DNA from: Macrocystis pyrifera
Taxonomy: Eukaryota; Sar; Phaeophyceae; Laminariales; Laminariaceae
NCBI GenBank assembly: GCA_031763025.1
Contig: JASSKH010000010.1
Coordinates: 13,347,427-13,411,426 of the forward strand
DNA: 64,000 nt
Direction of reading: 5' to 3'
Shown here: positions 1 to 64,000 of the stretch, piece after piece
Layout: every line of letters begins with the position of its first letter
Position numbering within the stretch: position 1 is the stretch's first letter
Program-made: the position numbers and the translations under genes
The notes under the pieces: generated by a model
What the model was told of the DNA's origin: nothing
The model's input: only the letters and a program-made list of their open reading frames with translations
Databases searched by the model: none

Positions 1-357
1 TAAGTGTGGACAGGGGTTTCCTCTCGCTCTCCGGGGCATTAAAAAAAAAAAAAAAATGTTCAAGCAGCGTCTGCGGCCCCGTTTTTTTGCCACCCCCCCC
101 AGCCCGAGTTTCTCTGTTGCTAACCGCAACTCGCTGCCCCCATCGTGTCTGCCCCACCCCCCCTCCCCGAGTTTCTCTCTTGCTAACCGCAACTCGCTGC
201 CCCCGCCGTGTCTGCCGCGCCGTCTGCCTTGGTCTGTTTTACTGGGCACGGTTACGGTCGGTTGGGGGGTTTCCTTTGCTCCTCCCTTTGCTTTTTCTGG
301 AACGAAAAAAAAAAAAAAAAAAAAAAAAAATGCATACGTATAGTTTACGGTCCGGAG

Positions 358-500
358 GGCGTTTCTCGAGGACGTTCGAGCTCTCCGGGTGCGCTTGGTT
401 CTCGTCGGGCTTGCGCACGTCGTCCTGCTCCCGTTCCTGCTGCTGTTCATGGTGGTCTACTTTTTCCTGCAGAATGCTCAGGAGTGGCACTCCAGCAAGG
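358..500 (+). CDS. ATG9: ATG9 exon with a membrane segment (first exon in window)
   Basis: Open reading runs RALRVRLVLVGLAHVVLL, then a hydrophobic stretch and YFFLQNAQEWHSSK, the ATG9 segment preceding the conserved REWS motif. The donor AAG|GTTAGG is at 501. The acceptor is uncertain: AG at 356-357 or at 369-370 both keep the frame. A 26-base poly-A run lies just upstream (305-330). Confidence 0.8.
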
Positions 501-3500
501 TTAGGCTGCCGTTGTTGTTGTGCCTGTGGTTGTAGTTGTAGTTGTGTTTTTGCGCATGCCTTGCTACTGTTTCTCCTGGTGCTCATTGAGGTATCCCCAT
601 GCTAATTCGTGAGACGTACCGAAGCGAAAAATACAGCAGTAGAGCGAACGACGTGCGCGGATGGGATGAGGGGGGAGGAGGGGTGGGGGCGTTAAGAGGG
701 CTGGAAATGGTCGACGCCGATCGTGTGGAGAGGATGTTGACAACGCCGGGAGGGTAAGTGAGCAATAAGGGCAACGCGCGTGCGTTGGCCTGATTGATGG
801 CCGGTTTTTCTTTTGACTCTTGTCGTCCTGGTTCGCCCTCTAGGCTTTAATGTTCGCGGTTGTGGTTGTGATGCAGCCGCCCAATGATTTCATGTGATCA
901 CATTTGTTTTGTGCCCATGCCCCGTACGATTGGCGGCAGATGGAGCGTTGAATTAACCACGTGTGTGTGCGTGCGTGTGTGTGTGTTTTTTTTTTCACCG
1001 GGTTTCGTTTCTTGTTGGGCGCAAGGTTGTCATTGCAGTCCCCTATCAGCTCCTCTGGTATTTTTTTTTGTACCCTACTGTGAGTAATACTGCAGCAGGA
1101 TAATTGGTCGAGTAGTAGTACCAGTAGTATCGTACGGTGTGTGTCCGTGCTGTGAATAGTTTTTTATGGGATCTGTTTCCTCTTGCAGGTGCAGTATTGT
1201 ATCAGGGTTGTAGTTTTTGCCTGTGTACCGCTTGGACGCGAGGGGCGCAGCAGCAGCGGGACGGTATGTCGAGGCATAATCCTCGCCTCTGCGCACGGGC
1301 AAGCGGCCCGACCCGTCCTCGCACTTGTCTGCTTCACTTTATGATGCTCGGGGACGCCCGGCCTCGGCTCTGCTGCAATCACCCCGCGATCGCCGTCGGC
1401 TCGAGGTGCAGGCTGCTGATGCTTGTGCTGGTGCTGCTGTCGACAGGGTTATGTAGGTGGATGCCTTTGCCTCGCCGGTGATATCATTGTTGCGGCAGCG
1501 ATGGCGCATGGTGGGACACAAGCGCCGCTGTTCTACTGTGTGCAAATACAGTAAGACTGCCTCTTCTCGTGCTTAATATATTTCTCGTCGGCCGTCTGCT
1601 GTCATTACTCGCCTTCTCCCTGATCCTCGCCTGGCTCTCGCTTCCCCCTCCCGGCGACCCCCAATCCGGACGCGTTTTGTCGGTAATTTTTGTGTCGCAG
1701 AGTTATCTCGGACCGCGCGAGTGGAGCCCTCTAGCGAGGTGGACCTTCAGGGAGTTCAATGAGGTAAAAGAAGGCGTCCCGCGGGCGGGTCGAACGGTAG
1801 CCTTCCGAATTGCGTCCGTGGGCGCAGCGTGTACTACAGCAGTAAGAAGGAGGTGCACCTGGACCGCAGCAGCTGAGCCGATGTGCTTGTTCCTGCCGTG
1901 TGAGCTCCTAAAATGTGTGTTGCAGCGTTGTGTGGTGCAGGAGGTGTGGCGAGGAGGGTTGCACGTCGTTTTCGCTGCCGACGCTGCGCGGCGTCCTCGT
2001 GTTGAAGCTGGCCTTGGTTACGGTCTCAGGCCTGACTGCCCTCGGCAACAGCCGCACCTTCTACATTTGTTTTTTGTTGTCCAGTCGCGCCCCCGTTTCG
2101 GCCTCCGAAGGTTTGCCAGTGATTTCGCCAAACGCTTTCGGATGGCGTGCTGTGCAGTACCCAGCGGGGGGTGTCGCTTGATGCACGAGCCGGCCCCCGG
2201 GTATGAAATCCGCATCGTTTTTCCAATCCGCCGTGCTTCCTACCCCCCCCCCCCCCCCCGCTCTCCTCCCCTCCCCCCCCCCCCCCCCCCCCCCCCCCAG
2301 CTTCAACACTTTTTCGAGAGGCGAATGTCTGGTAGCTACGTGCACGCCAACGCCTACCTGATGCGGTTTCCTCGACCTGTGTTGGCGTCTTTGATGCGGG
2401 TGATTCGCTTTGTCTCCGGAGCGGTGGTCGCCGTCCTCCTCGTCATGACCTTCCTCGAGGTACTTCGTCGGCAGTAGTTTGCTGGAAGGGGGAGGCGGAT
2501 AGGGGGGAGGAGGGGAGGGGGAAAGGGGGCGGGAGGGCGTACTCATATGGGGGGGGGGGAGGGGGAGTACTCATTATCATGCATGCTCGTAGTCGTATGA
2601 CCATAGACCCTCGCATGCCTACAGTGCCGGGACGGAGCACGTCGGGTTTTCACCGACCAGGCAGACATTTGCTTGAACCAAGCGCGAAGCGCCGTGAGGT
2701 GTCCGGCGAGTCGCATGAAGGGTGAGCTGCATCCTACTAAGAACCGCTTGCGAGGCGGACTTGCATATGGATGACAGCTTCAATGAGTTAGTTTAATTTC
2801 CGGTGTAGCCACTTCCAGAGACAGCAATGGGAGTACTATGTAACTGCCTCTTGGGTGCCTTACCTTGAACACTACGTGATACGATCAATTCCCTTGTGCA
2901 GAGTAAAGGTTATTTACTCCGCACAAATGATCTAACTCGACGACCGAAAAATTGAGTATTATTGATAATGTACTAAAAATGTTCACGGGGGAGAGGGGGG
3001 GGGGTATATGCAAACAACTGCACCCACGATTTGGGCGACTAAACTAAATTTGCGTGTGCTATTATTTGCTGTTTCCAAAAGATTGTCAAGTGTTGTAGTG
3101 CTCGATGGTCGCGTTTTGTTTTGAGGGAAATGGTTGCGGGGAGTACGCAGGTGGGAGAGTTGGGGCTTCTCTGAGTGTTGAGAACATACAGCGAGTTTTT
3201 GCGGCTGGCCACGTACGCGCTTGTGTTGTGTCGTTCCCCCCCCCCCCCGAGTATGCTCCTGCGTTGTCGCACCCGTGACTCGTAGCGTGCCGGTGAGGGC
3301 GACGCGGTCGCCAGTGCGAAGCGGGAAGCAAAGCAAGGCGTCCCAACTGTACTATATAGCAACGGCGCTCATGAGGTTACGCTGCGCTTTACGTGTGCAG
3401 CAGCCTCGTGTGGGGAGGGGAAGCGAGTAAACTGCCGAAAGAAAAGAAAAGAAAAAAAAAATCGATATTATAGCGCGAGCGCAGGTCGAAACGGTCTTTG

Positions 3501-3742
3501 ACCAAGAGAAACAAAACCCACTCCTCCCCCCCCCCCCCCCCCCGCCCCCAACCCTCCCTCGGCGGAATCGTACGGGTGACTCGACGTACCTCGCTTTTTG
3601 TTCTACAAGGACTCTATCCTGCTGCACGTCAAGGTTTGGGATCGGAACCTGCTGTGGTACATCGGGGTTTTCAGTGCGATCTACGCCTTTAGCAGGTGAG
3701 AAGCGCCGCAGATCGACGTGTGAAGTGAAGCGTGACGGCAGG

Positions 3743-3805
<63 letters not shown>

Positions 3806-6800
3806 GGGGGCTCTTGGTTGGCGCTGCATGTGACCAGTGAACTGTCTATCTCTGCGAGTCGGCGGAACATTGAAGGTGCTTGTTTTGGTTTTCCTATCGC
3901 GTGTGCCCGTGAGCTGTCTATATCTGCGAGTTGACGGAACGATGAAGACGGGTGGAGAAGCATTCGGCCTGACCTTGTTGTTGTTTCCTCCCTCGCTCTT
4001 GGCGTTGTGGAGGGTGTAGAACGAGGGCGGGAAGGGGGGGGAGAGCCGGGTGGAGGGAGCTACACGCAGATATCGCGAAGGGTTGTGCTACGTTAGAGAG
4101 CTCTTACTAGTGGTTATTTGATAGCGGCCGGCTGGTTGCTTGACCTTGTTTGTCTCGCCAGCATGGAGCTGCTATCAATTTCAGTCCCCTCGAAAAAATG
4201 TGTTTTTACGCTTGACCTTACACTTGGCGCCCTCCACGCCCCGTGTACATGGTAAGGTACCCAAGCGACAGTTACATAGTATACCCATTGCTGTTTCTAA
4301 AGGTGGCCACACCCGAAAAAAAAAAACAAATAATTCGCGGCTGTCATCCACACGCAAGAAAGCCCGCCTCAAAATCGGTACTTAGTAGGATGCAGCTCAC
4401 CCTTCATGCGACTCGCCAAACACGTCATGGCGCTTCGCGCTGAGTGCAAGTAGTGTCTGCCTGGTCGGTGACAACCCAACGTGCTCCGTCCCGGACGTTC
4501 TAGGAGTGTAAGGGTCTGCGGTCATACGACTACGGTCACGCATGACATTAGTACACCCCCTCCCCCTCCCCCGCGCGCGCTTGCCGTTCCTTTCCACCCC
4601 TCTCTCACACGCTCGGTGAATAATGAAGGAGTGTGTCCCCCCAGGCGCCGGAGGCGTCGGCGCTTCAAGGGGAGTCTGTCGAAGAGGTTATGCTCAAGGT
4701 CAGGAGGATGTCGCGCTGCCTGTTTCTTGGCCATAGGTGTGCGCCCGCGAGGGTGCGGGGGTTGAGTATGTGTCGTCCACCACGGATAAATGGTTCATTT
4801 TGCACGACTGGTATTGTTCCGTGTTGTGGCGGCGTGCTTGCTTTTGGCGCTCCGCCTGGGGCGCGACTCTTGTGGTGATGCACTTTCGCTGTGATTGGCC
4901 TGTGTGGTGAAACGTGCGGCGTGTCCAGCGGGAGGGGGGGGGTAGGCTGCCGACGGCGCAGACGGGTTCCTAGCCGCTGCAGTAGCGTTTGCGAGAACGT
5001 GGGTCTCTTTAGCCAAGTCTTGAGTTCTCGTTTCCGACAACGTGTTGGTCGTGTTGTGGTACCTCCCTTCTCTGATTGTTGTACCTCTCTGTTGCTCTTG
5101 TGTTGTCCTCGCGACGAAAGTCGAGCTGAGCGCTGTTGATCCGCCCCTGCTCTGTAATGGTGCTGCGAAGATAGCTTGAAACGTGGGATTGACTCATTCC
5201 ACAGTAGTACTACACGTGCAGTGGAATTGTTTCACTGCGTGGCGCGTCTGCTTGAACAGTGACACGTTTCGCCCTCCTTTCATGTTTGATTTCTGATATT
5301 TTTTTTCGTTTTGGTTTTTGTTTTGTTTTGTTTTGTTTTTTGTTTTTGTTTTTTCTTGTTTTCAACCAGTGCCCTCACTGACCTCTCTCGTATGTTCGAA
5401 TATCTGTTGTTGTGTACTTCGATGAGTGAAAACGCAGTGACCGCCGTTCGACGCATGCTACAGGTAGAGGTGCACATTTTTTCCCCCGAGATTCCTCACA
5501 TGACCTCAAGGAGCTCCATGCTTCACCCAAAATCTTATTTTGGAGTGTAGGTGCTATGTATCGGATGAACAATCGCATGGCACAAGCATACAAACAAACA
5601 AACAAAAATCGATTCGGAGTTAAGGAGCCCCGTCGTTCAGAAAAACGTTCCAGCCAAAAAGTTCTACCTCTGTCGTAGCACGCGTCCCGTCGTGTCGCGG
5701 TCCTTGCGCAGCACGTGTTTCATTTGTGTGTCTGAATACGATTTCTTCCTGTTTCAGATTTGGTTTCGTTTTCCCACACGGGTCGCCCCCTGCCCCCCCC
5801 CCCCCCGTCCTCTACCATCCCTTTCCCGTCTGTCTCAGGTGGCCTCCCACACTCACTACATGCCGGAGCACTGGGTGGGCAAGGCTCACACTGTGGGGGT
5901 TCGCAAGGAGCTGCTGACGATGTTCCACTACAAGGCGCAGCTTTTCGTTGAGGTCTGACCCTCTCGTACGGGCTGTTTGATTGGCACATCCTTTTTGTTA
6001 CCGCAAACGACCCGTTTTCCCGGGTGTTGATTAACTATTTGGTGACCCCGGACATGTAACCCAACCTTTTTTATTTGTCTTTGAGGAATTGTCATAGGCG
6101 TGTTCTCTTTGCGTGCTGCCGAGGATAGTGTAGTGGCCAGTGACCCCCCCCCCCCCCCCCGCGGCCATGTGTAGTGGCCGGTGGACCCCCGGCCATGTTG
6201 GCGACTACTCCTGCGTAGCGAGGGTCTGTACGTCGCTCTGACGTCGTTGGGTGTAGCCCTAATAGTAGGTCACCGTGCTCATATAACATCTACGGCAGAC
6301 CTGAGCCTACTGCTGTACAAACGTGTGAATGGCATTGTACTACAGGAAACTTCTATAGATATACGTATATATATCGCGGTACGAGCGGCGTGCGTTGCCC
6401 ACGTTGGTTGGTTGGTTGGTTGGTTGATTGGTCGGTTGGTTGGTCGGTCGGTCGGTCGGGCCGAGTGCGATGCCACTGTTTGATTGCGCTGAAAAACAAC
6501 CATTGTGTTGTGTGTGATGTCCCTCTTGCTTTATACCAGTATTTATGCAGTTGAATGCCGTGCTTGCAGGGGGGACACCAACTTATGTCCACACCACCTC
6601 CGCCACATGGTGTTACAAATGAAGCTCAGACGGCGGGGTCCCCCGCGGTTTGGTGTCGTTTTCCATGCGAGTGCCGCTCCAGCAACAGACAAACTTTTGC
6701 CTGCCGGGAGGCGATGTCCGCTGCACTATCCCTGAGCTCCCGGGTTCGCAAACACCCCAAACTTGCTGTCCCTAGTGGCTCCTGCCCCTCTCGGACTCAA

Positions 6801-9800
6801 CGTGGTGTGACGCAAACAGGAATGGCCGACCTCTACCGGAAATCATTCGCTTGTGGTCGAACTTCCTAGACATGACCCCCCTTACCCCCCCGCACTTTCC
6901 TTCGCCTCCCTCCTCCCCCCCTCCCCCCCTCCTCTCCCCCGTATCGCTGGCTTGGCTTGGTTTCGCTCCTTCCCCCCTTGCAGGAGCTGCTGTCTGTTCT
7001 GTTCGCGCCCATCATCCTATGTTTTTCCATGCCCAGCTGCGCCCAGGAAATTGTCGACTTCGTGACGGACCACACTGTCGACGTGGAGGGGGTCGGCTCC
7101 GTGTGCAGCTACAGTCTCTTTGACTTCGGCAGGTCAGTGAGCATGACCAGTTTGTTTTTAGTTATGTCAGCCGCGGGATGCTCGCACAGTTTTGCCCTGC
7201 CCTGCTGTGCTATCAGCGATCAGCGACGGCTGACGAACTGTAGCTTTGGTTGTGCTCGGGGGGGGGGGGGGGGGGGGGCTCTTGCCCTTGTTTTTCTTGG
7301 CGTGTGTTGGTGGCGCCATTGACGGATCAAGCAGTGTGCGGGGTACCCTGGAATCGATAGGGTTCCTCAGGTCCGGCTTAGAAGACAATCTAGAGTGTAT
7401 GTGGGCGGCTACTTTGTGGGACGTGATGCGCGCCGGCGGGTTGAGGGTAATTTGGAGGAAGAGTCGGAGAAGGTGGTGCAAGAGGGGTCACTTTTGTGGT
7501 GGCGCCGAGACGTAGTTTTGCGGGAAGGGAGGCACACTTGACGTGTGCGACGTTTTTTTTTCCTGCACGGCGTTGCTCGATTTTTCAAAGGCCCCAAGTA
7601 CTTTTACGGCTATCGTACCCGCGAGAACAGGACGCATGGACAGCGACAACAGAGACATTCCCCATGCCCTGGCCCACACCGTCGATGATAGCGTATTGTC
7701 GCAAGCAAGAACCGTGTCATGTCGACTGCCGTCGCTTGTTCTCAGAACAAGGGGCTTCGAGCCTGGGAGAGTTTATTTTTTGCGAACAGACGGACCCGTC
7801 GCCGTGTATGTGGTCGTAGACATCAACTGGGTCAACCAGCCAGCCCCCTTCCGTGCCCGTTCTCCTGTTATGCCGCAACCTGCGTTGACTTTTTCCTCGT
7901 TTGAGAAAGAGCTTGTCGGCTTGCTCAGCCCACGAGCCTTCTCGGGCCCCTTCTGCAGGCAACTGATGTGCTGACTACCGGTATTTATTAACAAGTGCTA
8001 TCGAGAGGGGACTCTTTGGGCTCGGTTCCCCTGATGAATTGCGTCTTACCCCCTCCCGCCGGTCGTATGGACCGCCGGTGTTGCTACTCGCTGCGTGCGC
8101 CAACACGTGCAGGTACGGGGATGAAGACTACGCGGCGCCATTGCCGTCGTCTGCGGTGGCGGACGCGGGCCGGGAGGAAAATGGGCGTCGAAAGCCGGAC
8201 ACGACGGAACAGGGCAAGATGGAGAAATCTTTCCTCAACTTCAGGTCCGCCCCCGCTCTTTCGCTGTTGTTTTTTTCAAGGCATCTTGTACGTTTTTCGT
8301 GAAAACAAAAATCTCTCTGTAGGCGAGGCTATAGGACGCTGCCGCGCGAATCAACGCTACGTAGGTAAGGTAGTCGCGACACTCCCGCCTCTAGAGAGGC
8401 TTCCTACAAAGACGGCGGGAGTATCCCCCCCCTCCTCCACGCGCTCGTTTTTCTACCCAAGCGCCGCATGTGCTGATAAACTCCTGCTTGCTACATGCGG
8501 TTTTCCTGCCTCTTGTCACAAACTCGAGTTTGTCGAGCTGTTGTTTCCGGTCTCTTTGTTATAAAACTCCGGCTTGTGAAAATATTATTTGTCTGCCTCT
8601 CGTTTTGTTTACGCTGCCTCTGCTGGTGCCGCCGCTCCCAGAACCCACTACCCTGACTGGCAACCGGGGACGGCGGGTCAAGAAATGATCGACCGCCTGG
8701 CTGGGTTCCAGCTGCAGTGCCTGCGCAAGGACGCCGAGATTGTGGCCGCAAGCACGGCCGCGGCGGTGGCGGTGGCGGCATCGGCGGCCGCCGCGGCCCC
8801 AGCGGGACAGGGAGGCTCGCACTGGGGCCAAAGCACCGGTAGGATAACCCCTTCAAACCCGTTGATGACTGCACTTGCGTTGTGGGGACAAAACACTTGA
8901 GAATGAGAGTAAAAATAAAGGTTTCTGCACAGTGCAGTACTAAAAGGGTTACTAAGCGCACCCGCGTTTCGGGAGACGAAGTACTTTGGCTCATGTACAG
9001 GATCGTTTTCGCAGTAAGAAAAGAGGAGCGAGAGCTTCGGGGAGCGGGCGGCTGACTTTTGGGATGACGAAGTCGAAGCGGGAATGAGGGGGTCGCATTT
9101 AGGTCAGCGGTAGCATAATAACATGACAGCGCTCCAATTCCACAACCCTGTACGCTCGAGAACCGAGCAGGCGTGCTACCCGACCCGTCGTGGCCCCGTT
9201 CTCATCCTCCTCCTTCTCTATCAATAGCGCCCCAAATGCAAGGCTACCGCGGGTCAGCCCCCCCCGTCCCACCCCCCCCCCCGCCCCCCCCTGTCGCTCG
9301 TCTTTTTTTCCTTCCCCCGCACGGTGCACCCCTGCAGGTGTCCCCCGCGGCTCGCACGCTTACGGACAGCACCCGGCCGGGCCCCAACCTGGGCCAAGGG
9401 GGGAGGCGGGAGGAGACACGGCCGCACAGGGGAGCAGAGCAGGGAAGCTCGACCACCGGGAAGACTCCGCCCACGGCGGTGAAGGCCACGGTTCCGTCCA
9501 AAGCGGCATGGGCGATAACGGGAGGATGACACGCGCCGAGGATGGCAGCGGCAGCGGTGACGGCGGCGGCGGCGGCGCGAAGGGTGGACCCTTTGCGGCG
9601 GGAGACGACGACGAGCGCAGCGACCGCCCTTCCCCCATGTTTCCGCTGTTATCACCCCCGCGTGCCGAGCACGGCAATGTGGGCGCTGCCGGCGGCGGCG
9701 GCGGCGGCCGTTTGTCGCCCTCGGTGGGGCTTACGCCGTCCACTGTCCAGCTCGGGCTGCTCAATTCCGTGTCGCCTTCGATGCTCCTCGGACCTGGCGC

Positions 9801-11463
9801 TGGGGCGTGGCTGGGAGCTACCGGCGGCGTTGGCGGCGGAACAGGAGGATTCGGGATGTCGGCAGCAGCGCCATCGTTCGTCCAAACGTCACAGCTCGCG
9901 CCGTTCTTGCTGTCCCAGATGGGCCCGCACGGTAGTTTTGGTGGGTTCGAACGCTGCGGGGGGGAGGTGTATGCCATGCATGACCGTAGTCGTATGGCCA
10001 TAGCGGGAGGGTGGGGGAGGGCGAGAAGGGGGAGGGGTAGGCGTTTCTGGTTTGGGGCGTGTTGACACTGTTGACCAACGCATGAGCGTGAGGCGGTTCA
10101 CGAGGTGGCTCGCGCTACGGTGTGTTTGTTGTCGTGTTCACCCTCGCGTGAGTGGGAGTTCGCGTTCACACTCATTGCTTTTTTTCCGAGGGTGCTTCCA
10201 TTGGCTGCGTTTCTCGGCTTTTGACTCAGGCTTGGTTTCGCATGCCGATACGTGTTGCCTGGGAAGACTACTCCATACGCCCTTCCTCACCCCCTGGTCG
10301 ATTTGCTTCCTTGGCTAATATCTACAAACTCCACAATCCTCGCTCTGGCCTCGTTGTCAACTCCACGACACCAGGGGTGGGGACGCCTTCGATGTTTGGC
10401 CGCGGAACCCAAGGTGCTCCAGCCGCATCGGGCCCTGTGGGGCAGGGTCAAGAGAAGAATTTCTACTGGCTCGAGCGGGTAGGTGGTAAATGATTCCCTT
10501 GTCGTCGTCCTTGTCCGATCTCCGCCTGCTCTTGAAATAGCTTTTGAGCTGAAAAAAAAAAGACGTATCTGGTACTGTCGGGGGATTTTTTTCGTCGTGC
10601 TTGATGGGATTGCGCCGATCGCCACTGACTATACAGGCTGTAGTATCGTGCAGTCGACGCCCTACTATAGGCCGCCAGGTATGTCGCTCGTTGCGCCCCG
10701 AGGTGCTCTCCTCGATCGGTCCCCGTTGTACATACGTACTTCGTTTGCGTGCTGTTTATTCGGGATAGCGTAACCCCGCCGTCACTATATTTTGCGAGTC
10801 TGTTGGTGCCCACACTTTTTTGTTTTTGTTTAAAGATATTTGTTTGTGCCCAGCGTTTGTGCCCAGTTAACATGTACATATTAATAGCACCTTGTACATG
10901 GTATTGGGCAGGCTGTTCATTCTCTTACATCTCTTCAGGCGCTTGTTCTTGCGGGGTGGGATGATCCACCCAAAATTAACCAACCACCCAACCAACCAAT
11001 GGGCGAACGGCCCGTCCTCTCGCCCCGGCAGTTCTACGCGGCCCACCGGAGCAGCGGGGGCCTCTCCTCTGCATCCGGAGATGTAGGCCCCCGAGCATCC
11101 ACCACCTCGGCAGGCTTGAGCCACGGCGGCGGTGCCTTCGGGTCAAAGTTCGGAGTTAGGCACGACAGGGGTGGGGGCGGGGGAGCGATGGGCGGGGGCG
11201 CCCCCTCCCGCGGACACGGACGCTCGAGCGTCGGCGGCTCGGCAGTCATGCACAGGGGTGACGGTGCCGCGGGTGGTAGCGTCAGCAGCGGCGGAACTGG
11301 GCTAAGGGGTGGTATAGGGACAGAAGGGGGCAGAGAAGGTGTAGGACACGTCGAAGAAGATGGAGGAGGGTACGCTATGGAGATGACCTCCCAGCAACAA
11401 CAGCAGCAGCAACATCAACATCAACAGCAACAACAGCAGCAACGGCCGGATGGGTTGCCATGA
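358..11463 (+). CDS. ATG9: ATG9, autophagy-related transmembrane protein 9 (5' partial)
   Basis: ATG9 is the multispanning lipid scramblase of Golgi/endosome-derived vesicles that seed the phagophore. I read 13 exons: 358-500, 1701-1763, 2301-2459, 3610-3695, 5370-5463, 5839-5952, 6984-7132, 8113-8244, 8642-8838, 9338-9931, 10267-10478, 10637-10678, 10939-11463 (TGA). All junctions are GT-AG and phases join without stops, giving about 836 residues. Family blocks appear in order: a membrane segment ending YFFLQNAQEW, GPREWSPLARWTFREFNE, FERRMSGSYVHANAYL, a second hydrophobic run, WDRNLLWYIGVFSAIYAF, THYMPEHW, the re-entrant region ELLSVLFAPIILCFSMPSCA, GVGSVCSYSLFDFGR, and GKMEKSFLNF plus THYPDW. 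The C-terminal tail (from about 8690) is Ala/Gly/Ser/Gln-rich and disordered, as is usual for the family. The N-terminal cytosolic part and first membrane segments lie upstream of the window. Family identity is very secure; exact borders of exons 1, 11 and 12 are less certain. Confidence 0.93.
1701..1763 (+). CDS. ATG9: ATG9 exon, REWS/FREFNE core motif
   Basis: A 21-codon exon (phase 0/0) encoding SYLGPREWSPLARWTFREFNE, one of the most conserved ATG9 blocks. The acceptor is TGTGTCGCAG and the donor GAG|GTAAAA. Confidence 0.93.
2301..2459 (+). CDS. ATG9: ATG9 exon, FERR motif and membrane segment
   Basis: A 53-codon exon beginning LQHFFERRMSGSYVHA and ending in the hydrophobic segment AVVAVLLVMTFLE. 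The acceptor is preceded directly by a polypyrimidine tract that is almost pure C (2241-2298). The donor is GAG|GTACTT. Confidence 0.93.
2480..2947 (-). repeat. poly-C-tailed retroposon-like repeat, family 1 copy (antisense)
   Basis: From the G-rich tract (2480-2566) the sequence reads TACTCATTATCATGCATG, GTAGTCGTATGACC, GGAGCACGTCGGGTTTTCAC and on to ATGATCTAACTCGACGACC. The same order, at high similarity, recurs at 42235-42776, 55628-56512 and elsewhere. In the sense of the element the poly-G is a 3' poly-C tail. It lies in an ATG9 intron. No ORF. Confidence 0.85.
3610..3695 (+). CDS. ATG9: ATG9 exon, WDRNLLWY motif
   Basis: Encodes DSILLHVKVWDRNLLWYIGV then FSAIYAFS and ends in phase 2 at AGCAG|GTGAG. 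It matches the ATG9 block in which a conserved WY precedes the loop to the THY motif. Confidence 0.9.
3746..3804. repeat. poly-G tract, 59 bases with one A near its start
   Basis: An almost pure G run 50 bases downstream of the 5' splice site of an ATG9 intron. Its length may be an assembly estimate. Confidence 0.9.
4247..4576 (+). repeat. family 1 repeat, diverged sense copy
   Basis: From GGTAAGGTACCCAAG to a C-rich end (4553-4576) it follows family 1 in order, including TAGGATGCAGCTCACCCTTC and CATACGACTACGGTCACGCA, but with many substitutions. It is an older copy in an ATG9 intron. Confidence 0.8.
5370..5463 (+). CDS. ATG9: ATG9 exon linking WY and THY blocks
   Basis: Picked because the acceptor TTCAACCAG and donor CAG|GTAGAG frame an open 94-nt stretch whose phase (2 in, 0 out) joins both neighbours. 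It encodes ALTDLSRMFEYLLLCTSMSE then NAVTAVRRMLQ. The family has a similar helix ending just before the THY motif. Sequence conservation is modest, so this exon rests mainly on phase and position. Confidence 0.7.
5839..5952 (+). CDS. ATG9: ATG9 exon, THYMPEHW motif
   Basis: A 38-codon exon, phase 0/0, reading VASHTHYMPEHWVGKAHTVG then VRKELLTMFHYKAQLFVE, a hallmark ATG9 region on the cytosolic face. The acceptor is TGTCTCAG and the donor GAG|GTCTGA. Confidence 0.95.
6403..6460 (+). repeat. GGTT/GGTC microsatellite
   Basis: Tetranucleotide run TTGGTTGGTTGG changing to GGTCGGTCGGTC, inside an ATG9 intron. Confidence 0.85.
6984..7132 (+). CDS. ATG9: ATG9 exon, re-entrant membrane region
   Basis: Encodes ELLSVLFAPIILCFSMPSCA, then EIVDFVTDHTVDVEGVGSVC and SYSLFDFG. 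This is the last conserved membrane-associated segment and the GVG...C..SLFDF signature of ATG9. It ends in phase 2, donor GGCAG|GTCAGT. Confidence 0.95.
8113..8244 (+). CDS. ATG9: ATG9 exon, GKMEKSFLNF motif
   Basis: Joins the previous exon through a split AGG codon. It encodes a charged variable stretch (YGDEDYAAPLPSSAVADAG onward) ending TEQGKMEKSFLNF, the conserved motif after the membrane core. Confidence 0.93.
8642..8838 (+). CDS. ATG9: ATG9 exon, HYPDW motif and Ala-rich tail
   Basis: Joins through a split AGA codon to give RTHYPDWQPG, the family's conserved HP.W site, then a helix (EMIDRLAGFQLQCLRKDAEI) and a poly-Ala run from GCG/GCC repeats. It ends in phase 1, donor CCG|GTAGGA. 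Confidence 0.88.
8843..8958. repeat. degraded TTAACCC-type MITE
   Basis: The right end GCAGTACTAAAAGGGTTA matches the terminal repeat of the TTAACCC MITE family; the left end TAACCCCTTCAAACCCG is diverged, and GTGGGGACAAAACACTTGAG matches the internal part. It starts 4 bases after an ATG9 5' splice site. Confidence 0.5.
9338..9931 (+). CDS. ATG9: ATG9 exon, disordered Gly/Ser-rich tail
   Basis: A 594-nt exon, phase 1 in and out, acceptor CACCCCTGCAG. It encodes a low-complexity tail rich in Gly, Asp and Ser with two poly-Gly runs, then the less simple stretch TVQLGLLNSVSPSMLLGPGA. The antisense strand is also open here because of the GGC/GCC bias. The tail has no domain I recognise. Confidence 0.8.
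9955..10004 (-). repeat. family 1 fragment, 3' end only
   Basis: A G run followed by GCCATGCATGACCGTAGTCG and TATGGCCATAG, just inside an ATG9 intron (donor 9932). It is a strongly 5'-truncated copy. Confidence 0.65.
10267..10478 (+). CDS. ATG9: ATG9 exon, FYWLE motif
   Basis: The reading ends QEKNFYWLER at donor CGG|GTAGGT; an FYWLE-like motif is common near the ATG9 C-terminus. The start at GGGAAG|AC was chosen because it fits the incoming phase 1; the nearer-consensus CTCAG at 10229 does not. Confidence 0.7.
10637..10678 (+). CDS. ATG9: ATG9 micro-exon (tentative)
   Basis: A 14-codon stretch between acceptor CTATACAG and donor CCAG|GTATGT, phase 0/0. It can be skipped without changing the frame, so it may be absent or alternatively used. 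Confidence 0.45.
10939..11463 (+). CDS. ATG9: ATG9 last exon with poly-Gln end
   Basis: Begins at acceptor CATCTCTTCAG in phase 0, reading ALVLAGWDDPPKINQ, and runs through RPVLSPRQFYAAHRSS and Gly-rich sequence to a CAA/CAG-encoded poly-Gln/His stretch, ending TGA at 11461-11463. Confidence 0.8.
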   Translation, partial: ALVLAGWDDPPKINQPPNQPMGERPVLSPRQFYAAHRSSGGLSSASGDVGPRASTTSAGLSHGGGAFGSKFGVRHDRGGGGGAMGGGAPSRGHGRSSVGGSAVMHRGDGAAGGSVSSGGTGLRGGIGTEGGREGVGHVEEDGGGYAMEMTSQQQQQQQHQHQQQQQQQRPDGLP

Positions 11464-13212
11464 ATGAAAATATAATTCTTGATATAGTCTGTATTTTTTC
11501 GGGAAGCGCTTGTCTTGTGTTTTTCAGCGAAGGCGCCGCTCGTTTTGCCGTCGTTCGTCGCGTTTCGTCGGAGCTCCCATGTGCGCGTAGGCCATCTTGG
11601 TCGGGGGAACCAGTCGAGTATATTTTTTGTTTCGTTTCGTGTTCATGCAGCTCGTCCTTTGTTTTTTTCGTTTCGTTTTAGGGTGAGCGGCGCGTATTTT
11701 TTTTTTTTTTTTTTTGCTTTTCCTGGGAGGGCCTACAGCGGAACCTAAGTCAAGCGTGCGTATTACGAAATGACAGGCGGGTGCTGTGAACGTGTCCAGT
11801 GCTGTCGGGAGAGTCTCGGGAGCGTTAGCTATTTCTACCGCGGGCACATCAGTAGCTCCACTAGAAATCGCGCAAGAGTACTTGAAATTTGCGAATTAGT
11901 GTTTAGACAACCCGTGTTGTTTTCACGAGAAGCGCTACGTATCTCGTTTTTGGGTTCGACCTCTGGTTGCCGTCGCACGCGAAAAAGCGCGAGGCAGTCG
12001 GTTGTAGTTCGGCGTTTTCTTGCCGTTCGCAGCTCGCAGCTAGGGCCTAGATGTGCCAGATTTCACCACGCACTTCCTCGGCGATGTGTGGTTGGTAGAA
12101 ATGAAGGCGTGCGTAGTTGGTTGCTGGTGCACGCTCTGCTTGGTGCGCCAGTTGTCAGCCCCAACGCACACGAACACGCGCGCAGCGTGCTGTTGCGTGC
12201 CCAGACATCGTTTATGCCGCATTACTTTCTAAATATTGGCCTGGTGTGGTTGTACATTATTGCCGCCGTATATAGCTTCTTGGTCAGTTCGCCCCCAAAC
12301 ATGTCAGAGTAGCGAACGAAGCGATCAGTTTTCGTCGGGAGCTTCGCCGTGGTGGGCGTCAAACACCGCTGTGCGTGGAGGGCAGCGGAAACGTTTGCCA
12401 GTAGGCAGGGAGGGGGGGGGTCAATTCTCGGAGATTGAAGAGGAAATAAATACTCTGTACTGTACATCGTTTTATTTTGTTATGTTTCTCGTGTTTTCTT
12501 CTTTGCTGTAAGGCAACAGTGAATAATTATTTGGGTATGTACGCCTGGCACTGCTAAGAGTCCTGACTGTTTAATAGGGCTGGTAGAGGTATTCGCCCAG
12601 CGGCCGGACAGATGTCTCAAGTGTGATGAGACAGCGTTATTTTTTGTCGAGATTATGTCGCGGACGATCGCACCCGCAAGAAACGAAGTCTGCCTAGACT
12701 TTTGATTGAGTTGACCTCCGACGGATAGGGAGGTATTTTTTTTGTTCAACTCTGTCGTTGAACCCTACATTGCCGAGACGCTATAACTACTGTATATACA
12801 TACCAAGGTACCTGGTATTCTTTTTTAACTACCAATAATTGCAACGATGTAATTTCGTGGATAATCTTTACTGCTGTAGAGCAGGGCAATCGTTGCCCTG
12901 CTGTTCCCTACCGGTAGGTGTTACCGTCTACCAGGTGTGTTTTCGTAGTTTTGTGTAGTTTTGTGTTGCTGTATAAATCAAACCTGGTACATGATACAGC
13001 AGCGCGGAGAGTAGACTCGTCGAATAAGGGCACGACGATCGCGAGCGAACGATCGACGGTCGCTACTACGTCTGTATAGATACTTGAAATCTGTGACATA
13101 GAGCAGCCTAACACAGGGAAAGAAACATCACGAGCAGATCGAAAGATGCGGCGGCACGGTATAGGAAGAGTCAAAGCACATGACCACCGTCTCATGCGTA
13201 GAAAAGCGCTGC
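11464..13212. other. ATG9 3' flank, no gene seen
   Basis: Probably contains the ATG9 3' UTR and spacer. It has T-rich runs (11695-11715) and an AATAAA-like GAAATAAATA at 12441-12450. Open frames of up to 180 codons are present but show no domain or family resemblance. Confidence 0.5.
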
Positions 13213-13695
13213 ATCTAATCTACGCGGGGCCGTTTTCCCTTACCCCCTCGGACACAAGGCCCCCTAGCGGTCGGGGTTGCAGCCGCGTTCACGGGAAACC
13301 CTGCGCCCTGGATCGAACCACCGTCTTTCGCGCCAGCCGGTGAAGTCGTCGGCTTCGCGCTCGCGACCGAAATCGAACTGTCGCTCGCGGCCGAAACCGC
13401 GCTTGCGGCCGAAACCGCTCTCGCGGATGAACCTGCGCTTGTGGGCAACCCCACCGTGCTGTTTGCGCTGTTTGGCGAACCAACGCTCGCGCTAGCGGGA
13501 GAGCCCACCGTGCTGTATGCACTGTTTAGCGAACCAACGCTCGCACTTGCGCTCCGGTGCGCGGATGACGTGCGCACGCGCGATCTGTTATGTTGTAAGA
13601 ACAGCGGGGCGGACGCCCGCCCTCTGCACATAGAAGCAATATTCGAAGAAGCAGAACTCTGTATCACCCTGACCCGACGAGTCCAAGACAGCTGA
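13213..13695 (+). other. open frame with Ala/Glu/Pro repeats, unrecognised
   Basis: About 160 codons stay open to a TGA at 13693-13695, with short internal repeats (LAAETALAAETALADEPAL; then a 17-residue unit related to NPTVLFALFGEPTLALAGEP twice). The opposite strand is open over the same stretch, and no start codon or splice context singles out either strand. Could be a gene fragment or biased repeat DNA. Confidence 0.2.
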
Positions 13696-13959
13696 GCAGT
13701 CGCAATTGTAGCACTCGAACGGGGTGGTGGTGTCCGTGATGGTAAGAGGCCGGCAAGCCTCCCCATCATAGTTAAATTCCTCCCCTCAGCCACGCCCAAA
13801 GAATGGTCACACGCCAAGACAGGAGCTGCCTTGACAATGGGAGACCAGGGTACCGGTCTGCGACGATTCCTGCAAGACCCGCGATAGCAAATATAAGAAG
13901 CCAGGAGACGGGTAGTCAAGCGGAAACCATCAGAATCCTACGAGGGCTTATAAATAGAA

Positions 13960-14690
13960 AGAACATACGGATACCACTAGTACAGCAGGAAGCACCGAAA
14001 CATGGCGTAGCAGCGGTCGTACCACTAGTACAGCACCCATCGGAACGTCGGTGGATTAGTGGGCGGATTAGTATGCTACTGTAATACTGCAGTACTGCTG
14101 TACTGCTGCACTGCTTCGGATGTGGGTTTTTTGGGTGAATGGGTGGGTTGGTTTTTCGCCACATAGCGTTGCAGCATGAGCGGGTAGTCAGCAAACACAA
14201 TCCAAAGTGCAACTAAGCATCGGAATGTCGGTGGTGTGGGTTAAACGTATGCCGGCCCCGCTGGCGTCGCAGCTGTCGTACCACTAGTACAGCAGCAAGC
14301 ATCGGAACGTCGGTGGGGTAGTGGGCGTATTATTAAAAAAAAAATGTGTTGTGCGTGAGGTGGTTTGGGCGGATAGGTGCGTTGGATTCTCGGTACATAT
14401 ATAGCGTTGCAGCACATGGCCCGGTGGTCAACCTAACACAACAAAGCGTGAGTAATCATCGGAACGTCGGTGGTGTGGGTGTATACGTATACTGGCCCCG
14501 CTGGCGTGGCAGCGGTCGTACTACTATTACGGGGGTCTATAGTTAACAGGACCTATGGCGTACATAAAAACCTATATATTTAGGTATTTTTACCAACAAT
14601 ATTTGGTCCTGTTTACTATGGTCCCCCGTAATAGTACAGCAGTAAGCATCGGAACGTCGGTAGGTTAGTGGGCGGATTAGTTCTAAAGAC
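13960..14690. repeat. tandem repeat array, unit about 240-260 bp
   Basis: The block GTCGTACCACTAGTACAGCA followed by CATCGGAACGTCGGTGG and AGTGGGCGGATTAG recurs at about 14015, 14272 and 14512, and a linking block (ATAGCGTTGCAGCA) recurs between them and again at 16033. The third unit is split by a MITE. Confidence 0.85.
14527..14631. mobile_element. TTACGGGGG MITE, copy 1
   Basis: Inverted ends TTACGGGGGTCTATAGTTAA and the complement of CTATGGTCCCCCGTAA, flanked by TA on both sides, 105 bp, with an A/T-rich centre (CAACAATATTTGGTCCTG). It sits exactly at the TA of the CACTAGTACAGC block of the surrounding tandem repeat, which is uninterrupted in two other units: a filled and empty site. Confidence 0.93.
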
Positions 14691-15339
14691 AGTGGCTATC
14701 ACACCATCGTCTGCTTGTCATATCAAGATATGTGATGTGGGAGAGCAGTAAGGGTTCCAAGAGAATCTAGATGATGATCCACAGAAGAGGTGTTACACTG
14801 ATGTCTGTGCTCGGTCAGACCCAGAGCTAGTTCTTATTGGCGTCCTCTTATTTTATTGATGCGAGGCCTGCTCGAAGGGGCAAGTGAGAAGAGTGAGAAG
14901 GGAGGGGGGGGGGGGAAGCAGATGGTTTTCGAAGCCAGAAGTATCATCTGGCTTCAACCGGCTGTAATCTACTGGCAAGGGTGCATGCATCACCCTCAAC
15001 TTCAATAGTACAACACCCCGTAAACCTGACGTACGAACATACCGCGCGCGCACATCTCCGTCTCTTCGGCTACTTAGATACTAGCCTTCGTATCCTTTTA
15101 CTAAATTAGCAAATACAAATATCTTGTTCCAAACGGGGTACGTACGTGTACGAAGGAATACTAGCCTGCGTATCGGATACTATACAAATACGGAATATCT
15201 TATTCCAGACGGTAAAAGGAGTAAGATCCAACTGGAATAATAATATATAACGGTCCCTACTGATGGTTGGTCTACTGGCTACAAACCAAGGTACTCCATC
15301 ACATTAGCCCACCCTGAATAGTCGTAGATGCAGGTCCCA
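14691..15339. other. spacer, no gene seen
   Basis: No coding stretch with domain content. It has two related A/T-rich blocks (GATACTAGCCTTCGTATCC near 15073 and ACTAGCCTGCGTATCGG near 15159) that look like diverged repeats. Confidence 0.4.
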
Positions 15340-15660
15340 CGACGATATTTTTTTTATTTTTTTTTATCCATCGCTTTTACTTCCCAGCCCACTCGTAGGA
15401 GGTTTTACCCTCGACGATCTTCTGGACAAGCCGTGGTCACAGGTTCGTCCCTTCTCCCCCGGTACGTGCCTTTAGTTTTTGTCGCGCATAGGGTTCAGCA
15501 TTCCCACTGCTCGTCGATTTTCATCGAATGTAGCCAACTCACGCTTTCGCGCTTTCCGCTTATCAATTTTTTATGCAAGAAAAAGTCCCTATGAGCATGC
15601 ACTCGGTGGGACTTGAACCCACGAAATTGATCTTGACATATAGAGATGGCTACTTAGACA
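15340..15660 (-). mobile_element. tRNA-derived SINE, antisense copy
   Basis: Reading the minus strand: a tRNA-like head with a pol III B-box-like GGGTTCAAGTCCCACCGAG, then GCATGCTCATAGGGAC, a body with GAAAATCGACGAGCAG and CCTCCTACGAGTGGGC, and an A-rich tail (15345-15366 read as T here). The body is about 90 percent identical to 62896-63205. The 5' part of the tRNA-like head is diverged. Confidence 0.85.
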
Positions 15661-16028
15661 TCAGAAAAATCGAAAGAGGGGGGTCGAAGATACTGCTATT
15701 ATTCGAAACAAACGACAGACCAACGAGATCATAGACCAATCCACACCTCGTAAATGAGGCTAAGACGCTTCTGGCAGGTAGGGGCAGCAGTCGTGCTAGA
15801 GAAGGAAAACGCCATGAAAACGAAAGAGTAAAGGCACAACGGGATGTCCGTCGTAGTACAATACGAAACTAGAAATACCAAGGGGGGGGGCAACTGTGGG
15901 CCTGATGTAACAAGCCGTGGCTACACGCGGTGTAAGCTATGAGAGAAGCGGGGAGAGACCGAAATGCGACATCAAAGTAAAAAATATGGTAGGTTTGGGT
16001 GGAGAGGTACCAATAGACTGTTTTTTTT

Positions 16029-16790
16029 GCCACATAGCGTTGCAGCATGGGCGTGTGGTCACCTACTGTAACACAACCCAAAGTACGGGTAACGGTTATA
16101 CGGGGCGATTGGCACACTTTCTCGCAGCAGCAGCCTCCTTTCGACCCGCGCGCAGCAAGGGTCAAAACCGAGCGAAAGAGAAGAGAGCAAAATCCGTTAA
16201 CGCAGCATGGCCGCCTAGACTTCTAGAGCAGCACTGCAGGTATTGAGTTTGCGCCTCATGAGCACGAAATACTAGTTTCACCCAAGCTTAATGACACACG
16301 GTCTGGTTGAAGGGAGTGTGGTAACACGAGAGGGTGATCTACGAGGGCTCGACAACTATGGTTGGCGGACGAGAGCAACAACAGCGCAACACTGCTGCTG
16401 TATACCCCTCGCAATAGGATTATGGCTACAATACGAGAAACGGTTATACGAGGCGTTTGGTACACTTTCTTGCAGCAGCAGCCTCTTTCCGACCCGCACG
16501 CAGCAAGGGTCAAAACAGAGCGGAAGAGAGAGTTCAATTCGTATTAATTAACGCAGCATGGCAGATTCGACCACTACAGCAGTACTGCAGGTTCTTGAGG
16601 TTGCGCCTGATACTACACCAAATACTAATGTATGTAGTTCCACGCAAGCATCATGACACAGGGTCTGGTTGCAGAAAGTGTGGTAACAATGGAGGGAGAT
16701 TTACCGGGGCTCGACAACTATGGATGACGGACGAGAGCAACAGCGCAAAACTGCTGTATGTGGGTTCCAGGTTCTCGACCAGACCGTCGC
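16029..16790. repeat. tandem repeat, unit about 355 bp
   Basis: Unit 1 starts near 16090 and unit 2 near 16440, each with AACGGTTATACG, ACACTTTCT.GCAGCAGCAG, CGCAGCAAGGGTCAAAAC, TTAACGCAGCATGGC, GTCTGGTTG and CTCGACAACTATGG in the same order. A third partial copy is at 17296-17365. The copies differ at many positions, so the array is not recent. Confidence 0.85.
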
Positions 16791-17178
16791 ATGGGTATTG
16801 TCCCGCGGAGGTCCCACCATTCGCCGAGGTCGCGGATTTCCGTATATCTTATTGTACGACTGTGGTCATCCATATTCCTGGACTACTTGTTATCGTCAGC
16901 CGTGACATTGTCTCGTGACAAGTAATCACTGCAGATTGGAATGCTTGGCCCGTGCCTCACACACTCTTCCTCTCCAACATCGTTGATGGTCGTTTCGTGG
17001 GATCGTCCGTACCGATCCTATACCAAAACCTGGCGTGTCCTACACGCTACCCTCTAAGAAAGGGATGTGCCATAAATGTCGACTCGAACCTGGGGTCCTC
17101 CCCACATTTGGCGTCGATGGCAGGACCGGTCCTCCCCACATATAATATTTTGATTTCTCTCGTAACAACTGTTGACTA

Positions 17179-17282
17179 TTACGGGGGTCCATAGTTAACG
17201 GGACCAAATTTTGTTAGCAAAAATAGGTAAATATATAGGTTTTATGTATGCCATAGGTCCTGTTAACTATGGACCCCCGTAA
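17179..17282. mobile_element. TTACGGGGG MITE, copy 2
   Basis: Ends TTACGGGGGTCCATAGTTAA and its complement, TA on both sides, 104 bp. The centre is in the opposite orientation to copy 1 (AAAAATAGGTAAATATATAGG). Confidence 0.95.
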
Positions 17283-17864
17283 TAGGATTATACAGCTATA
17301 CGGGTAATGGCTATATAGGGCGTTTGGAACACCTTCTCGCAGCAGCAACCTCCTTCCGACCCTTGTTGCGCGCGGCGTGCTTCCGAGAGGAACTTTGTGC
17401 CCGGGCGTCAGTAACTTTTTGTGCTCGGGCTTCCATCCTTGAGAGTCTTTCCGATCGAGCAGCAATTGCCCTGGGACCTTGGGGAGGAGCAATTTGCGTT
17501 ACTGAACAAAAAGAAAAATTCTCGTTTTCAAGTGAAAAATGGGCAATGGGCGCTCAATGGATGCTCTTACCCATTGCCCATGTTTTGTTTATTATGATAC
17601 CTGGTACTTGCATTTTCTCCAGCAATTGCAATTGTTTTTAGACTGTCGCTAAATTTGAGTAAAATTGCGAAATGCCTGTCACACTGGATACCGTCGTGTG
17701 ATACAGGGTCCATTCGTGGGTGATTGCCGGGCCTAACGTCGTGTACTTCACCGCGCCAAAGCGGTCCTGTTGCGTATAGGCCTGTGTTCAGACCTACCTG
17801 TATTTGCGTGTATTAGGTTGTGCTGCTGTTGCAATACGCGTTTGCACTAAGCAAAACACGAGCA

Positions 17865-17969
17865 TTACAGGGCTCCCTAGTTAATAGGACCTATGGCATA
17901 CATAAAAACCTATATACTTCCCTATTTTTACTAACAATATTTGGTCTTATTTACTATGGTCCCCTGTAA
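17865..17969. mobile_element. TTACGGGGG MITE, copy 3 (worn)
   Basis: Ends TTACAGGGCTCCCTAGTTAA and ACTATGGTCCCCTGTAA, centre as in copy 1. Terminal mutations suggest an older insertion. Confidence 0.9.
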
Positions 17970-18402
17970 TAACTCTCGAAACACCGCCGTAGCATGGGCT
18001 TTGCTGAATGCGCCTCGGGGCTGGCTGCAACGTCGTGCGTACAGAGGTAGCAGTACTGCTGCAACACTCCATTCTTCTGCTCTGTGTTTATCTGCGTGTT
18101 GTACGAGGGGAAATATTGTCAAACAGGGTCCATCACCGCCCTCTTTTGATCAGTAGTCGAAGGTACAATAGTATTAGTAGAAACGGTAGTAGTAGTGGCG
18201 GTATACTGTTATTAATAGTGAATGCTTATTGGTACAGTAGTCACAGTGGAAAATGCGACGGAAGGTATGCTCATAGTCGCAATAACAAGAGTAGTGGTAG
18301 ATTCTAACAGTACTATTCTCCACGAGTATTATAACACAGCAGCACCATTCATATGTATAGTATGTGTAGCGTATTGGCAGTAGCTCGCAGTATCATCATT
18401 GT

Positions 18403-18689
18403 TGTTATGGTACTGCTTTGAATGAGGCTTAAAGCCCCCGATAGTTACCTGGGTTCAGGTATTGGGATCGTATTGTAGTCCTTGTGAGGCGTATCTTATA
18501 TGGAAAACCAGGGCTTTTCCCTTGCGAGGTACGAGCCGTGCTCTCAGTCTCCCCGTGCACGAAAGGAATAAAACTGCTCTTCTTATATCTCTAAGCAAAC
18601 AACACGCGTGAGTAGTGAGTACCAACGAGTACCTGCTTATTAGGCAAACCTGTCTAGGGATACAAAGTGAACCGACCTTGATCTTAACG
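18403..18689 (+). repeat. LTR-like direct repeat, left copy
   Basis: Starts TGTTATGG and runs through TGCTTTGAATGAGGC, CTGGGTTCAGGTATTGGGA, CTCTCAGTCTCCCCGTGCAC and CGACCTTGATCTTAAC. The same sequence recurs at 19487-19761. TGTTA at the start and TAACA at the right-copy end form a short inverted end as in LTRs. I found no matching target duplication and no coding capacity between the copies. Confidence 0.6.
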
Positions 18690-19486
18690 AGTGGCGTCGT
18701 CGGCTTAATCTTTTCTTTTTTTTCTTGCCGTTTTCCTGGGCGTTTGGGCGTGGCCTTCTACTTTTTGACGTTTTCCGAGTTATCGGGAATACAAAGTGTC
18801 CCGACCTTGATCTTAACAAGTGGCGTCGTCAGCTTGTTTTTTTTTTGTCATTTTTCTGGACTTTGTGAGATGTTCTTTTTTTTTTTTTTTACTTTTTTCG
18901 AGTTTTCGGGCCGGGAGGTTTTCTGCTCCGTCTGTTCCTGATTTTTTTTTTTTCTTGGGGTTGGGGATGGTTTTTTTTGCGCATTTTGTCCTGCCTACCC
19001 CCCCGCTCAGTTTCGGGGCTGGTTTGGGTAATCGGGCCACTCATTTGTGGCACAGGGCACGTTTCCGGAGTTGCGGGCTGGTTTTAATGGTTTTTGGCTT
19101 ATTCCGTATTATTTTTCTTCTCGTCCTACCGATCCCCCCCGCTCTGGAGCTGGGGGGGTGATCTGGATAAATTGACAACGCGTACTGGGGCAAGGATCGC
19201 CTTGCTTTCGTGCTAACCTTTCGCTTTTCCGTCGACACTTTCTCGCCCTACCCTCTTGCGGGTGGCATGGCGATGGCTTTTGTTGACGATTTATTCCTGC
19301 CCCTTACAGCTAGGTCTTCCGTTCTTTCTTTTTGGTCGTACTTTGCCGGCTAAGTAACTTGCCGTTCAGAGGTGTGGGAGTGGGTTTGAAGAGCCGCGTC
19401 TTCGACTCATGATCTAGATCATTGAATCGGGGTTTCCATTAATTTCCCATAATTCTGCATATATACGGGTCATCAGAGTGGGTTAG

Positions 19487-19761
19487 TGTTATGGTAGTGC
19501 TTTGAATGAGGCTGAAAGGCCGGCAATTAACTGGGTTCAGGTATTGGGAACGTATTTGTAGTACTTGGGAGGCGTAAATTAGACGCAACACCAGGGGTCT
19601 TCCCAGCGAGGCACGAGCCTTGCTCTCAGTCTCCCCGTGCACGAAAGGAATATAGCTGTTCTACTATCTTTAAGCAAACGACACACGTGAGGACTAACGA
19701 GTACCTGCTCGATAGGCAAACCTGTCTAGAGATACAAAGTGTGCCGACCTTGATCTCAACA
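19487..19761 (+). repeat. LTR-like direct repeat, right copy
   Basis: TGTTATGG to TGATCTCAACA, about 85 percent alike with the left copy. The 797 bases between the copies are T-rich and non-coding, so if this is an element it is a miniature non-autonomous one. Confidence 0.6.
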
Positions 19762-20224
19762 TACCCCTGGTAGTACTAAAAAACATGGAGGAGTACAATC
19801 AATATGATAATCATACCCCCTGTCCCCCCGCAGAAAAGCGGATGCGGTGCAACGCATTGTAGTCACATGGCATAACCAGTTAAAGTGACACGGTGGCCAA
19901 AATCCAGGAAAAATTGAAAGGAAACCACGCCCACGGGCTACCGTGTGCATGTCCGCTTCTGTGCAACCGGCGTTCGTTGGAACCGGTGTTCTGCAGGTCT
20001 CGCACTGATGAAAATAAGGCGCAGATGTAATCTATCTTCCGGCACACGGAAAAAAAAAAACGAGCACACTGACAAACACACACAACAGCAGTCAATAACT
20101 AAATAGTGGAAACCCCACGCACCCCGCTACGAAGAGGCGTTCGAACCAAAGGTTCGAAACGGCCTCGGTCGCTGCTCTCCCTCAGCGTTGACTCGTCACA
20201 ACAGTTTATTGGTGTTACCGGGTG
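19762..20224. other. spacer, no gene seen
   Basis: No supported gene; short A run at 20049-20059. Confidence 0.4.
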
Positions 20225-20887
20225 ATGGGTTCGCCGTCCGAAAAAACGCAGATCCTACTTCAATGGAACAAACAGTGCCTCTCTTCTCACACGGGATTGT
20301 ACTTCCTGCAACAGGTAACGCGCGTACACACACATGAACACATTCTGCACAACAGTAGTAAAGATAGTCGTAGCAGGGTAAGAGCTACGTACACCATACC
20401 GTACATTAATAATCACAAGCAAGCAGCACGACACAAGAGTGAACGCCAAACACCCCGAACAACGAATACAAAAAACACGCCAAATCGACAAAGGAACACA
20501 TCATCCGACCAGAAACAATACTCGCAAGAAGTACACGCAAGAACGAATCAAAACACAAACAACATGCCGCGTCCCTTCCCATGTACATCACATATACGTA
20601 GTAGTACCGGAACATGTTTAATTTCATATGTACCGCATTCAAGAATACGTTTAATTTCACATGTACAGCATTCGAGCAGTCAATACCCAACCGACATCGC
20701 CTGCAAAGTTCAGATGGAACCAGTAGCCTCTACACCACCCGGTACTTCCCCCCATGCTACTTCCAAGACCGTCCGTTCCGTGGGTTTGGTTAAAGCTGGA
20801 TTGCATAACCTCCGCCCTCGCCACCACCCCCGCCCCTGCCCCCGCCGCGTTTCTCCCCACACCACTCTCTGCAAGGGTCTCGACTGA
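20225..20887 (+). other. open frame of 220 codons, unrecognised
   Basis: Begins ATG at 20225 (MGSPSEKTQILLQWNKQC) and ends TGA at 20885-20887. Composition is Thr/Asn/His/Arg-rich, and part of it (20600-20680) is a short tandem repeat around GTTTAATTTCA.ATGTAC. There is no domain, no conserved motif and no neighbouring exon, so chance is likely. Confidence 0.2.
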
Positions 20888-23800
20888 CTGGAACCGCCAC
20901 TCTCAGCGCCACCCCTGCTCCCGCCCCCGTACCCGATCCTGCCCCCGCTTCCACCCCCGTCTTAATCTCAGTCCCGACGGCCGCCCACGCCACCGCTTTA
21001 TCCATAGCCCTTGCAGCGACATGGAATGTTCCACCCATGACAAGAAACAAATCCAGGAGCATGCGACACTAACCCCAGGAGCATGCAGTCCTTGTCCTGT
21101 TTAACGCTTGCAAACAGAAATGTAATGAGAAGGAAGGAGCAAGGGCAGCAAATGAAGTAGATAGCGGTTAAGCAGGAGTAGTACAGGAGGGAGTTAGACT
21201 ACTGTACGTGGACGTGATAGGTTTCCATCTTGTTTTGGTTCCCCTTGGCTTTCTTCTTTCGGGGAACGTTAGGCTTCTGAGTGATCAACGTCGAAGCTCA
21301 TGCCGCACATTGTCGGATGGCGAACGCAATCACGACAACTACAAACAAGTCCGCATGACACGCTTATTCCAATAGCCGGCGTGAACGTCCACGCGTCATG
21401 ACTTTTCTGGAAGAGAGAATAGCTATCGCTAGGTCGGGGGTAGAGGTGTTGCTGTAGAAGAGATTGCACAACATGAAGCACACGAGAGATCAGCAGAGCA
21501 CAGCAGGCACAGCCCAGCGAGCCGTTCCCATCCGAGACACTTGGGTGCACCTCGGTGGCCGCTGTCCTGCCATGTGTTGTGTGGGTGGGCCCGCTGCGAC
21601 GTGATTATTTCTCAACATCCCTTGTGCAACACAAGCGACACGGGGAGCGGGTGCGAACGTTTGGTACAGTAACTCAGAGTCTACACGTGGCGTGGCTGCC
21701 GCGTCCAAGACAATATCACGAAGCAACCATCGTTCAATTTCGCGCGCTGGCGACCCGTAGCTTCAATTATCGCTCCGTTTGGGTGAAGGTGGCAGAGCAC
21801 TGCACCCGTGAATAGTATGAGACGTGATCACAAGTAGAGTATATAAAAAACCACAATAATTGGCGCGACGGAGATGCGGCACAAGGGCCAGCAGCAGCAG
21901 CAGCAAAAATATATATCACACCAACAAATAACTGCTGAAACGCTGGAGTGGGGCACTCGGCGAGCACGCAAAGCAGTTTTGTCGGAAGAAGCATCCGCTC
22001 GTCACAACGGCAGCAGCACGGCAGCAGCAGCAGCAGTAGGTGAGCTGTGACACATCTTGATGGCTGTCACACACCGCTAAATCTGAACCGAAACGTCTGC
22101 TAAACTGCCACCTGAAATAGTCGGACGCTACGGGGGTGGGGATGCGAGTGCGGGTGGAGGGAAGCAGTTTGGGAAGAAGACCCCCCAAAGCCGCCATCAC
22201 TTGGCTGTTGGCCTGTGCATGGTACTTTCGGTTAGCTACAACTGGAGCAGGCCTTGTGGCACCAGTGGCGACGGACAACCCTCCTCGCCATGTCCCCTGT
22301 GCAATACAATGCCTCAACGCCTCCTTGTACACGACACGGGACCTAGCGGTTCGGGCAAACCTTTTCTTCTTCTTAGAGTGCGCTGCACCCACAGAGTCTA
22401 GTTTAGCTGTGACCTATTGACCGCCGCGGTGGAGGTCCCCTCACCTCATGGAGTTCCTTGAGAGTCCACTTCACCAAGGGGCTCCACGCGTGCCGTCCAA
22501 AATGGCTCTGCGTAAACAAGTCCCGGCACTGTAGCCGTTAGGGGAGGGGGAGGGGGAAGAGGATCAGTGACAAGGCGAGTACACCCAAAGATAACGTACC
22601 GGCGACAAGGAATATAGCAACAGGGGAAACCTTGCAAAAGGTTTGCACCGCGGGTCGCTCGCTGTATACCTGGAATGCGCCAGCGTAGCACCGTTGCGAA
22701 CAACAACGCTACCATTGCCAGACGCGATTACACCTACAGCACGATTCGCTGCCTGAAGTGCCGCCTGCATCCATCTATTATACAGAGCATAGCCGTACGA
22801 ACGTGATAGAACAGACAGCCGTCTGGAGTCTTGCCTGAACGACTTTTGGTTACGAGTACCAAGAACAAGAACAAGTGGCAAAATACTTGGAACAAGTGTG
22901 GGATTGTTTCGCAGTAGTAAAAGAGTTAACGTCGCTTCAGGGAGCTAGCCCGAGGCTTTGCGGTGGAGTAATGCCGTCTACGGTAGGTCGCTAGTACACC
23001 AGAAATAGTATAGCAACTGTAACAACAAAAACGGAAAACATATGTTTCCAAAGACTGCAAGCGATTCTGTTTATTTCAGAAGGCGCCCATCGAATATGGG
23101 CCGATCACCAGCCCGGCTGCATATATAGTTTTTCTGCAAATGCCGCGCTTTCTAAAGAAATAACCTTTATCTACTGCAAATTGTATCCTTCACTAATTAC
23201 AAGTAGTTTTCTCCCCAAGAGTTAGCTGCGGTTCGAAAGAGGCCAAGAAACCATGGAGCCATAGGGGTAGCATTACAGACAGGACGTGTCTACAGGACGG
23301 CACGTATAACTCTACACTGCTGTGGCTGTGTTCATCCTTCCATGAATAACAACATACACTCTGCACGTCGTATTTAAGCCCCGTTCTGCATCGTGAAAAC
23401 GACCTGTTTCCCGTTCGCATAAGCTGGGGCGAACACATCGCTCGTACCCCACGCCCACTTCAGAGCACCTTCCTCGCGCGGCGGAAGGTGGACTCGAGTT
23501 GTGGCAACAAAGCAAACAAAAACCCGGATCTCTGAGAACCGAGGTCGCGCGCGGGGGGTGACACTGTACCATGCCCTAAGTGATGGGGAAAGAATGATAC
23601 ATTGCCACACCAGCTTTCACCACCCGATGCCCCTCCAGCGACAAACCCTGTGTGTAATTGTCACGGCTTTGTGCAGAGTGCTACACGCTTGGTCCGATTG
23701 CCATATTAATAGCTACCAGCTACGAGCAAACCGTTGAAAAAAAAACGCCCTTCCAGCTTATCCACCGCCCCAGCTCGCCCCCCCCCACACTTCCAGGGCG

Positions 23801-26794
23801 TGCTTGTGTTTACGCTTCTCACATCGCAACATCGATGTTCCCGTCATCGATACCAGCGTAACCCGCACAAGAAGCAGCGCGATATTTGCGCCTGCGCAGG
23901 CGCGATTCTTTCTTGCGCCCCGCAAATATCGATGCTGTTCCACTGGGGTATGTCGTAGGGTTTCGCCGCGATACTGCTGTGGGTTTTTGTTTCCCAACTG
24001 AGGGGGTATGTTGACTTCGGCAAACGGCGGTTGTCACTCAGACCACCTCGACCAGGAACTCTAACTCTAACCAGAGGCCTGCCTGGTCGGTACGATTTTC
24101 GGGAAGACTCAACACCGTGCCTGGAAACGCTCTAGGTCGCTGTGAGGGGGCAACACAATAATCGTGCTTGCGAAGGCAGAAATACGGACTGCGCCCAAGC
24201 AGAGCAGATCGAAACAGCAAACCCCAGCAGCGGTTTCGAAGGTAACAATAACAAAAACTACCAGCAGTGTAATACAGATAGATTATTGCCCGACGAATAA
24301 ACTTCCTCCCGTTCGCCTGGCCTTGGCTCTTGATGGTCTCTGCTTGGATGGCTATAAATGTTACCATAGTACCGTGTAACACGCAAAATGACACACCTGT
24401 TGCGATAAATTTCAGAGTCGATTTCTTCCAAAACCAAGGGGGCGCACACAACGAAAATGGCGGCTCCGGGAAGATATATCGTGGAGATCTTTTCATAGAC
24501 GCGTTGCCCGGCGTTTGCACTCTCCCTCGTTGTCGACAAAACCAGCTTTGAAATTAGTCCTAGGGTGTGTGCTAGCTTGCGTGTTATACGGTGTAGTTAC
24601 GTCCTGGTGAGAGTTCGAGAAAAAGGTTTGCTGTACGTAACGTTTTCTGTTTCTACTGATTGCTTGGAAGACAACAACCTGAGCCCGATAACCCTACCCT
24701 TGAACCCAACCACGACCCGTCTCAGGCAAGTGAAATTGAGGTTGCCGCGGCCGAAATCGGCGCCCTTAACTCTCAACCCCGAATATGTGCAAAACATATT
24801 CGTTTCTGGATTGGGAAAGTTATCGGAATCGACTGGCAGTGTGCGTGCATCAGCGACCATTTAGGCCACCTCTGACCAAAGGAGGTATCCCTTGCTAATA
24901 CGTACATATCGCCATTTCTGCTGCCTCCTTGATGGTCTTCGACTGCGTACCAATGACTGTGATACAGCAGTACCCTGGTATAAACTTACTGTCAAGGACA
25001 GCTACCATGATACCCAGCAGTAGCCAGTAGTCTATACCGAATCGCTGATCCGTCTGATCGGTATCATACGAGTAGTCGCCTGTAGCGAGTAGGCCACAGC
25101 AGCAGTAAAAAGCGCTACGGCAGTACAAGCAGTGCGGTATGTCCAATGCCGATTCAGTAGTATGCGGTAGAACTCCGTTGGATCAGTTTTCTCGGGTTTA
25201 CAGGCGGCAGAACCCCGAAACATCATTTTGAGTTCAGACGAGGTTTTTGTTCGAGCTTTAGCTTTCACCGCATGCCGGGGGGCTTGTTACTTGAGAGCTC
25301 CGTGATCAATCGAGCGCGCACATGCACACTCATCCACGTCTCTTCATTTCTCTCTCTCCTCCTTCTCCTCCTCATCCTGTTCTGTTAGACAAGACCGAAA
25401 ATCGACACAGGCCTTGAACGCCATTTTCTTTCATACATTCTTCTGAGAGCTGAAGCTTGAACAACAACCGGGTTCGACACCGGCTGAAGTGCTTGCTTAC
25501 CTCTCCGGCGGGCTGCCTGATCTAACTCAGCAGCCGCGCAAACACGCCTACTGTAGGGATTCCGTCAAGACTTGAAACATATTTCCTTCAACACAAAATT
25601 GGTGTGCGGCATAAAATAGTCATACAGTTAGCGCGTGACTGCAACGACTGGTAAACACCAGAGCTGTGAGTTGCATGGCTGAACGTCGCCAGCTAGGCAT
25701 TAGGTGGCTAGGTATAAATATCATAGTTAGTTGCGGCGGTGCTAACTATCCGACATCACGGGTTTCCTTGTTTGTGGAAGGCTTCTTTGCTAGGGGATGT
25801 GCACTTCCCCTTGAGACCACTCGCCGAGAGAGGGAAAGAAAGAGTTGGGAGGTCTACTGCAACCCATGGCGCATCAAAACCCATCGCCATCGACTGCTGT
25901 GTCGGTACCGATGGCAGTGCCGAAAGCCGTTGACATTTGTGTCACCATACGTTTTGTACCATGTGGTACGTAAATTTAAGCAAAATAGCGCCAGTTGATG
26001 ATTATAGTCAACGTAAAGTCAATAAGTTGGCTGGGCAGCCAACTAAACTACCAGCGTGATAACTAGCCGGAAAATCCCAGGCACCTAACAGCCCTATTAA
26101 ACAGGCGGTATCAGTTGCTGTATCATAGTCATATTTTTGGTACGACTATGAATATGATTGCTGTATGAGTCCCTGCTCCATCGTATCATACTACCCACAG
26201 AGTCGAACAGCAGGTTAGCAGTTTCACCTGGAAAACTGGCAAAAAAGCACTGCAGTTCTTGGTTCCGTTTGGTGTCGTCTCTGGTCTTGACTTTTCAACG
26301 CGAGGCAAGGATACGAGCTTTCCTCGTGAAACTGGTGGTTGGCTCCTCCAAGCTCCGAGCGCAACCGATCGACCGATCGTGCAGACAGACACCCATGGCT
26401 CGAAGCCCGCAGCCCACCTTTTTGTGTTACTCGCTCGCAACTTCGAATACACGAATATACCTCGTGAGTTGTTTCTCGCCGTCTGGCGCACCCGACGCCC
26501 TCACAGACCTCATCATGAGCATCCCTCAATTTCGCGTTCAGTAATTTGTGTGAGGAGCTCTAGCTGTCCGCAAGTGAAGTGCAAACGTTAGTTGCGGGGG
26601 GGGGGGGGGGGTGTCTCATTTCGCGCACCTCAAATTTCGACCAATTTCGATCACTGGAAAACCTCTTGGTCGAGGTGCAGGCCTCTGTTGAGAACCTACG
26701 GGAGATTAATCTCGAGAGAAACGCTAGCTGCTGCTGTGATGAACCTCTAACAAGTCACCGTCGCTCTCCGGTAAGCACGAACCAGCCGAAGTTC
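20888..26794. other. long spacer, no gene seen
   Basis: Almost 6 kb with no coding stretch I can support. Seen in it: CAG microsatellites at 21887-21905 and 22009-22037, a G run at 26596-26611 followed by TGTCTCATTTCGCGC (similar to 49176 onward), and a block at 24420-24570 that resembles 40600-40750. Confidence 0.4.
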
Positions 26795-26797
26795 TAA

Positions 26798-27573
26798 GGC
26801 CGTTTCCTATGCGGTTCGATTTTTGAGCGTCAGAGTTTGACCCGATGTCATTTTCAGATATGAGCTTGACAAATCGAAAGGGTCTTCCTATGCGGAAAAA
26901 AAAACAGATTTATTGTGCGTGTAGAGATTCGAGCAAACGACGAGACCAACTGCTGTTTTTTGTGATTCGGCGCCGCGAAGAGACGCGCTGGGTGCGCTGC
27001 CCTGCGCGTAGGACCCAAGCGTCCGAGCCCACGCTGACTGCCTCTAGTCTGGCGGCGAAGAGACGTGGCGAGTGCGCTAGAGTGAACCTGTCTTGGTATT
27101 TTGTGTTCCATTTTGTGACTTGACTGCTGCTGCTGCTGTACAGCTGCAGTGTAGTCTACGAGTACGTATCCACGGAAAGGCGCGTGCCGAGTGCTCTTCT
27201 CTTGGTCTCTAGGCCCGAGCCCGCGCCAGTCGACTCTAGTCTGGCCACGGAGGGACGCGCCGCCCGCGCGTCGGGCGCGAAGCAACGTCGCTATACAGCT
27301 GTATCACCATCCAACTCATCGATCGTTCTGCTGCTGTTTGCTGTCGTGGATAACATCTTGAATTTAGAGAGATGCCATTTTTCGATTTGAAAATCTGATG
27401 ACCCAGGTCGTCGGATTTTGGGGCCAAAATCCGACGACTTGGGTCATCGGATTCTCAAATCGAAAAGTTTCCGGTCGGATTTTGCATATTTGGACTGCAT
27501 AAGCACGTTCATTCGTTTTTGAGATCGAAAATACAAATCTGAAGCTCGAAATCGAACCGCATAGGAAACAACC
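26798..27573. mobile_element. 776-bp non-autonomous DNA transposon, TAA target duplication
   Basis: Inverted ends GGCCGTTTCCTATGCGG (left) and the complement of CCGCATAGGAAACAACC (right) extend through TTCGATTT. Both ends are flanked by TAA (26795-26797 and 27574-27576), a three-base duplication typical of PIF/Harbinger elements. The inside carries related GC-rich blocks (27000-27075 and 27180-27260) and a loopless palindrome. No transposase is encoded. Confidence 0.85.
27379..27466. repeat. near-perfect palindrome inside the TAA element
   Basis: Arms of about 43 bases with almost no loop: CGATTTGAAAATCTGATGAC and GGTCGTCGGATTTTGG on the left mirror CCAAAATCCGACGACTTGGG and CATCGGATTCTCAAATCG on the right, centred at 27421-27422. 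Confidence 0.9.
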
Positions 27574-27668
27574 TAAAGGCAGCGCGATAAGATAGCGATA
27601 TTTTTTTTCTGTCCGATAAAACTTCTAGCGATTAGAGTGACCGGAAACCCGGGGACCAGGAGACGCTA

Positions 27669-27765
27669 TTAACCCTTTTAGTACCGCAGTCCTTTTTTGG
27701 GGACAAATCACTTGGAATTAGACTGGTTTGTCCCCAAATCGGAACTGCGGTACTAAAGGGGTTAA
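27669..27765. mobile_element. TTAACCC MITE, best-preserved copy
   Basis: Ends TTAACCCTTTTAGTACCGCA and the complement GCGGTACTAAAGGGGTTAA; inner arms TTTGGGGACAAA and TTTGTCCCCAAA also pair, so the 97-bp unit is one long hairpin. TA flanks both ends. Confidence 0.92.
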
Positions 27766-29346
27766 TAGGGTGCCAGCGTGACCTTAATGTGAGAACAACC
27801 AAAGGCCCACGGTATAGGTGAACGTGTACAGCAGTACTCGTAGTGGAGGGGCGTACGTTATCTTGAGAAATACCGTACCTACCAGGTATGTGTGAAGGTT
27901 CAAATTTTCAAAAAAAAAATGTGGTACTGGTCGTAGGAAATTAGGCGTACGAAGTACGGCTCAAAATGGACAACAAGGTAAAAAAGAGAGTTCAGTTATA
28001 TCAAAAGCAGAAGGCATCGACGTCTGTATAACCAAAGTAATACGGGGGAAAAGCGGCCGCGCCGGAGCTATGCGAAACAAGCACAAAATTTCAGCAGTGC
28101 TGTTGTGCCGTCAACAAGAGGACTACTGTTTGTGCTTATAAAATGAACATGCTGACGGTTCAGTGTGATCTCCCATGCTGACAAAAATCACAAATACACA
28201 CGCTCGGTTTATCACAATACTTGTAAAATTAGGTAAAAATGGAATATAGACGAGGCGTATTACGCAGCTTGCAAAGTTGAGTACCTGGTATCAACTATAT
28301 ATTCAGTCGAACTCACAGCTGACGTATTTCGAAATTTATAAAATACACACCCCTTGAACCCGTGCGGTCAACATCTACTGCTGTAGAGGAGCTTTCGGTG
28401 TTCTGGTCGTACGTGAGATCCGTTTTATGCGGTACCGGTACATGCAACAATAAGAGGCGAGAAACGGTTGAACTTCGGCCGAGAAAATAAGAAACCAGAA
28501 CATACACTCAACGTGACGCAACGGTTCAACCTGTGAGGCGATGCAACTACCCCTTGTCCGCTTGCTGTGGTGCTCTGCCCACATGACCCCTGTCCCGCCG
28601 ATGCACTCCGGACCCTAAACACCTCCTTCCGTTGCTGATCATACGATGCTCGATGCTGTACCAGGTACCTGGTGCTGAGTGTACTCATAGCCTATTGTAT
28701 TAATAGCACCCGCAACTTTGCTCACCTATTGGTTGTGTAATAAAGCAGTACGTACTTGTACTGCTGCCCTTGTTCTTCTGCACTCTGGAGCGGAGATAGA
28801 GATGCTGTAATGCTCGTACCGTCATACGAAGTGATGTGCTGTGTGCCGCCGCGTGTATCAGTTCACCAAGAACTATGATAGCCAAGGAGTGGGTGACCAC
28901 GCCATCATACGAGTACGCCGTGCCAAGGGTCCGAGCACCGAAACCCTGTTGTACGCAGATGTTCTCACACCACTGGTAGCCCTGTAGCTCATTTTTCCTC
29001 CAGCAGACTACACAGCAGTACAGCAGTACAGCACCACAGCAGTAGTACAGAGAGTACAGCAGCAAGCACGGTATGAAGAAGTGCACCGCTAGCCTGCCTG
29101 GTGCGCGGCACAACGCTGACTTGACGCAGCGCGATTGGCTTGTGGGAAAGATGGGAGGGGAAGGCGATTGTCGGTCAAAGCGTCACACGTCACAGCGTCA
29201 CAGCTCACAGCTCACAGCTCACACCGTCACAACTTGAAGCTGTCGGTACGCGTCACGGTCTTTTCGCCGTCACGTGACCGATTTCCCTACTCCCTTTTAG
29301 TAAAAGCCATTCCAAATTTCTGAAACCCGCATCGAGACTCGTAAAA
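27766..29346. other. spacer before the hAT gene, no gene seen
   Basis: No supported gene. It contains CAGCAGTAC-type repeats (29008-29056) and a short CACAGCT repeat (29195-29225). Any promoter of the transposase gene should lie here; I see no clear TATA-type element. Confidence 0.4.
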
Positions 29347-29421
29347 GTGGTCTTGGTGAAAGTGGTCTTGCCGACCTACGAACTCTCCGGCGTATGCACA
29401 CACGCTCGCGCCAGCACAAGT

Positions 29422-29529
29422 ATGGCTCAGCATCTTCTACCAACTTCTCATGGATTAATCGGTTTTAAGCGAGGGAATCCTGCTGCTGCTGGCCGGTTTC
29501 GAATGACCAGATTCTGCGTTCCAAGCTAA
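29422..29529 (+). pseudogene. out-of-frame remnant of the first hAT repeat module
   Basis: ATG at 29422 gives MAQHLLPTSHGLIGFKRG, matching AQHPLQPSLGPIGFKRG of the second module, but then leaves frame and stops at 29527-29529. Compared with module 2 some 20 bases are missing after AAGCGAGG. The rest of module 1 continues in another frame from 29469. This is a small deletion or unrecognised splicing. Confidence 0.6.
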
Positions 29530-31118
29530 ACCAATACCTGATTCTGAGCCCAGGCCAAGAGGGTGTAAGCGTAAGCCAGCAAAAAGGAAAGTGTGCCACG
29601 TGCAACGCGGGATTCACGTTTAGACTCGCCCGCATCGCTGCACACTTCGCAAAGAAAGGGGGCTTTGGAGTGGGTGCTTGCACTCAGCCTCCTGCTGAAG
29701 CGGTGGCGCTGTCGCTCCAGGTCTTTGAAGTTCAAAAGGCAAAGGTTCAAAAGGTCTCAGGCAAAGAGGACACCAGTAGGGGCGCCGCGGCCGGGCTCTT
29801 TGATCAACCGCCACCGGGCATGGCGGAGCGGGGGGGGGGAACTGCGACACATGAAGCGTACGCACAACAGTGGGCGTCCGGTGCCGGACGACCTGCTGAC
29901 TATGCGGTGCATCCTCACCCGCACACGGAGACAAGCTTAGCGCAGCATCCTCTACAACCTTCTCTAGGACCGATCGGTTTTAAGCGAGGTACCGGTAATC
30001 CCTTTATTAGCACTGCTGCTACCCGCCGTACGGTTCCGAACGACCAGGTGCTGCGTAGCAAGCTGAACAAGTTCTTAGTTATCAGCCCAGACCAAGAGGG
30101 TGTGAGCGTGAGCCAGCAAAAGGGGAGGTGTGGCACGTGCGACATGAGCTTCACGTTCAGACTCCTCCGCATCGCTGCGCACTTCACCAGGCAAGTCGGC
30201 AATGGGGTTGGTCCTTGTACCGAGCCTCCTGCCGAAGCGGTGGCGCTTGCGTTTAAGGTCCTGGAAGTTCAAAAGGCGAAGGCTCGAAAGATCGTGGGCA
30301 AAGCCGGAAGGAACGCGGGGCTCTTGGAGCAAACGTCGCCGGGCATGGTGGAGGGAGGTGCGGGAGCTGCGACACAGGAAGCGTGCGCACAACAGGGGGT
30401 GTCCGGTACCGGGCGGCCTGCTGAAGGTGCGGCGCATGCACACACCCACGCCGGGACAAGCACGGCCCCGCATCTTCCAGAAGATTTTAAGAGATCGGTC
30501 GGTTTGAAGCGAAGTACCGCCACGCTTCTGAACGACCAGCTGCGTGCCAAACTAGGCCAGTTCTTGATTCTAAACCCGGGCCAAGAGGGTCTAAGCGTGA
30601 GCCAGCAGAAGGGGCAATGTGCCACGTGCAGCATGAGCTTCACTTTCAGACTCCTCCGCATCGCTGCGCACTTCACCAAGCAAAGCGGCAAAGGAGTGGG
30701 CCCTTGCACTCAGCCTCCCGCTGAAGCTGTAGCGCTGTCGCTCAAGGTCTTCGAGGTTCTGAAGGCGACCGTTCCAAAGGCCGGGGGCAAAGAGCCGAAA
30801 GATGCCGGGCTCTTGGACAAAAGGACATCGGCCGTGGCGGAACGGGGGGTGGCGAGAGCTGCGACACATCAAGCATACGCGCAGTGGGTGCTAGGCACTG
30901 GGCAATCCTTCGACGTGGGCCGAAATCACTTATTCAAGAAGTTCGTCAAGGCTGCGATCAAGGACCCGCAGTGGCATCCAGAAGACCGCCGCACCCTAGC
31001 GACGACACGTCTCGACGCGGAAACCGAATGCGTCCGCAAGGACCTAAGCGCATGGATCGGAGAGGATGCCGAGAAGTTCGGGTGCACCATTGCCTTAGAT
31101 GCATGGACAAATGGACAG
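29469..31118 (+). CDS. hAT transposase first long exon: three zinc-finger modules and DUF659 start
   Basis: Fingers lie near 29605-29690 (CATCNAGFTFRLARIAAHF), 30129-30222 (CGTCDMSFTFRLLRIAAHF) and 30618-30711 (CATCSMSFTFRLLRIAAHF), each followed by a QPPAEAVAL-type segment and a Gly/Ala-rich linker. The exon ends GCTIALDAWTNGQ at CAG|GTGCTT. The fingers probably bind the element ends. Confidence 0.85.
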
Positions 31119-34100
31119 GTGCTTACTGCTGTCAAGATTTTGTGTTGAATGCTGTTTACATGCGGTTGCATGCTATCAACACTAGGTATGCATTTACGTG
31201 TGTGATGCATTTACGTGTGTGTTTGTGCGCCGGGAACGTTTTTTTTTCCTTTTAAGTTTTTAGACAATCAACTTATAGCTATTGTCATTCGGATAGTATC
31301 TGTGAAACCTACGCAGGGTAGAAATCACCGTTTGATAATGCTACCAACCCCTTCACGTCACCACCGCAGTAGATGTCTTTGCATGCCCCCCTAGAGTCAC
31401 TCGCCGTAATGCATGCTTGACATAGGGTTGGTAATCCACCAACCTGGCCTGTGATGCATGTCCGCTCTCTCTGTTGCAGTTTAACACGAGCGGCCACCTT
31501 ACATGACTTCGTGGACAACCCACTCTCCGGCATGCGAACCCAGCGCAGTGCTCCTAACCTTCCGAAACTCATTAAAGTACTACGTAGTTCATAAAACTAA
31601 AATAGTTGATTTGGTGATGATCTAGCCACCCGAGCCGGAAAGAGACTGCAACTGTTACAAACCTCAAGATATTCGGAGGGCAGTTCTCCAAGTCAACACG
31701 ATCCGACCTATATGCCAGCAAGACAACAACGAGCCACGACAGCGTCCTCAATACGGAGCTACAGCAGTAGTAGCTTTCTTCTGAATCTCTGTAAGGTTGG
31801 TGTACGCACAACTGTTGTACGAAGTATGCCTTCGTACGTTTGTGGTATGTTCTGCCGCTGTAAGTGCAGAGTTTCTGCTGTATCTTGCCTGCTTGCGTAT
31901 TTTTATCCATGTAACCGTAGATCGTATGCAGATGGTCGCTGCTGTAATTACCTTGTCATCGCGTTACTGCTGTCTGTAAATCTTCACCATGGTCGTCCCG
32001 TTGCCTAGATATCCCTGCTGGGGTGATTTGCTATCGTATTGATGCACTCGAGCCGGCAGAGCCCATGGCCAACGTCAAGCGCTGTGTCACAGAGGTTTCT
32101 GCTGTATCTTGTCTATACCTATTTATTTTCGTGCATGCAATCGTAGATTGTATATTTGTAGAAAACTGCTGGTGTAGAAAACTGCTGGTGTCATTATCTT
32201 GTTACAACATTACTGCCATCTGTAAGTCTACGCCATGGATGTCGTGCTTTGTTTAAAATAACCCTGCTGGCTTGATCGACAATCGTATTGGTGCATTCGA
32301 GCAGGCAGAGCCCATGGTCAACGTCCAGCGCACGACGAATGGCAAGGAAGAGCACGTGAAGTCGATCAACTGCAAGGGACACGACAACGACATGGCGTTC
32401 CTTGCCGACCTCCTAAGGCCGTACATGAACAAGACCGTGAAGTTCGTCGTTGCAGATGTCGCCACCTCGGGTGTGGTCAGGATCATCGAGCACCGGTACC
32501 CGTGGTAGGTAGTTGTTCGTGGTTTACGCCGTACTTGCTTGATCGCCTTCGTTCGAGATTGAACGAGACCCTCAAGGTTCCTCATATGTATTGGATTTTG
32601 TTGGCAGCTATTCATGCGTGCGCCTTTTGCATAAGGCCGTCTCTGCATGCACCTCCTATTTCATTGTGGCGCTCTTTCTGTGTGCAGGATCACCGGTCTC
32701 CTGTGTGGAGCTCACAGCGTTGACCTCCTCATCAAGGACATCGTTGAGATGGCGTGGGCAAAGGCCACAGTGGCGTCGGTGAAGAAAAGCATCAAGTTTA
32801 TCAAGCGCCACCGAAGGCCCCTGGCGATCTTCAAGGGCAAGAGCGGCGACAGAGATCTTCTTCTCCCCAAGGCCACTCGGTTCGGCGCCTCCGTGATCAT
32901 GACCTCGCGGTTCAAAGACGTGAGTTTTCCCTGTTGATTCCGTGTGATGGTCGTTTCAATTGTGTGTTTTAGTCGTTTAGACACTTCAAGGCACCCTGGG
33001 TACCTACCCGGTTAGAACCTATCATCGGGTGTATATACATACATTGCGCCCACTTTTGCGCCCCCCAGTGCTCTATCCGCCTACAAAGTATTGCAAGCGT
33101 CGGACCCAAGGTACTATCTATAACCCGACCATTGGGTAGCCAGATTACTTTATTCCAAAGCAACCACGAGTTGGCAGGTACCTTTTCTAGAAGCTCAGGA
33201 AGTTGAATGCATTCGCGAAGATGGTGACATTTCAACCTGGGCCTGGTGTACTATACCAATCGGGACTGTACTCCGTGTCCTGAGGTTCAGATTTTTTCCA
33301 GAATGGTAGCGGTTGTCTTCAGTAGGGCCGGTGATACCATACTACAGAATACCATCACCCTACCCTAAGCATAGTCCCTGGGGGCCCCTAGAACCAGTTG
33401 GCCTCTACGTCCATTTTATGCGGTTGTTAAAGGCGCAGGTACTACGTGGTGCACAGAGTATCCTTTCTTGTTTTTGCGTTGTGTTTTTTAGAATACTGAT
33501 GTCGAAGATAGTCGACGAATAGAAAGGATGGGAAAGGTTGTCCTGTCGCAAAAACATATTCCAAATCCACGAGGACACATGGATGAATGCTGAGGACCCC
33601 AGTAGCGAGATCAAGAGCCACAGGCCACAGCGGACGGGGAATAAAGGTGCACACACCGCCGCCGGACAAGCGTTTGCGATCCTGGCAGTTTTAGGTGTCG
33701 CTGCAGCGTGGGGGCACGAATGTCGGCGAGCTCTGAAAATGAACAAAAATACCTGATCCAGTCACGAGGTCACGAGCCACAGTCGGCACGTATCTCAAAA
33801 CAGGGTTTTAGGCTGACAGCACACGCATGACCAGGGCTGTGCATCTTCCGGGCGCAATCGTCTTCGATGCCCATCTGCACGCTCCACTGCTGTGAATATA
33901 TTGTGTGGGTGGGGATATCTGGACTGCCACCGGGTGGTGCTGACTGAAGCTGCAATATACCGATATTGCTCGTACAAAACCTTTCGTGGCAAGCGTAGGG
34001 TTTGTCTTGAATATGCAGTCCGCAAGTCCCGCCACGAGCTGAACACGTAAGAGAGACTGGTAGGGATAGGCTTAGTGTCCGAGAGGTAACCCGCAAACCC

Positions 34101-37100
34101 GTGGAAGGAATCGTGCGCAGTAGGCCCAAGGTTGCCGTTGTTGAGCCTATGATATGATTTTGGAGCGTGACCCTGCCTTGAACCAACCCAACGAGCGTGT
34201 TTGTTTTATGTATTTTGAGGCGCTGGTGAAGGTCGCCACAGGCTGTCAGTCACCATACCCCTGACGTACGAAAGCCAAGTGGCGAGTAGAGGGTGCTTTC
34301 CCCGCACGGTAAGTGAAATACCGTCTCTCCCTCAAACGTTGAGCCGCTGTACCGTAGAGTCGCTTTTTTCATGTGTGCTACTTTGGACGTAGGAGCAGCC
34401 CAGCAGGAGTTGTAAGAGTAATTGGTGTTATTAATAACAGCATTGATCAAAATCTCCGTCGGAAAAATGTTTGTAATTCCACCATCCACAGCAGACTTAT
34501 CACACTTTCTACGAAACGCAACACTATAAAAAGAACAGACAAAAAGGCGTAAGATTCCCACTGGTAGTAACTTCCCCCTTAACGATTGGCATACCAATCA
34601 AAATGTTTTTATATTGAGCCAACAAACCCATCCCACAACGAACACACAACGACATGAGCTTCACACACGCAGTACGCGGACGTATCAACAGTAATTTCAA
34701 TACGAATCTCAGAACATAGCGGCAACTAAACGCGAGGGCCGTCTTTTGCGGGAACGGTTCATCCTCTACTTGGCCAAACGATCGGGACAAAGCATCGGGT
34801 ACTATATAGACACGTTCAGTTTCCCCGGGACCATCTCAACGGTAAAGTCAACACTGAAAATCGTGGCCATCAAATGATCGGAAGGCCCACCGGTTTGACC
34901 TAACAGCTCTATACCTGATGTTCCACTTTTGTTTCTTCGGCTTTGGTACGTAGCGTGCAGTACGCGCGACCTTTGGGGAAGGAGTCAACAACGGCTTTCC
35001 GACCCGAAGAAGAACGGGAACTGGAGCGAGGACAACGGGCTCTTCTTCTGACGTTTTCTTCCATGATAGGGGTAGCACTTTCTTTTTGCCTTTTGAGGCA
35101 ATCTTTTATGCAGTTGGGGCGTCTCAGGAGAGGAACTACACTCTAAGGCATGTTGCTGTCCCTTATCGTTTGTTTTTACAGGCGTTTTGTTTCAGACCTA
35201 CTGCAGGCCATGGGGTTGGTTGCTCATCGGGATAAGTGTGATTTTTTTCTGAAGGGCCACATAGCTTCTCAAGTGAGAGCAAGAGCCTCGAAAAAATGCG
35301 GTGTTGGGCATCCCTCTACCGTAGCCTGCGTCTTCTTGCTTCGCGTTCCCAGGACTTTTTAGGGAAGCCAACGACAACGATTACCTGTCTACGGGACGAC
35401 ACATCATGTAACCCATGCGTACAATAACGGCAAGTTATGCTGGAACGCAAAGGCCACAGTCGTCGCACAATACTGCATTAGCCGAAATGGACGGTCGATC
35501 CCGGCGAACGGTGAAAACCCCGTGCGGAACGATATTTCCGTCGCGGTTTGGGTCGAGAACCTGGAATCCACAAATACGACAAACTTATTTAACGGAGGCA
35601 TGTACAGTAGTGATCAGAACCCTATATGGTGTGTACATATCGAGGGAGATACATAGTTTTTTGGGTCCTCCGTAAGTCCTGGTTACTATGGTCCCCCCGT
35701 CTTAGTACGAGTACAACCACATGCAAACAATTGTGTACGTACGGTGTACCAGGTTACGTGCGTCTCTATGAAATAGCTTTGTCTGGCGGGGTAAGGCACG
35801 CATCAGAGTTTTCTTCGTACCTGAGCTTTTTTAGGACACCAACGGTCGATGTTCTGTTCTCACTCGCGAAACGTCTTTTTCCGCCGGACGTGTAAAAGGG
35901 CATGCTGGTGCTGAAATAATAAACGTCCTGTATACCCGCGTAAAACCTTCCAGAGCTTTATTTGGTCTGTACCACACCATTCTACCCACATTCCACCAAC
36001 GGGTTGGTTTAGGACATACCATGTACCAGGTACGGAAGAACAACTGTAGTACCGTCCTCCCAATAATATTCCCGACCGGTGAATGGCCGTGGTACTTTAT
36101 CTTGATAACTACCTGGGGAATATGAAAACAACCGAGTATATTAGGTAGGTAGCGTTTTTTAAACACTAGAAGATCGTGCTACTGCGCTCTATATTGAGAC
36201 TTTAACCCGTAATACCAACGTACCGTACAGTAAAAAGTGCTCATATTTGTCATAGCAATCTACCCTATGGTAGCCTACGGCGGTAGCCGGGTATCTTCAG
36301 TACATACATATGAATACATATGGAGGTCACATCACTAACCCTAACCTATTTCTCTATCTGAGGTTTGAGTAATATACCTGCCTGTGATAATGGTATTGGT
36401 ATGCACCCAATACTGTACTCGTGAAGCTACATACCCAGATACACACACCGCTGGGCTATTTCTACTGCTGCTCTAGAGCTTTAATGTGCGTGGGCTGCTG
36501 CCGCTGCTGTTATTTCTACTGCTGTAGAGTGCATGGGCTGCTGTTTTTCCGAGCTTGCTAGTGTTTCGATGCCATCTTCTTGCATGCGCGTAACCAACTG
36601 TACACGGTACACGGTCAAATGGGCTGTCTTATTCAAAAGCACTTAGCCGTAGCCCCGCCCCCTCGCTGCATGCCTCTCCTGCTTATCACCTACCCTCAAA
36701 ACACGCAGGTCAACCAAGCTCTGATCGACACGGTGATGGACGAAGAGTTCAACACCTACATCGCGGACCCGACTACGAAGCAGAAGACCAGGGAGCTTGG
36801 GGAGGAGGTCAAGCGATTCATCTTGGACGATTCGGAGAAGGAGGGGGGGACATGGTTCGAGATCCCTTTCTTTCTGAGGGTGGTCGAACCTCTCTTCGAG
36901 CTCGTGCGCCTCGCGGACGGGGCTCAGCTCGAAGCTGCCCACCTTTACTACAAGCTCGGCAACGTTCTCAAGGATCTCGAGGGGGAGTTCCGGACCAATC
37001 CGCTGTGGCGAGACGTCGTCGACCGACTTGCCCCGATCCAGCAGAGGCATGGATACCGCACGGCCTGCATGCAGTCCCCCGTGTATGGAGCCGCCCTCGC

Positions 37101-37674
37101 CGTTCACCCCGAGTACTGGAAGGTGGACGTCGACGAAGTTAACAGCGGCGGGCCACTCCGCGATCTCAAGACGATGGCCGAGAGGTTGCTGGTTGACCAC
37201 GGTTCCAACACGGCTGCCGCTATTCAAGATTCATCGCAGGAGCACATGGGGGGGGTGGTAGGGAGGTGCATGATCCAGTTTGCCATGTTCAAGGGTGGCA
37301 GCTTCACCGGCAAGATCTACCTTGACGCAGCAAAGCACCTAAACGCGGCGGCGTGGTGGAACACGCTGGGCAGGGTTGGGCTGCCAGACCTGGCGACCGT
37401 GGCCTTGAACGTGCTTTCCATGGTGCCGGCTGCTGCCGGCTGCAAACGCAACTTGAGCCTAGCCGGGGCGGCCACCGGTGGCAATCACGTTCGCATGGGG
37501 CCTGCTACCGCGGCGAAGCTAACGTACGTGCGCTCCAACCTTGAACTTATGCACACCGGGCCCCTGAAGGATGAAGCGGCGAAGACCTCGGTGGGATCGG
37601 AGTGGGCGGACAACGACATCTCTTCAGCGAGCGACAGCGACGGCGACAGTGACGGCGCGATCGAGTCGATTTGA
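29469..37674 (+). CDS. hAT-superfamily transposase with three BED-like zinc fingers and DUF659
   Basis: Exons 29469-31118, 32305-32504, 32688-32919, 36709-37674 (TGA) join in phase to about 1015 codons. Three fingers of form C-x2-C-x13-H-x11-C are followed by a DUF659/RNase H-like segment (FKKFVKAAIKDP, GCTIALDAWTN; then VVADVATSGVVRIIEHRYPW and GLLCGAHSVDLLIKDI, whose CGAHSVDLL matches the family's C..HCLDLL) and a C-terminal dimerisation region (WWNTLGRVGLPDLATVALNV, GCKRNLSLAG, the hAT ...ERN.S signature). Known hAT enzymes cut and paste DNA with 8-bp target duplications. No inverted ends were found. A TAA at about 29466 closes the frame upstream and the first ATG in frame is 29820, so the true 5' end is missing, spliced in, or frameshifted; the protein could be an element or a domesticated gene. 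Confidence 0.88.
29517..30740 (+). repeat. in-gene tandem triplication, unit about 490-540 bp
   Basis: GAGGGTGTAAGCGTAAGCCA, GAGGGTGTGAGCGTGAGCCA and GAGGGTCTAAGCGTGAGCCA mark the three units (near 29559, 30096 and 30585). Each unit runs from an AAGCGA..TACCG-type segment through the finger to an ACACATGAAGCGTACGCACA-like linker. Confidence 0.92.
31871..32335 (+). repeat. tandem duplication covering intron end and exon start of the hAT gene
   Basis: 31871-32094 and 32095-32335 share GTTTCTGCTGTATCTTG, ATCGTATTG.TGCA and GCAGAGCCCATGG in order. The right copy carries the real exon start (32305, GCAGAGCCCATGGTC); the left copy has the same acceptor-like site (near 32055) but reads MANVKRC and soon leaves the conserved sequence, so it is a decoy exon. 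Confidence 0.85.
32305..32504 (+). CDS. hAT transposase exon 2 (catalytic core part)
   Basis: Follows ...DAWTNGQ in phase 0 with AEPMVNVQRTTNGKEEHVKS, then a helix (DNDMAFLADLLRPYMN) and VVADVATSGVVRIIEHRYPW; ends in phase 2 at CCGTG|GTAGGT. Confidence 0.85.
32688..32919 (+). CDS. hAT transposase exon 3, C..HS.DLL motif
   Basis: Acceptor TGTGTGCAG; completes the split TGG and reads ITGLLCGAHSVDLLIKDIVE, then KSIKFIKRHRRPLAIFKGK and KATRFGASVIMTSRFKD, the DUF659-hAT order (C.AH..DLL, FI..H, TRF). Donor GAC|GTGAGT. Confidence 0.9.
32920..36708. other. 3.8-kb intron of the hAT gene
   Basis: No coding exon could be placed here. It contains a degraded TTACGGGGG-type MITE near 35589-35704 (right end GTTACTATGGTCCCCCCGT) and a short CTAACCCTAACC at 36335-36346. 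Confidence 0.5.
36709..37674 (+). CDS. hAT transposase last exon with dimerisation domain
   Basis: Acceptor ACACGCAG after a 3.8-kb intron, phase 0: VNQALIDTVMDEEFNTYIAD, PFFLRVVEPLFELVRLADGA, HPEYW, then WWNTLGRVGLPDLATVALNV, LSMVPAAAGCKRNLSLAG, and an acidic end (DISSASDSDGDSDG). The region is intact without a stop. Confidence 0.92.
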   Translation, partial: VNQALIDTVMDEEFNTYIADPTTKQKTRELGEEVKRFILDDSEKEGGTWFEIPFFLRVVEPLFELVRLADGAQLEAAHLYYKLGNVLKDLEGEFRTNPLWRDVVDRLAPIQQRHGYRTACMQSPVYGAALAVHPEYWKVDVDEVNSGGPLRDLKTMAERLLVDHGSNTAAAIQDSSQEHMGGVVGRCMIQFAMFKGGSFTGKIYLDAAKHLNAAAWWNTLGRVGLPDLATVALNVLSMVPAAAGCKRNLSLAGAATGGNHVRMGPATAAKLTYVRSNLELMHTGPLKDEAAKTSVGSEWADNDISSASDSDGDSDGAIESI

Positions 37675-40600
37675 TCGACGGTGCAATATATGCATCCACC
37701 GTGTTGATAGTAGCTACACCTCTACAGTTTTTTTTACGTAACACATGCTACAACAATGTAGCACCTTAAGGCCACAAGATTTATGACTCCCAAGGCTGGT
37801 CAATTGAGGAAGTACCCGATATCGCTGGAAATCCAAAATTTGTTTTTACGATACCTAGGCTATGGGATTGTCCATCGGGTTGCACTTTCCCATTTTCTCA
37901 GGGATGAGTTTAGGGTGAGCTATAAGATAGACCACCTCAAGTGAGAGAGACTCAGAAAAGTATTAGGTGCGCCTGTCTCTCGGAGCATGCAGCGAATGGC
38001 GTCCTGCAGCATATTGGTGTGCAACGGGGGGAGTGGTGTTGCTGTAGTTTTGTTTATATTTCCTTCCGGGACTCAAGAGGATAGCAGCACAAGAGAAGTG
38101 AGAACTACGGCCTCATACAGACCGTGTCGTGTGGAAGCGCACACCTAAAGTGGGGAGTGTGGTTGCTCCTGCGCGTATCGTATACACGACTCCGTTGTGT
38201 TTTTCGTTGGAGTTACTTGACGGAACCCGGCAGCCCGGGCGGCTTCGTGTGTAGCCGTTGCTGGATTTATTTCAATTTGTGTTTCGACTTTTTTTCCCAC
38301 GCCAGTCCCACAAGAAGCGTCCATTAAGGTGGTGGGTGTACGAGTGCAGCATGCTTGGGCGAATGGAGAGAGGCAAGAGGGTTGCGCGCTCACGGCGTCG
38401 GGCCTTCGTTGTGTTCTCACCCCGGTACCATTTGGTAAACAAGCAATGAAGCACGCGATCAAACTCAACCGTGTTGAGTGTGGATGGATCGTGCCAGGCG
38501 CTACACGTGAACCTAATTTAATATTTTATCATATTGTTTTATTTGCGTTTGGCGTGCTAGCAACTGGAAACGCTGGAATGCGCTGGTGTACCTGATCCTT
38601 TGTAAATGGCAAACGCGACAGCACGGCCTCCGTATTTGCATGGGTGGGCGGACCCCCAGCCCCCCCCCTGCCGCAACGCGGGTCACACGACCTCACCCCC
38701 TGGACAAAATGTCAAGGTGCCAAATACCACGACGTACGTTAAGCGTCGGGAACGCTCCGAGTTGATCGACAGCAACAACCGAGTGCCCAACGTCCTTGTG
38801 AGGCACATTGCCAAGGCCGGAATCGCCACAACCTCCGTTCAACGTCGAGATTACTAACATACCATTCCATTGCCCCGAACCCTTGTTGTCAGCGTGTTTG
38901 CACCCGCAACAAGATGCACACAAAGAACAAAACAATTTGTTACAGACACCGAGATCTTCTGATGTGACCTGCCCAGTTCGTTCCTTTTTATGACCTCGAT
39001 CCACAGATGATACGTCCTTCGGTGTTTGTTTACCTTATGGAGACGATCTAGCTGCCAAGGGGTCCGTCCATCCGTACGCCTACTGTCCATGAAATGAGGC
39101 ACCCTGCCGTTTTGCCATTCCCTTCAACTGCCCATGGACGTTTCACAACGGACCGGGAGCAAGATATGCGGCCCAGCAATCAGCTACCATACTACAAGCG
39201 GCAGCACTGTCTGTTCGCGTGTTCTACGAGCCTGGTGTACATACCTCCACTTGGGTGTTGGCATTCACGCGATAGACCAAACACCATCATATGAACCAAC
39301 CCGGATTCCTTCTGATTCACCACGCGGGTGGATAGGAGCCCCACCATTTCGAGTGCCAATTGGAGGTGGACGAAAAACAGACCTTCTTACGCGCCTTTTA
39401 AATCGTCGAAAATCACGAAAGGTTCGCGACGTACATATCAGCAAATCCAAACCACAGATCTTTTGGAACATGAAAATAATTACGAGTAACGGTAACTGAA
39501 AAGCGCCGAGCATCTGATATTACGTACATCTTACGTGTATGATACCATACCTGGTATAATAAATGTGCTTGTTTCTCGTACCACTGTCAGACAGACCACA
39601 AGCTACAATAGCGCAGCTTTATACGAGGAGGTGCCAGTCTATAGGTCTCTCTCTGACTGGTCGCAAATAGGCTGAAGCTGTGACGGCGTCTGAAGTCTGA
39701 TGGCTACGACGTACATGCTTCTGGCCATCAGATGTTCAGCTACCTATTTATTTCCTCTGCCACAAGAGACGGCAGCAATGGATGAGCATCACCTACCAGC
39801 ATCACAAACGAACGCAGCAAAAATGAGTGTCGCATACATACATGCAGCACGTGGCCTTGCGGAGAGTTCTTTTGCTACCACTTACTACTGGAGATTGGAG
39901 AAGGAGATTGGAGATATGATGCATACTCGTAGGACACACAGCAGACAACAGAGTCGTCTAGACTGCAGACGGCAAAGAAGGCCTCTGACCTCTGACGGGT
40001 GTCAGACTGGACCTGACGTCTTGACGTAGACCCGTCTCCTTGCATGTTTGGCTGCGATGCCTCGAAAAGATATTTTAAAACAAATCTTCAGCTGCTCGTC
40101 GATCGCACTTAAATCACAATCTTCTCTGACGGACCACAGCACCCTCCCACGCAGTCTTGGCTGACGAGCCGCCTCTACCGCAGTCAAGGGTGACCTGCCA
40201 TATCCGACGTATGGCCCTCTGTCCTTTCAAACATCAACCAACGAACGATGAAAAAAACGCCAGTAGAAATTTGAATTTTGAGCATGCTAAACCATCGAAC
40301 TGGAACTCCTACTCCTCCCTCTTTAAAAAATGAAGAAGAGGGGGTATATTACGCGACCGAGTGATCATCAAAGCGCACCGGGCATCGTCAGTGAGCAAAC
40401 AAGGTAGGAGCCTTCGGTGCTCATCTTCATTGGTGCTAAAGGCTCAGAAGGTGCGAAGCTCTAACTGCATGCCGCGATCAAGTAGGCGGAGCTCCGACTG
40501 TGTCAAATTCCAGGTGCTAGATAAAGTCTCTGTCCTACAGCAGAACACGCTGAAGACAGCACACCCCCTGGGACCTGGGACGGATTCCCGAGCCAACTTC

Positions 40601-41458
40601 CTCCAAAACAAGCGTGACAGACATGACGAAAAGGGGTGGTGTTGGAAAGACCTCGTCGATATCTTTGCATAGACGCATCACTCGGCGTTTGCACCCTCCC
40701 CGTAGTCGAGAAACTCACCTTTTGGAAACTCGTCCGAGGGTGCTCTACGATGCGAGTACGTGTACTGTCTGTACCAGGTATACTACTGCTTGTACAGCAG
40801 AACGGGATACCTACTACGTACCAGGTATCGATACCTGTAATAAGAAACAAGGCAAAAGGTATTAATAATAGTAAAAAACCCAGGCTGAGATTTACTGTAC
40901 AAGAAAATAAAAAATTCGGAAGCCGTTTAAGTGAAGCAAGGTAGAACACGCCCTCTTCTCAAATAAGAAACCGAGCCTGGGTCATAGTTCATGTTTCTTG
41001 TCAGGTGTCCTGTACTAGTTGTGTACTGTCTGTACGTGAAAGTATCAACTGGTGAGACGCATGTTGCGATATCTACTGCTGTGTAGAGGAGAGGGTACAA
41101 TGGCAACATGTGTTGGGAGCATGCTCCGCCCCGTCGGCTGCATGTCTGACGGGGATCGTCCTCTCAGGCTTCGTGTCTTTGTCCAGAGACGGAAGCCGGA
41201 GCCGAAGGGGAAAACTGCCCATACTCGGAAAGCCATCAATCCAAGCCGCTGTACAGCAGTTACAGCAGTATAGGCCCAAAAACAAGGCAGAAACCCAACA
41301 GAGACATAACGCTGACTTTTTGGGGGGACGCCACGAAAAAAAAAAAATAGATCGAGAATTTGTGCTCAAGTGCGAGCGCCACACTGAATCCTGCACAATG
41401 GCCTATGCTCTAGGCTGTGAAGGATTGTGCCACAGCAGTAAGATCCTAAGGCTTGCTA
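37675..41458. other. spacer between hAT gene and repeats, no gene seen
   Basis: No supported gene. A block at 40600-40750 (CATAGACGC, CGGCGTTTGCAC.CTCCC) resembles 24420-24570. Many TACCAGGTA/GTACAGCAGTA-type words occur. Confidence 0.4.
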
Positions 41459-41562
41459 CTACGGGGGACCATAGTAAATAGGACCAAATATTGTTAGCAA
41501 AAATAGGTAAATATATAGTTTTTATGTACACCATAGATCCTATTAACTGTGGACCCCGGTAA
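41459..41562. mobile_element. TTACGGGGG MITE, copy 4
   Basis: CTACGGGGGACCATAGTAAA to TGTGGACCCCGGTAA, about 104 bp, centre AAAAATAGGTAAATATATAG. Confidence 0.92.
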
Positions 41563-42234
41563 TAGGGGTTGCTCAGATTACGTGTTTCTTATTGGCGGGC
41601 CCGTACTGTAATCAAGTTTTATCTGGTATCCTTTATTAATACCAGGTACTGCTATATGAAACGCTCACGTGGTACTCGTCGTCATTTGCCATTCAGATCT
41701 TACAGCTGTGCCTATTTCAGTATGTCCCGCGAAAGACCGGGCTGTACCAAGCACCACCCGACTTGTATCTGCAACAGGCCAGATACGTTTGAACTCCCTT
41801 CCCTTCCCTTCCCTTACACTACTACTGTGTACAGTATATCATACTATGATATAGTTCAGCTGCAGCATATTTGCAATTGCCGTCAACTTGTGTGCGTTGG
41901 TGGACGGCGTACGTCTGGCTCTTCAGGCAACTCGAAAAGAGAGGTTCCTACTTGTGTGGCGCCGTTAAAACTAAAAAGTCACACTCGCCCGTAGTTGCAC
42001 ACCTTTTCGTTCCCATACCTTCTACAGAATATTAGTCTGTTAATATGTCTTCTTCGTATATGGAACCAGGGTATATGCCAAGTAGTCGTGTACATATATA
42101 TATATATATACCTCGAATATATATTTCCATCCCATCCATTGCCTCCGCCTTTTCTCGCTCCCTACTATATTATAGTCGTAACTCAGATCCAGGGTAACAT
42201 AATACCCCCCCCCCCGCCGCACTATATACCAGGT

Positions 42235-42776
42235 ATTATATATGGGTTGGGTTGGCAACGACACTGTAAAACATGCCGCTCACTACGTGAGCTAGACATC
42301 CAGGGTACCGTTTTTTTTTTTTTTTGTTTTTGTTTTTTTTTGGCGCCCGCCCACTGCTGGTCGTCGAGTTAGATCATTTGTGCGAGGTAAATAACCTTTA
42401 TTCTGCACAAGGGAATTGATCGTATCACGTACTGTAGTGTTCAAGGTAAGGCACCCAAGAGGCAGTTACATAGCACTCCCATTGCTGTCTCTGGAGGTGG
42501 CTACACCGGAAATTAAACTAACTCATTGAAGCTGTCATCGTATGCAAGTCCGCCTCATAAGCGGTTCTTAGTAGGATGCAGCTCACACTTCATCCGACTC
42601 GCCGGACACCTCACGGCGCTTCGCGCTTGGTGCAAGCAATGTCTGCCGGGTCGGTGAAAACCCGACATGCTCCGTCCCGGCATTGTGGGGATGCGAGGGT
42701 CTATGGTCATACGACTACGGCCATGCATGAGATCGAGTAGATCTCTCCTATCGAGTACACCCCCCCCCCCCCCCCC
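42235..42776 (+). repeat. poly-C-tailed retroposon-like repeat, long family 1 copy
   Basis: From ATATGGGTTGGGTTGGCAAC through CATGCCGCTCACTACGTGAG, a T run (42310-42340), GTTAGATCATTTGTGCGAGG, GGATGCAGCTCACACTTCAT and CGACTACGGCCATGCATGAG to a 16-C tail. It is one of the two longest copies (about 540 bp). No ORF of note. Confidence 0.9.
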
Positions 42777-43077
42777 TCTACGGTACGCACCTTGCTTTTT
42801 TTTTCGCGAGAAGGGCTCAGTACTTTCTTCTCTCGTCGACTCGCGTCGAATTGTGCTTACCCCACGCTATTCATCGGCGCCCTGAGCTGTTGGTGTCTTT
42901 CGATATGCAAAAACTCCACACGGAGAATCGGACCCTTGACATCAACGCTGTCAATAGTGGTGTTCGAGGTTATCCACCATCAGTAGGCCACAGAGCAACC
43001 GGCTATGTAGACTATATTAATCTGCTGCTCTATACTTCTGCATCTGTAACTTTTTCTCCCGTCTACCGACGACCCCC

Positions 43078-43345
43078 ATGTCGTGTCCGTTGAAAACAGC
43101 AACGGAGTTCGGTCAGGGCGGCAGAGGAGGTACGACGGCAATAGTACCTCGTACTCCCACCCGTAGACTAGTACCAACACCACCAATCATGATCGCGACG
43201 CTGACGAGGGGGGAGCGGCCGAGCTCCTCGGTGACCCCAGGAAAGGAAACACCCAGAGAGTCAGCAAGACGAAAACAAAAACGAGCAGAAGAAGAAGAAA
43301 GATTAAGGGAAAAAGAAGAAGAGGAGGAGGAGAGGAGGAGGAAGG

Positions 43346-43380
<35 letters not shown>

Positions 43381-43449
43381 GAAGAAGATGAAGAGGAGGG
43401 GGGGAGGAGGAGGACGACGACGAGGAAGGAGGAGAGCGGCGAGAAGTAA
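43078..43449 (+). other. Glu/Arg/Lys-rich open frame just upstream of ORC1
   Basis: ATG at 43078 (MSCPLKTATEFGQGGRGGTT) opens 123 codons that become almost pure Glu/Arg from GAG/GAA repeats, ending TAA at 43447-43449, three bases before the ATG used for ORC1. It could be part of an ORC1 5' exon if spliced to the AG at 43463, but I see no good donor; more likely leader DNA. Confidence 0.25.
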
Positions 43450-43451
43450 CG

Positions 43452-43570
43452 ATGCTGCTGCAGATTCAGACGAACGCGGCGAAGGAGGTGTACTACAGCA
43501 GGCTTAGCGTGGGCGACGAGTCGTACTCCTGCGGAGACTGCGTGATGATGAAGGTCCACGCCGGCGGACA
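43452..43570 (+). CDS. ORC1: ORC1 exon 1, BAH domain start
   Basis: Reads MLLQIQTNAAKEVYYSRLSV and GDESYSCGDCVMMKVHAGG; ends in phase 2 at CA|GTGAGT. An alternative is that the exon begins at AG acceptor 43463 (CTGCTGCAG), making the ATG internal intron sequence. Confidence 0.75.
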
Positions 43571-46500
43571 GTGAGTCTCGTTCTTCGACGATCCTGCAGT
43601 AATTTATGTTGTACAAGTAATGCTGCTGTTGTTGTTGACAATCCCCGCCAACGTTGGTGTCAAGGAAACCCGAAATAGGATGGTTCCAAATATTTTGGGT
43701 GGGTCTCTTGTACCAGGTAGTCTGTTTCCCATATAGTAGCAACCCCAACCCACGAAAAAGCAATTGCTGTGAGATACAGTGACCAAAATGACGTTTTTTA
43801 CCCCAAGTATCCTTGGGTTGGGTAACCCATATGGGTTGGTTAACAAACGGAGCAGTTTCTGATCGACTAGCGCCTCCGGATCAATCTGTTTAACCAATCA
43901 GCTCCTCGTGCCTATCGGTTATGAATGTCTTTATAAAACCCTACCAAATTGGAGTATCGCAAACACCCTAGTGTAGCATTTCCTCGGCAGCTGGAGTATA
44001 TGTACTTTCCAGTCGTTACAAGACGACTGGTAACAGTCACTGTACTGATTGTACCAGGTAGATACCTACGTTGGGTATCGACGGAGAATCGAGTTCAATA
44101 CGATACCGATAAACGAAAAAGCTATGTACGTATTCGATACGATTTCGATATTTGATCGAGTTAGAGACGATACCGATAAACAAGAAAGCTGCAGACGTGT
44201 TCGATACGATCTCGATGTTCGATCGAAGTCGATACAATACCGATAAGCAAAAAAACTACTGTACGTATTCGATACGATTTCGATATTTGATCGAGTTCAA
44301 TACGATACTGATAATCAAAAAAGCTACGTGCGTATTCGATACGACTTCGATATTTGACCGAGTTCGATACGAAACCAATAAACAAAAAAAACACTTCAAC
44401 AGGTGGTCGATACGATCATGACCTTTGATCAACATCGAAGATTTCGTTTTAGTATTCGCTTTAAAAAAAAAACACGGGGGGTGCCAAGGGATGCAGGGCA
44501 AAACCCGTTCGGCACGATATACTCATCAAAGTTCGACACCTCGACATATCGCCAAAAATCGATACGACATCCAACACTACTATTACGGGGGTCCATAGTT
44601 AACAGGACCTATGGTATTCATAAAAACCTATATATTTACCTATTTTTACTAACAATATTTGGTCCTGTTAACTACGGACCCCCGTAATAACTGTAAATAT
44701 ATACATATTATAGTTAGGCGAAGTGTATAATATGTAGACGGAAGTATATACCAGGTATTTAGTAGTCATTACTATTACGGGGGGCCATACCTGGTACCAG
44801 GTAGTTAATAGGACCAAATATTGTTTTTAAAAATAGGGAAACGTGTAGTTTTTTGTGTGTGCCGTAAGTCCTATTAATTATGGTCCCCCGTAAGAGTTGG
44901 CGTTTCTGTCGGCGGGTGGTGAACGGCCCTGCGCTACCTGCCACGTCGGTTGTGAGTTATCGACCAACCTGGCGGGTGGGTCGATGCTTGTCCTTTCAAA
45001 GCTCTTGTGGCTGGAAAAATAATGCCCAAAGGCTACCGTACAACACTTAACCCCTTTTATCAATAGTACTGCAGTCCCATTTTTGGGACAATACCAGTCT
45101 AATTCTAAGTAGTTTGTCCCCCAAACGGGACGGCAGTCCTAAAAGCACAAACCTCTCGGACGAATTTTTTCAAGACCCTTTTTTTTTCTCTGGACAACGG
45201 GCAGGGTCGGGTGCAAACGTCGAGCGGTGAAAGCGTCTACTACACCTGAAAGTATCTCCCTCGAGCTCTTTCCCACCAAAATCCGCCATTTTTCGTCTTT
45301 TTGCTTTTTGACCCTCATGTTTTCAGGAGAAAACGGGTCCCATGGGTGTGTGCTGCCTTGGCGTGTTGCCATTCTGGTCGGAAATATAAGGATCGTTATA
45401 AACGTTATTCTGAAGACGAAACTGTCCTTTATTTACGACCAGAGTGCTATATACTATTAGTAACAAATGGCCGCTGACTGACTGACGGGGTGGACGAGTT
45501 TCACACGCGCTTTTAGTACAACAACAGCAGTACCACTATTTCCTCTTTGGTCGGTTGCTGGGCGATATTGTGACGATATTTTGACGATATTTTATCGATA
45601 GTTATAGAAATACCGGTACTATGTATGTACATGAATATTGACGATTGTCTGGACGAGCCTGTGACAATCGCAGCGCCCGTTCCCTCATGTGCTGCCTCCC
45701 TCCCTCCCTCATCCCCTCCCTCCCCGAGGCCCGTAGTTTGTGATCGCACCACGCTGCTTGTAGTTGTGCTTGTGCTCTTGTTCTTGTGCTCCTTTTTATA
45801 CGTATGTTACCAGTATGTTTGTGTACGCTCTCTTACGTGGGTTTGCTTGTGCGTGTGTGCGTGTGCATGCGTTTGTCTTCGTGCACCGCCCGCCGTTGTC
45901 CCCCCTCGCTGCTACTGCTATTGCTGCTGTTGCTGCTGCCGCTTCGTTTCTTGCCGCCACTCCGTCCCGTTTCGTTCCGTTGTCCGGCGCTCTGTTCGAT
46001 TTATTTGCCGAAACCAAAACCAAAAATAGGGACCCCGCGGAGATCCTGTACATCTTCAAGGACCAATTCGGCGGACAATGGCTTGAAATCCGATGGCTGT
46101 ACACAAAGGAGGACATAGAGGAGCGCGTACCCAAAAGCAAGTGAGGACTCCCCCCCCCCTCACCAACACCAACACCAACACCCACCCACCCACTCCCACT
46201 CCCACTACCCACCGCCCGCACCACTCCCTTTTAGCCTCCTGAGGCGCTGCGTTTGAGACCAGCGTGTTGCGTGCTGTTTTTTGGCGTAGGTTTGGTTCCG
46301 CCAGGATCAGGGGAGGCGGAGGGGGAGCAGGGGCAGGGGAGGGGAGGAAGGTACCCATGTCATGCATGACCGTAGTCGTATGGCCATAGAACCTCGCATC
46401 CTGACACTCCCGGGACGGAGCACGTCGTGTTTTCACCGACCAGGTAGACATTCCTTGCACGAAGCGTGAAGCGCCGTGAGGTGTTCGTTGAGTCGCATGA

Positions 46501-49500
46501 TGGGTGAGCTGCATCCTACTAAGAACCGCTTGTGAGGCGGCCTTGCACATGGATGACAGCTTCAATGAGGTGATTTGCTTTACGGTGTGGCCGCTTGGGG
46601 GGGGGGGGGGGGGTACTCGATATCATGCATGGCCGTAGTCGTATGACGACTTGAAAAAGGTTTACTTATTTCATGCATGGCCGTAGTCGTATGACCATAG
46701 ATCGGAGGGTTAGGTCGGAGGGTATCCATGTTCTGCATTGCCGTAGTCGTTCGAGCGTAGACCCTCGCATCCCTGCAATCCCGCGCCGGAGCACGTCGGG
46801 TTTTCACCGACCAGACGGACACTGCTTGCACCAAGCGCGAAGCGCCGTGAGGTGTTGGGGGAATCGCGTGAAGGGTGAGCTGCGTCCTAATGGGGGGCAA
46901 CCACGTGCCACACAACAAACGGAGAAGTGCTGTTTTATTTTCATACATACCCGGTAGCGTTTAGATAGCATTCGTAGCCGTAAAAAAAAGGTGGGCAACG
47001 TGAATGGCACCATCACAGAGAGAAGAGGGCGGAAGGAAGCCACCCGTCACTGCCGGCGAAGCCGGCGGATGAAGCTGAGAGAAAAGACGACAACAACAAA
47101 AACAGCACACAAAATCAGGCGCAGGAATACCGCCCGTGGCACACTATAAAACAGTTATTTGGAGTCCCAACGATGATGCAAAAAACAGACGTACCACTTT
47201 TACTGCTTCGTAGTATCATAGCATGTCGTACGAGGTAAGATAGTAAAGACATACGCTGCCGTAAAACGGCAGAGCGGACAGAACAAAAGAAAAAAACGAA
47301 AGAAAAAAGAGGACGAACAAACGCGAAAAGCGAAGCGCACGCTCTTCTCCAAACGCGAAAAGCGCGCGCCCCCGACCCCCGGTACGCCTCCCTCACTCCT
47401 TTGCTCGGACACATTAATCTCCATGTTCGTCGTCACCGTGATCTTGATCTGCAAGTTATGGTTCCTGCATAGTGATATTTGCGTCGTCGTCATCTTGAAG
47501 TTGATCTGCTTAACAAAATATTCCTGTTACTTTCCATCCCCAATCGACGCTTCAACAAAACGATTAATTCATTATGACCACACATATCACCACATCACTT
47601 ATTTATGTCTAGAAGCAAAAAATACTGCTGCACCGGTACTCAATTTCAATCACCGCATCACTTTTTATATCTGAAAGCGAAAAATATTGCTGGACCGATG
47701 GTCAATTTTGAATGCCTTGCTCGTGTTCATCTAATATTGAATTGCGTTGAATCGTGTTCATCTTCACCGTTGTCTTCGTGCTCCGTCCTCGTCTAATTTG
47801 CCTTCGTCTCCAGCTTAGTGTTGAAATGTTGACTGCTGACCTTCGTGCGTAGTCTTTGTGCTTGTTTGATCTTGATTTGGGGTGCCTGATCTTGATCTTG
47901 ATGAATGGAGCTTCATCCTGATCTTGATGTTTGGCTTGGTCATTTATTATCGAGTGTGTTGTCTTGTTCTCTATGCTTGGTCTTAGTCTCGATGCATGAT
48001 CTTAATCTTGACGCTTTGATCTTGTATTTTTGCTCAATGTTCCTCATCGAACCTTGATCTTCAACCTTCGATGCTTGATACTTCTCCTGACACTGACGCC
48101 CAATGTCAATCTCCAAGCCTGGTCTTAATCTTGATGCTTGGTCTTTGTCAGGATGCTTGATTTTTTTTTTATCTCGATGATTGATGCTAAAGTTGGCTTG
48201 CTTGAATTTCAAACTTGATGCTTGACCTCGAGGTTGCCGAGCATCGAAGAGGCTGAGGTGTTCGAGACCAACGATGTCGTGACCTGCCCTGCGGTAAGTA
48301 CGCCGTGCTGCCGACAGAGCAAAAATGGAACGGAGGGGGTAAGGCGGTGGAGGGTGAAGGGAGGGGGGGGGGGGGGGGGGGAGGTTTTTGACTCGCCCGG
48401 AAGGCGTGCTTTAGCATATTTTTCGGAGGGGGGGGGGGGGGGTATTTCCGTCCTGTTGTTGAACCTGGCGCACCTACCAAACCTCCGCCCAAGAAGCGTG
48501 TTTGAAGGGGGGAGCGTGCGCCTGTTTTTTTGTGTTTTGTGGTATGTGCGCGAAGGGTACTGGCCAACGAGCGTAGGACATCGCGGGACTCGCTCTCTCT
48601 CTCTCGCTCTCTCTTGGTCGTGGCCGTTGGCGTTTCCTTTACCCCCCCCCCCCCCCGATGAAAAAAATATATAACTACGGCCTTGCATGATATCTACTAC
48701 CCCCCTCCCCGTCCCCCCGAAAAAAGCAACTAATCCCCTTGATGGTGGACGCATCCCACCTGGGTATACCAGCTTCACGGCTGCACGCACTGACTCACTT
48801 GACTGCTTCGGGGGGGCGGGGGGGCGTACTCATTTGCTGCTTGCCTTAATCATTTGACCATTGACCACGCATCCCTTTCGAGACGGAGCACCGTTCCTAC
48901 TCCTAATAGAGACACCTCCAACAATTGGGCGCTCATTTCGTTGTTTCTATATGTTACATAGAAACTCTTTGCTAATATTTTCCCCTTCCTGTCTGGCCAC
49001 CTGTGGCCACCATCTATCTCCTAGGATAGCAATCGTTTTCATACTGCTATTCAGTGTATCAAACTCCTCCATGTCACGTTCGTCTATTTCTGTCATTTCC
49101 TCTTCCTACACATCCCGCTCCTCCTTGTATATTTCACATTCTCCTACTATGTGAGTTCTACTCTCAATTGCTGCTGGGGGGGGGGGGGGGGTATCTCATT
49201 TTCGTATTTTCGTGTTTTGGTACCAACGGTCGGGTGTCCACGCTCCACGCCCCAAGTGTCATCCTTCCCCCTTTCCTGACGGCGCGTTTTGTTTTAAGTT
49301 TTGCGACCAACACGGTCGTGTGCGCTCCCCCGCATTTGCCTTGATTCTGCCCCGACTTCTCGTGTGTGTTTTTTTTGTCCGGTCGGGTTCGGTTTGATCC
49401 GGTACAATTCGGGTCGGTTCGGTTCGGTTCGGTCGGGTCCGGTTCGGTCCGGTTCGGCTCGGCTCGGTACGGTACGGTACGTTTGGGTACGGTACGGTTC

Positions 49501-50812
49501 GGTAACGTACGGTTAAATTCGACTCGATCCGGTACGGTATGGTGTTATTCGGTCCGGTTCGATACGGTACGATTCGGTGCGGTTCGGCTCGATTCGGAAA
49601 ATGTCGCTCGGTGCAGGAGGCAGTGGTGCACAAGGTGTCGGTCTTTGGCGAGGACGACTTCCGGCGGATGGTGAAGGCGGGGGAGGTGGACGAGCACCGC
49701 GACTTTCTGTGCAGGAATGCCTTCGACAAGGAGATGAAGAGGTGGGCGCAGAAAAAGGAGTTGAGAAGAAGGAGAGGGGGTTGAGGAGGGCATGCGGGGA
49801 GAGGAGGGAAGAGGGAGGGAGAGAAAAGGGAGGGAAGAGGAAGGGAAGGGGGGGCGAGGGGGGGGGGGGGGGGGGGGGGGGTGGAGGACAGAAAAGGGTA
49901 GAGACGAGCAGAGAAGAGGACAAAACCGAAGAGAGTGGAGCGAGAGATAGGCAAAAGAACGAGACAAGAGAGGGGGGAAGGAGAGAAGGGAGCCAACGCC
50001 GCACAACCTCCGCTGCTGCGCGATGACCACGTAGTCTTTCGCCTTGCACTCGTCATACGGGGAAAAGGAATGCGACAGACTCTCAGCGTGAACGACGACG
50101 AAGATTGCACGGCAGGGTAGGGATACACCACACCAATATGGCCGGAAATATAGAGACCGATTGGTCTTCATATTATTGCCTAAACGATCCTTTATATTTC
50201 CGGCCAGAGCAAGTAACATTTTCTGAGGCTCCTCTCGACAGAGAAGCTTTTTACCTCCCCTCCCTCCCTGCCCTCGACAAAAGTGAAAACACAACCCGAT
50301 AAACACAGAGCCATAGCCCACAGTGAGCAGTTTATCGAAACATCCAGCGGCAAGGCCCGCATTTATAATAGGGTATGCACTTGATAAGGCGTACCGCGTT
50401 GGCTCTGTGTAGGTATTTATCGAAACGTCGTGCGAAAAAAAAAATTAGCGGTCATGTTCCAGCGATGAGGGGCCCCTTTGTATGAGGCATGCGTCATTGG
50501 GCGTACCCCTCTGGCCGTAAACATAGCGACCGCTCGGTCTTCACGTTAATGTGGAAAACAGTTCTTCTATTTCCGCCCATATTTCTCAGTTGAGGGGGGA
50601 GCCCCGTCGGTCAGAAGGGTTTCCCCTTAAGGGCACGCGTCGAAAACCATCGCGCTGTGCTGTCGCTCAGCAACCACGCCAACGTATACTGTTAATAGTA
50701 CTATTTCGGGGAGCGGGGTGAGGCGGCGGGGGGGAGGGGGGGGGGGTACTCATTATCGTGCATGGCCGTAGTCATATGACCATAGACCCTCGCATCCCTA
50801 CAATGCCGGGGA

Positions 50813-50878
<66 letters not shown>

Positions 50879-51470
50879 ACTCGGGGGTGTGGGGGGGGGG
50901 GGGGTACTTGTTATCATGTTATCATCCATGGCCGTAGTCGTAAGACCATAGACCCTCGGGGGGGGGGTGGTCTCGATATCGTGCATGGCCGTACTGTAGT
51001 CGTATGACCATATATCCTCGGGGGAGGGAGAAGGAAGGGCGTACGGGCGGGTGGTGAGGTATGTAGAGGACTAATCCCACGCGCGAGGTAGAACCAAACA
51101 TGAAAAAAATCACGGAGGGTGTTTTCAGAGAACGCGTGGCGGCTTGCTCGCTGCCCCTTCGCGCGCTCTGTACGTGTACAACATGCGCGTTGTTTTTTGT
51201 TGTGTTGTCGTTTTGTTGTAGGTTTTTGTTTTTCGCTGGCCGCGTGTGACAAATTCAGCCCATGATTGTAATTATCGAGTTCACTTGAGCTATTTATCAA
51301 TAGGGTGAATTCGCTATCTAGTGTGAATTCATGGACTATTCTTGTTTTTGGGGAGACGTTATTTCTGACTGTAAATAAGTACAATTACAGTACTACAGAG
51401 TAGTACAGTACGGTAGGTGCTGACTCTCGTAAATAAGGCCTCTTACGATTTATTGCCGCATGCCCCCCCC

Positions 51471-51504
<34 letters not shown>

Positions 51505-54500
51505 TGTCGGACTATTGCCGCTGTCGGACTGGTTGTTGGGGGGGGGGGGGGGAGGAAGGGTCTATTCGGTGGGGGACCAGATACCCTATTTGCGGCTTCT
51601 GCGGGGCAGGCGGTTCAGCGATCGCTCCGTCGTTCCAGGTGGGCGATAGAGGTCGACTCAAGACACCGCCGCGTGCCTGCCTGCGGCCTCCGCCTCCGCC
51701 ACCGCCACCGCGGCCGCCACCGCCGCATTTTTGCGGGGTCGCGACAAGTGGGGAGTGGGTGCCGGGGGGGAGGGGGGGGGGGGGGGGGGGGGGGGGTACT
51801 CGATATCGTGTATGGCCGTAGTCATGTGACCATAAACCCTCGCATCCCTACAATGCCGGTCGGGGTCGGAGCATGCCGGGCCCGGGGGGGGGGGAGGGGT
51901 TAAATCGTCAGCTGATACGATGTGCCAGGAGACGATGGTTGTTCAGCCTCTCTGCACGGTAGACTTGATCCTTTCATCACCCTGCTACAAAAAAATTGTC
52001 ACACTAATTCCGAGTGATAGGTTGTCCCCTTGAAAAGCGTGCATGTGTAAGCGGAGTTGTATTTGCACTTTTCGATAGCGGTGGTATCACGCTTGATCAC
52101 ACACCACTCTGTCCCGAAATATACACACATTTTGTGCACTAATATTCAATAAAAATGGCTCTTTCATACCGGGACAGAGTGCTAATGTTTTAGTTAAAGA
52201 GCGACCATCGATACTGTTGCACTGCAGTGGCAAACAAACAGCCTCGGGCGCTTTCTTTTGGTGTTGGAATGAATATTGTGTTCGCACTTGTCGATGATTT
52301 TTTTTTTTGTTTCGTCCTGTTTTTTTTTTTTTTTCCCATCCCCATTATTGTCTCCGCCCTTCTTTTCTCTCTCCTTCCTACAAGTTCGTAACTCCGACCC
52401 GGGGTCACAGAGCAGGCTGTTTTTATCCCTCCTCCCCCTCTCTACCGTCGCTGGCTTGCATTTTTATCGCTAGAGAGAAGACTTCAGCCCTGCAGTAATT
52501 TCCCTCGTCGCCTAATGGCATCGAATTGTATATAGCGGTGCTATTGCCATTGCTCATAGGCACGACTATAGCACCGATACACTATTACGGGGGGGCATAT
52601 TAAGCAGGACCTACGGTACACACAAAAACCTACATATATCCCTGTTTTTACTAACAATATTTGGTCCTATTTACTATGGCCCCCCGTAATACTACTGTAT
52701 TTCGCGGGAGCATAGTAAGCCGAGCCAAAGATAGTGCGTGAACACAGGGGGTGGTACGTGTTTTCCGGGTCCATCGTGGCTTCCGAGTGCTCAGATTCAG
52801 GCCTCCCCCGTAAATAGCGATCGTGGTATTAGGAGCGACGTTCACGGGGCTATCGGCGTGGTGATGTTCAGTTTTTTTTATCCTCGTAAACAGTGCGTTT
52901 CTCTGCAACACTTGCGGTGCCCTGTTTCTCGTCGATTTCGATCCGCTGTCAACCTATAGCCCGACCTTCTAACGCCCACGAATAACTGCGCTCATCGGCG
53001 ACGTGCGATATTCGCGACACTTGATTATTATCTCGCCCACGACCCGAGGAATATGCTGTTGTTTTAGTTTGCAGTCAAGTCCACTGTGCTCATCGTGTTC
53101 CCCGTGTGGTACCCGGTAATACATATCAGGCTTAGGGTTAGGGTTGGAGTTAGGGTTTCCTGGTAGGAGTACTCGTAGGAGTTTTCAATACCGACAGGCA
53201 CCTGTCTTTTATACCCGCAAACCAACTGACCGACGGGTGGACGAACGAACGAAAGAGCGGGTGGACCCCCCCCCCCCCCGGGCGAATCGTCGTGATGCCA
53301 TCATCTTTCAGCAGAGGCCTGCTGTGATGGAGGCAGCAGCACTATTTGCCTCGTAAGGCAGTATTTACTTTTTGGCCTTATAAGGCAATGTTTCTCGCTC
53401 ACCGGACTCCTTAACCCATTGTAGGACTGCGGTCCCATTTCGGGGACTAACTACTTAGAATTTGAGAGTCTTGTCCCCAAAACGGGACGGCAGTGCTATT
53501 ACGGGGGACCATAGTAAATAGGACCAAATACTGTTATTAGTAAAACTAGGTAAATATATAGGTTTTTATGTGTACCATAGGTCCTATTAGCTATGGACCC
53601 CCGTAGTGGAGGAGTTAACCCAGCATCGTTGGGATAGCATTAACTCTACAGTGGTGTTTTGTTTTGCTATACTATTCGTGGTGTACCTATCCACTGTAGT
53701 CTCTGTTTGGGGTTGTTTTTTCCCTTGTGTGAACGTTTTGCTTTTTCTCGAAATTTTTATTTGGGTGACTTACTAATAGTGTAGAGTTCCTCTCAAGTGG
53801 GGAGCAATCGGATGCATCCCCTAGAAGGCAAAACATTCGTCGGCGATGTGTTGGCGCTACACAGCTGTAATTTTTTTTTTTCACACGGTTGTGCACCAAC
53901 CGTCCGGCTGGCGGACGAGACAACGAGGCGAACAAGACGGACGAACGAACGAGCGGACGGGCGGACGGATAGACGGATCCTCCTCCACTGGCATGTCGCG
54001 ATGCCGTGATCTGTTATCGTGTCGCGTAATGTGTTGTCATGCCGTGCCGTGCCTTGCCGTGCCATGCCATGCCATGCCGTGCCTTGCCGTGCCGTGCCAT
54101 GCCTTGGCATGCCGGTCATTCTCGTCAGACACGAGCGAGAGCAGCAGCGACGAGAAGGACAGCGACGATGACGACGACGATAGCCCCAGCAAATCTGCTC
54201 TCATGGGCCATGACGGTGGCGGCTGTGGTGGCGGTAGCAGTACAAGCACGGCCGGCGGCGGCCAGGCGAGGGCTTCAGATGGTGGTCGGCAGCGGCAGGC
54301 CAAGAGGTGAGGGCGGAGGGGGGGTACACATTTTCTGATTACCCTAGTCATTTGACCCTTGACCACGCATCCCTTTCGAGACGGAGCACCGTTGCCAAGA
54401 GGTGAGGGGGGGGGCGTACTCATTTATTGCCTGCCTTAGTCGTTTGACCATTGACCACGCATCCCTTTCGAGACGGAGCAAGAGGTGAGGGGGGAGGGTT

Positions 54501-56475
54501 AAATACAGAAAACAGAAACAGACAGGGTGGATGAAACAGACGAAACAGGCAGGGCGCGCGGTGCGGTCAATCAAGGCGCTCCTCCTCCTCCTCCTCCTCC
54601 TCCTCCTCCTCCTCCCGTTCGTTTTTTGTTTTTTTTGGGGGACGATCAGTTTCTTTTTCCATTTTGCCAACGATGTCCCTTTCTCCAGGACATTTGCGCG
54701 GTTAATAAACGCGCTCATCTTCCGTTGGTTTTTTGTTTTTGTTTTGGGCTCAATTTTTCTATTTTTCGAGCGCGGTCCCTCTTCCACGACACGAGTTTTG
54801 CGCAACTGCGCCTGCGCCTGATGCTTTGCACCTGCGCTTTGCGCCTGCGCTTATGCCCGCGCTCGCGCACGTGCCTGTGCATACACTCAGGCGAAGGTCA
54901 TCGGGGGCGGGGGGGGCGGGCGGGGACGGGGGAGGCAAGGGGCCGCAGGACAAGTTCAGCCTGGCTATGGACCGACTGCACGTGACGGCCGTGCCGAAGT
55001 CGCTGCCCTGCCGCACCGAGGAGAGGAACGTCCTGCTCAACTTCCTCAAGAGCAACATCAAGTCAGGTGCGCAAAAGCCTTGTGGAGCGCGTAGGCCCCA
55101 TTTGGTGCTGCAGTGTACACGTACCTATACTTGCACCCTGAACTCCAAGCGTTCCGTCCCCACAATAAGAGTGCAGTCCGAAATGGGTTAACACTTTTAG
55201 GAATGCAGTCCCGTGTTGGGGACCTTTCACCCTTATTCTATGTAATTTGTGTCCAAAACGGGACTGCAATCCTAAAAAGGTTGAGCCCCTTTTTTGCCAC
55301 CGCACCCCTCGTTTCGAGGCGAAAACTTTTGGAAGTTGACTACATAGAAAAAAAAAAAAAAAAAAAACTTGGGAGTTTGTAAGAAGGGTTTCCTAGCCTG
55401 GGACGGATCATCGAATCCAACTTGATGACCTGCTGTATGTATAGATCCTTCAAGCCAGATATAGCTGTTCGCGACCTTGTATGATCCACTTGCTGTAGCT
55501 CGTGTTGCCGGGCGGAAGCCGGAGTTCTCTGTATGCTCTATGTATGTATTATTGCAGCATGTTTTCCTGGGATGTGATTGACCTGTGCTGTGCACAGATC
55601 CTGCACAACCTCTCGCAGCGGCACGTATATGGCGAGGCACCCACGAGGCAGTTACATAGGAAACCCATTGCTGTCTCTGAGGGTGGCCACACCAGATATT
55701 AAATCGATTCATTGAAGCTGTCATCCATATGGAAGACAATCCGCCTCTAAAGCGGTTCTTAGTGGGATGCAGCTTACCCTTCATGCGACTCTCCCAACAC
55801 CTCACGGCGTTTCGCGCTTGGTGCAAGCAATGTCTGCCTGGTCGGTGAAAACCCGACATGCTCCGTCCCGGCATTGTAGGGATGCGAGGGTCTATGGTCA
55901 TATGACTACGGCCATGCACGATAATGAGTACACACCCCCCCCCCCTCCTCCCCCTATTATATATATTATATATGGGTTGGGCTGGCGTCGGTTGGCAGCG
56001 ACACTGTAAAACATGCCGCTCACTACGTGAGCTAGACATCCAGGGTACCGTTTGTTTTTTTTTTGGCGGTCGCCCACAACTGATCGTCGAGTTAGATCAT
56101 TTGTGCGAGGTAAAGAACCTTTACTCTGCACAAGGGAATTGATCGTATCACGTAGTGTTCAAGGTAAGGCACCCAAGAGGCAGATACACAGTACTCTCAT
56201 TGCTGTCTCTGGAAGTAGCTACACCGGAAATGAAACTAGCTCATTGAAGCTGTCATCCATATGCAAGTCCGCCTCATAAGCGGTTCTTAGTAGGATGCAG
56301 CTCACCCTTCATGCGACTCGCCGGATACCTCACGGCGCTTCGCGCTTGGTGCAAGCAATGTCTGCCTGGTCGGTGAAAACCCGACATGCTCCGTCCCGGC
56401 CTTGTAGGGATGCGAGGGTCTATGGTCATATGACTACGGCCATGCATGACATCGAGTACGTCTCTCCTATCGAGT

Positions 56476-56512
<37 letters not shown>

Positions 56513-59500
56513 ATCCTCTAAGCACTTCCAACGTAGCATCGACCAAAAACCCGCTGTCCATAGAAATGACTGGTTTTATCGGACCACGATAACAATGTGT
56601 GCACACATCCCTGAGGTACACAGCTTGTGAGATTGTGTTCCCTTCCGTCAAGAATATACATATATCTTTCATGGGGTAATATTAGAAAGAAAAAACGCAA
56701 TACGCGCGATCGAATTATCACGCACAGCTTGCTTACAAAGATTGGGCTTCGACGAAATTGTCGATCTCATCTTCACTGCTCATGCTTTGTTTTGTTTTTT
56801 CGTGTAAGGAATTGTTCTAAAAAAAGTCAGTTAGGTTGGGGTACAAGAGAGTCCGTCTCATGTTTGGGAAATCTGCGGGAAGGGGGAGGGGGGGACGGTA
56901 CCCCCCTCACCCCCTCTACCCGTGGTATGCTTGCAAACCTCACCCTCCGTCTCGAAAAAATCACGCACAGCTTGCGAAGACGGACTTGCGACGAAATCCT
57001 TAATCTCATCGTCACAGCTCATGCATTTTTTTCGTAGTTCTCAAAACAAAATTCAGTTTTTTGGGGTGGGGTTGAAGAGCTACAGTAGCTCCTGACATGG
57101 TTACAAACCTGGGGGGGGGGGGTACTCCCCTCACCCCCTCTATACCCCGTGGCATGTTGAATGTTGCAAACCCCCACCCCACTCTGCTCTGCACTGCCCT
57201 GCCCTGCCCTGCCCCGTCCCGCCTCGTCTCTTACCGCCTCGTCTCCTACCGTCTCGTTTGCCGCCGTTTTCTTTGCCTGCCTTCTTTGCCTCCCACTGCA
57301 TTGTTTGGCTTTTTGGCTATGCACGTGTACCTGGAACATGTTGGTTCATTTGCCGATGGGTTTTTGCTGTGTTGGCAGGTGGGCTGGGAAACGCCTTGTT
57401 CGTGTACGGCATGCCAGGGTCAGGAAAAACGGCGACCGCTAACGAGGTACGTGCGTATGTCGTGAGAAGAAGATAGCGCGTGCTCTATACAAGTACATGT
57501 AATATATAGCCACTCTGTCACGAATTATGGGGACGATTTCTATGCCAATATTCAATATAAGCTTCCTTATATCTAGTGACAGAGTGACGTACGACATGGG
57601 TATAGCTGCTCCGGTTGGTTTTTGTTTTGGTGTGTCAGGGTGGGTTGGTGGTAACGGCCTACCTTGAAGCCGCTACACTGGCTAACCAACCAGCTGACAC
57701 ACGGGCTGCCAGCCAGCCTAACCTATCGTATACCGCACCAAAGCACGAACGAAAGCTGAACGAACGAACGATAGGCCCTCTTTGGTCCTTGGTGCAGGCA
57801 GGATTTGTGGCAGAAGCCGGCTTTCGAACACCCCGAGTAGCGCAGACCGGCATGCTGTGAGCAATCGCGAGCAGAATCAGGGCTAGGTGGCACGAACGAA
57901 CGAAAACATGGACTGCCTTCCTACCCGACAACCAACGGCTTTCTTTCAAAAACACTGTTTTGGCGAAACTAACCAACTAACCTACAGACGTACCAGCCAA
58001 CGGATCTTACCGTACCATGACTAACAGGTACCAACCGAACGAACCAACGAACGAAGAAGACTTCAACTACCGACGTAGCAACCAAAGGCTTTCCTCGCAG
58101 CCACTGCGCTAGCGAATCATCACCTGTTCGCGCACGTACTATGACAGTAGTCCTTCCTAACGACCAAACCGAATACACATACCTGGTACGTATACACACG
58201 GTGAAGGTGATGGGCATCTTGAGGAGTCAGCACGCCCAGAGACAACTGCCCAACTTCAAGGTGGTCGAGCTGAACGGGATGAGGCTCGTCGATCCCCACC
58301 AGGTGAGCGTGTCCTCCGTGTGGTGTTTTAGACGCCATCACATACAAGGAGAGCCGTCGCGTAGCGCTGAATATCGTATCGAAAAAAAATCGATAAATTT
58401 TTACCATCGATACGATAAAACTACTCTCGCCGGGAACGTAGTCAACATTTGGTATTCATGTCATAGTCCAAACGGTTTGCTATATTCCCGTCAGAGTAGG
58501 TATCGAACTATCGATATTTTCAGGACTGTTTCACGGGCCATGACCCCCGACCCGCCGGTCGGGTCAGGAACTATTCGAAGTCTCACGGGTCGGATCGGGT
58601 CGGATCGGGTCGGATCGGGTCAGAAGATGTGTCAACTCTCACGGATCGGGTCGGGTCGGGTCATCCTTACACGACCCGACCCGAGCTGACCCGACCCGAC
58701 CGGCGATGTTTGACCCGACGCGTGAATAGCCCTTAAAATATGGGTAGTTCGGTATTATACTCTGGCCCCTTTAGACTCTGATATTGGTATGAAATGTTGA
58801 TTGTGTTCCCGGTCAGAGTAGTCTATCGTATCGAGCGTGTTTGACCCGCCACCCCCCTGGCATCCCCCACGATATTTTTTTGCGGATACTGAACCGAAGT
58901 TTCCGCACATCGAACATATAATCGATCCCTACTTCGTGATATCTATATTTCCCTTCCCTTCCCTTACGCCTTCCCTTCGCTTCCCTTCCCTTCCCTTCCT
59001 TCTCCTTCCCTTACGCCTTCCCTCCCCTCCCCTGCCCTTGCGCCGTGCTGTATTTTGTTCAATTCTGCTCTGTTACGTTTTATATCTGTGTTCTATTCTG
59101 TCTATTTTCATGTTTGGACGTACAACAAGGCGTACACCCAGCTTTGGATGGCTCTGTCCGAAGAAATTTTGCAGCCGAAGCGCGCCCTGAGCAAGCTGGA
59201 CCGTTATTTTTCCTCCAGCGACCCTTCGAGGGAGTTCCTAGTGCTGGTAGTGGACGAGCTGGACTACATGGTGAGGGGGGGGGGGGGGGGGGGGCAAGGT
59301 TGCTCTTTTTTTGCTCAGCTTTGTCGTTTGACCATTGCCCACGCATTCCTGTCGACACGGAGGGATGGAGGGCGTGTACTCATGCCATGCGTGGCCGTAG
59401 TCATACGACGATAGACCGTCGCATCCCTACAATGTCGAGACGAGGCACGTCGGGTTTTCATCCACCAGGCAGACTTTGCTTGCAGGAGGGGGGGCATGTA

Positions 59501-61125
59501 CTCGTGGATTTTTTTCTTGCCTTAGTCACTTGACCATTGACCACGCATCCCTTTCAAGACGGAGCACATCTGCTACTGCTGATATAGACATACCCAACAT
59601 TTGGGCACTCATTTTACGTTTTTTTCGGTATATCAAAACATAAAAAGAATGGCCTACGCTTATCCTCCTTCCTGGTTTGCCTTTTGAGGCGGAGAGGGGT
59701 GAGGGGACGAACACACTACCCCCCTGGGCGCAAATGCAAGCACCGCTGAGGCATACCACCATGTCCCGAAAAATAAGAAATGTTTTATTATAACAATCAA
59801 TCTAATTGATCTTTATATTCCGGGACAATGTGGGATATATGAAGCCCCAAACGATCCTTGCATTCCCATCCAGAGTTTGTACCTGATACCTGGCACGTCG
59901 TAAGGTGGCATAGCTGTGGCTAGAAACTCGCGCAAGCAAGATGTTTGTAACTGTCGTCAACTTGTGTGCGGCACCGTGACGGTCGAAGCTCCAGGCAAAA
60001 TACTCTAAAAGGGGTGCCCCTATTTTTTTTGACGCTGTCAAAAAGTAGAAAACTCGCTTTCGCATGTATGTAATTAACACTCTGAGGTGGCAGAAATACA
60101 ACGAGCGTACTTACTCGAAATTGAAGTAAAAAATATGATGATACAATTGCTTCTTTGGTAGGTACGAACTTCAACATTTTAGGAGGAAATTAGCTGTGAG
60201 ATAGATCGAGAGGGTTGCGCCGAAACTCGCCGAAAATCATCTTAACAACCTGTGCGTGATACGGGTGATACTTATGCTACGGGTTTCATAGTACGTCATG
60301 AAGGATGTATGATACTTATACAAGGGTATTCCTTATTGATGGGAACAAAATCTGACAGCTGTGGAACTCAGGTTCGGTGGGTGAAATAAATTGATGGATT
60401 TATTTCGTTGAGTTACGTGGTGTGAGAATACTTCGTTGTTTTTGTCAGGAGACGTGCATGATCCTCGAGGGGTTATCTTGCTTTCTGCATCATCAGACTA
60501 ACGAGAGCGGTGCACGTGATCCTGAAGCTCTTCGAAGCTCCATCTCAGGCATTACTGCACTAAATTTTCGTCGTCACTCAACTCGTACTTCGAAGTATAT
60601 GTAGTTTGGGTGGGGTCAGTGAGGCCTCCCTTGCTACGATCAACCGGAGGTTCTCACCCTGGTTACTACCCCCGCGTTGATTCGGTGGCAATCAACGCGC
60701 CACCTCGTCGCGGGGAGTAGGCGCTCCGGTAAAATAAACACAGGAGATGCCCTTCTTGCGTCCCCGGTTTTGGACCCAAAATTACCAGAGTGTGCGTGCA
60801 CAAAGGCCTGACCGGACTGTACTTGGTATAGCTTCGGTGATAGCATTTTATTTGTAGAAGCAGCAGCAGCAGTAGGAGCAGTAGTTCGGTCAACAACAGC
60901 AGTTAGGAGTTGCAGTAGCAGTAACAGTAGCAATAGCGGGGACTATAGGCAATGTCGACAACGGTAGCAACATGGGTAGAGAGTAGCAGTAGCAGTAGCG
61001 GCGGCAGTGGCAGTATCAGCAGGGACGACAACAGAAATAACAAGCAACAAATAACACCTACCACTACCGCTCGACGATTACTTCTACTACTACTGCTGTA
61101 GGAAGTATTGTACAGCAATAACACC

Positions 61126-61156
<31 letters not shown>

Positions 61157-61412
61157 GCAGCGGCAACAACAACAACAACAAATACAAACTCGCGTGCCTC
61201 GTTTTTTTTTCCGCGCTGCATCGACCTGGCGAGTCCAGACGACGGCGAAGCAGACGGTGCTGTACAACCTTTTCGAGTGGCCCTCGAGAACGCACGCTCG
61301 GGTCGTCGTGGTGGGGATCGCGAACACCATGGACCTCCCGGAGCGGTGCCTGCCGCGGGTCAGCAGCCGAATCACCGCACGGCTCGCCTTTAAACCGTAC
61401 AACAAGGTTCAG
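43452..61412 (+). CDS. ORC1: ORC1, origin recognition complex subunit 1 (3' partial)
   Basis: ORC1 is the ATP-binding large subunit of the nuclear complex that marks replication origins and loads MCM helicase with CDC6. Exons 43452-43570, 46030-46140, 48233-48293, 49617-49779, 54129-54306, 54891-55066, 57379-57446, 58207-58302, 59130-59270, 61239-61412 join in phase without stops (429 codons). Domains: a BAH domain (YYSRLSVGDESYSCGDCVMM, EILYIFKDQFGGQWLEIRWL, FETNDVVTCP), a linker with KKELRRRR and an Asp/Ser-rich stretch, then AAA+: LHVTAVPKSLPCRTEE, Walker A GMPGSGKT, VVELNGMRLVDPHQ, Walker B LVLVVDELDYM, sensor 1 VVVGIANTMDLPER and SSRITARLAFKPYN. The AAA+ lid and winged-helix exons must lie beyond the window. 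The start ATG (43452) is the nearest in frame but an upstream exon is possible. Confidence 0.93.
44091..44430. repeat. 67-bp minisatellite, five copies
   Basis: Units at 44091, 44158, 44225, 44293 and 44360, each like GATACCGATAAACAAAAAAG, then TACGTATTCGATACGA and TTTCGATATTTGATC, lengths 67, 67, 68, 67, 71. It lies in the first ORC1 intron. Because 67 is not a multiple of 3, the same peptides appear in every frame. Confidence 0.93.
44583..44687. mobile_element. TTACGGGGG MITE, copy 5
   Basis: TTACGGGGGTCCATAGTTAA to ACTACGGACCCCCGTAA with TA flanks, 105 bp, in ORC1 intron 1. Confidence 0.95.
44775..44893. mobile_element. TTACGGGGG MITE, copy 6, with internal insertion
   Basis: TTACGGGGGGCCATA to ATGGTCCCCCGTAA; about 14 extra bases (CCTGGTACCAGGTAG) interrupt the left end. 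Confidence 0.9.
45047..45145. mobile_element. TTAACCC MITE, copy in ORC1 intron 1
   Basis: TTAACCCCTTTTATCAATAG, GTACTGCAGTCCC and TTTGTCCCCCAAACGGGAC, ending CAGTCCTAAAAG; the right end is worn. Confidence 0.8.
45371..45456. mobile_element. ACTCTG-type hairpin MITE
   Basis: CATTCTGGTCGGAAATATAA pairs with CTTTATTTACGACCAGAGTG, 86 bp. Related hairpins are at 50137-50210, 58432-58502 and 58750-58824. Confidence 0.75.
46030..46140 (+). CDS. ORC1: ORC1 exon, BAH domain core
   Basis: Completes a split CAG and reads DPAEILYIFKDQFGGQWLEI then RWLYTKEDIEERVPKSK, the BAH pattern of I..I.. and W...RW. Donor AGCAA|GTGAGG. Confidence 0.9.
46312..46595 (-). repeat. family 1 repeat, antisense copy
   Basis: G-rich start, then GTCATGCATGACCGTAGTCG, GGGACGGAGCACGTCG, AAGCGCCGTGAGGTG, GGTGAGCTGCATCCTACTAA and GACAGCTTCAATGAG. 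It begins 170 bases after an ORC1 5' splice site. Confidence 0.85.
46596..46895 (-). repeat. family 1 repeat, antisense copy nested with a second 3' end
   Basis: A G run (46598-46612) then CGATATCATGCATGGCCGTA, an interruption, and a second CATGCATGGCCGTAGTCG (46673) leading into a longer copy ending GGTGAGCTGCGTCC. Two truncated copies are stacked head to tail. Confidence 0.8.
47860..48240. repeat. degenerate GATCTTGATGCTTG repeat region
   Basis: CTTGATCTTGATG, TTAATCTTGACGCTTTG, TTAATCTTGATGCTTGG and similar words follow each other up to the ORC1 exon at 48233, so the exon border lies inside repeat-like DNA. Confidence 0.75.
48233..48293 (+). CDS. ORC1: ORC1 exon, BAH FETND motif
   Basis: A 61-nt exon completing a split AAG: LPSIEEAEVFETNDVVTCPA. 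BAH domains have E[VL]F.S/T...D..P at this place. Acceptor GACCTCGAG is weak but phase fits; donor GCG|GTAAGT is strong. Confidence 0.85.
48808..48975 (-). repeat. poly-C-tailed repeat, family 2 copy
   Basis: G-rich start, CGTACTCATTTGCTG, TTGACCATTGACCACGC, ATCCCTTTCGAGACGGAGCA, then AGAGACACCTCCAACAATTG and GGGCGCTCATTT. The same order is at 59470-59680 and, truncated, at 54314-54480. Confidence 0.85.
49378..49600 (+). repeat. degenerate GGTTCG/GGTAC pentamer satellite
   Basis: GGTTCGGTTCGGTTCGGTCG changing to CGGTACGGTACGGTAC over about 220 bases, ending 16 bases before an ORC1 exon (49617). No separate polypyrimidine tract is visible before that acceptor. Confidence 0.9.
49617..49779 (+). 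CDS. ORC1: ORC1 exon, BAH end and basic stretch
   Basis: Acceptor GGTGCAG; reads EAVVHKVSVFGEDDFRRMVK then HRDFLCRNAFDKEMKR, the FLCR..FD end of a BAH domain. Two donors are possible: AAGAG|GTGGGC at 49741 (phase 2) or GGGG|GTTGAG at 49779 (phase 1). Only the second joins the next exon in its acidic frame, adding WAQKKELRRRRG. Confidence 0.85.
50137..50210. mobile_element. ACTCTG-type hairpin MITE, GGCCGGAAATATA copy
   Basis: ATGGCCGGAAATATAGAG pairs with CTTTATATTTCCGGCCAGA, about 74 bp, ORC1 intron 4. Confidence 0.75.
50740..51032 (-). repeat. cluster of four truncated family 1 ends separated by G runs
   Basis: CATGGCCGTAGTC(A/G)TA.GACCATAGACC recurs at 50760, 50929, and 50984 with 5' cut points at different places (after CCGGGGAC, CCTCG, CCTCG), and each is headed by its own G run, including the 64-base run. 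Confidence 0.85.
50814..50877. repeat. poly-G tract, 64 bases uninterrupted
   Basis: Longest homopolymer in the window, between truncated family 1 copies in ORC1 intron 4. Its true length may differ from the assembly. Confidence 0.9.
51473..51505 (+). repeat. CGT trinucleotide microsatellite
   Basis: Eleven consecutive GTC/CGT units after a C run, in ORC1 intron 4. Confidence 0.9.
51756..51890 (-). repeat. family 1 repeat, truncated copy
   Basis: A G run (51758-51796 with one A) followed by TACTCGATATCGTGTATGGC, CATAAACCCTCGCATCCC and GGAGCATGCCGGG. Confidence 0.85.
52106..52180. mobile_element. ACTCTGTCCCG hairpin MITE
   Basis: Perfect 11-base ends ACTCTGTCCCG/CGGGACAGAGT, 75 bp, centre CTAATATTCAATAAAA. 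Confidence 0.88.
52585..52689. mobile_element. TTACGGGGG MITE, copy 7
   Basis: TTACGGGGGGGCATATTAAG to ACTATGGCCCCCCGTAA with TA flanks, 105 bp. Confidence 0.93.
53132..53158 (+). repeat. interstitial TTAGGG-type motif
   Basis: TTAGGGTTAGGGTTGGAGTT followed by AGGGTTT: three near-repeats of the vertebrate/brown-algal telomere unit inside ORC1 intron 4. Too short to be a telomere. Confidence 0.6.
53411..53617. mobile_element. TTAACCC MITE interrupted by a TTACGGGGG MITE
   Basis: Left end TTAACCCATTGTAGGACTGC, inner TTGTCCCCAAAACGGGACGG up to 53498, and the remaining right end GGAGGAGTTAA at 53607-53617. The interruption is MITE copy 8. Confidence 0.85.
53499..53606. mobile_element. TTACGGGGG MITE, copy 8, nested
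   Basis: TTACGGGGGACCATAGTAAA to CTATGGACCCCCGTA; about 108 bp, inserted in the right arm of a TTAACCC MITE. Confidence 0.92.
54026..54117 (+). repeat. CCATGCCGTG pentamer repeat before an ORC1 exon
   Basis: TGCCGTGCCTTGCCGTGCCA and CATGCCATGCCATGCC type repeats ending about 10 bases before the acceptor at 54128. Confidence 0.9.
54129..54306 (+). CDS. ORC1: ORC1 exon, acidic Ser/Asp linker
   Basis: With one base from the previous exon it reads DTSESSSDEKDSDDDDDDSP then SKSALMGHDGGGCGGG and RQRQAKR, typical of the disordered linker between the BAH and AAA+ parts. It ends in phase 2 at AAGAG|GTGAGG, matched by the next exon. Confidence 0.75.
54307..54490 (-). mobile_element. two family 2 insertions with about 14-bp target duplications
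   Basis: CCAAGAGGTGAGGG occurs at 54300, 54395 and, less one base, near 54480. Between them lie two copies of a poly-G-headed piece (GACCACGCATCCCTTTCGAG), cut after GGAGCACCGTT and after GGAGCA. The duplicated target is the 3' end of an ORC1 exon with its 5' splice site. Confidence 0.85.
54583..54615 (+). repeat. CTC trinucleotide microsatellite
   Basis: Eleven CTC units in an ORC1 intron. Confidence 0.9.
54891..55066 (+). CDS. ORC1: ORC1 exon, AAA+ N-terminal LHV motif
   Basis: Acceptor CATACACTCAG; a short Gly-rich stretch leads to FSLAMDRLHVTAVPKSLPCR and TEERNVLLNFLKSNIKSG, the family's L..S..P..LPCRE.E segment before Walker A. Ends in phase 1 at TCAG|GTGCGC. Confidence 0.9.
55187..55285. 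mobile_element. TTAACCC MITE, worn copy
   Basis: GTTAACACTTTTAGGAATGC, GTCCCGTGTTGGGGAC, then GTCCAAAACGGGACTGCAAT and CCTAAAAAGGTTGA. Confidence 0.8.
55628..55946 (+). repeat. family 1 repeat, sense copy
   Basis: GGCGAGGCACCCACGAGGCA through GCGGTTCTTAGTGGGATGCA and GACTACGGCCATGCACGATA to a C tract at 55934-55946. It lacks the first about 200 bases of the longest copies. Confidence 0.88.
55960..56512 (+). repeat. family 1 repeat, long sense copy with 36-C tail
   Basis: TATATGGGTTGGGCTGGCG, CATGCCGCTCACTACGTGAG, GTTAGATCATTTGTGCGAGG, GGATGCAGCTCACCCTTCAT, GACTACGGCCATGCATGACA and a pure C run 56477-56512. It is the same length class as 42235-42776 and follows the previous copy directly. 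Confidence 0.9.
57379..57446 (+). CDS. ORC1: ORC1 exon, Walker A
   Basis: A 68-nt exon reading GGLGNALFVYGMPGSGKTAT then ANE; GMPGSGKT is the P-loop that binds ATP. Acceptor GTTGGCAG, donor GAG|GTACGT. Confidence 0.95.
57512..57585. mobile_element. ACTCTGTCACG hairpin MITE
   Basis: ACTCTGTCA and TGACAGAGT ends, 74 bp; the centre CCAATATTCAATATAA matches the copy at 52106. Confidence 0.85.
58207..58302 (+). CDS. ORC1: ORC1 exon, ELNGMRL motif
   Basis: VMGILRSQHAQRQLPNFKVV then ELNGMRLVDPHQ, the strand and loop after Walker A. The acceptor is taken as GGTGAAG|GTG (phase 0); the upstream TACACACGGTG has no AG. Donor CAG|GTGAGC. Confidence 0.9.
58432..58502. mobile_element. ACTCTG-type hairpin, worn copy
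   Basis: CTACTCTCGCCGGGAACGTA against TATATTCCCGTCAGAGTAG. A related one is at 58750-58824 (TACTCTGGCCCC, TTCCCGGTCAGAGTA). Confidence 0.65.
58580..58710. repeat. GGGTCGGATC repeat and its inverted continuation
   Basis: GGGTCGGATCGGGTCGGATC runs to about 58620 and again 58646-58660, then continues on the other strand as CACGACCCGACCC to 58700, so the two halves can fold together. Confidence 0.85.
59130..59270 (+). CDS. ORC1: ORC1 exon, Walker B
   Basis: AYTQLWMALSEEILQPKRAL then REFLVLVVDELDYM; DE of VVDELD is the catalytic Walker B acid pair. The donor ATG|GTGAGG runs straight into 24 or more G. Confidence 0.95.
59274..59690 (-). repeat. three stacked truncated poly-C-tailed repeats after an ORC1 exon
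   Basis: G run 59274-59294, then a family 2 end (59325-59365), a family 1 end (GCCATGCGTGGCCGTAGTCA to GGCAGACTTTGCTTGCAG, 59376-59482), and a longer family 2 copy (59484-59680). Confidence 0.85.
59761..59829. mobile_element. TGTCCCG hairpin MITE
   Basis: ATGTCCCGAAAAATAAG pairs with TTATATTCCGGGACAATG, about 69 bp, A/T-rich centre; related to the ACTCTGTCCCG family but lacking its outer bases. Confidence 0.65.
61124..61186 (+). repeat. AAC trinucleotide microsatellite
   Basis: AACAACAACAACAACAAC with two short interruptions, 53 bases before an ORC1 exon. Confidence 0.9.
61239..61412 (+). CDS. ORC1: ORC1 exon, sensor 1 region (last exon in window)
   Basis: TTAKQTVLYNLFEWPSRTHA then VVVVGIANTMDLPERCLPRV and SSRITARLAFKPYNKVQ: sensor 1 Asn in GIANTMDLPER and the arginine-finger region SSRI. 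Donor CAG|GTGGGA; no following exon was found before 64000. Confidence 0.95.
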
Positions 61413-62595
61413 GTGGGAAAGGACTCGACCCGTGCACTGCCCGCGACGTTTGTAGCCGTCATGAACAGACAGCAGAGTGCACAAGTTGGAAGTCATACAT
61501 ATAAATACGACTATTTTTTCAGGATTTGGGGTCGGTGTCACTTGCCAGCTCTTCGGTTCGTATCACAATCGGTCGGTACGACAAGCCCAAGCAGGCTGGC
61601 TTTTGCGTCAGCAGCTGACAGTAGGCGACGATGGACAGCACGACTAGCCTGCAGCAGGCGAGCTTTTAGCGTCAGAACCTAGGGTGACGTAGGCACGGCA
61701 CCAATATACGAAGCCCGTGGTATGTACTGCGTCACCGATGCCAAGATTTGCCCGCATTCCGTCACCACGGAGAGCTGTCTCTTCACAGCTGTAACGGCAA
61801 ACGAACGTACGTACACAGCTGTAACGGCAAAAAACGTACGTAGACAGCGAACTAACGTACGTGCTATCACAGGTTATTTTCGAAACACGACATGCGGGCA
61901 GAACAAAACACTGCTGCGCGCATGTGTCAGGAAAGATAGAGTACGGGGGAAAGGGGAATCGAAAGTTGAAGGTTCTGCTCTGCTCTGCCTGCGACTGATG
62001 CTGCTGGTGCTCTGCTGCTGCTGTACTGGTGTGTCAGTAGCTCTGCTTGCTGCTTTCCAGTTTTTATTTTCATTTTCGTGTTCGGTGTTTTCGCCCGCAT
62101 TCCGCCACCGCTGAAACTTGTGACTTGACAGCTATGATAGCAAACGTGCAATGTGAATCTTGAAATGGTTTATGGAGCAAACTCACATCGTTCTTTTCGC
62201 GACTCGACATTGGGATAAGGCAAGACTGAACATCACAGGAGGGGGACAGGTCCTGCTCTGCTCTGTGTGGCGCTACTGCTGCTGCTGCTGCTGCTGCTTG
62301 CTGCTGCTGCTGTTGGCGGTGCTAAGTGCTGTTTCTGGGGACTTTGCTGCCACGCCCAGACAAACTCTTTGGAAGCCCCTGCTCTGCAGATGGTGTGTTT
62401 TTTAGTGTTCTGTATTACTTACCAGAGGTACCAGGTATGATCTACCAGGTACCTGTGTTAAGATATAATCTACGTGTTATCCGTCACCAATGTCTGGCCG
62501 TGCGAGAGTCGCCGGAAAAATGTTGTTTATACTCTTTTTATTATCAACGCTTGGTATAGGTTTGTGTTCTACGAGTACAGCAGGTTTACTTTTTT
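61413..62595. other. ORC1 intron or 3' region, nothing else seen
   Basis: No following ORC1 exon (expected lid helices and a SGDARR-type motif) can be read. Contains a CTG microsatellite (62276-62314) and short CAGCTGTAACGGCAAA repeats (61787-61830). Confidence 0.4.
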
Positions 62596-62599
62596 CGTT

Positions 62600-63500
62600 T
62601 TTTTTTGTGGTTACGTACAGCAATTGTATGGTTTTTGAGTACTACGTCGTATTTCACCGTACAGCAGTACTTGGGCAGAGCGTTGTGGGTGGGTGGGTGG
62701 GTCTGTTGATGGGTTTGGTGATGATTCGTGGGTGGGTGTGTAGGTGGGTGGGCTAGTCGATCGGTTCGTACGTGAGTGAATGCTTTCTTTGTGCATGTGG
62801 GTACGTAGTACCCCTGTTCATAGTAACAATTGTAATATAAATCGTGTCTTTAGACGAACAACGTAAAAACAGTTCGAAGTAGATATACCTCAGCGTCCCG
62901 GTGGCTTGGTAGGTGGTCCGCGTGCCTGTCAAGATCAATTTCGTGGGTTCAAGTCTCACCGAGTGCATGCTCATAGGGACTTTTTTCTTGCATAAAAAAA
63001 TGATAAGCGCAAAGCGCGAAAGCGTGAGTTGGCTACATTCGATGAAAATCGACGAGCAGCGGGAATGCTGAACCCTATGCGCGACAAAAAATAGAGGCAC
63101 GTACCGGGGGCGAGAAGGGACGACACCTGTGACCACGGCTCTTCCAGAAGATCGTCGAGGGTAAAACCTCCTACGAGTGGGCTGGAAAGTAAAAGAAAAA
63201 AAAAGTGTTCAGTCGTAAGTATTGATTTGGGTTCTATTAATAGTTTTTTTTTTGTTGTCACGTATAGCAATCGTATGGTATGGGTTTGAGTATCACGTTT
63301 TTCATCGTACAGCAGTACTTGGGCAGAGCTTTGTGGGTGGGTGGTCTGTTGGTGGGTTTTTTTTGTGATTCATGGGTGGGTGGGTAAGTCGGTCGGTTCG
63401 TTCGTGGTTGAATGTTTTCTTCGTGCATGTGAGTATACGCAGTACTCCAGTTCATAGCAATAGTTATAATGTAACCGTGTCTTGAGGCGAACAATGTATA
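62600..63500 (+). repeat. direct repeat of about 260 bp flanking a SINE
   Basis: 62600-62868 and 63248-63498 share CAGCAGTACTTGGGCAGAGC, GGGTGGGTGG, TCGTGCATGTG-type and GTGTCTT.AG.CGAACAA.GTA blocks in order. The SINE lies between them. Confidence 0.85.
62896..63205 (+). mobile_element. tRNA-derived SINE, sense copy
   Basis: Head TGGCTTGGTAGGTGGTCC (A-box-like) and GTGGGTTCAAGTCTCACCGA (B box in a pairing T-arm), with the loop CTGTCAA recalling tRNA-Asp(GUC); body shared with 15340-15660; A-rich tail 63188-63205. The acceptor stem does not pair, so it is not a working tRNA gene. Confidence 0.85.
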
Positions 63501-64000
63501 AATATATATAGGCAGATACATAAGTATTCTGTCATATTGATTCGAGCCTTTTCTTGCGTCACCGTCGTTTTTGCTGTAGCACGACGACTCCGAAGGGAAC
63601 TCTCCTATCGAAATCGCGGCCGCGCAACAACTGCTGTATACGACATTTACTTGCAAACCCGAACGTTAGTTGTTGCGGGCACTACTGCCTTCCCCCCGTG
63701 CCGAACCCTCCTCTAATCAGTATGGTGTAGCCTAAACGTAACTGTTACGTACCATCCCCATGCCATGCACCACTGAACCCTTGCCCCCCACTTGATAGTA
63801 CCTGGTTATCCTGTTGTTGTTCGCCGCGTTTAAACCTTACTCTTAAATCACCCGCTCATCGGTCACATTATCGTAGCCAAGACAAAAAAAAATTGTTTGT
63901 CACAATAACACAACTTTGGTTGGTTGGCTTTCTCAGGGTTATTCCGCAGTAATTGGCGCAGTAGCCCAAAGCCAATCAAACGAAGTCAAGAAACGACTCA
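63501..64000. other. right edge, no gene seen
   Basis: No supported coding stretch or repeat family. Confidence 0.4.

Follow-up and report, generated by a model that had tools for sequence, protein, structure and literature searches.

How does a gene come to carry the same 5′ splice site three times in a row? In the 64,000-nt stretch of Macrocystis pyrifera DNA analysed here (hereafter the window), CAAGAGGTGAGGG, which comprises the end of an ORC1 exon and its GT donor, occurs on the plus strand at 54300, 54395 and 54479, as an earlier note on this DNA had claimed. The first two occurrences extend to CCAAGAGGTGAGGG (54300-54313 and 54395-54408), and the third is CAAGAGGTGAGGG at 54479-54491. 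The original donor GT lies at 54307-54308 in the first copy, and two candidate decoys lie at 54402-54403 in the second and at 54485-54486 in the third, behind which the remaining intron follows. The GTs thus begin one base beyond the positions of the earlier note (54306, 54401 and 54484), which are the last exon-like bases before each of them. The copies are separated by two minus-strand segments, at 54314-54394 and 54409-54478, and these proved, again as proposed, to be two truncated copies of one repeat. They match each other at 85% over 74 nt, and each consists of a poly-C tail (G-rich on the plus strand, in the first fragment to about 54324) and the 3′ end of a LINE. Their cut points differ, one falling after ...GGAGCACCGTTG and the other after ...GGAG: fragment 1 is truncated after CACCGTT(G), and fragment 2 after GACGGAG, where CA may be microhomology.

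The gene was recognised from its later exons, pieces of which, once joined, matched ORC1 chains in the PDB (E=3.2e-13 to 1.9e-11), CDC6 being weaker. This match covers residues 4-66 of the 116 given, corresponding to two exons, one at 54891 and one near 57.4 kb; the former, an open frame at 54891-55066 (plus strand), begins the AAA+ part. The exon ahead of the triplicated donor (54129-54306, plus strand, its start placed by eye from a CAG acceptor) is an open frame encoding an acidic, serine-rich, low-complexity linker ahead of the AAA+ domain. It had no Pfam match above cut-off, and its in-frame join to 54891 makes it a probable ORC1 exon. It ends in phase 2, and donor 54307 is the sole one to join 54891 in frame, in agreement with the proposal that the gene was left with three tandem donors of which the first alone fits; reading on beyond 54306 leads immediately to a TGA. 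The two downstream donors would therefore be decoys, giving an early stop if used. Since the first donor stays adjacent to its exon, it is probably still the one at which the gene splices. Two further repeats were seen nearby: an imperfect TGCCG/TGCCA/TGCCT pentamer repeat at 54035-54123, directly ahead of the affected exon, and, in the intron that follows the next ORC1 exon, an inverted repeat at 55185-55287 (arms of 35 nt, 83% complementary, spaced by 33 nt).

We then asked what the inserted repeat is. A 20-mer of it, given in the earlier note, occurs 5,536 times without mismatch (2,818 times on one strand, 2,718 on the other) in the assembly of 537,376,219 bases and 223 contigs, against none for its reversed control, and it found no match in shuffles of the window, which rules out a chance origin. 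The 20-mer sits in the coding end of a LINE, whose frame closes with NGQMTKASNK and a stop, followed by GTACG and poly-C. Long copies of the repeat, on the strand opposite to ORC1, extend into a reverse transcriptase frame. A piece of one of them (L023) matched RVT_1 (E=1e-15) and yielded 5,146 first-look candidates in the genome; the 150 that were scored all had E<=1.4e-82 and 90-96% identity, the source copy itself being 100% identical. A nearly complete copy (L029) holds a frame of 1,137 aa with Exo_endo_phos (E=9.6e-11) and RVT_1 (E=1.6e-29), and a second frame of 257 aa, with no Pfam match, whose C-terminal end reads NGQMAKASNK-TGA-GTAC and leads directly into poly-C. No Pfam match to RNase H was found in the two frames of this one copy. 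Among the PDB matches of the reverse transcriptase are the R2 and LINE-1 ORF2 proteins (best E=9.8e-20). The two closest proteins (P0001 and P0002) both end in NGQMTKASNK and show 87% and 73% identity across the full query region; for matches named as Ectocarpus, which carry no clade name, identity is 48-76% over 21-75% of the query. Viral contigs scanned with P0001 gave no match.

Because the frame runs to TGA-GTAC-poly-C, the ORC1 repeat is coding sequence from the 3′ end of the LINE, which has hardly any 3′ UTR. It represents the outermost 3′ part of a multi-kilobase non-LTR retrotransposon (LINE) with an AP-type endonuclease and a reverse transcriptase. Truncation at the 5′ side with a constant 3′ end, as expected of non-LTR elements, was found across copies, the opposite (5′) ends varying in position. 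Two features of the RTE and RTE-X groups were also found, namely an AP endonuclease and a reverse transcriptase without RNase H (by Pfam, in L029 alone), and a very short 3′ UTR with a simple repeat, here TGA-GTAC(G)-poly-C. A longer copy of the same family, flanked by two G-runs, lies at 48810-49190 of the window (minus strand). The ORC1 event is an instructive case of a very abundant element and no unique structure. Beside the LINE, L029 has on its minus strand, from 212, an open frame of 279 aa which by eye resembles a gag-like retrotransposon protein. On the minus strand of L017, three reading frames stay open for 1,713-1,841 codons, which probably reflects a long simple or tandem repeat.

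The poly-C end was examined in two sets of copies, drawn from loci most of which had been selected for holding one. In the exact-core set, 91 records represent 90 distinct copies, and a pattern recognised the 3′ end in 76 of them, including one false end (L008) that was later excluded, leaving 75. The looser set of 29 records (288,160 bases) gave 106 ends, 96 with a supported far end, 88 of these at least 45 nt long; one B copy was counted twice among the 106, as L024 and L025 overlap, and near-duplicates (L004/L006, L005/L007, L001/L081) were removed only where identical. A tail was counted where five or more G stood in a row in the orientation of ORC1, that is, poly-C on the element strand. 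Of the 76 exact-core copies, 72 had such a run (G5+) no more than 25 nt from the 3′ end, which bears out the constant poly-C end that had been predicted for other copies, and so did 47 of the 50 LINE ends of the looser set. By eye, a G-run was also present in 13 of the 14 exact-core copies missed by the end pattern, L031 being joined to a B element instead. Tail runs had a median length of 10, with quartiles of 5 and 20 (75 copies, 7 of which scored zero by the pattern used). No T6+ within 25 nt, the mark of poly-A, was found at any of the 106 LINE and B ends, and the element therefore has no poly-A tail. Nearly all inserted LINE copies seen bear their own C-run, and for this reason we favour a run transcribed from the donor copy over one added later.

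The LINE is accompanied by a second, non-autonomous family, B, whose 3′ end is related to that of the LINE and whose common long form is about 500 nt. G5+ lay within 25 nt of 41 of the 56 B ends, and one B copy (L018, 2950-3700) scanned against Rfam had no match. B elements occur at 2567, 46351, 50746 and other places of the window, and at many of the other loci, in mixed chains with the LINE. Mostly they have a C-tail, and often a TA repeat on the far side.

What lies at the other end of the copies gives an indication of the target. The 21-nt stretch at the far end contained G6+ in 40 of 88 copies, compared with 1.2% of 8,183 background windows, and C6+ in 1 of 88. Another A or B element was found within 90 nt of the far end in 30 of the 88, and where none lay within that distance, G6+ was present in 20 of 58. 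In the window, 9 of the 37 G10+ runs lie beside an A or B end, a position for which 0.4% of strand positions would qualify. From the far-end excess and from the G10+ runs at element ends, the elements appear both to favour G-runs and to add to them. Some far-end G-runs may be tails of unrecognised elements, which would still mean insertion beside a G-run. The far-end runs would also be expected of a tail-less element inserting into existing G-runs, the run then being target sequence. We consider this very unlikely, since the tail side nonetheless carries G5+ in 39 of the 41 copies whose far flank has no G4, which indicates that the tail belongs to the element. As for runs in general, G/C compared with A/T runs of at least 12 numbered 26 vs 9 in the window and 105 vs 61 in 200 kb (20 C125 loci, 10 kb each), and those of at least 8 numbered 50 vs 53 and 173 vs 198, respectively.

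ORC1 has a second donor with an array behind it. At 59271-59278 (plus strand), the donor ATG|GTGAGGGG follows an exon encoding DELDYM, presumably a Walker-B-like motif. This exon lies outside the PDB match and is taken to be ORC1 from its order and motif. The array itself (59279-59691, minus strand) is made up of a divergent LINE fragment, a B-family fragment and a LINE fragment, the tail of each being G-rich on the plus strand. Behind it, GGTGAGGGG (59698-59706, plus strand) was noticed by eye as a possible 9-nt duplicate of the donor GTGAGGGG; the match, short and G-rich, makes this a weak candidate. The arrays at the 54307 and 59271 donors are both antisense to ORC1, as would be expected if a G-run of the sense strand served as primer.

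Does the element then target 5′ splice sites as such? Two ORC1 donors with arrays, both antisense and with the tail at GTGAGGG, speak for it, as does GTGAGG, present in 7 of the 142 flanks, including four inside the window. Against it, 5 of the 142 distinct flanks, three of which are in ORC1, had GGTGAG no further than 45 nt from the tail, six rearranged control motifs did equally well (3 to 5 of 142), and GGTAAG was found in none of the 142. With counts so close to those of the controls, in flanks unselected for genes, donors are no general target in this sample, and we regard such targeting as unlikely. The target in the sample rather looks like a G-run. A stretch with twelve letters in common with the ORC1 donor, AAGAGGTGAGGG, was also seen at L034, tens of nt before a LINE 3′ end and away from the tail.

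The duplicated AG|GT borders also recall introners, elements that make the intron in which they are found. Introner insertions have such borders, as at ORC1, in the passages of PMC9860276 that bear on them; unlike the introners described there, the ORC1 array lies inside an intron that brings separate splice sites at both of its ends. Past the array, a further 400 nt or so of intron, with no A or B end found in it, lead to an acceptor at 54890 that belongs to the intron itself, and neither outer splice site is provided by a fragment. An origin of the intron from the element thus seems extremely improbable. At ORC1, the element appears neither to constitute the intron nor to supply a splice site, and it was not assigned to the introner class.

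The earlier note had expected target duplications at other copies of the repeat as well. This was seen at individual copies but is not shown for the family. With ungapped comparison, over-extended junctions gave p=0.44 (n=79) and trimmed junctions p=0.11 (n=88), with the two ORC1 copies in the top two places in the latter. A gapped test, designed after these two non-significant ones and in part a signal of G-run against G-run, placed junctions by the reference stretch and was limited to exact-core copies whose far end lay inside that stretch with 30 nt beyond (n=41). The mean score was 5.77, compared with 4.71 for shuffled pairs, a value reached by 1 of 20,000 permutations, or by 9 of 20,000 once ORC1 was left out. 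Nine of the 41 copies exceeded the 95th percentile, where 2 were expected, and the ORC1 copies again ranked first and second. Clear single duplications were found at L051 (with ACGTGGAAGGGGGGGG at either side), L025, L014 and L027, and share the ORC1 form, in which a few mixed bases pass into a G-run; the high scores of L067, L020, L071 and L085 are mostly G-run against G-run. When G was weighted zero, the excess over shuffled pairs became smaller but persisted (28 of 20,000, and 242 of 20,000 without ORC1).

A stricter comparison was made at the same loci, with the far flank shifted 30-60 nt further on (n=39). At a G weight of 0.4, the real flanks scored higher than the shifted ones (5.68 vs 4.54, greater in 25 of 39). 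At weights of 0.1 and 0, they did not exceed this control (3.86 vs 3.96, greater in 18 of 39, and 3.57 vs 3.82, greater in 16 of 39). A duplicated stretch of mixed sequence is thus evident at ORC1 and at single copies, and is not shown for the family as a whole; a duplication of G's alone is indistinguishable from the tail.

ORC1 itself fits the anatomy of target-primed reverse transcription (TPRT) put forward in the earlier note, with poly-C in place of poly-A: target copies, truncation and C-run are all present. The element is best read as an RTE-like LINE whose poly-C end would pair with G-tracts. We consider it likely that two separate, 5′-truncated TPRT insertions of this poly-C-tailed, AP-endonuclease LINE took place at one G-rich ORC1 donor. 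The first step would be a nick in the G-run of the sense strand (AGGTGAGGG...), with whose exposed G's the terminal C-run of the LINE RNA would pair before being copied. The second strand would be cut 11-15 bp upstream, so that the exon end and donor became duplicated. With G's once more at the end of the duplicate, the site would have remained open to a second hit, hence the three copies.

The same array could be produced by a single insertion followed by tandem duplication of the donor-plus-element unit, through slippage or unequal crossing-over. The likeness of the two units (85% over 74 nt) fits such a history, as do ORC1 duplications that are clearer than those of other copies. Against it, CACCGTT is present in fragment 1 and absent from fragment 2, and the 7 and 3 differences of fragments 1 and 2 from the typed family stretch include none common to both. 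Chains of elements are moreover frequent, as shown by the 30 of 88 copies with an A or B neighbour. With different fragment ends and no differences in common, two insertions are the simpler account, and a tandem duplication is improbable. For the same features of the sequence, an assembly stutter at this array is unlikely.

How does the element compare with known systems? Usual LINE tails are poly-A or short mixed repeats. Some LINEs target microsatellites or telomeres and insert into simple repeats, as the kelp LINE does. Microsatellite- and telomere-targeting LINEs are named in PMC5035012, and poly-G is not among the targets named for them in the passages concerned. RTE-clade LINEs, as presented in parts of PMC2887409, have short simple-repeat tails, 3′-end fragments and duplications of 6-12 bp. 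Like the kelp LINE, they encode an endonuclease and a reverse transcriptase, with no RNase H, have a very short 3′ UTR of simple repeats, and left many copies cut to the 3′ end of the reverse transcriptase frame; target duplications, which accompany such copies there, are plain here at ORC1 and in single copies. They differ from it in their tails, which are di- or trinucleotide repeats and not a homopolymer of C, and in their sites, reported there without apparent sequence specificity, in contrast to the preference of the kelp LINE for G-runs. Among brown algae, RTE-X is the top LINE group by number in Ectocarpus, the kelp LINE being likewise abundant, and Ectocarpus RTEX-N1 is an abundant non-autonomous partner of about 600 bp with the LINE 3′ end, like the kelp A/B families (PMC12477816, passages on RTE-X). 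Those passages leave the 3′ tail and the target undescribed, compared with the poly-C and G-runs here, and the terms 'poly-c' and 'homopolymer' do not occur in the main text of that article. A role in nicking or priming has been proposed for the repeat at the RNA end of RTE-clade elements, in the relevant part of PMC13295347, where the target is a T-stretch plus a TA signature and not a G-run. We found no description of poly-C-tailed LINEs in a weak literature search, largely confined to the main texts of freely available papers. Relative to the RTE precedent, the combination of a C homopolymer tail with a matching G-run target is unusual.

A wider picture is quite possible, and we offer it tentatively. 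Brown algae would harbour a LINE lineage, with a non-autonomous partner, whose poly-C RNA end primes on G-tracts. Since each insertion leaves a new G-tract, insertions would seed the next targets, form tandem chains and enrich the genome in G-runs. Within genes, G-rich 5′ splice sites would be the handiest G-tracts, and copying of the donor, as at ORC1, would lengthen introns without destroying them. A C homopolymer that matches the favoured target makes a role of RNA-end and target pairing directly testable, and this match points to a selfish element that creates new landing sites for itself. Many of the G/C runs of the assembly may accordingly mark element ends, and insertion of a poly-C LINE would offer a simple route to intron growth and donor multiplication without immediate harm.
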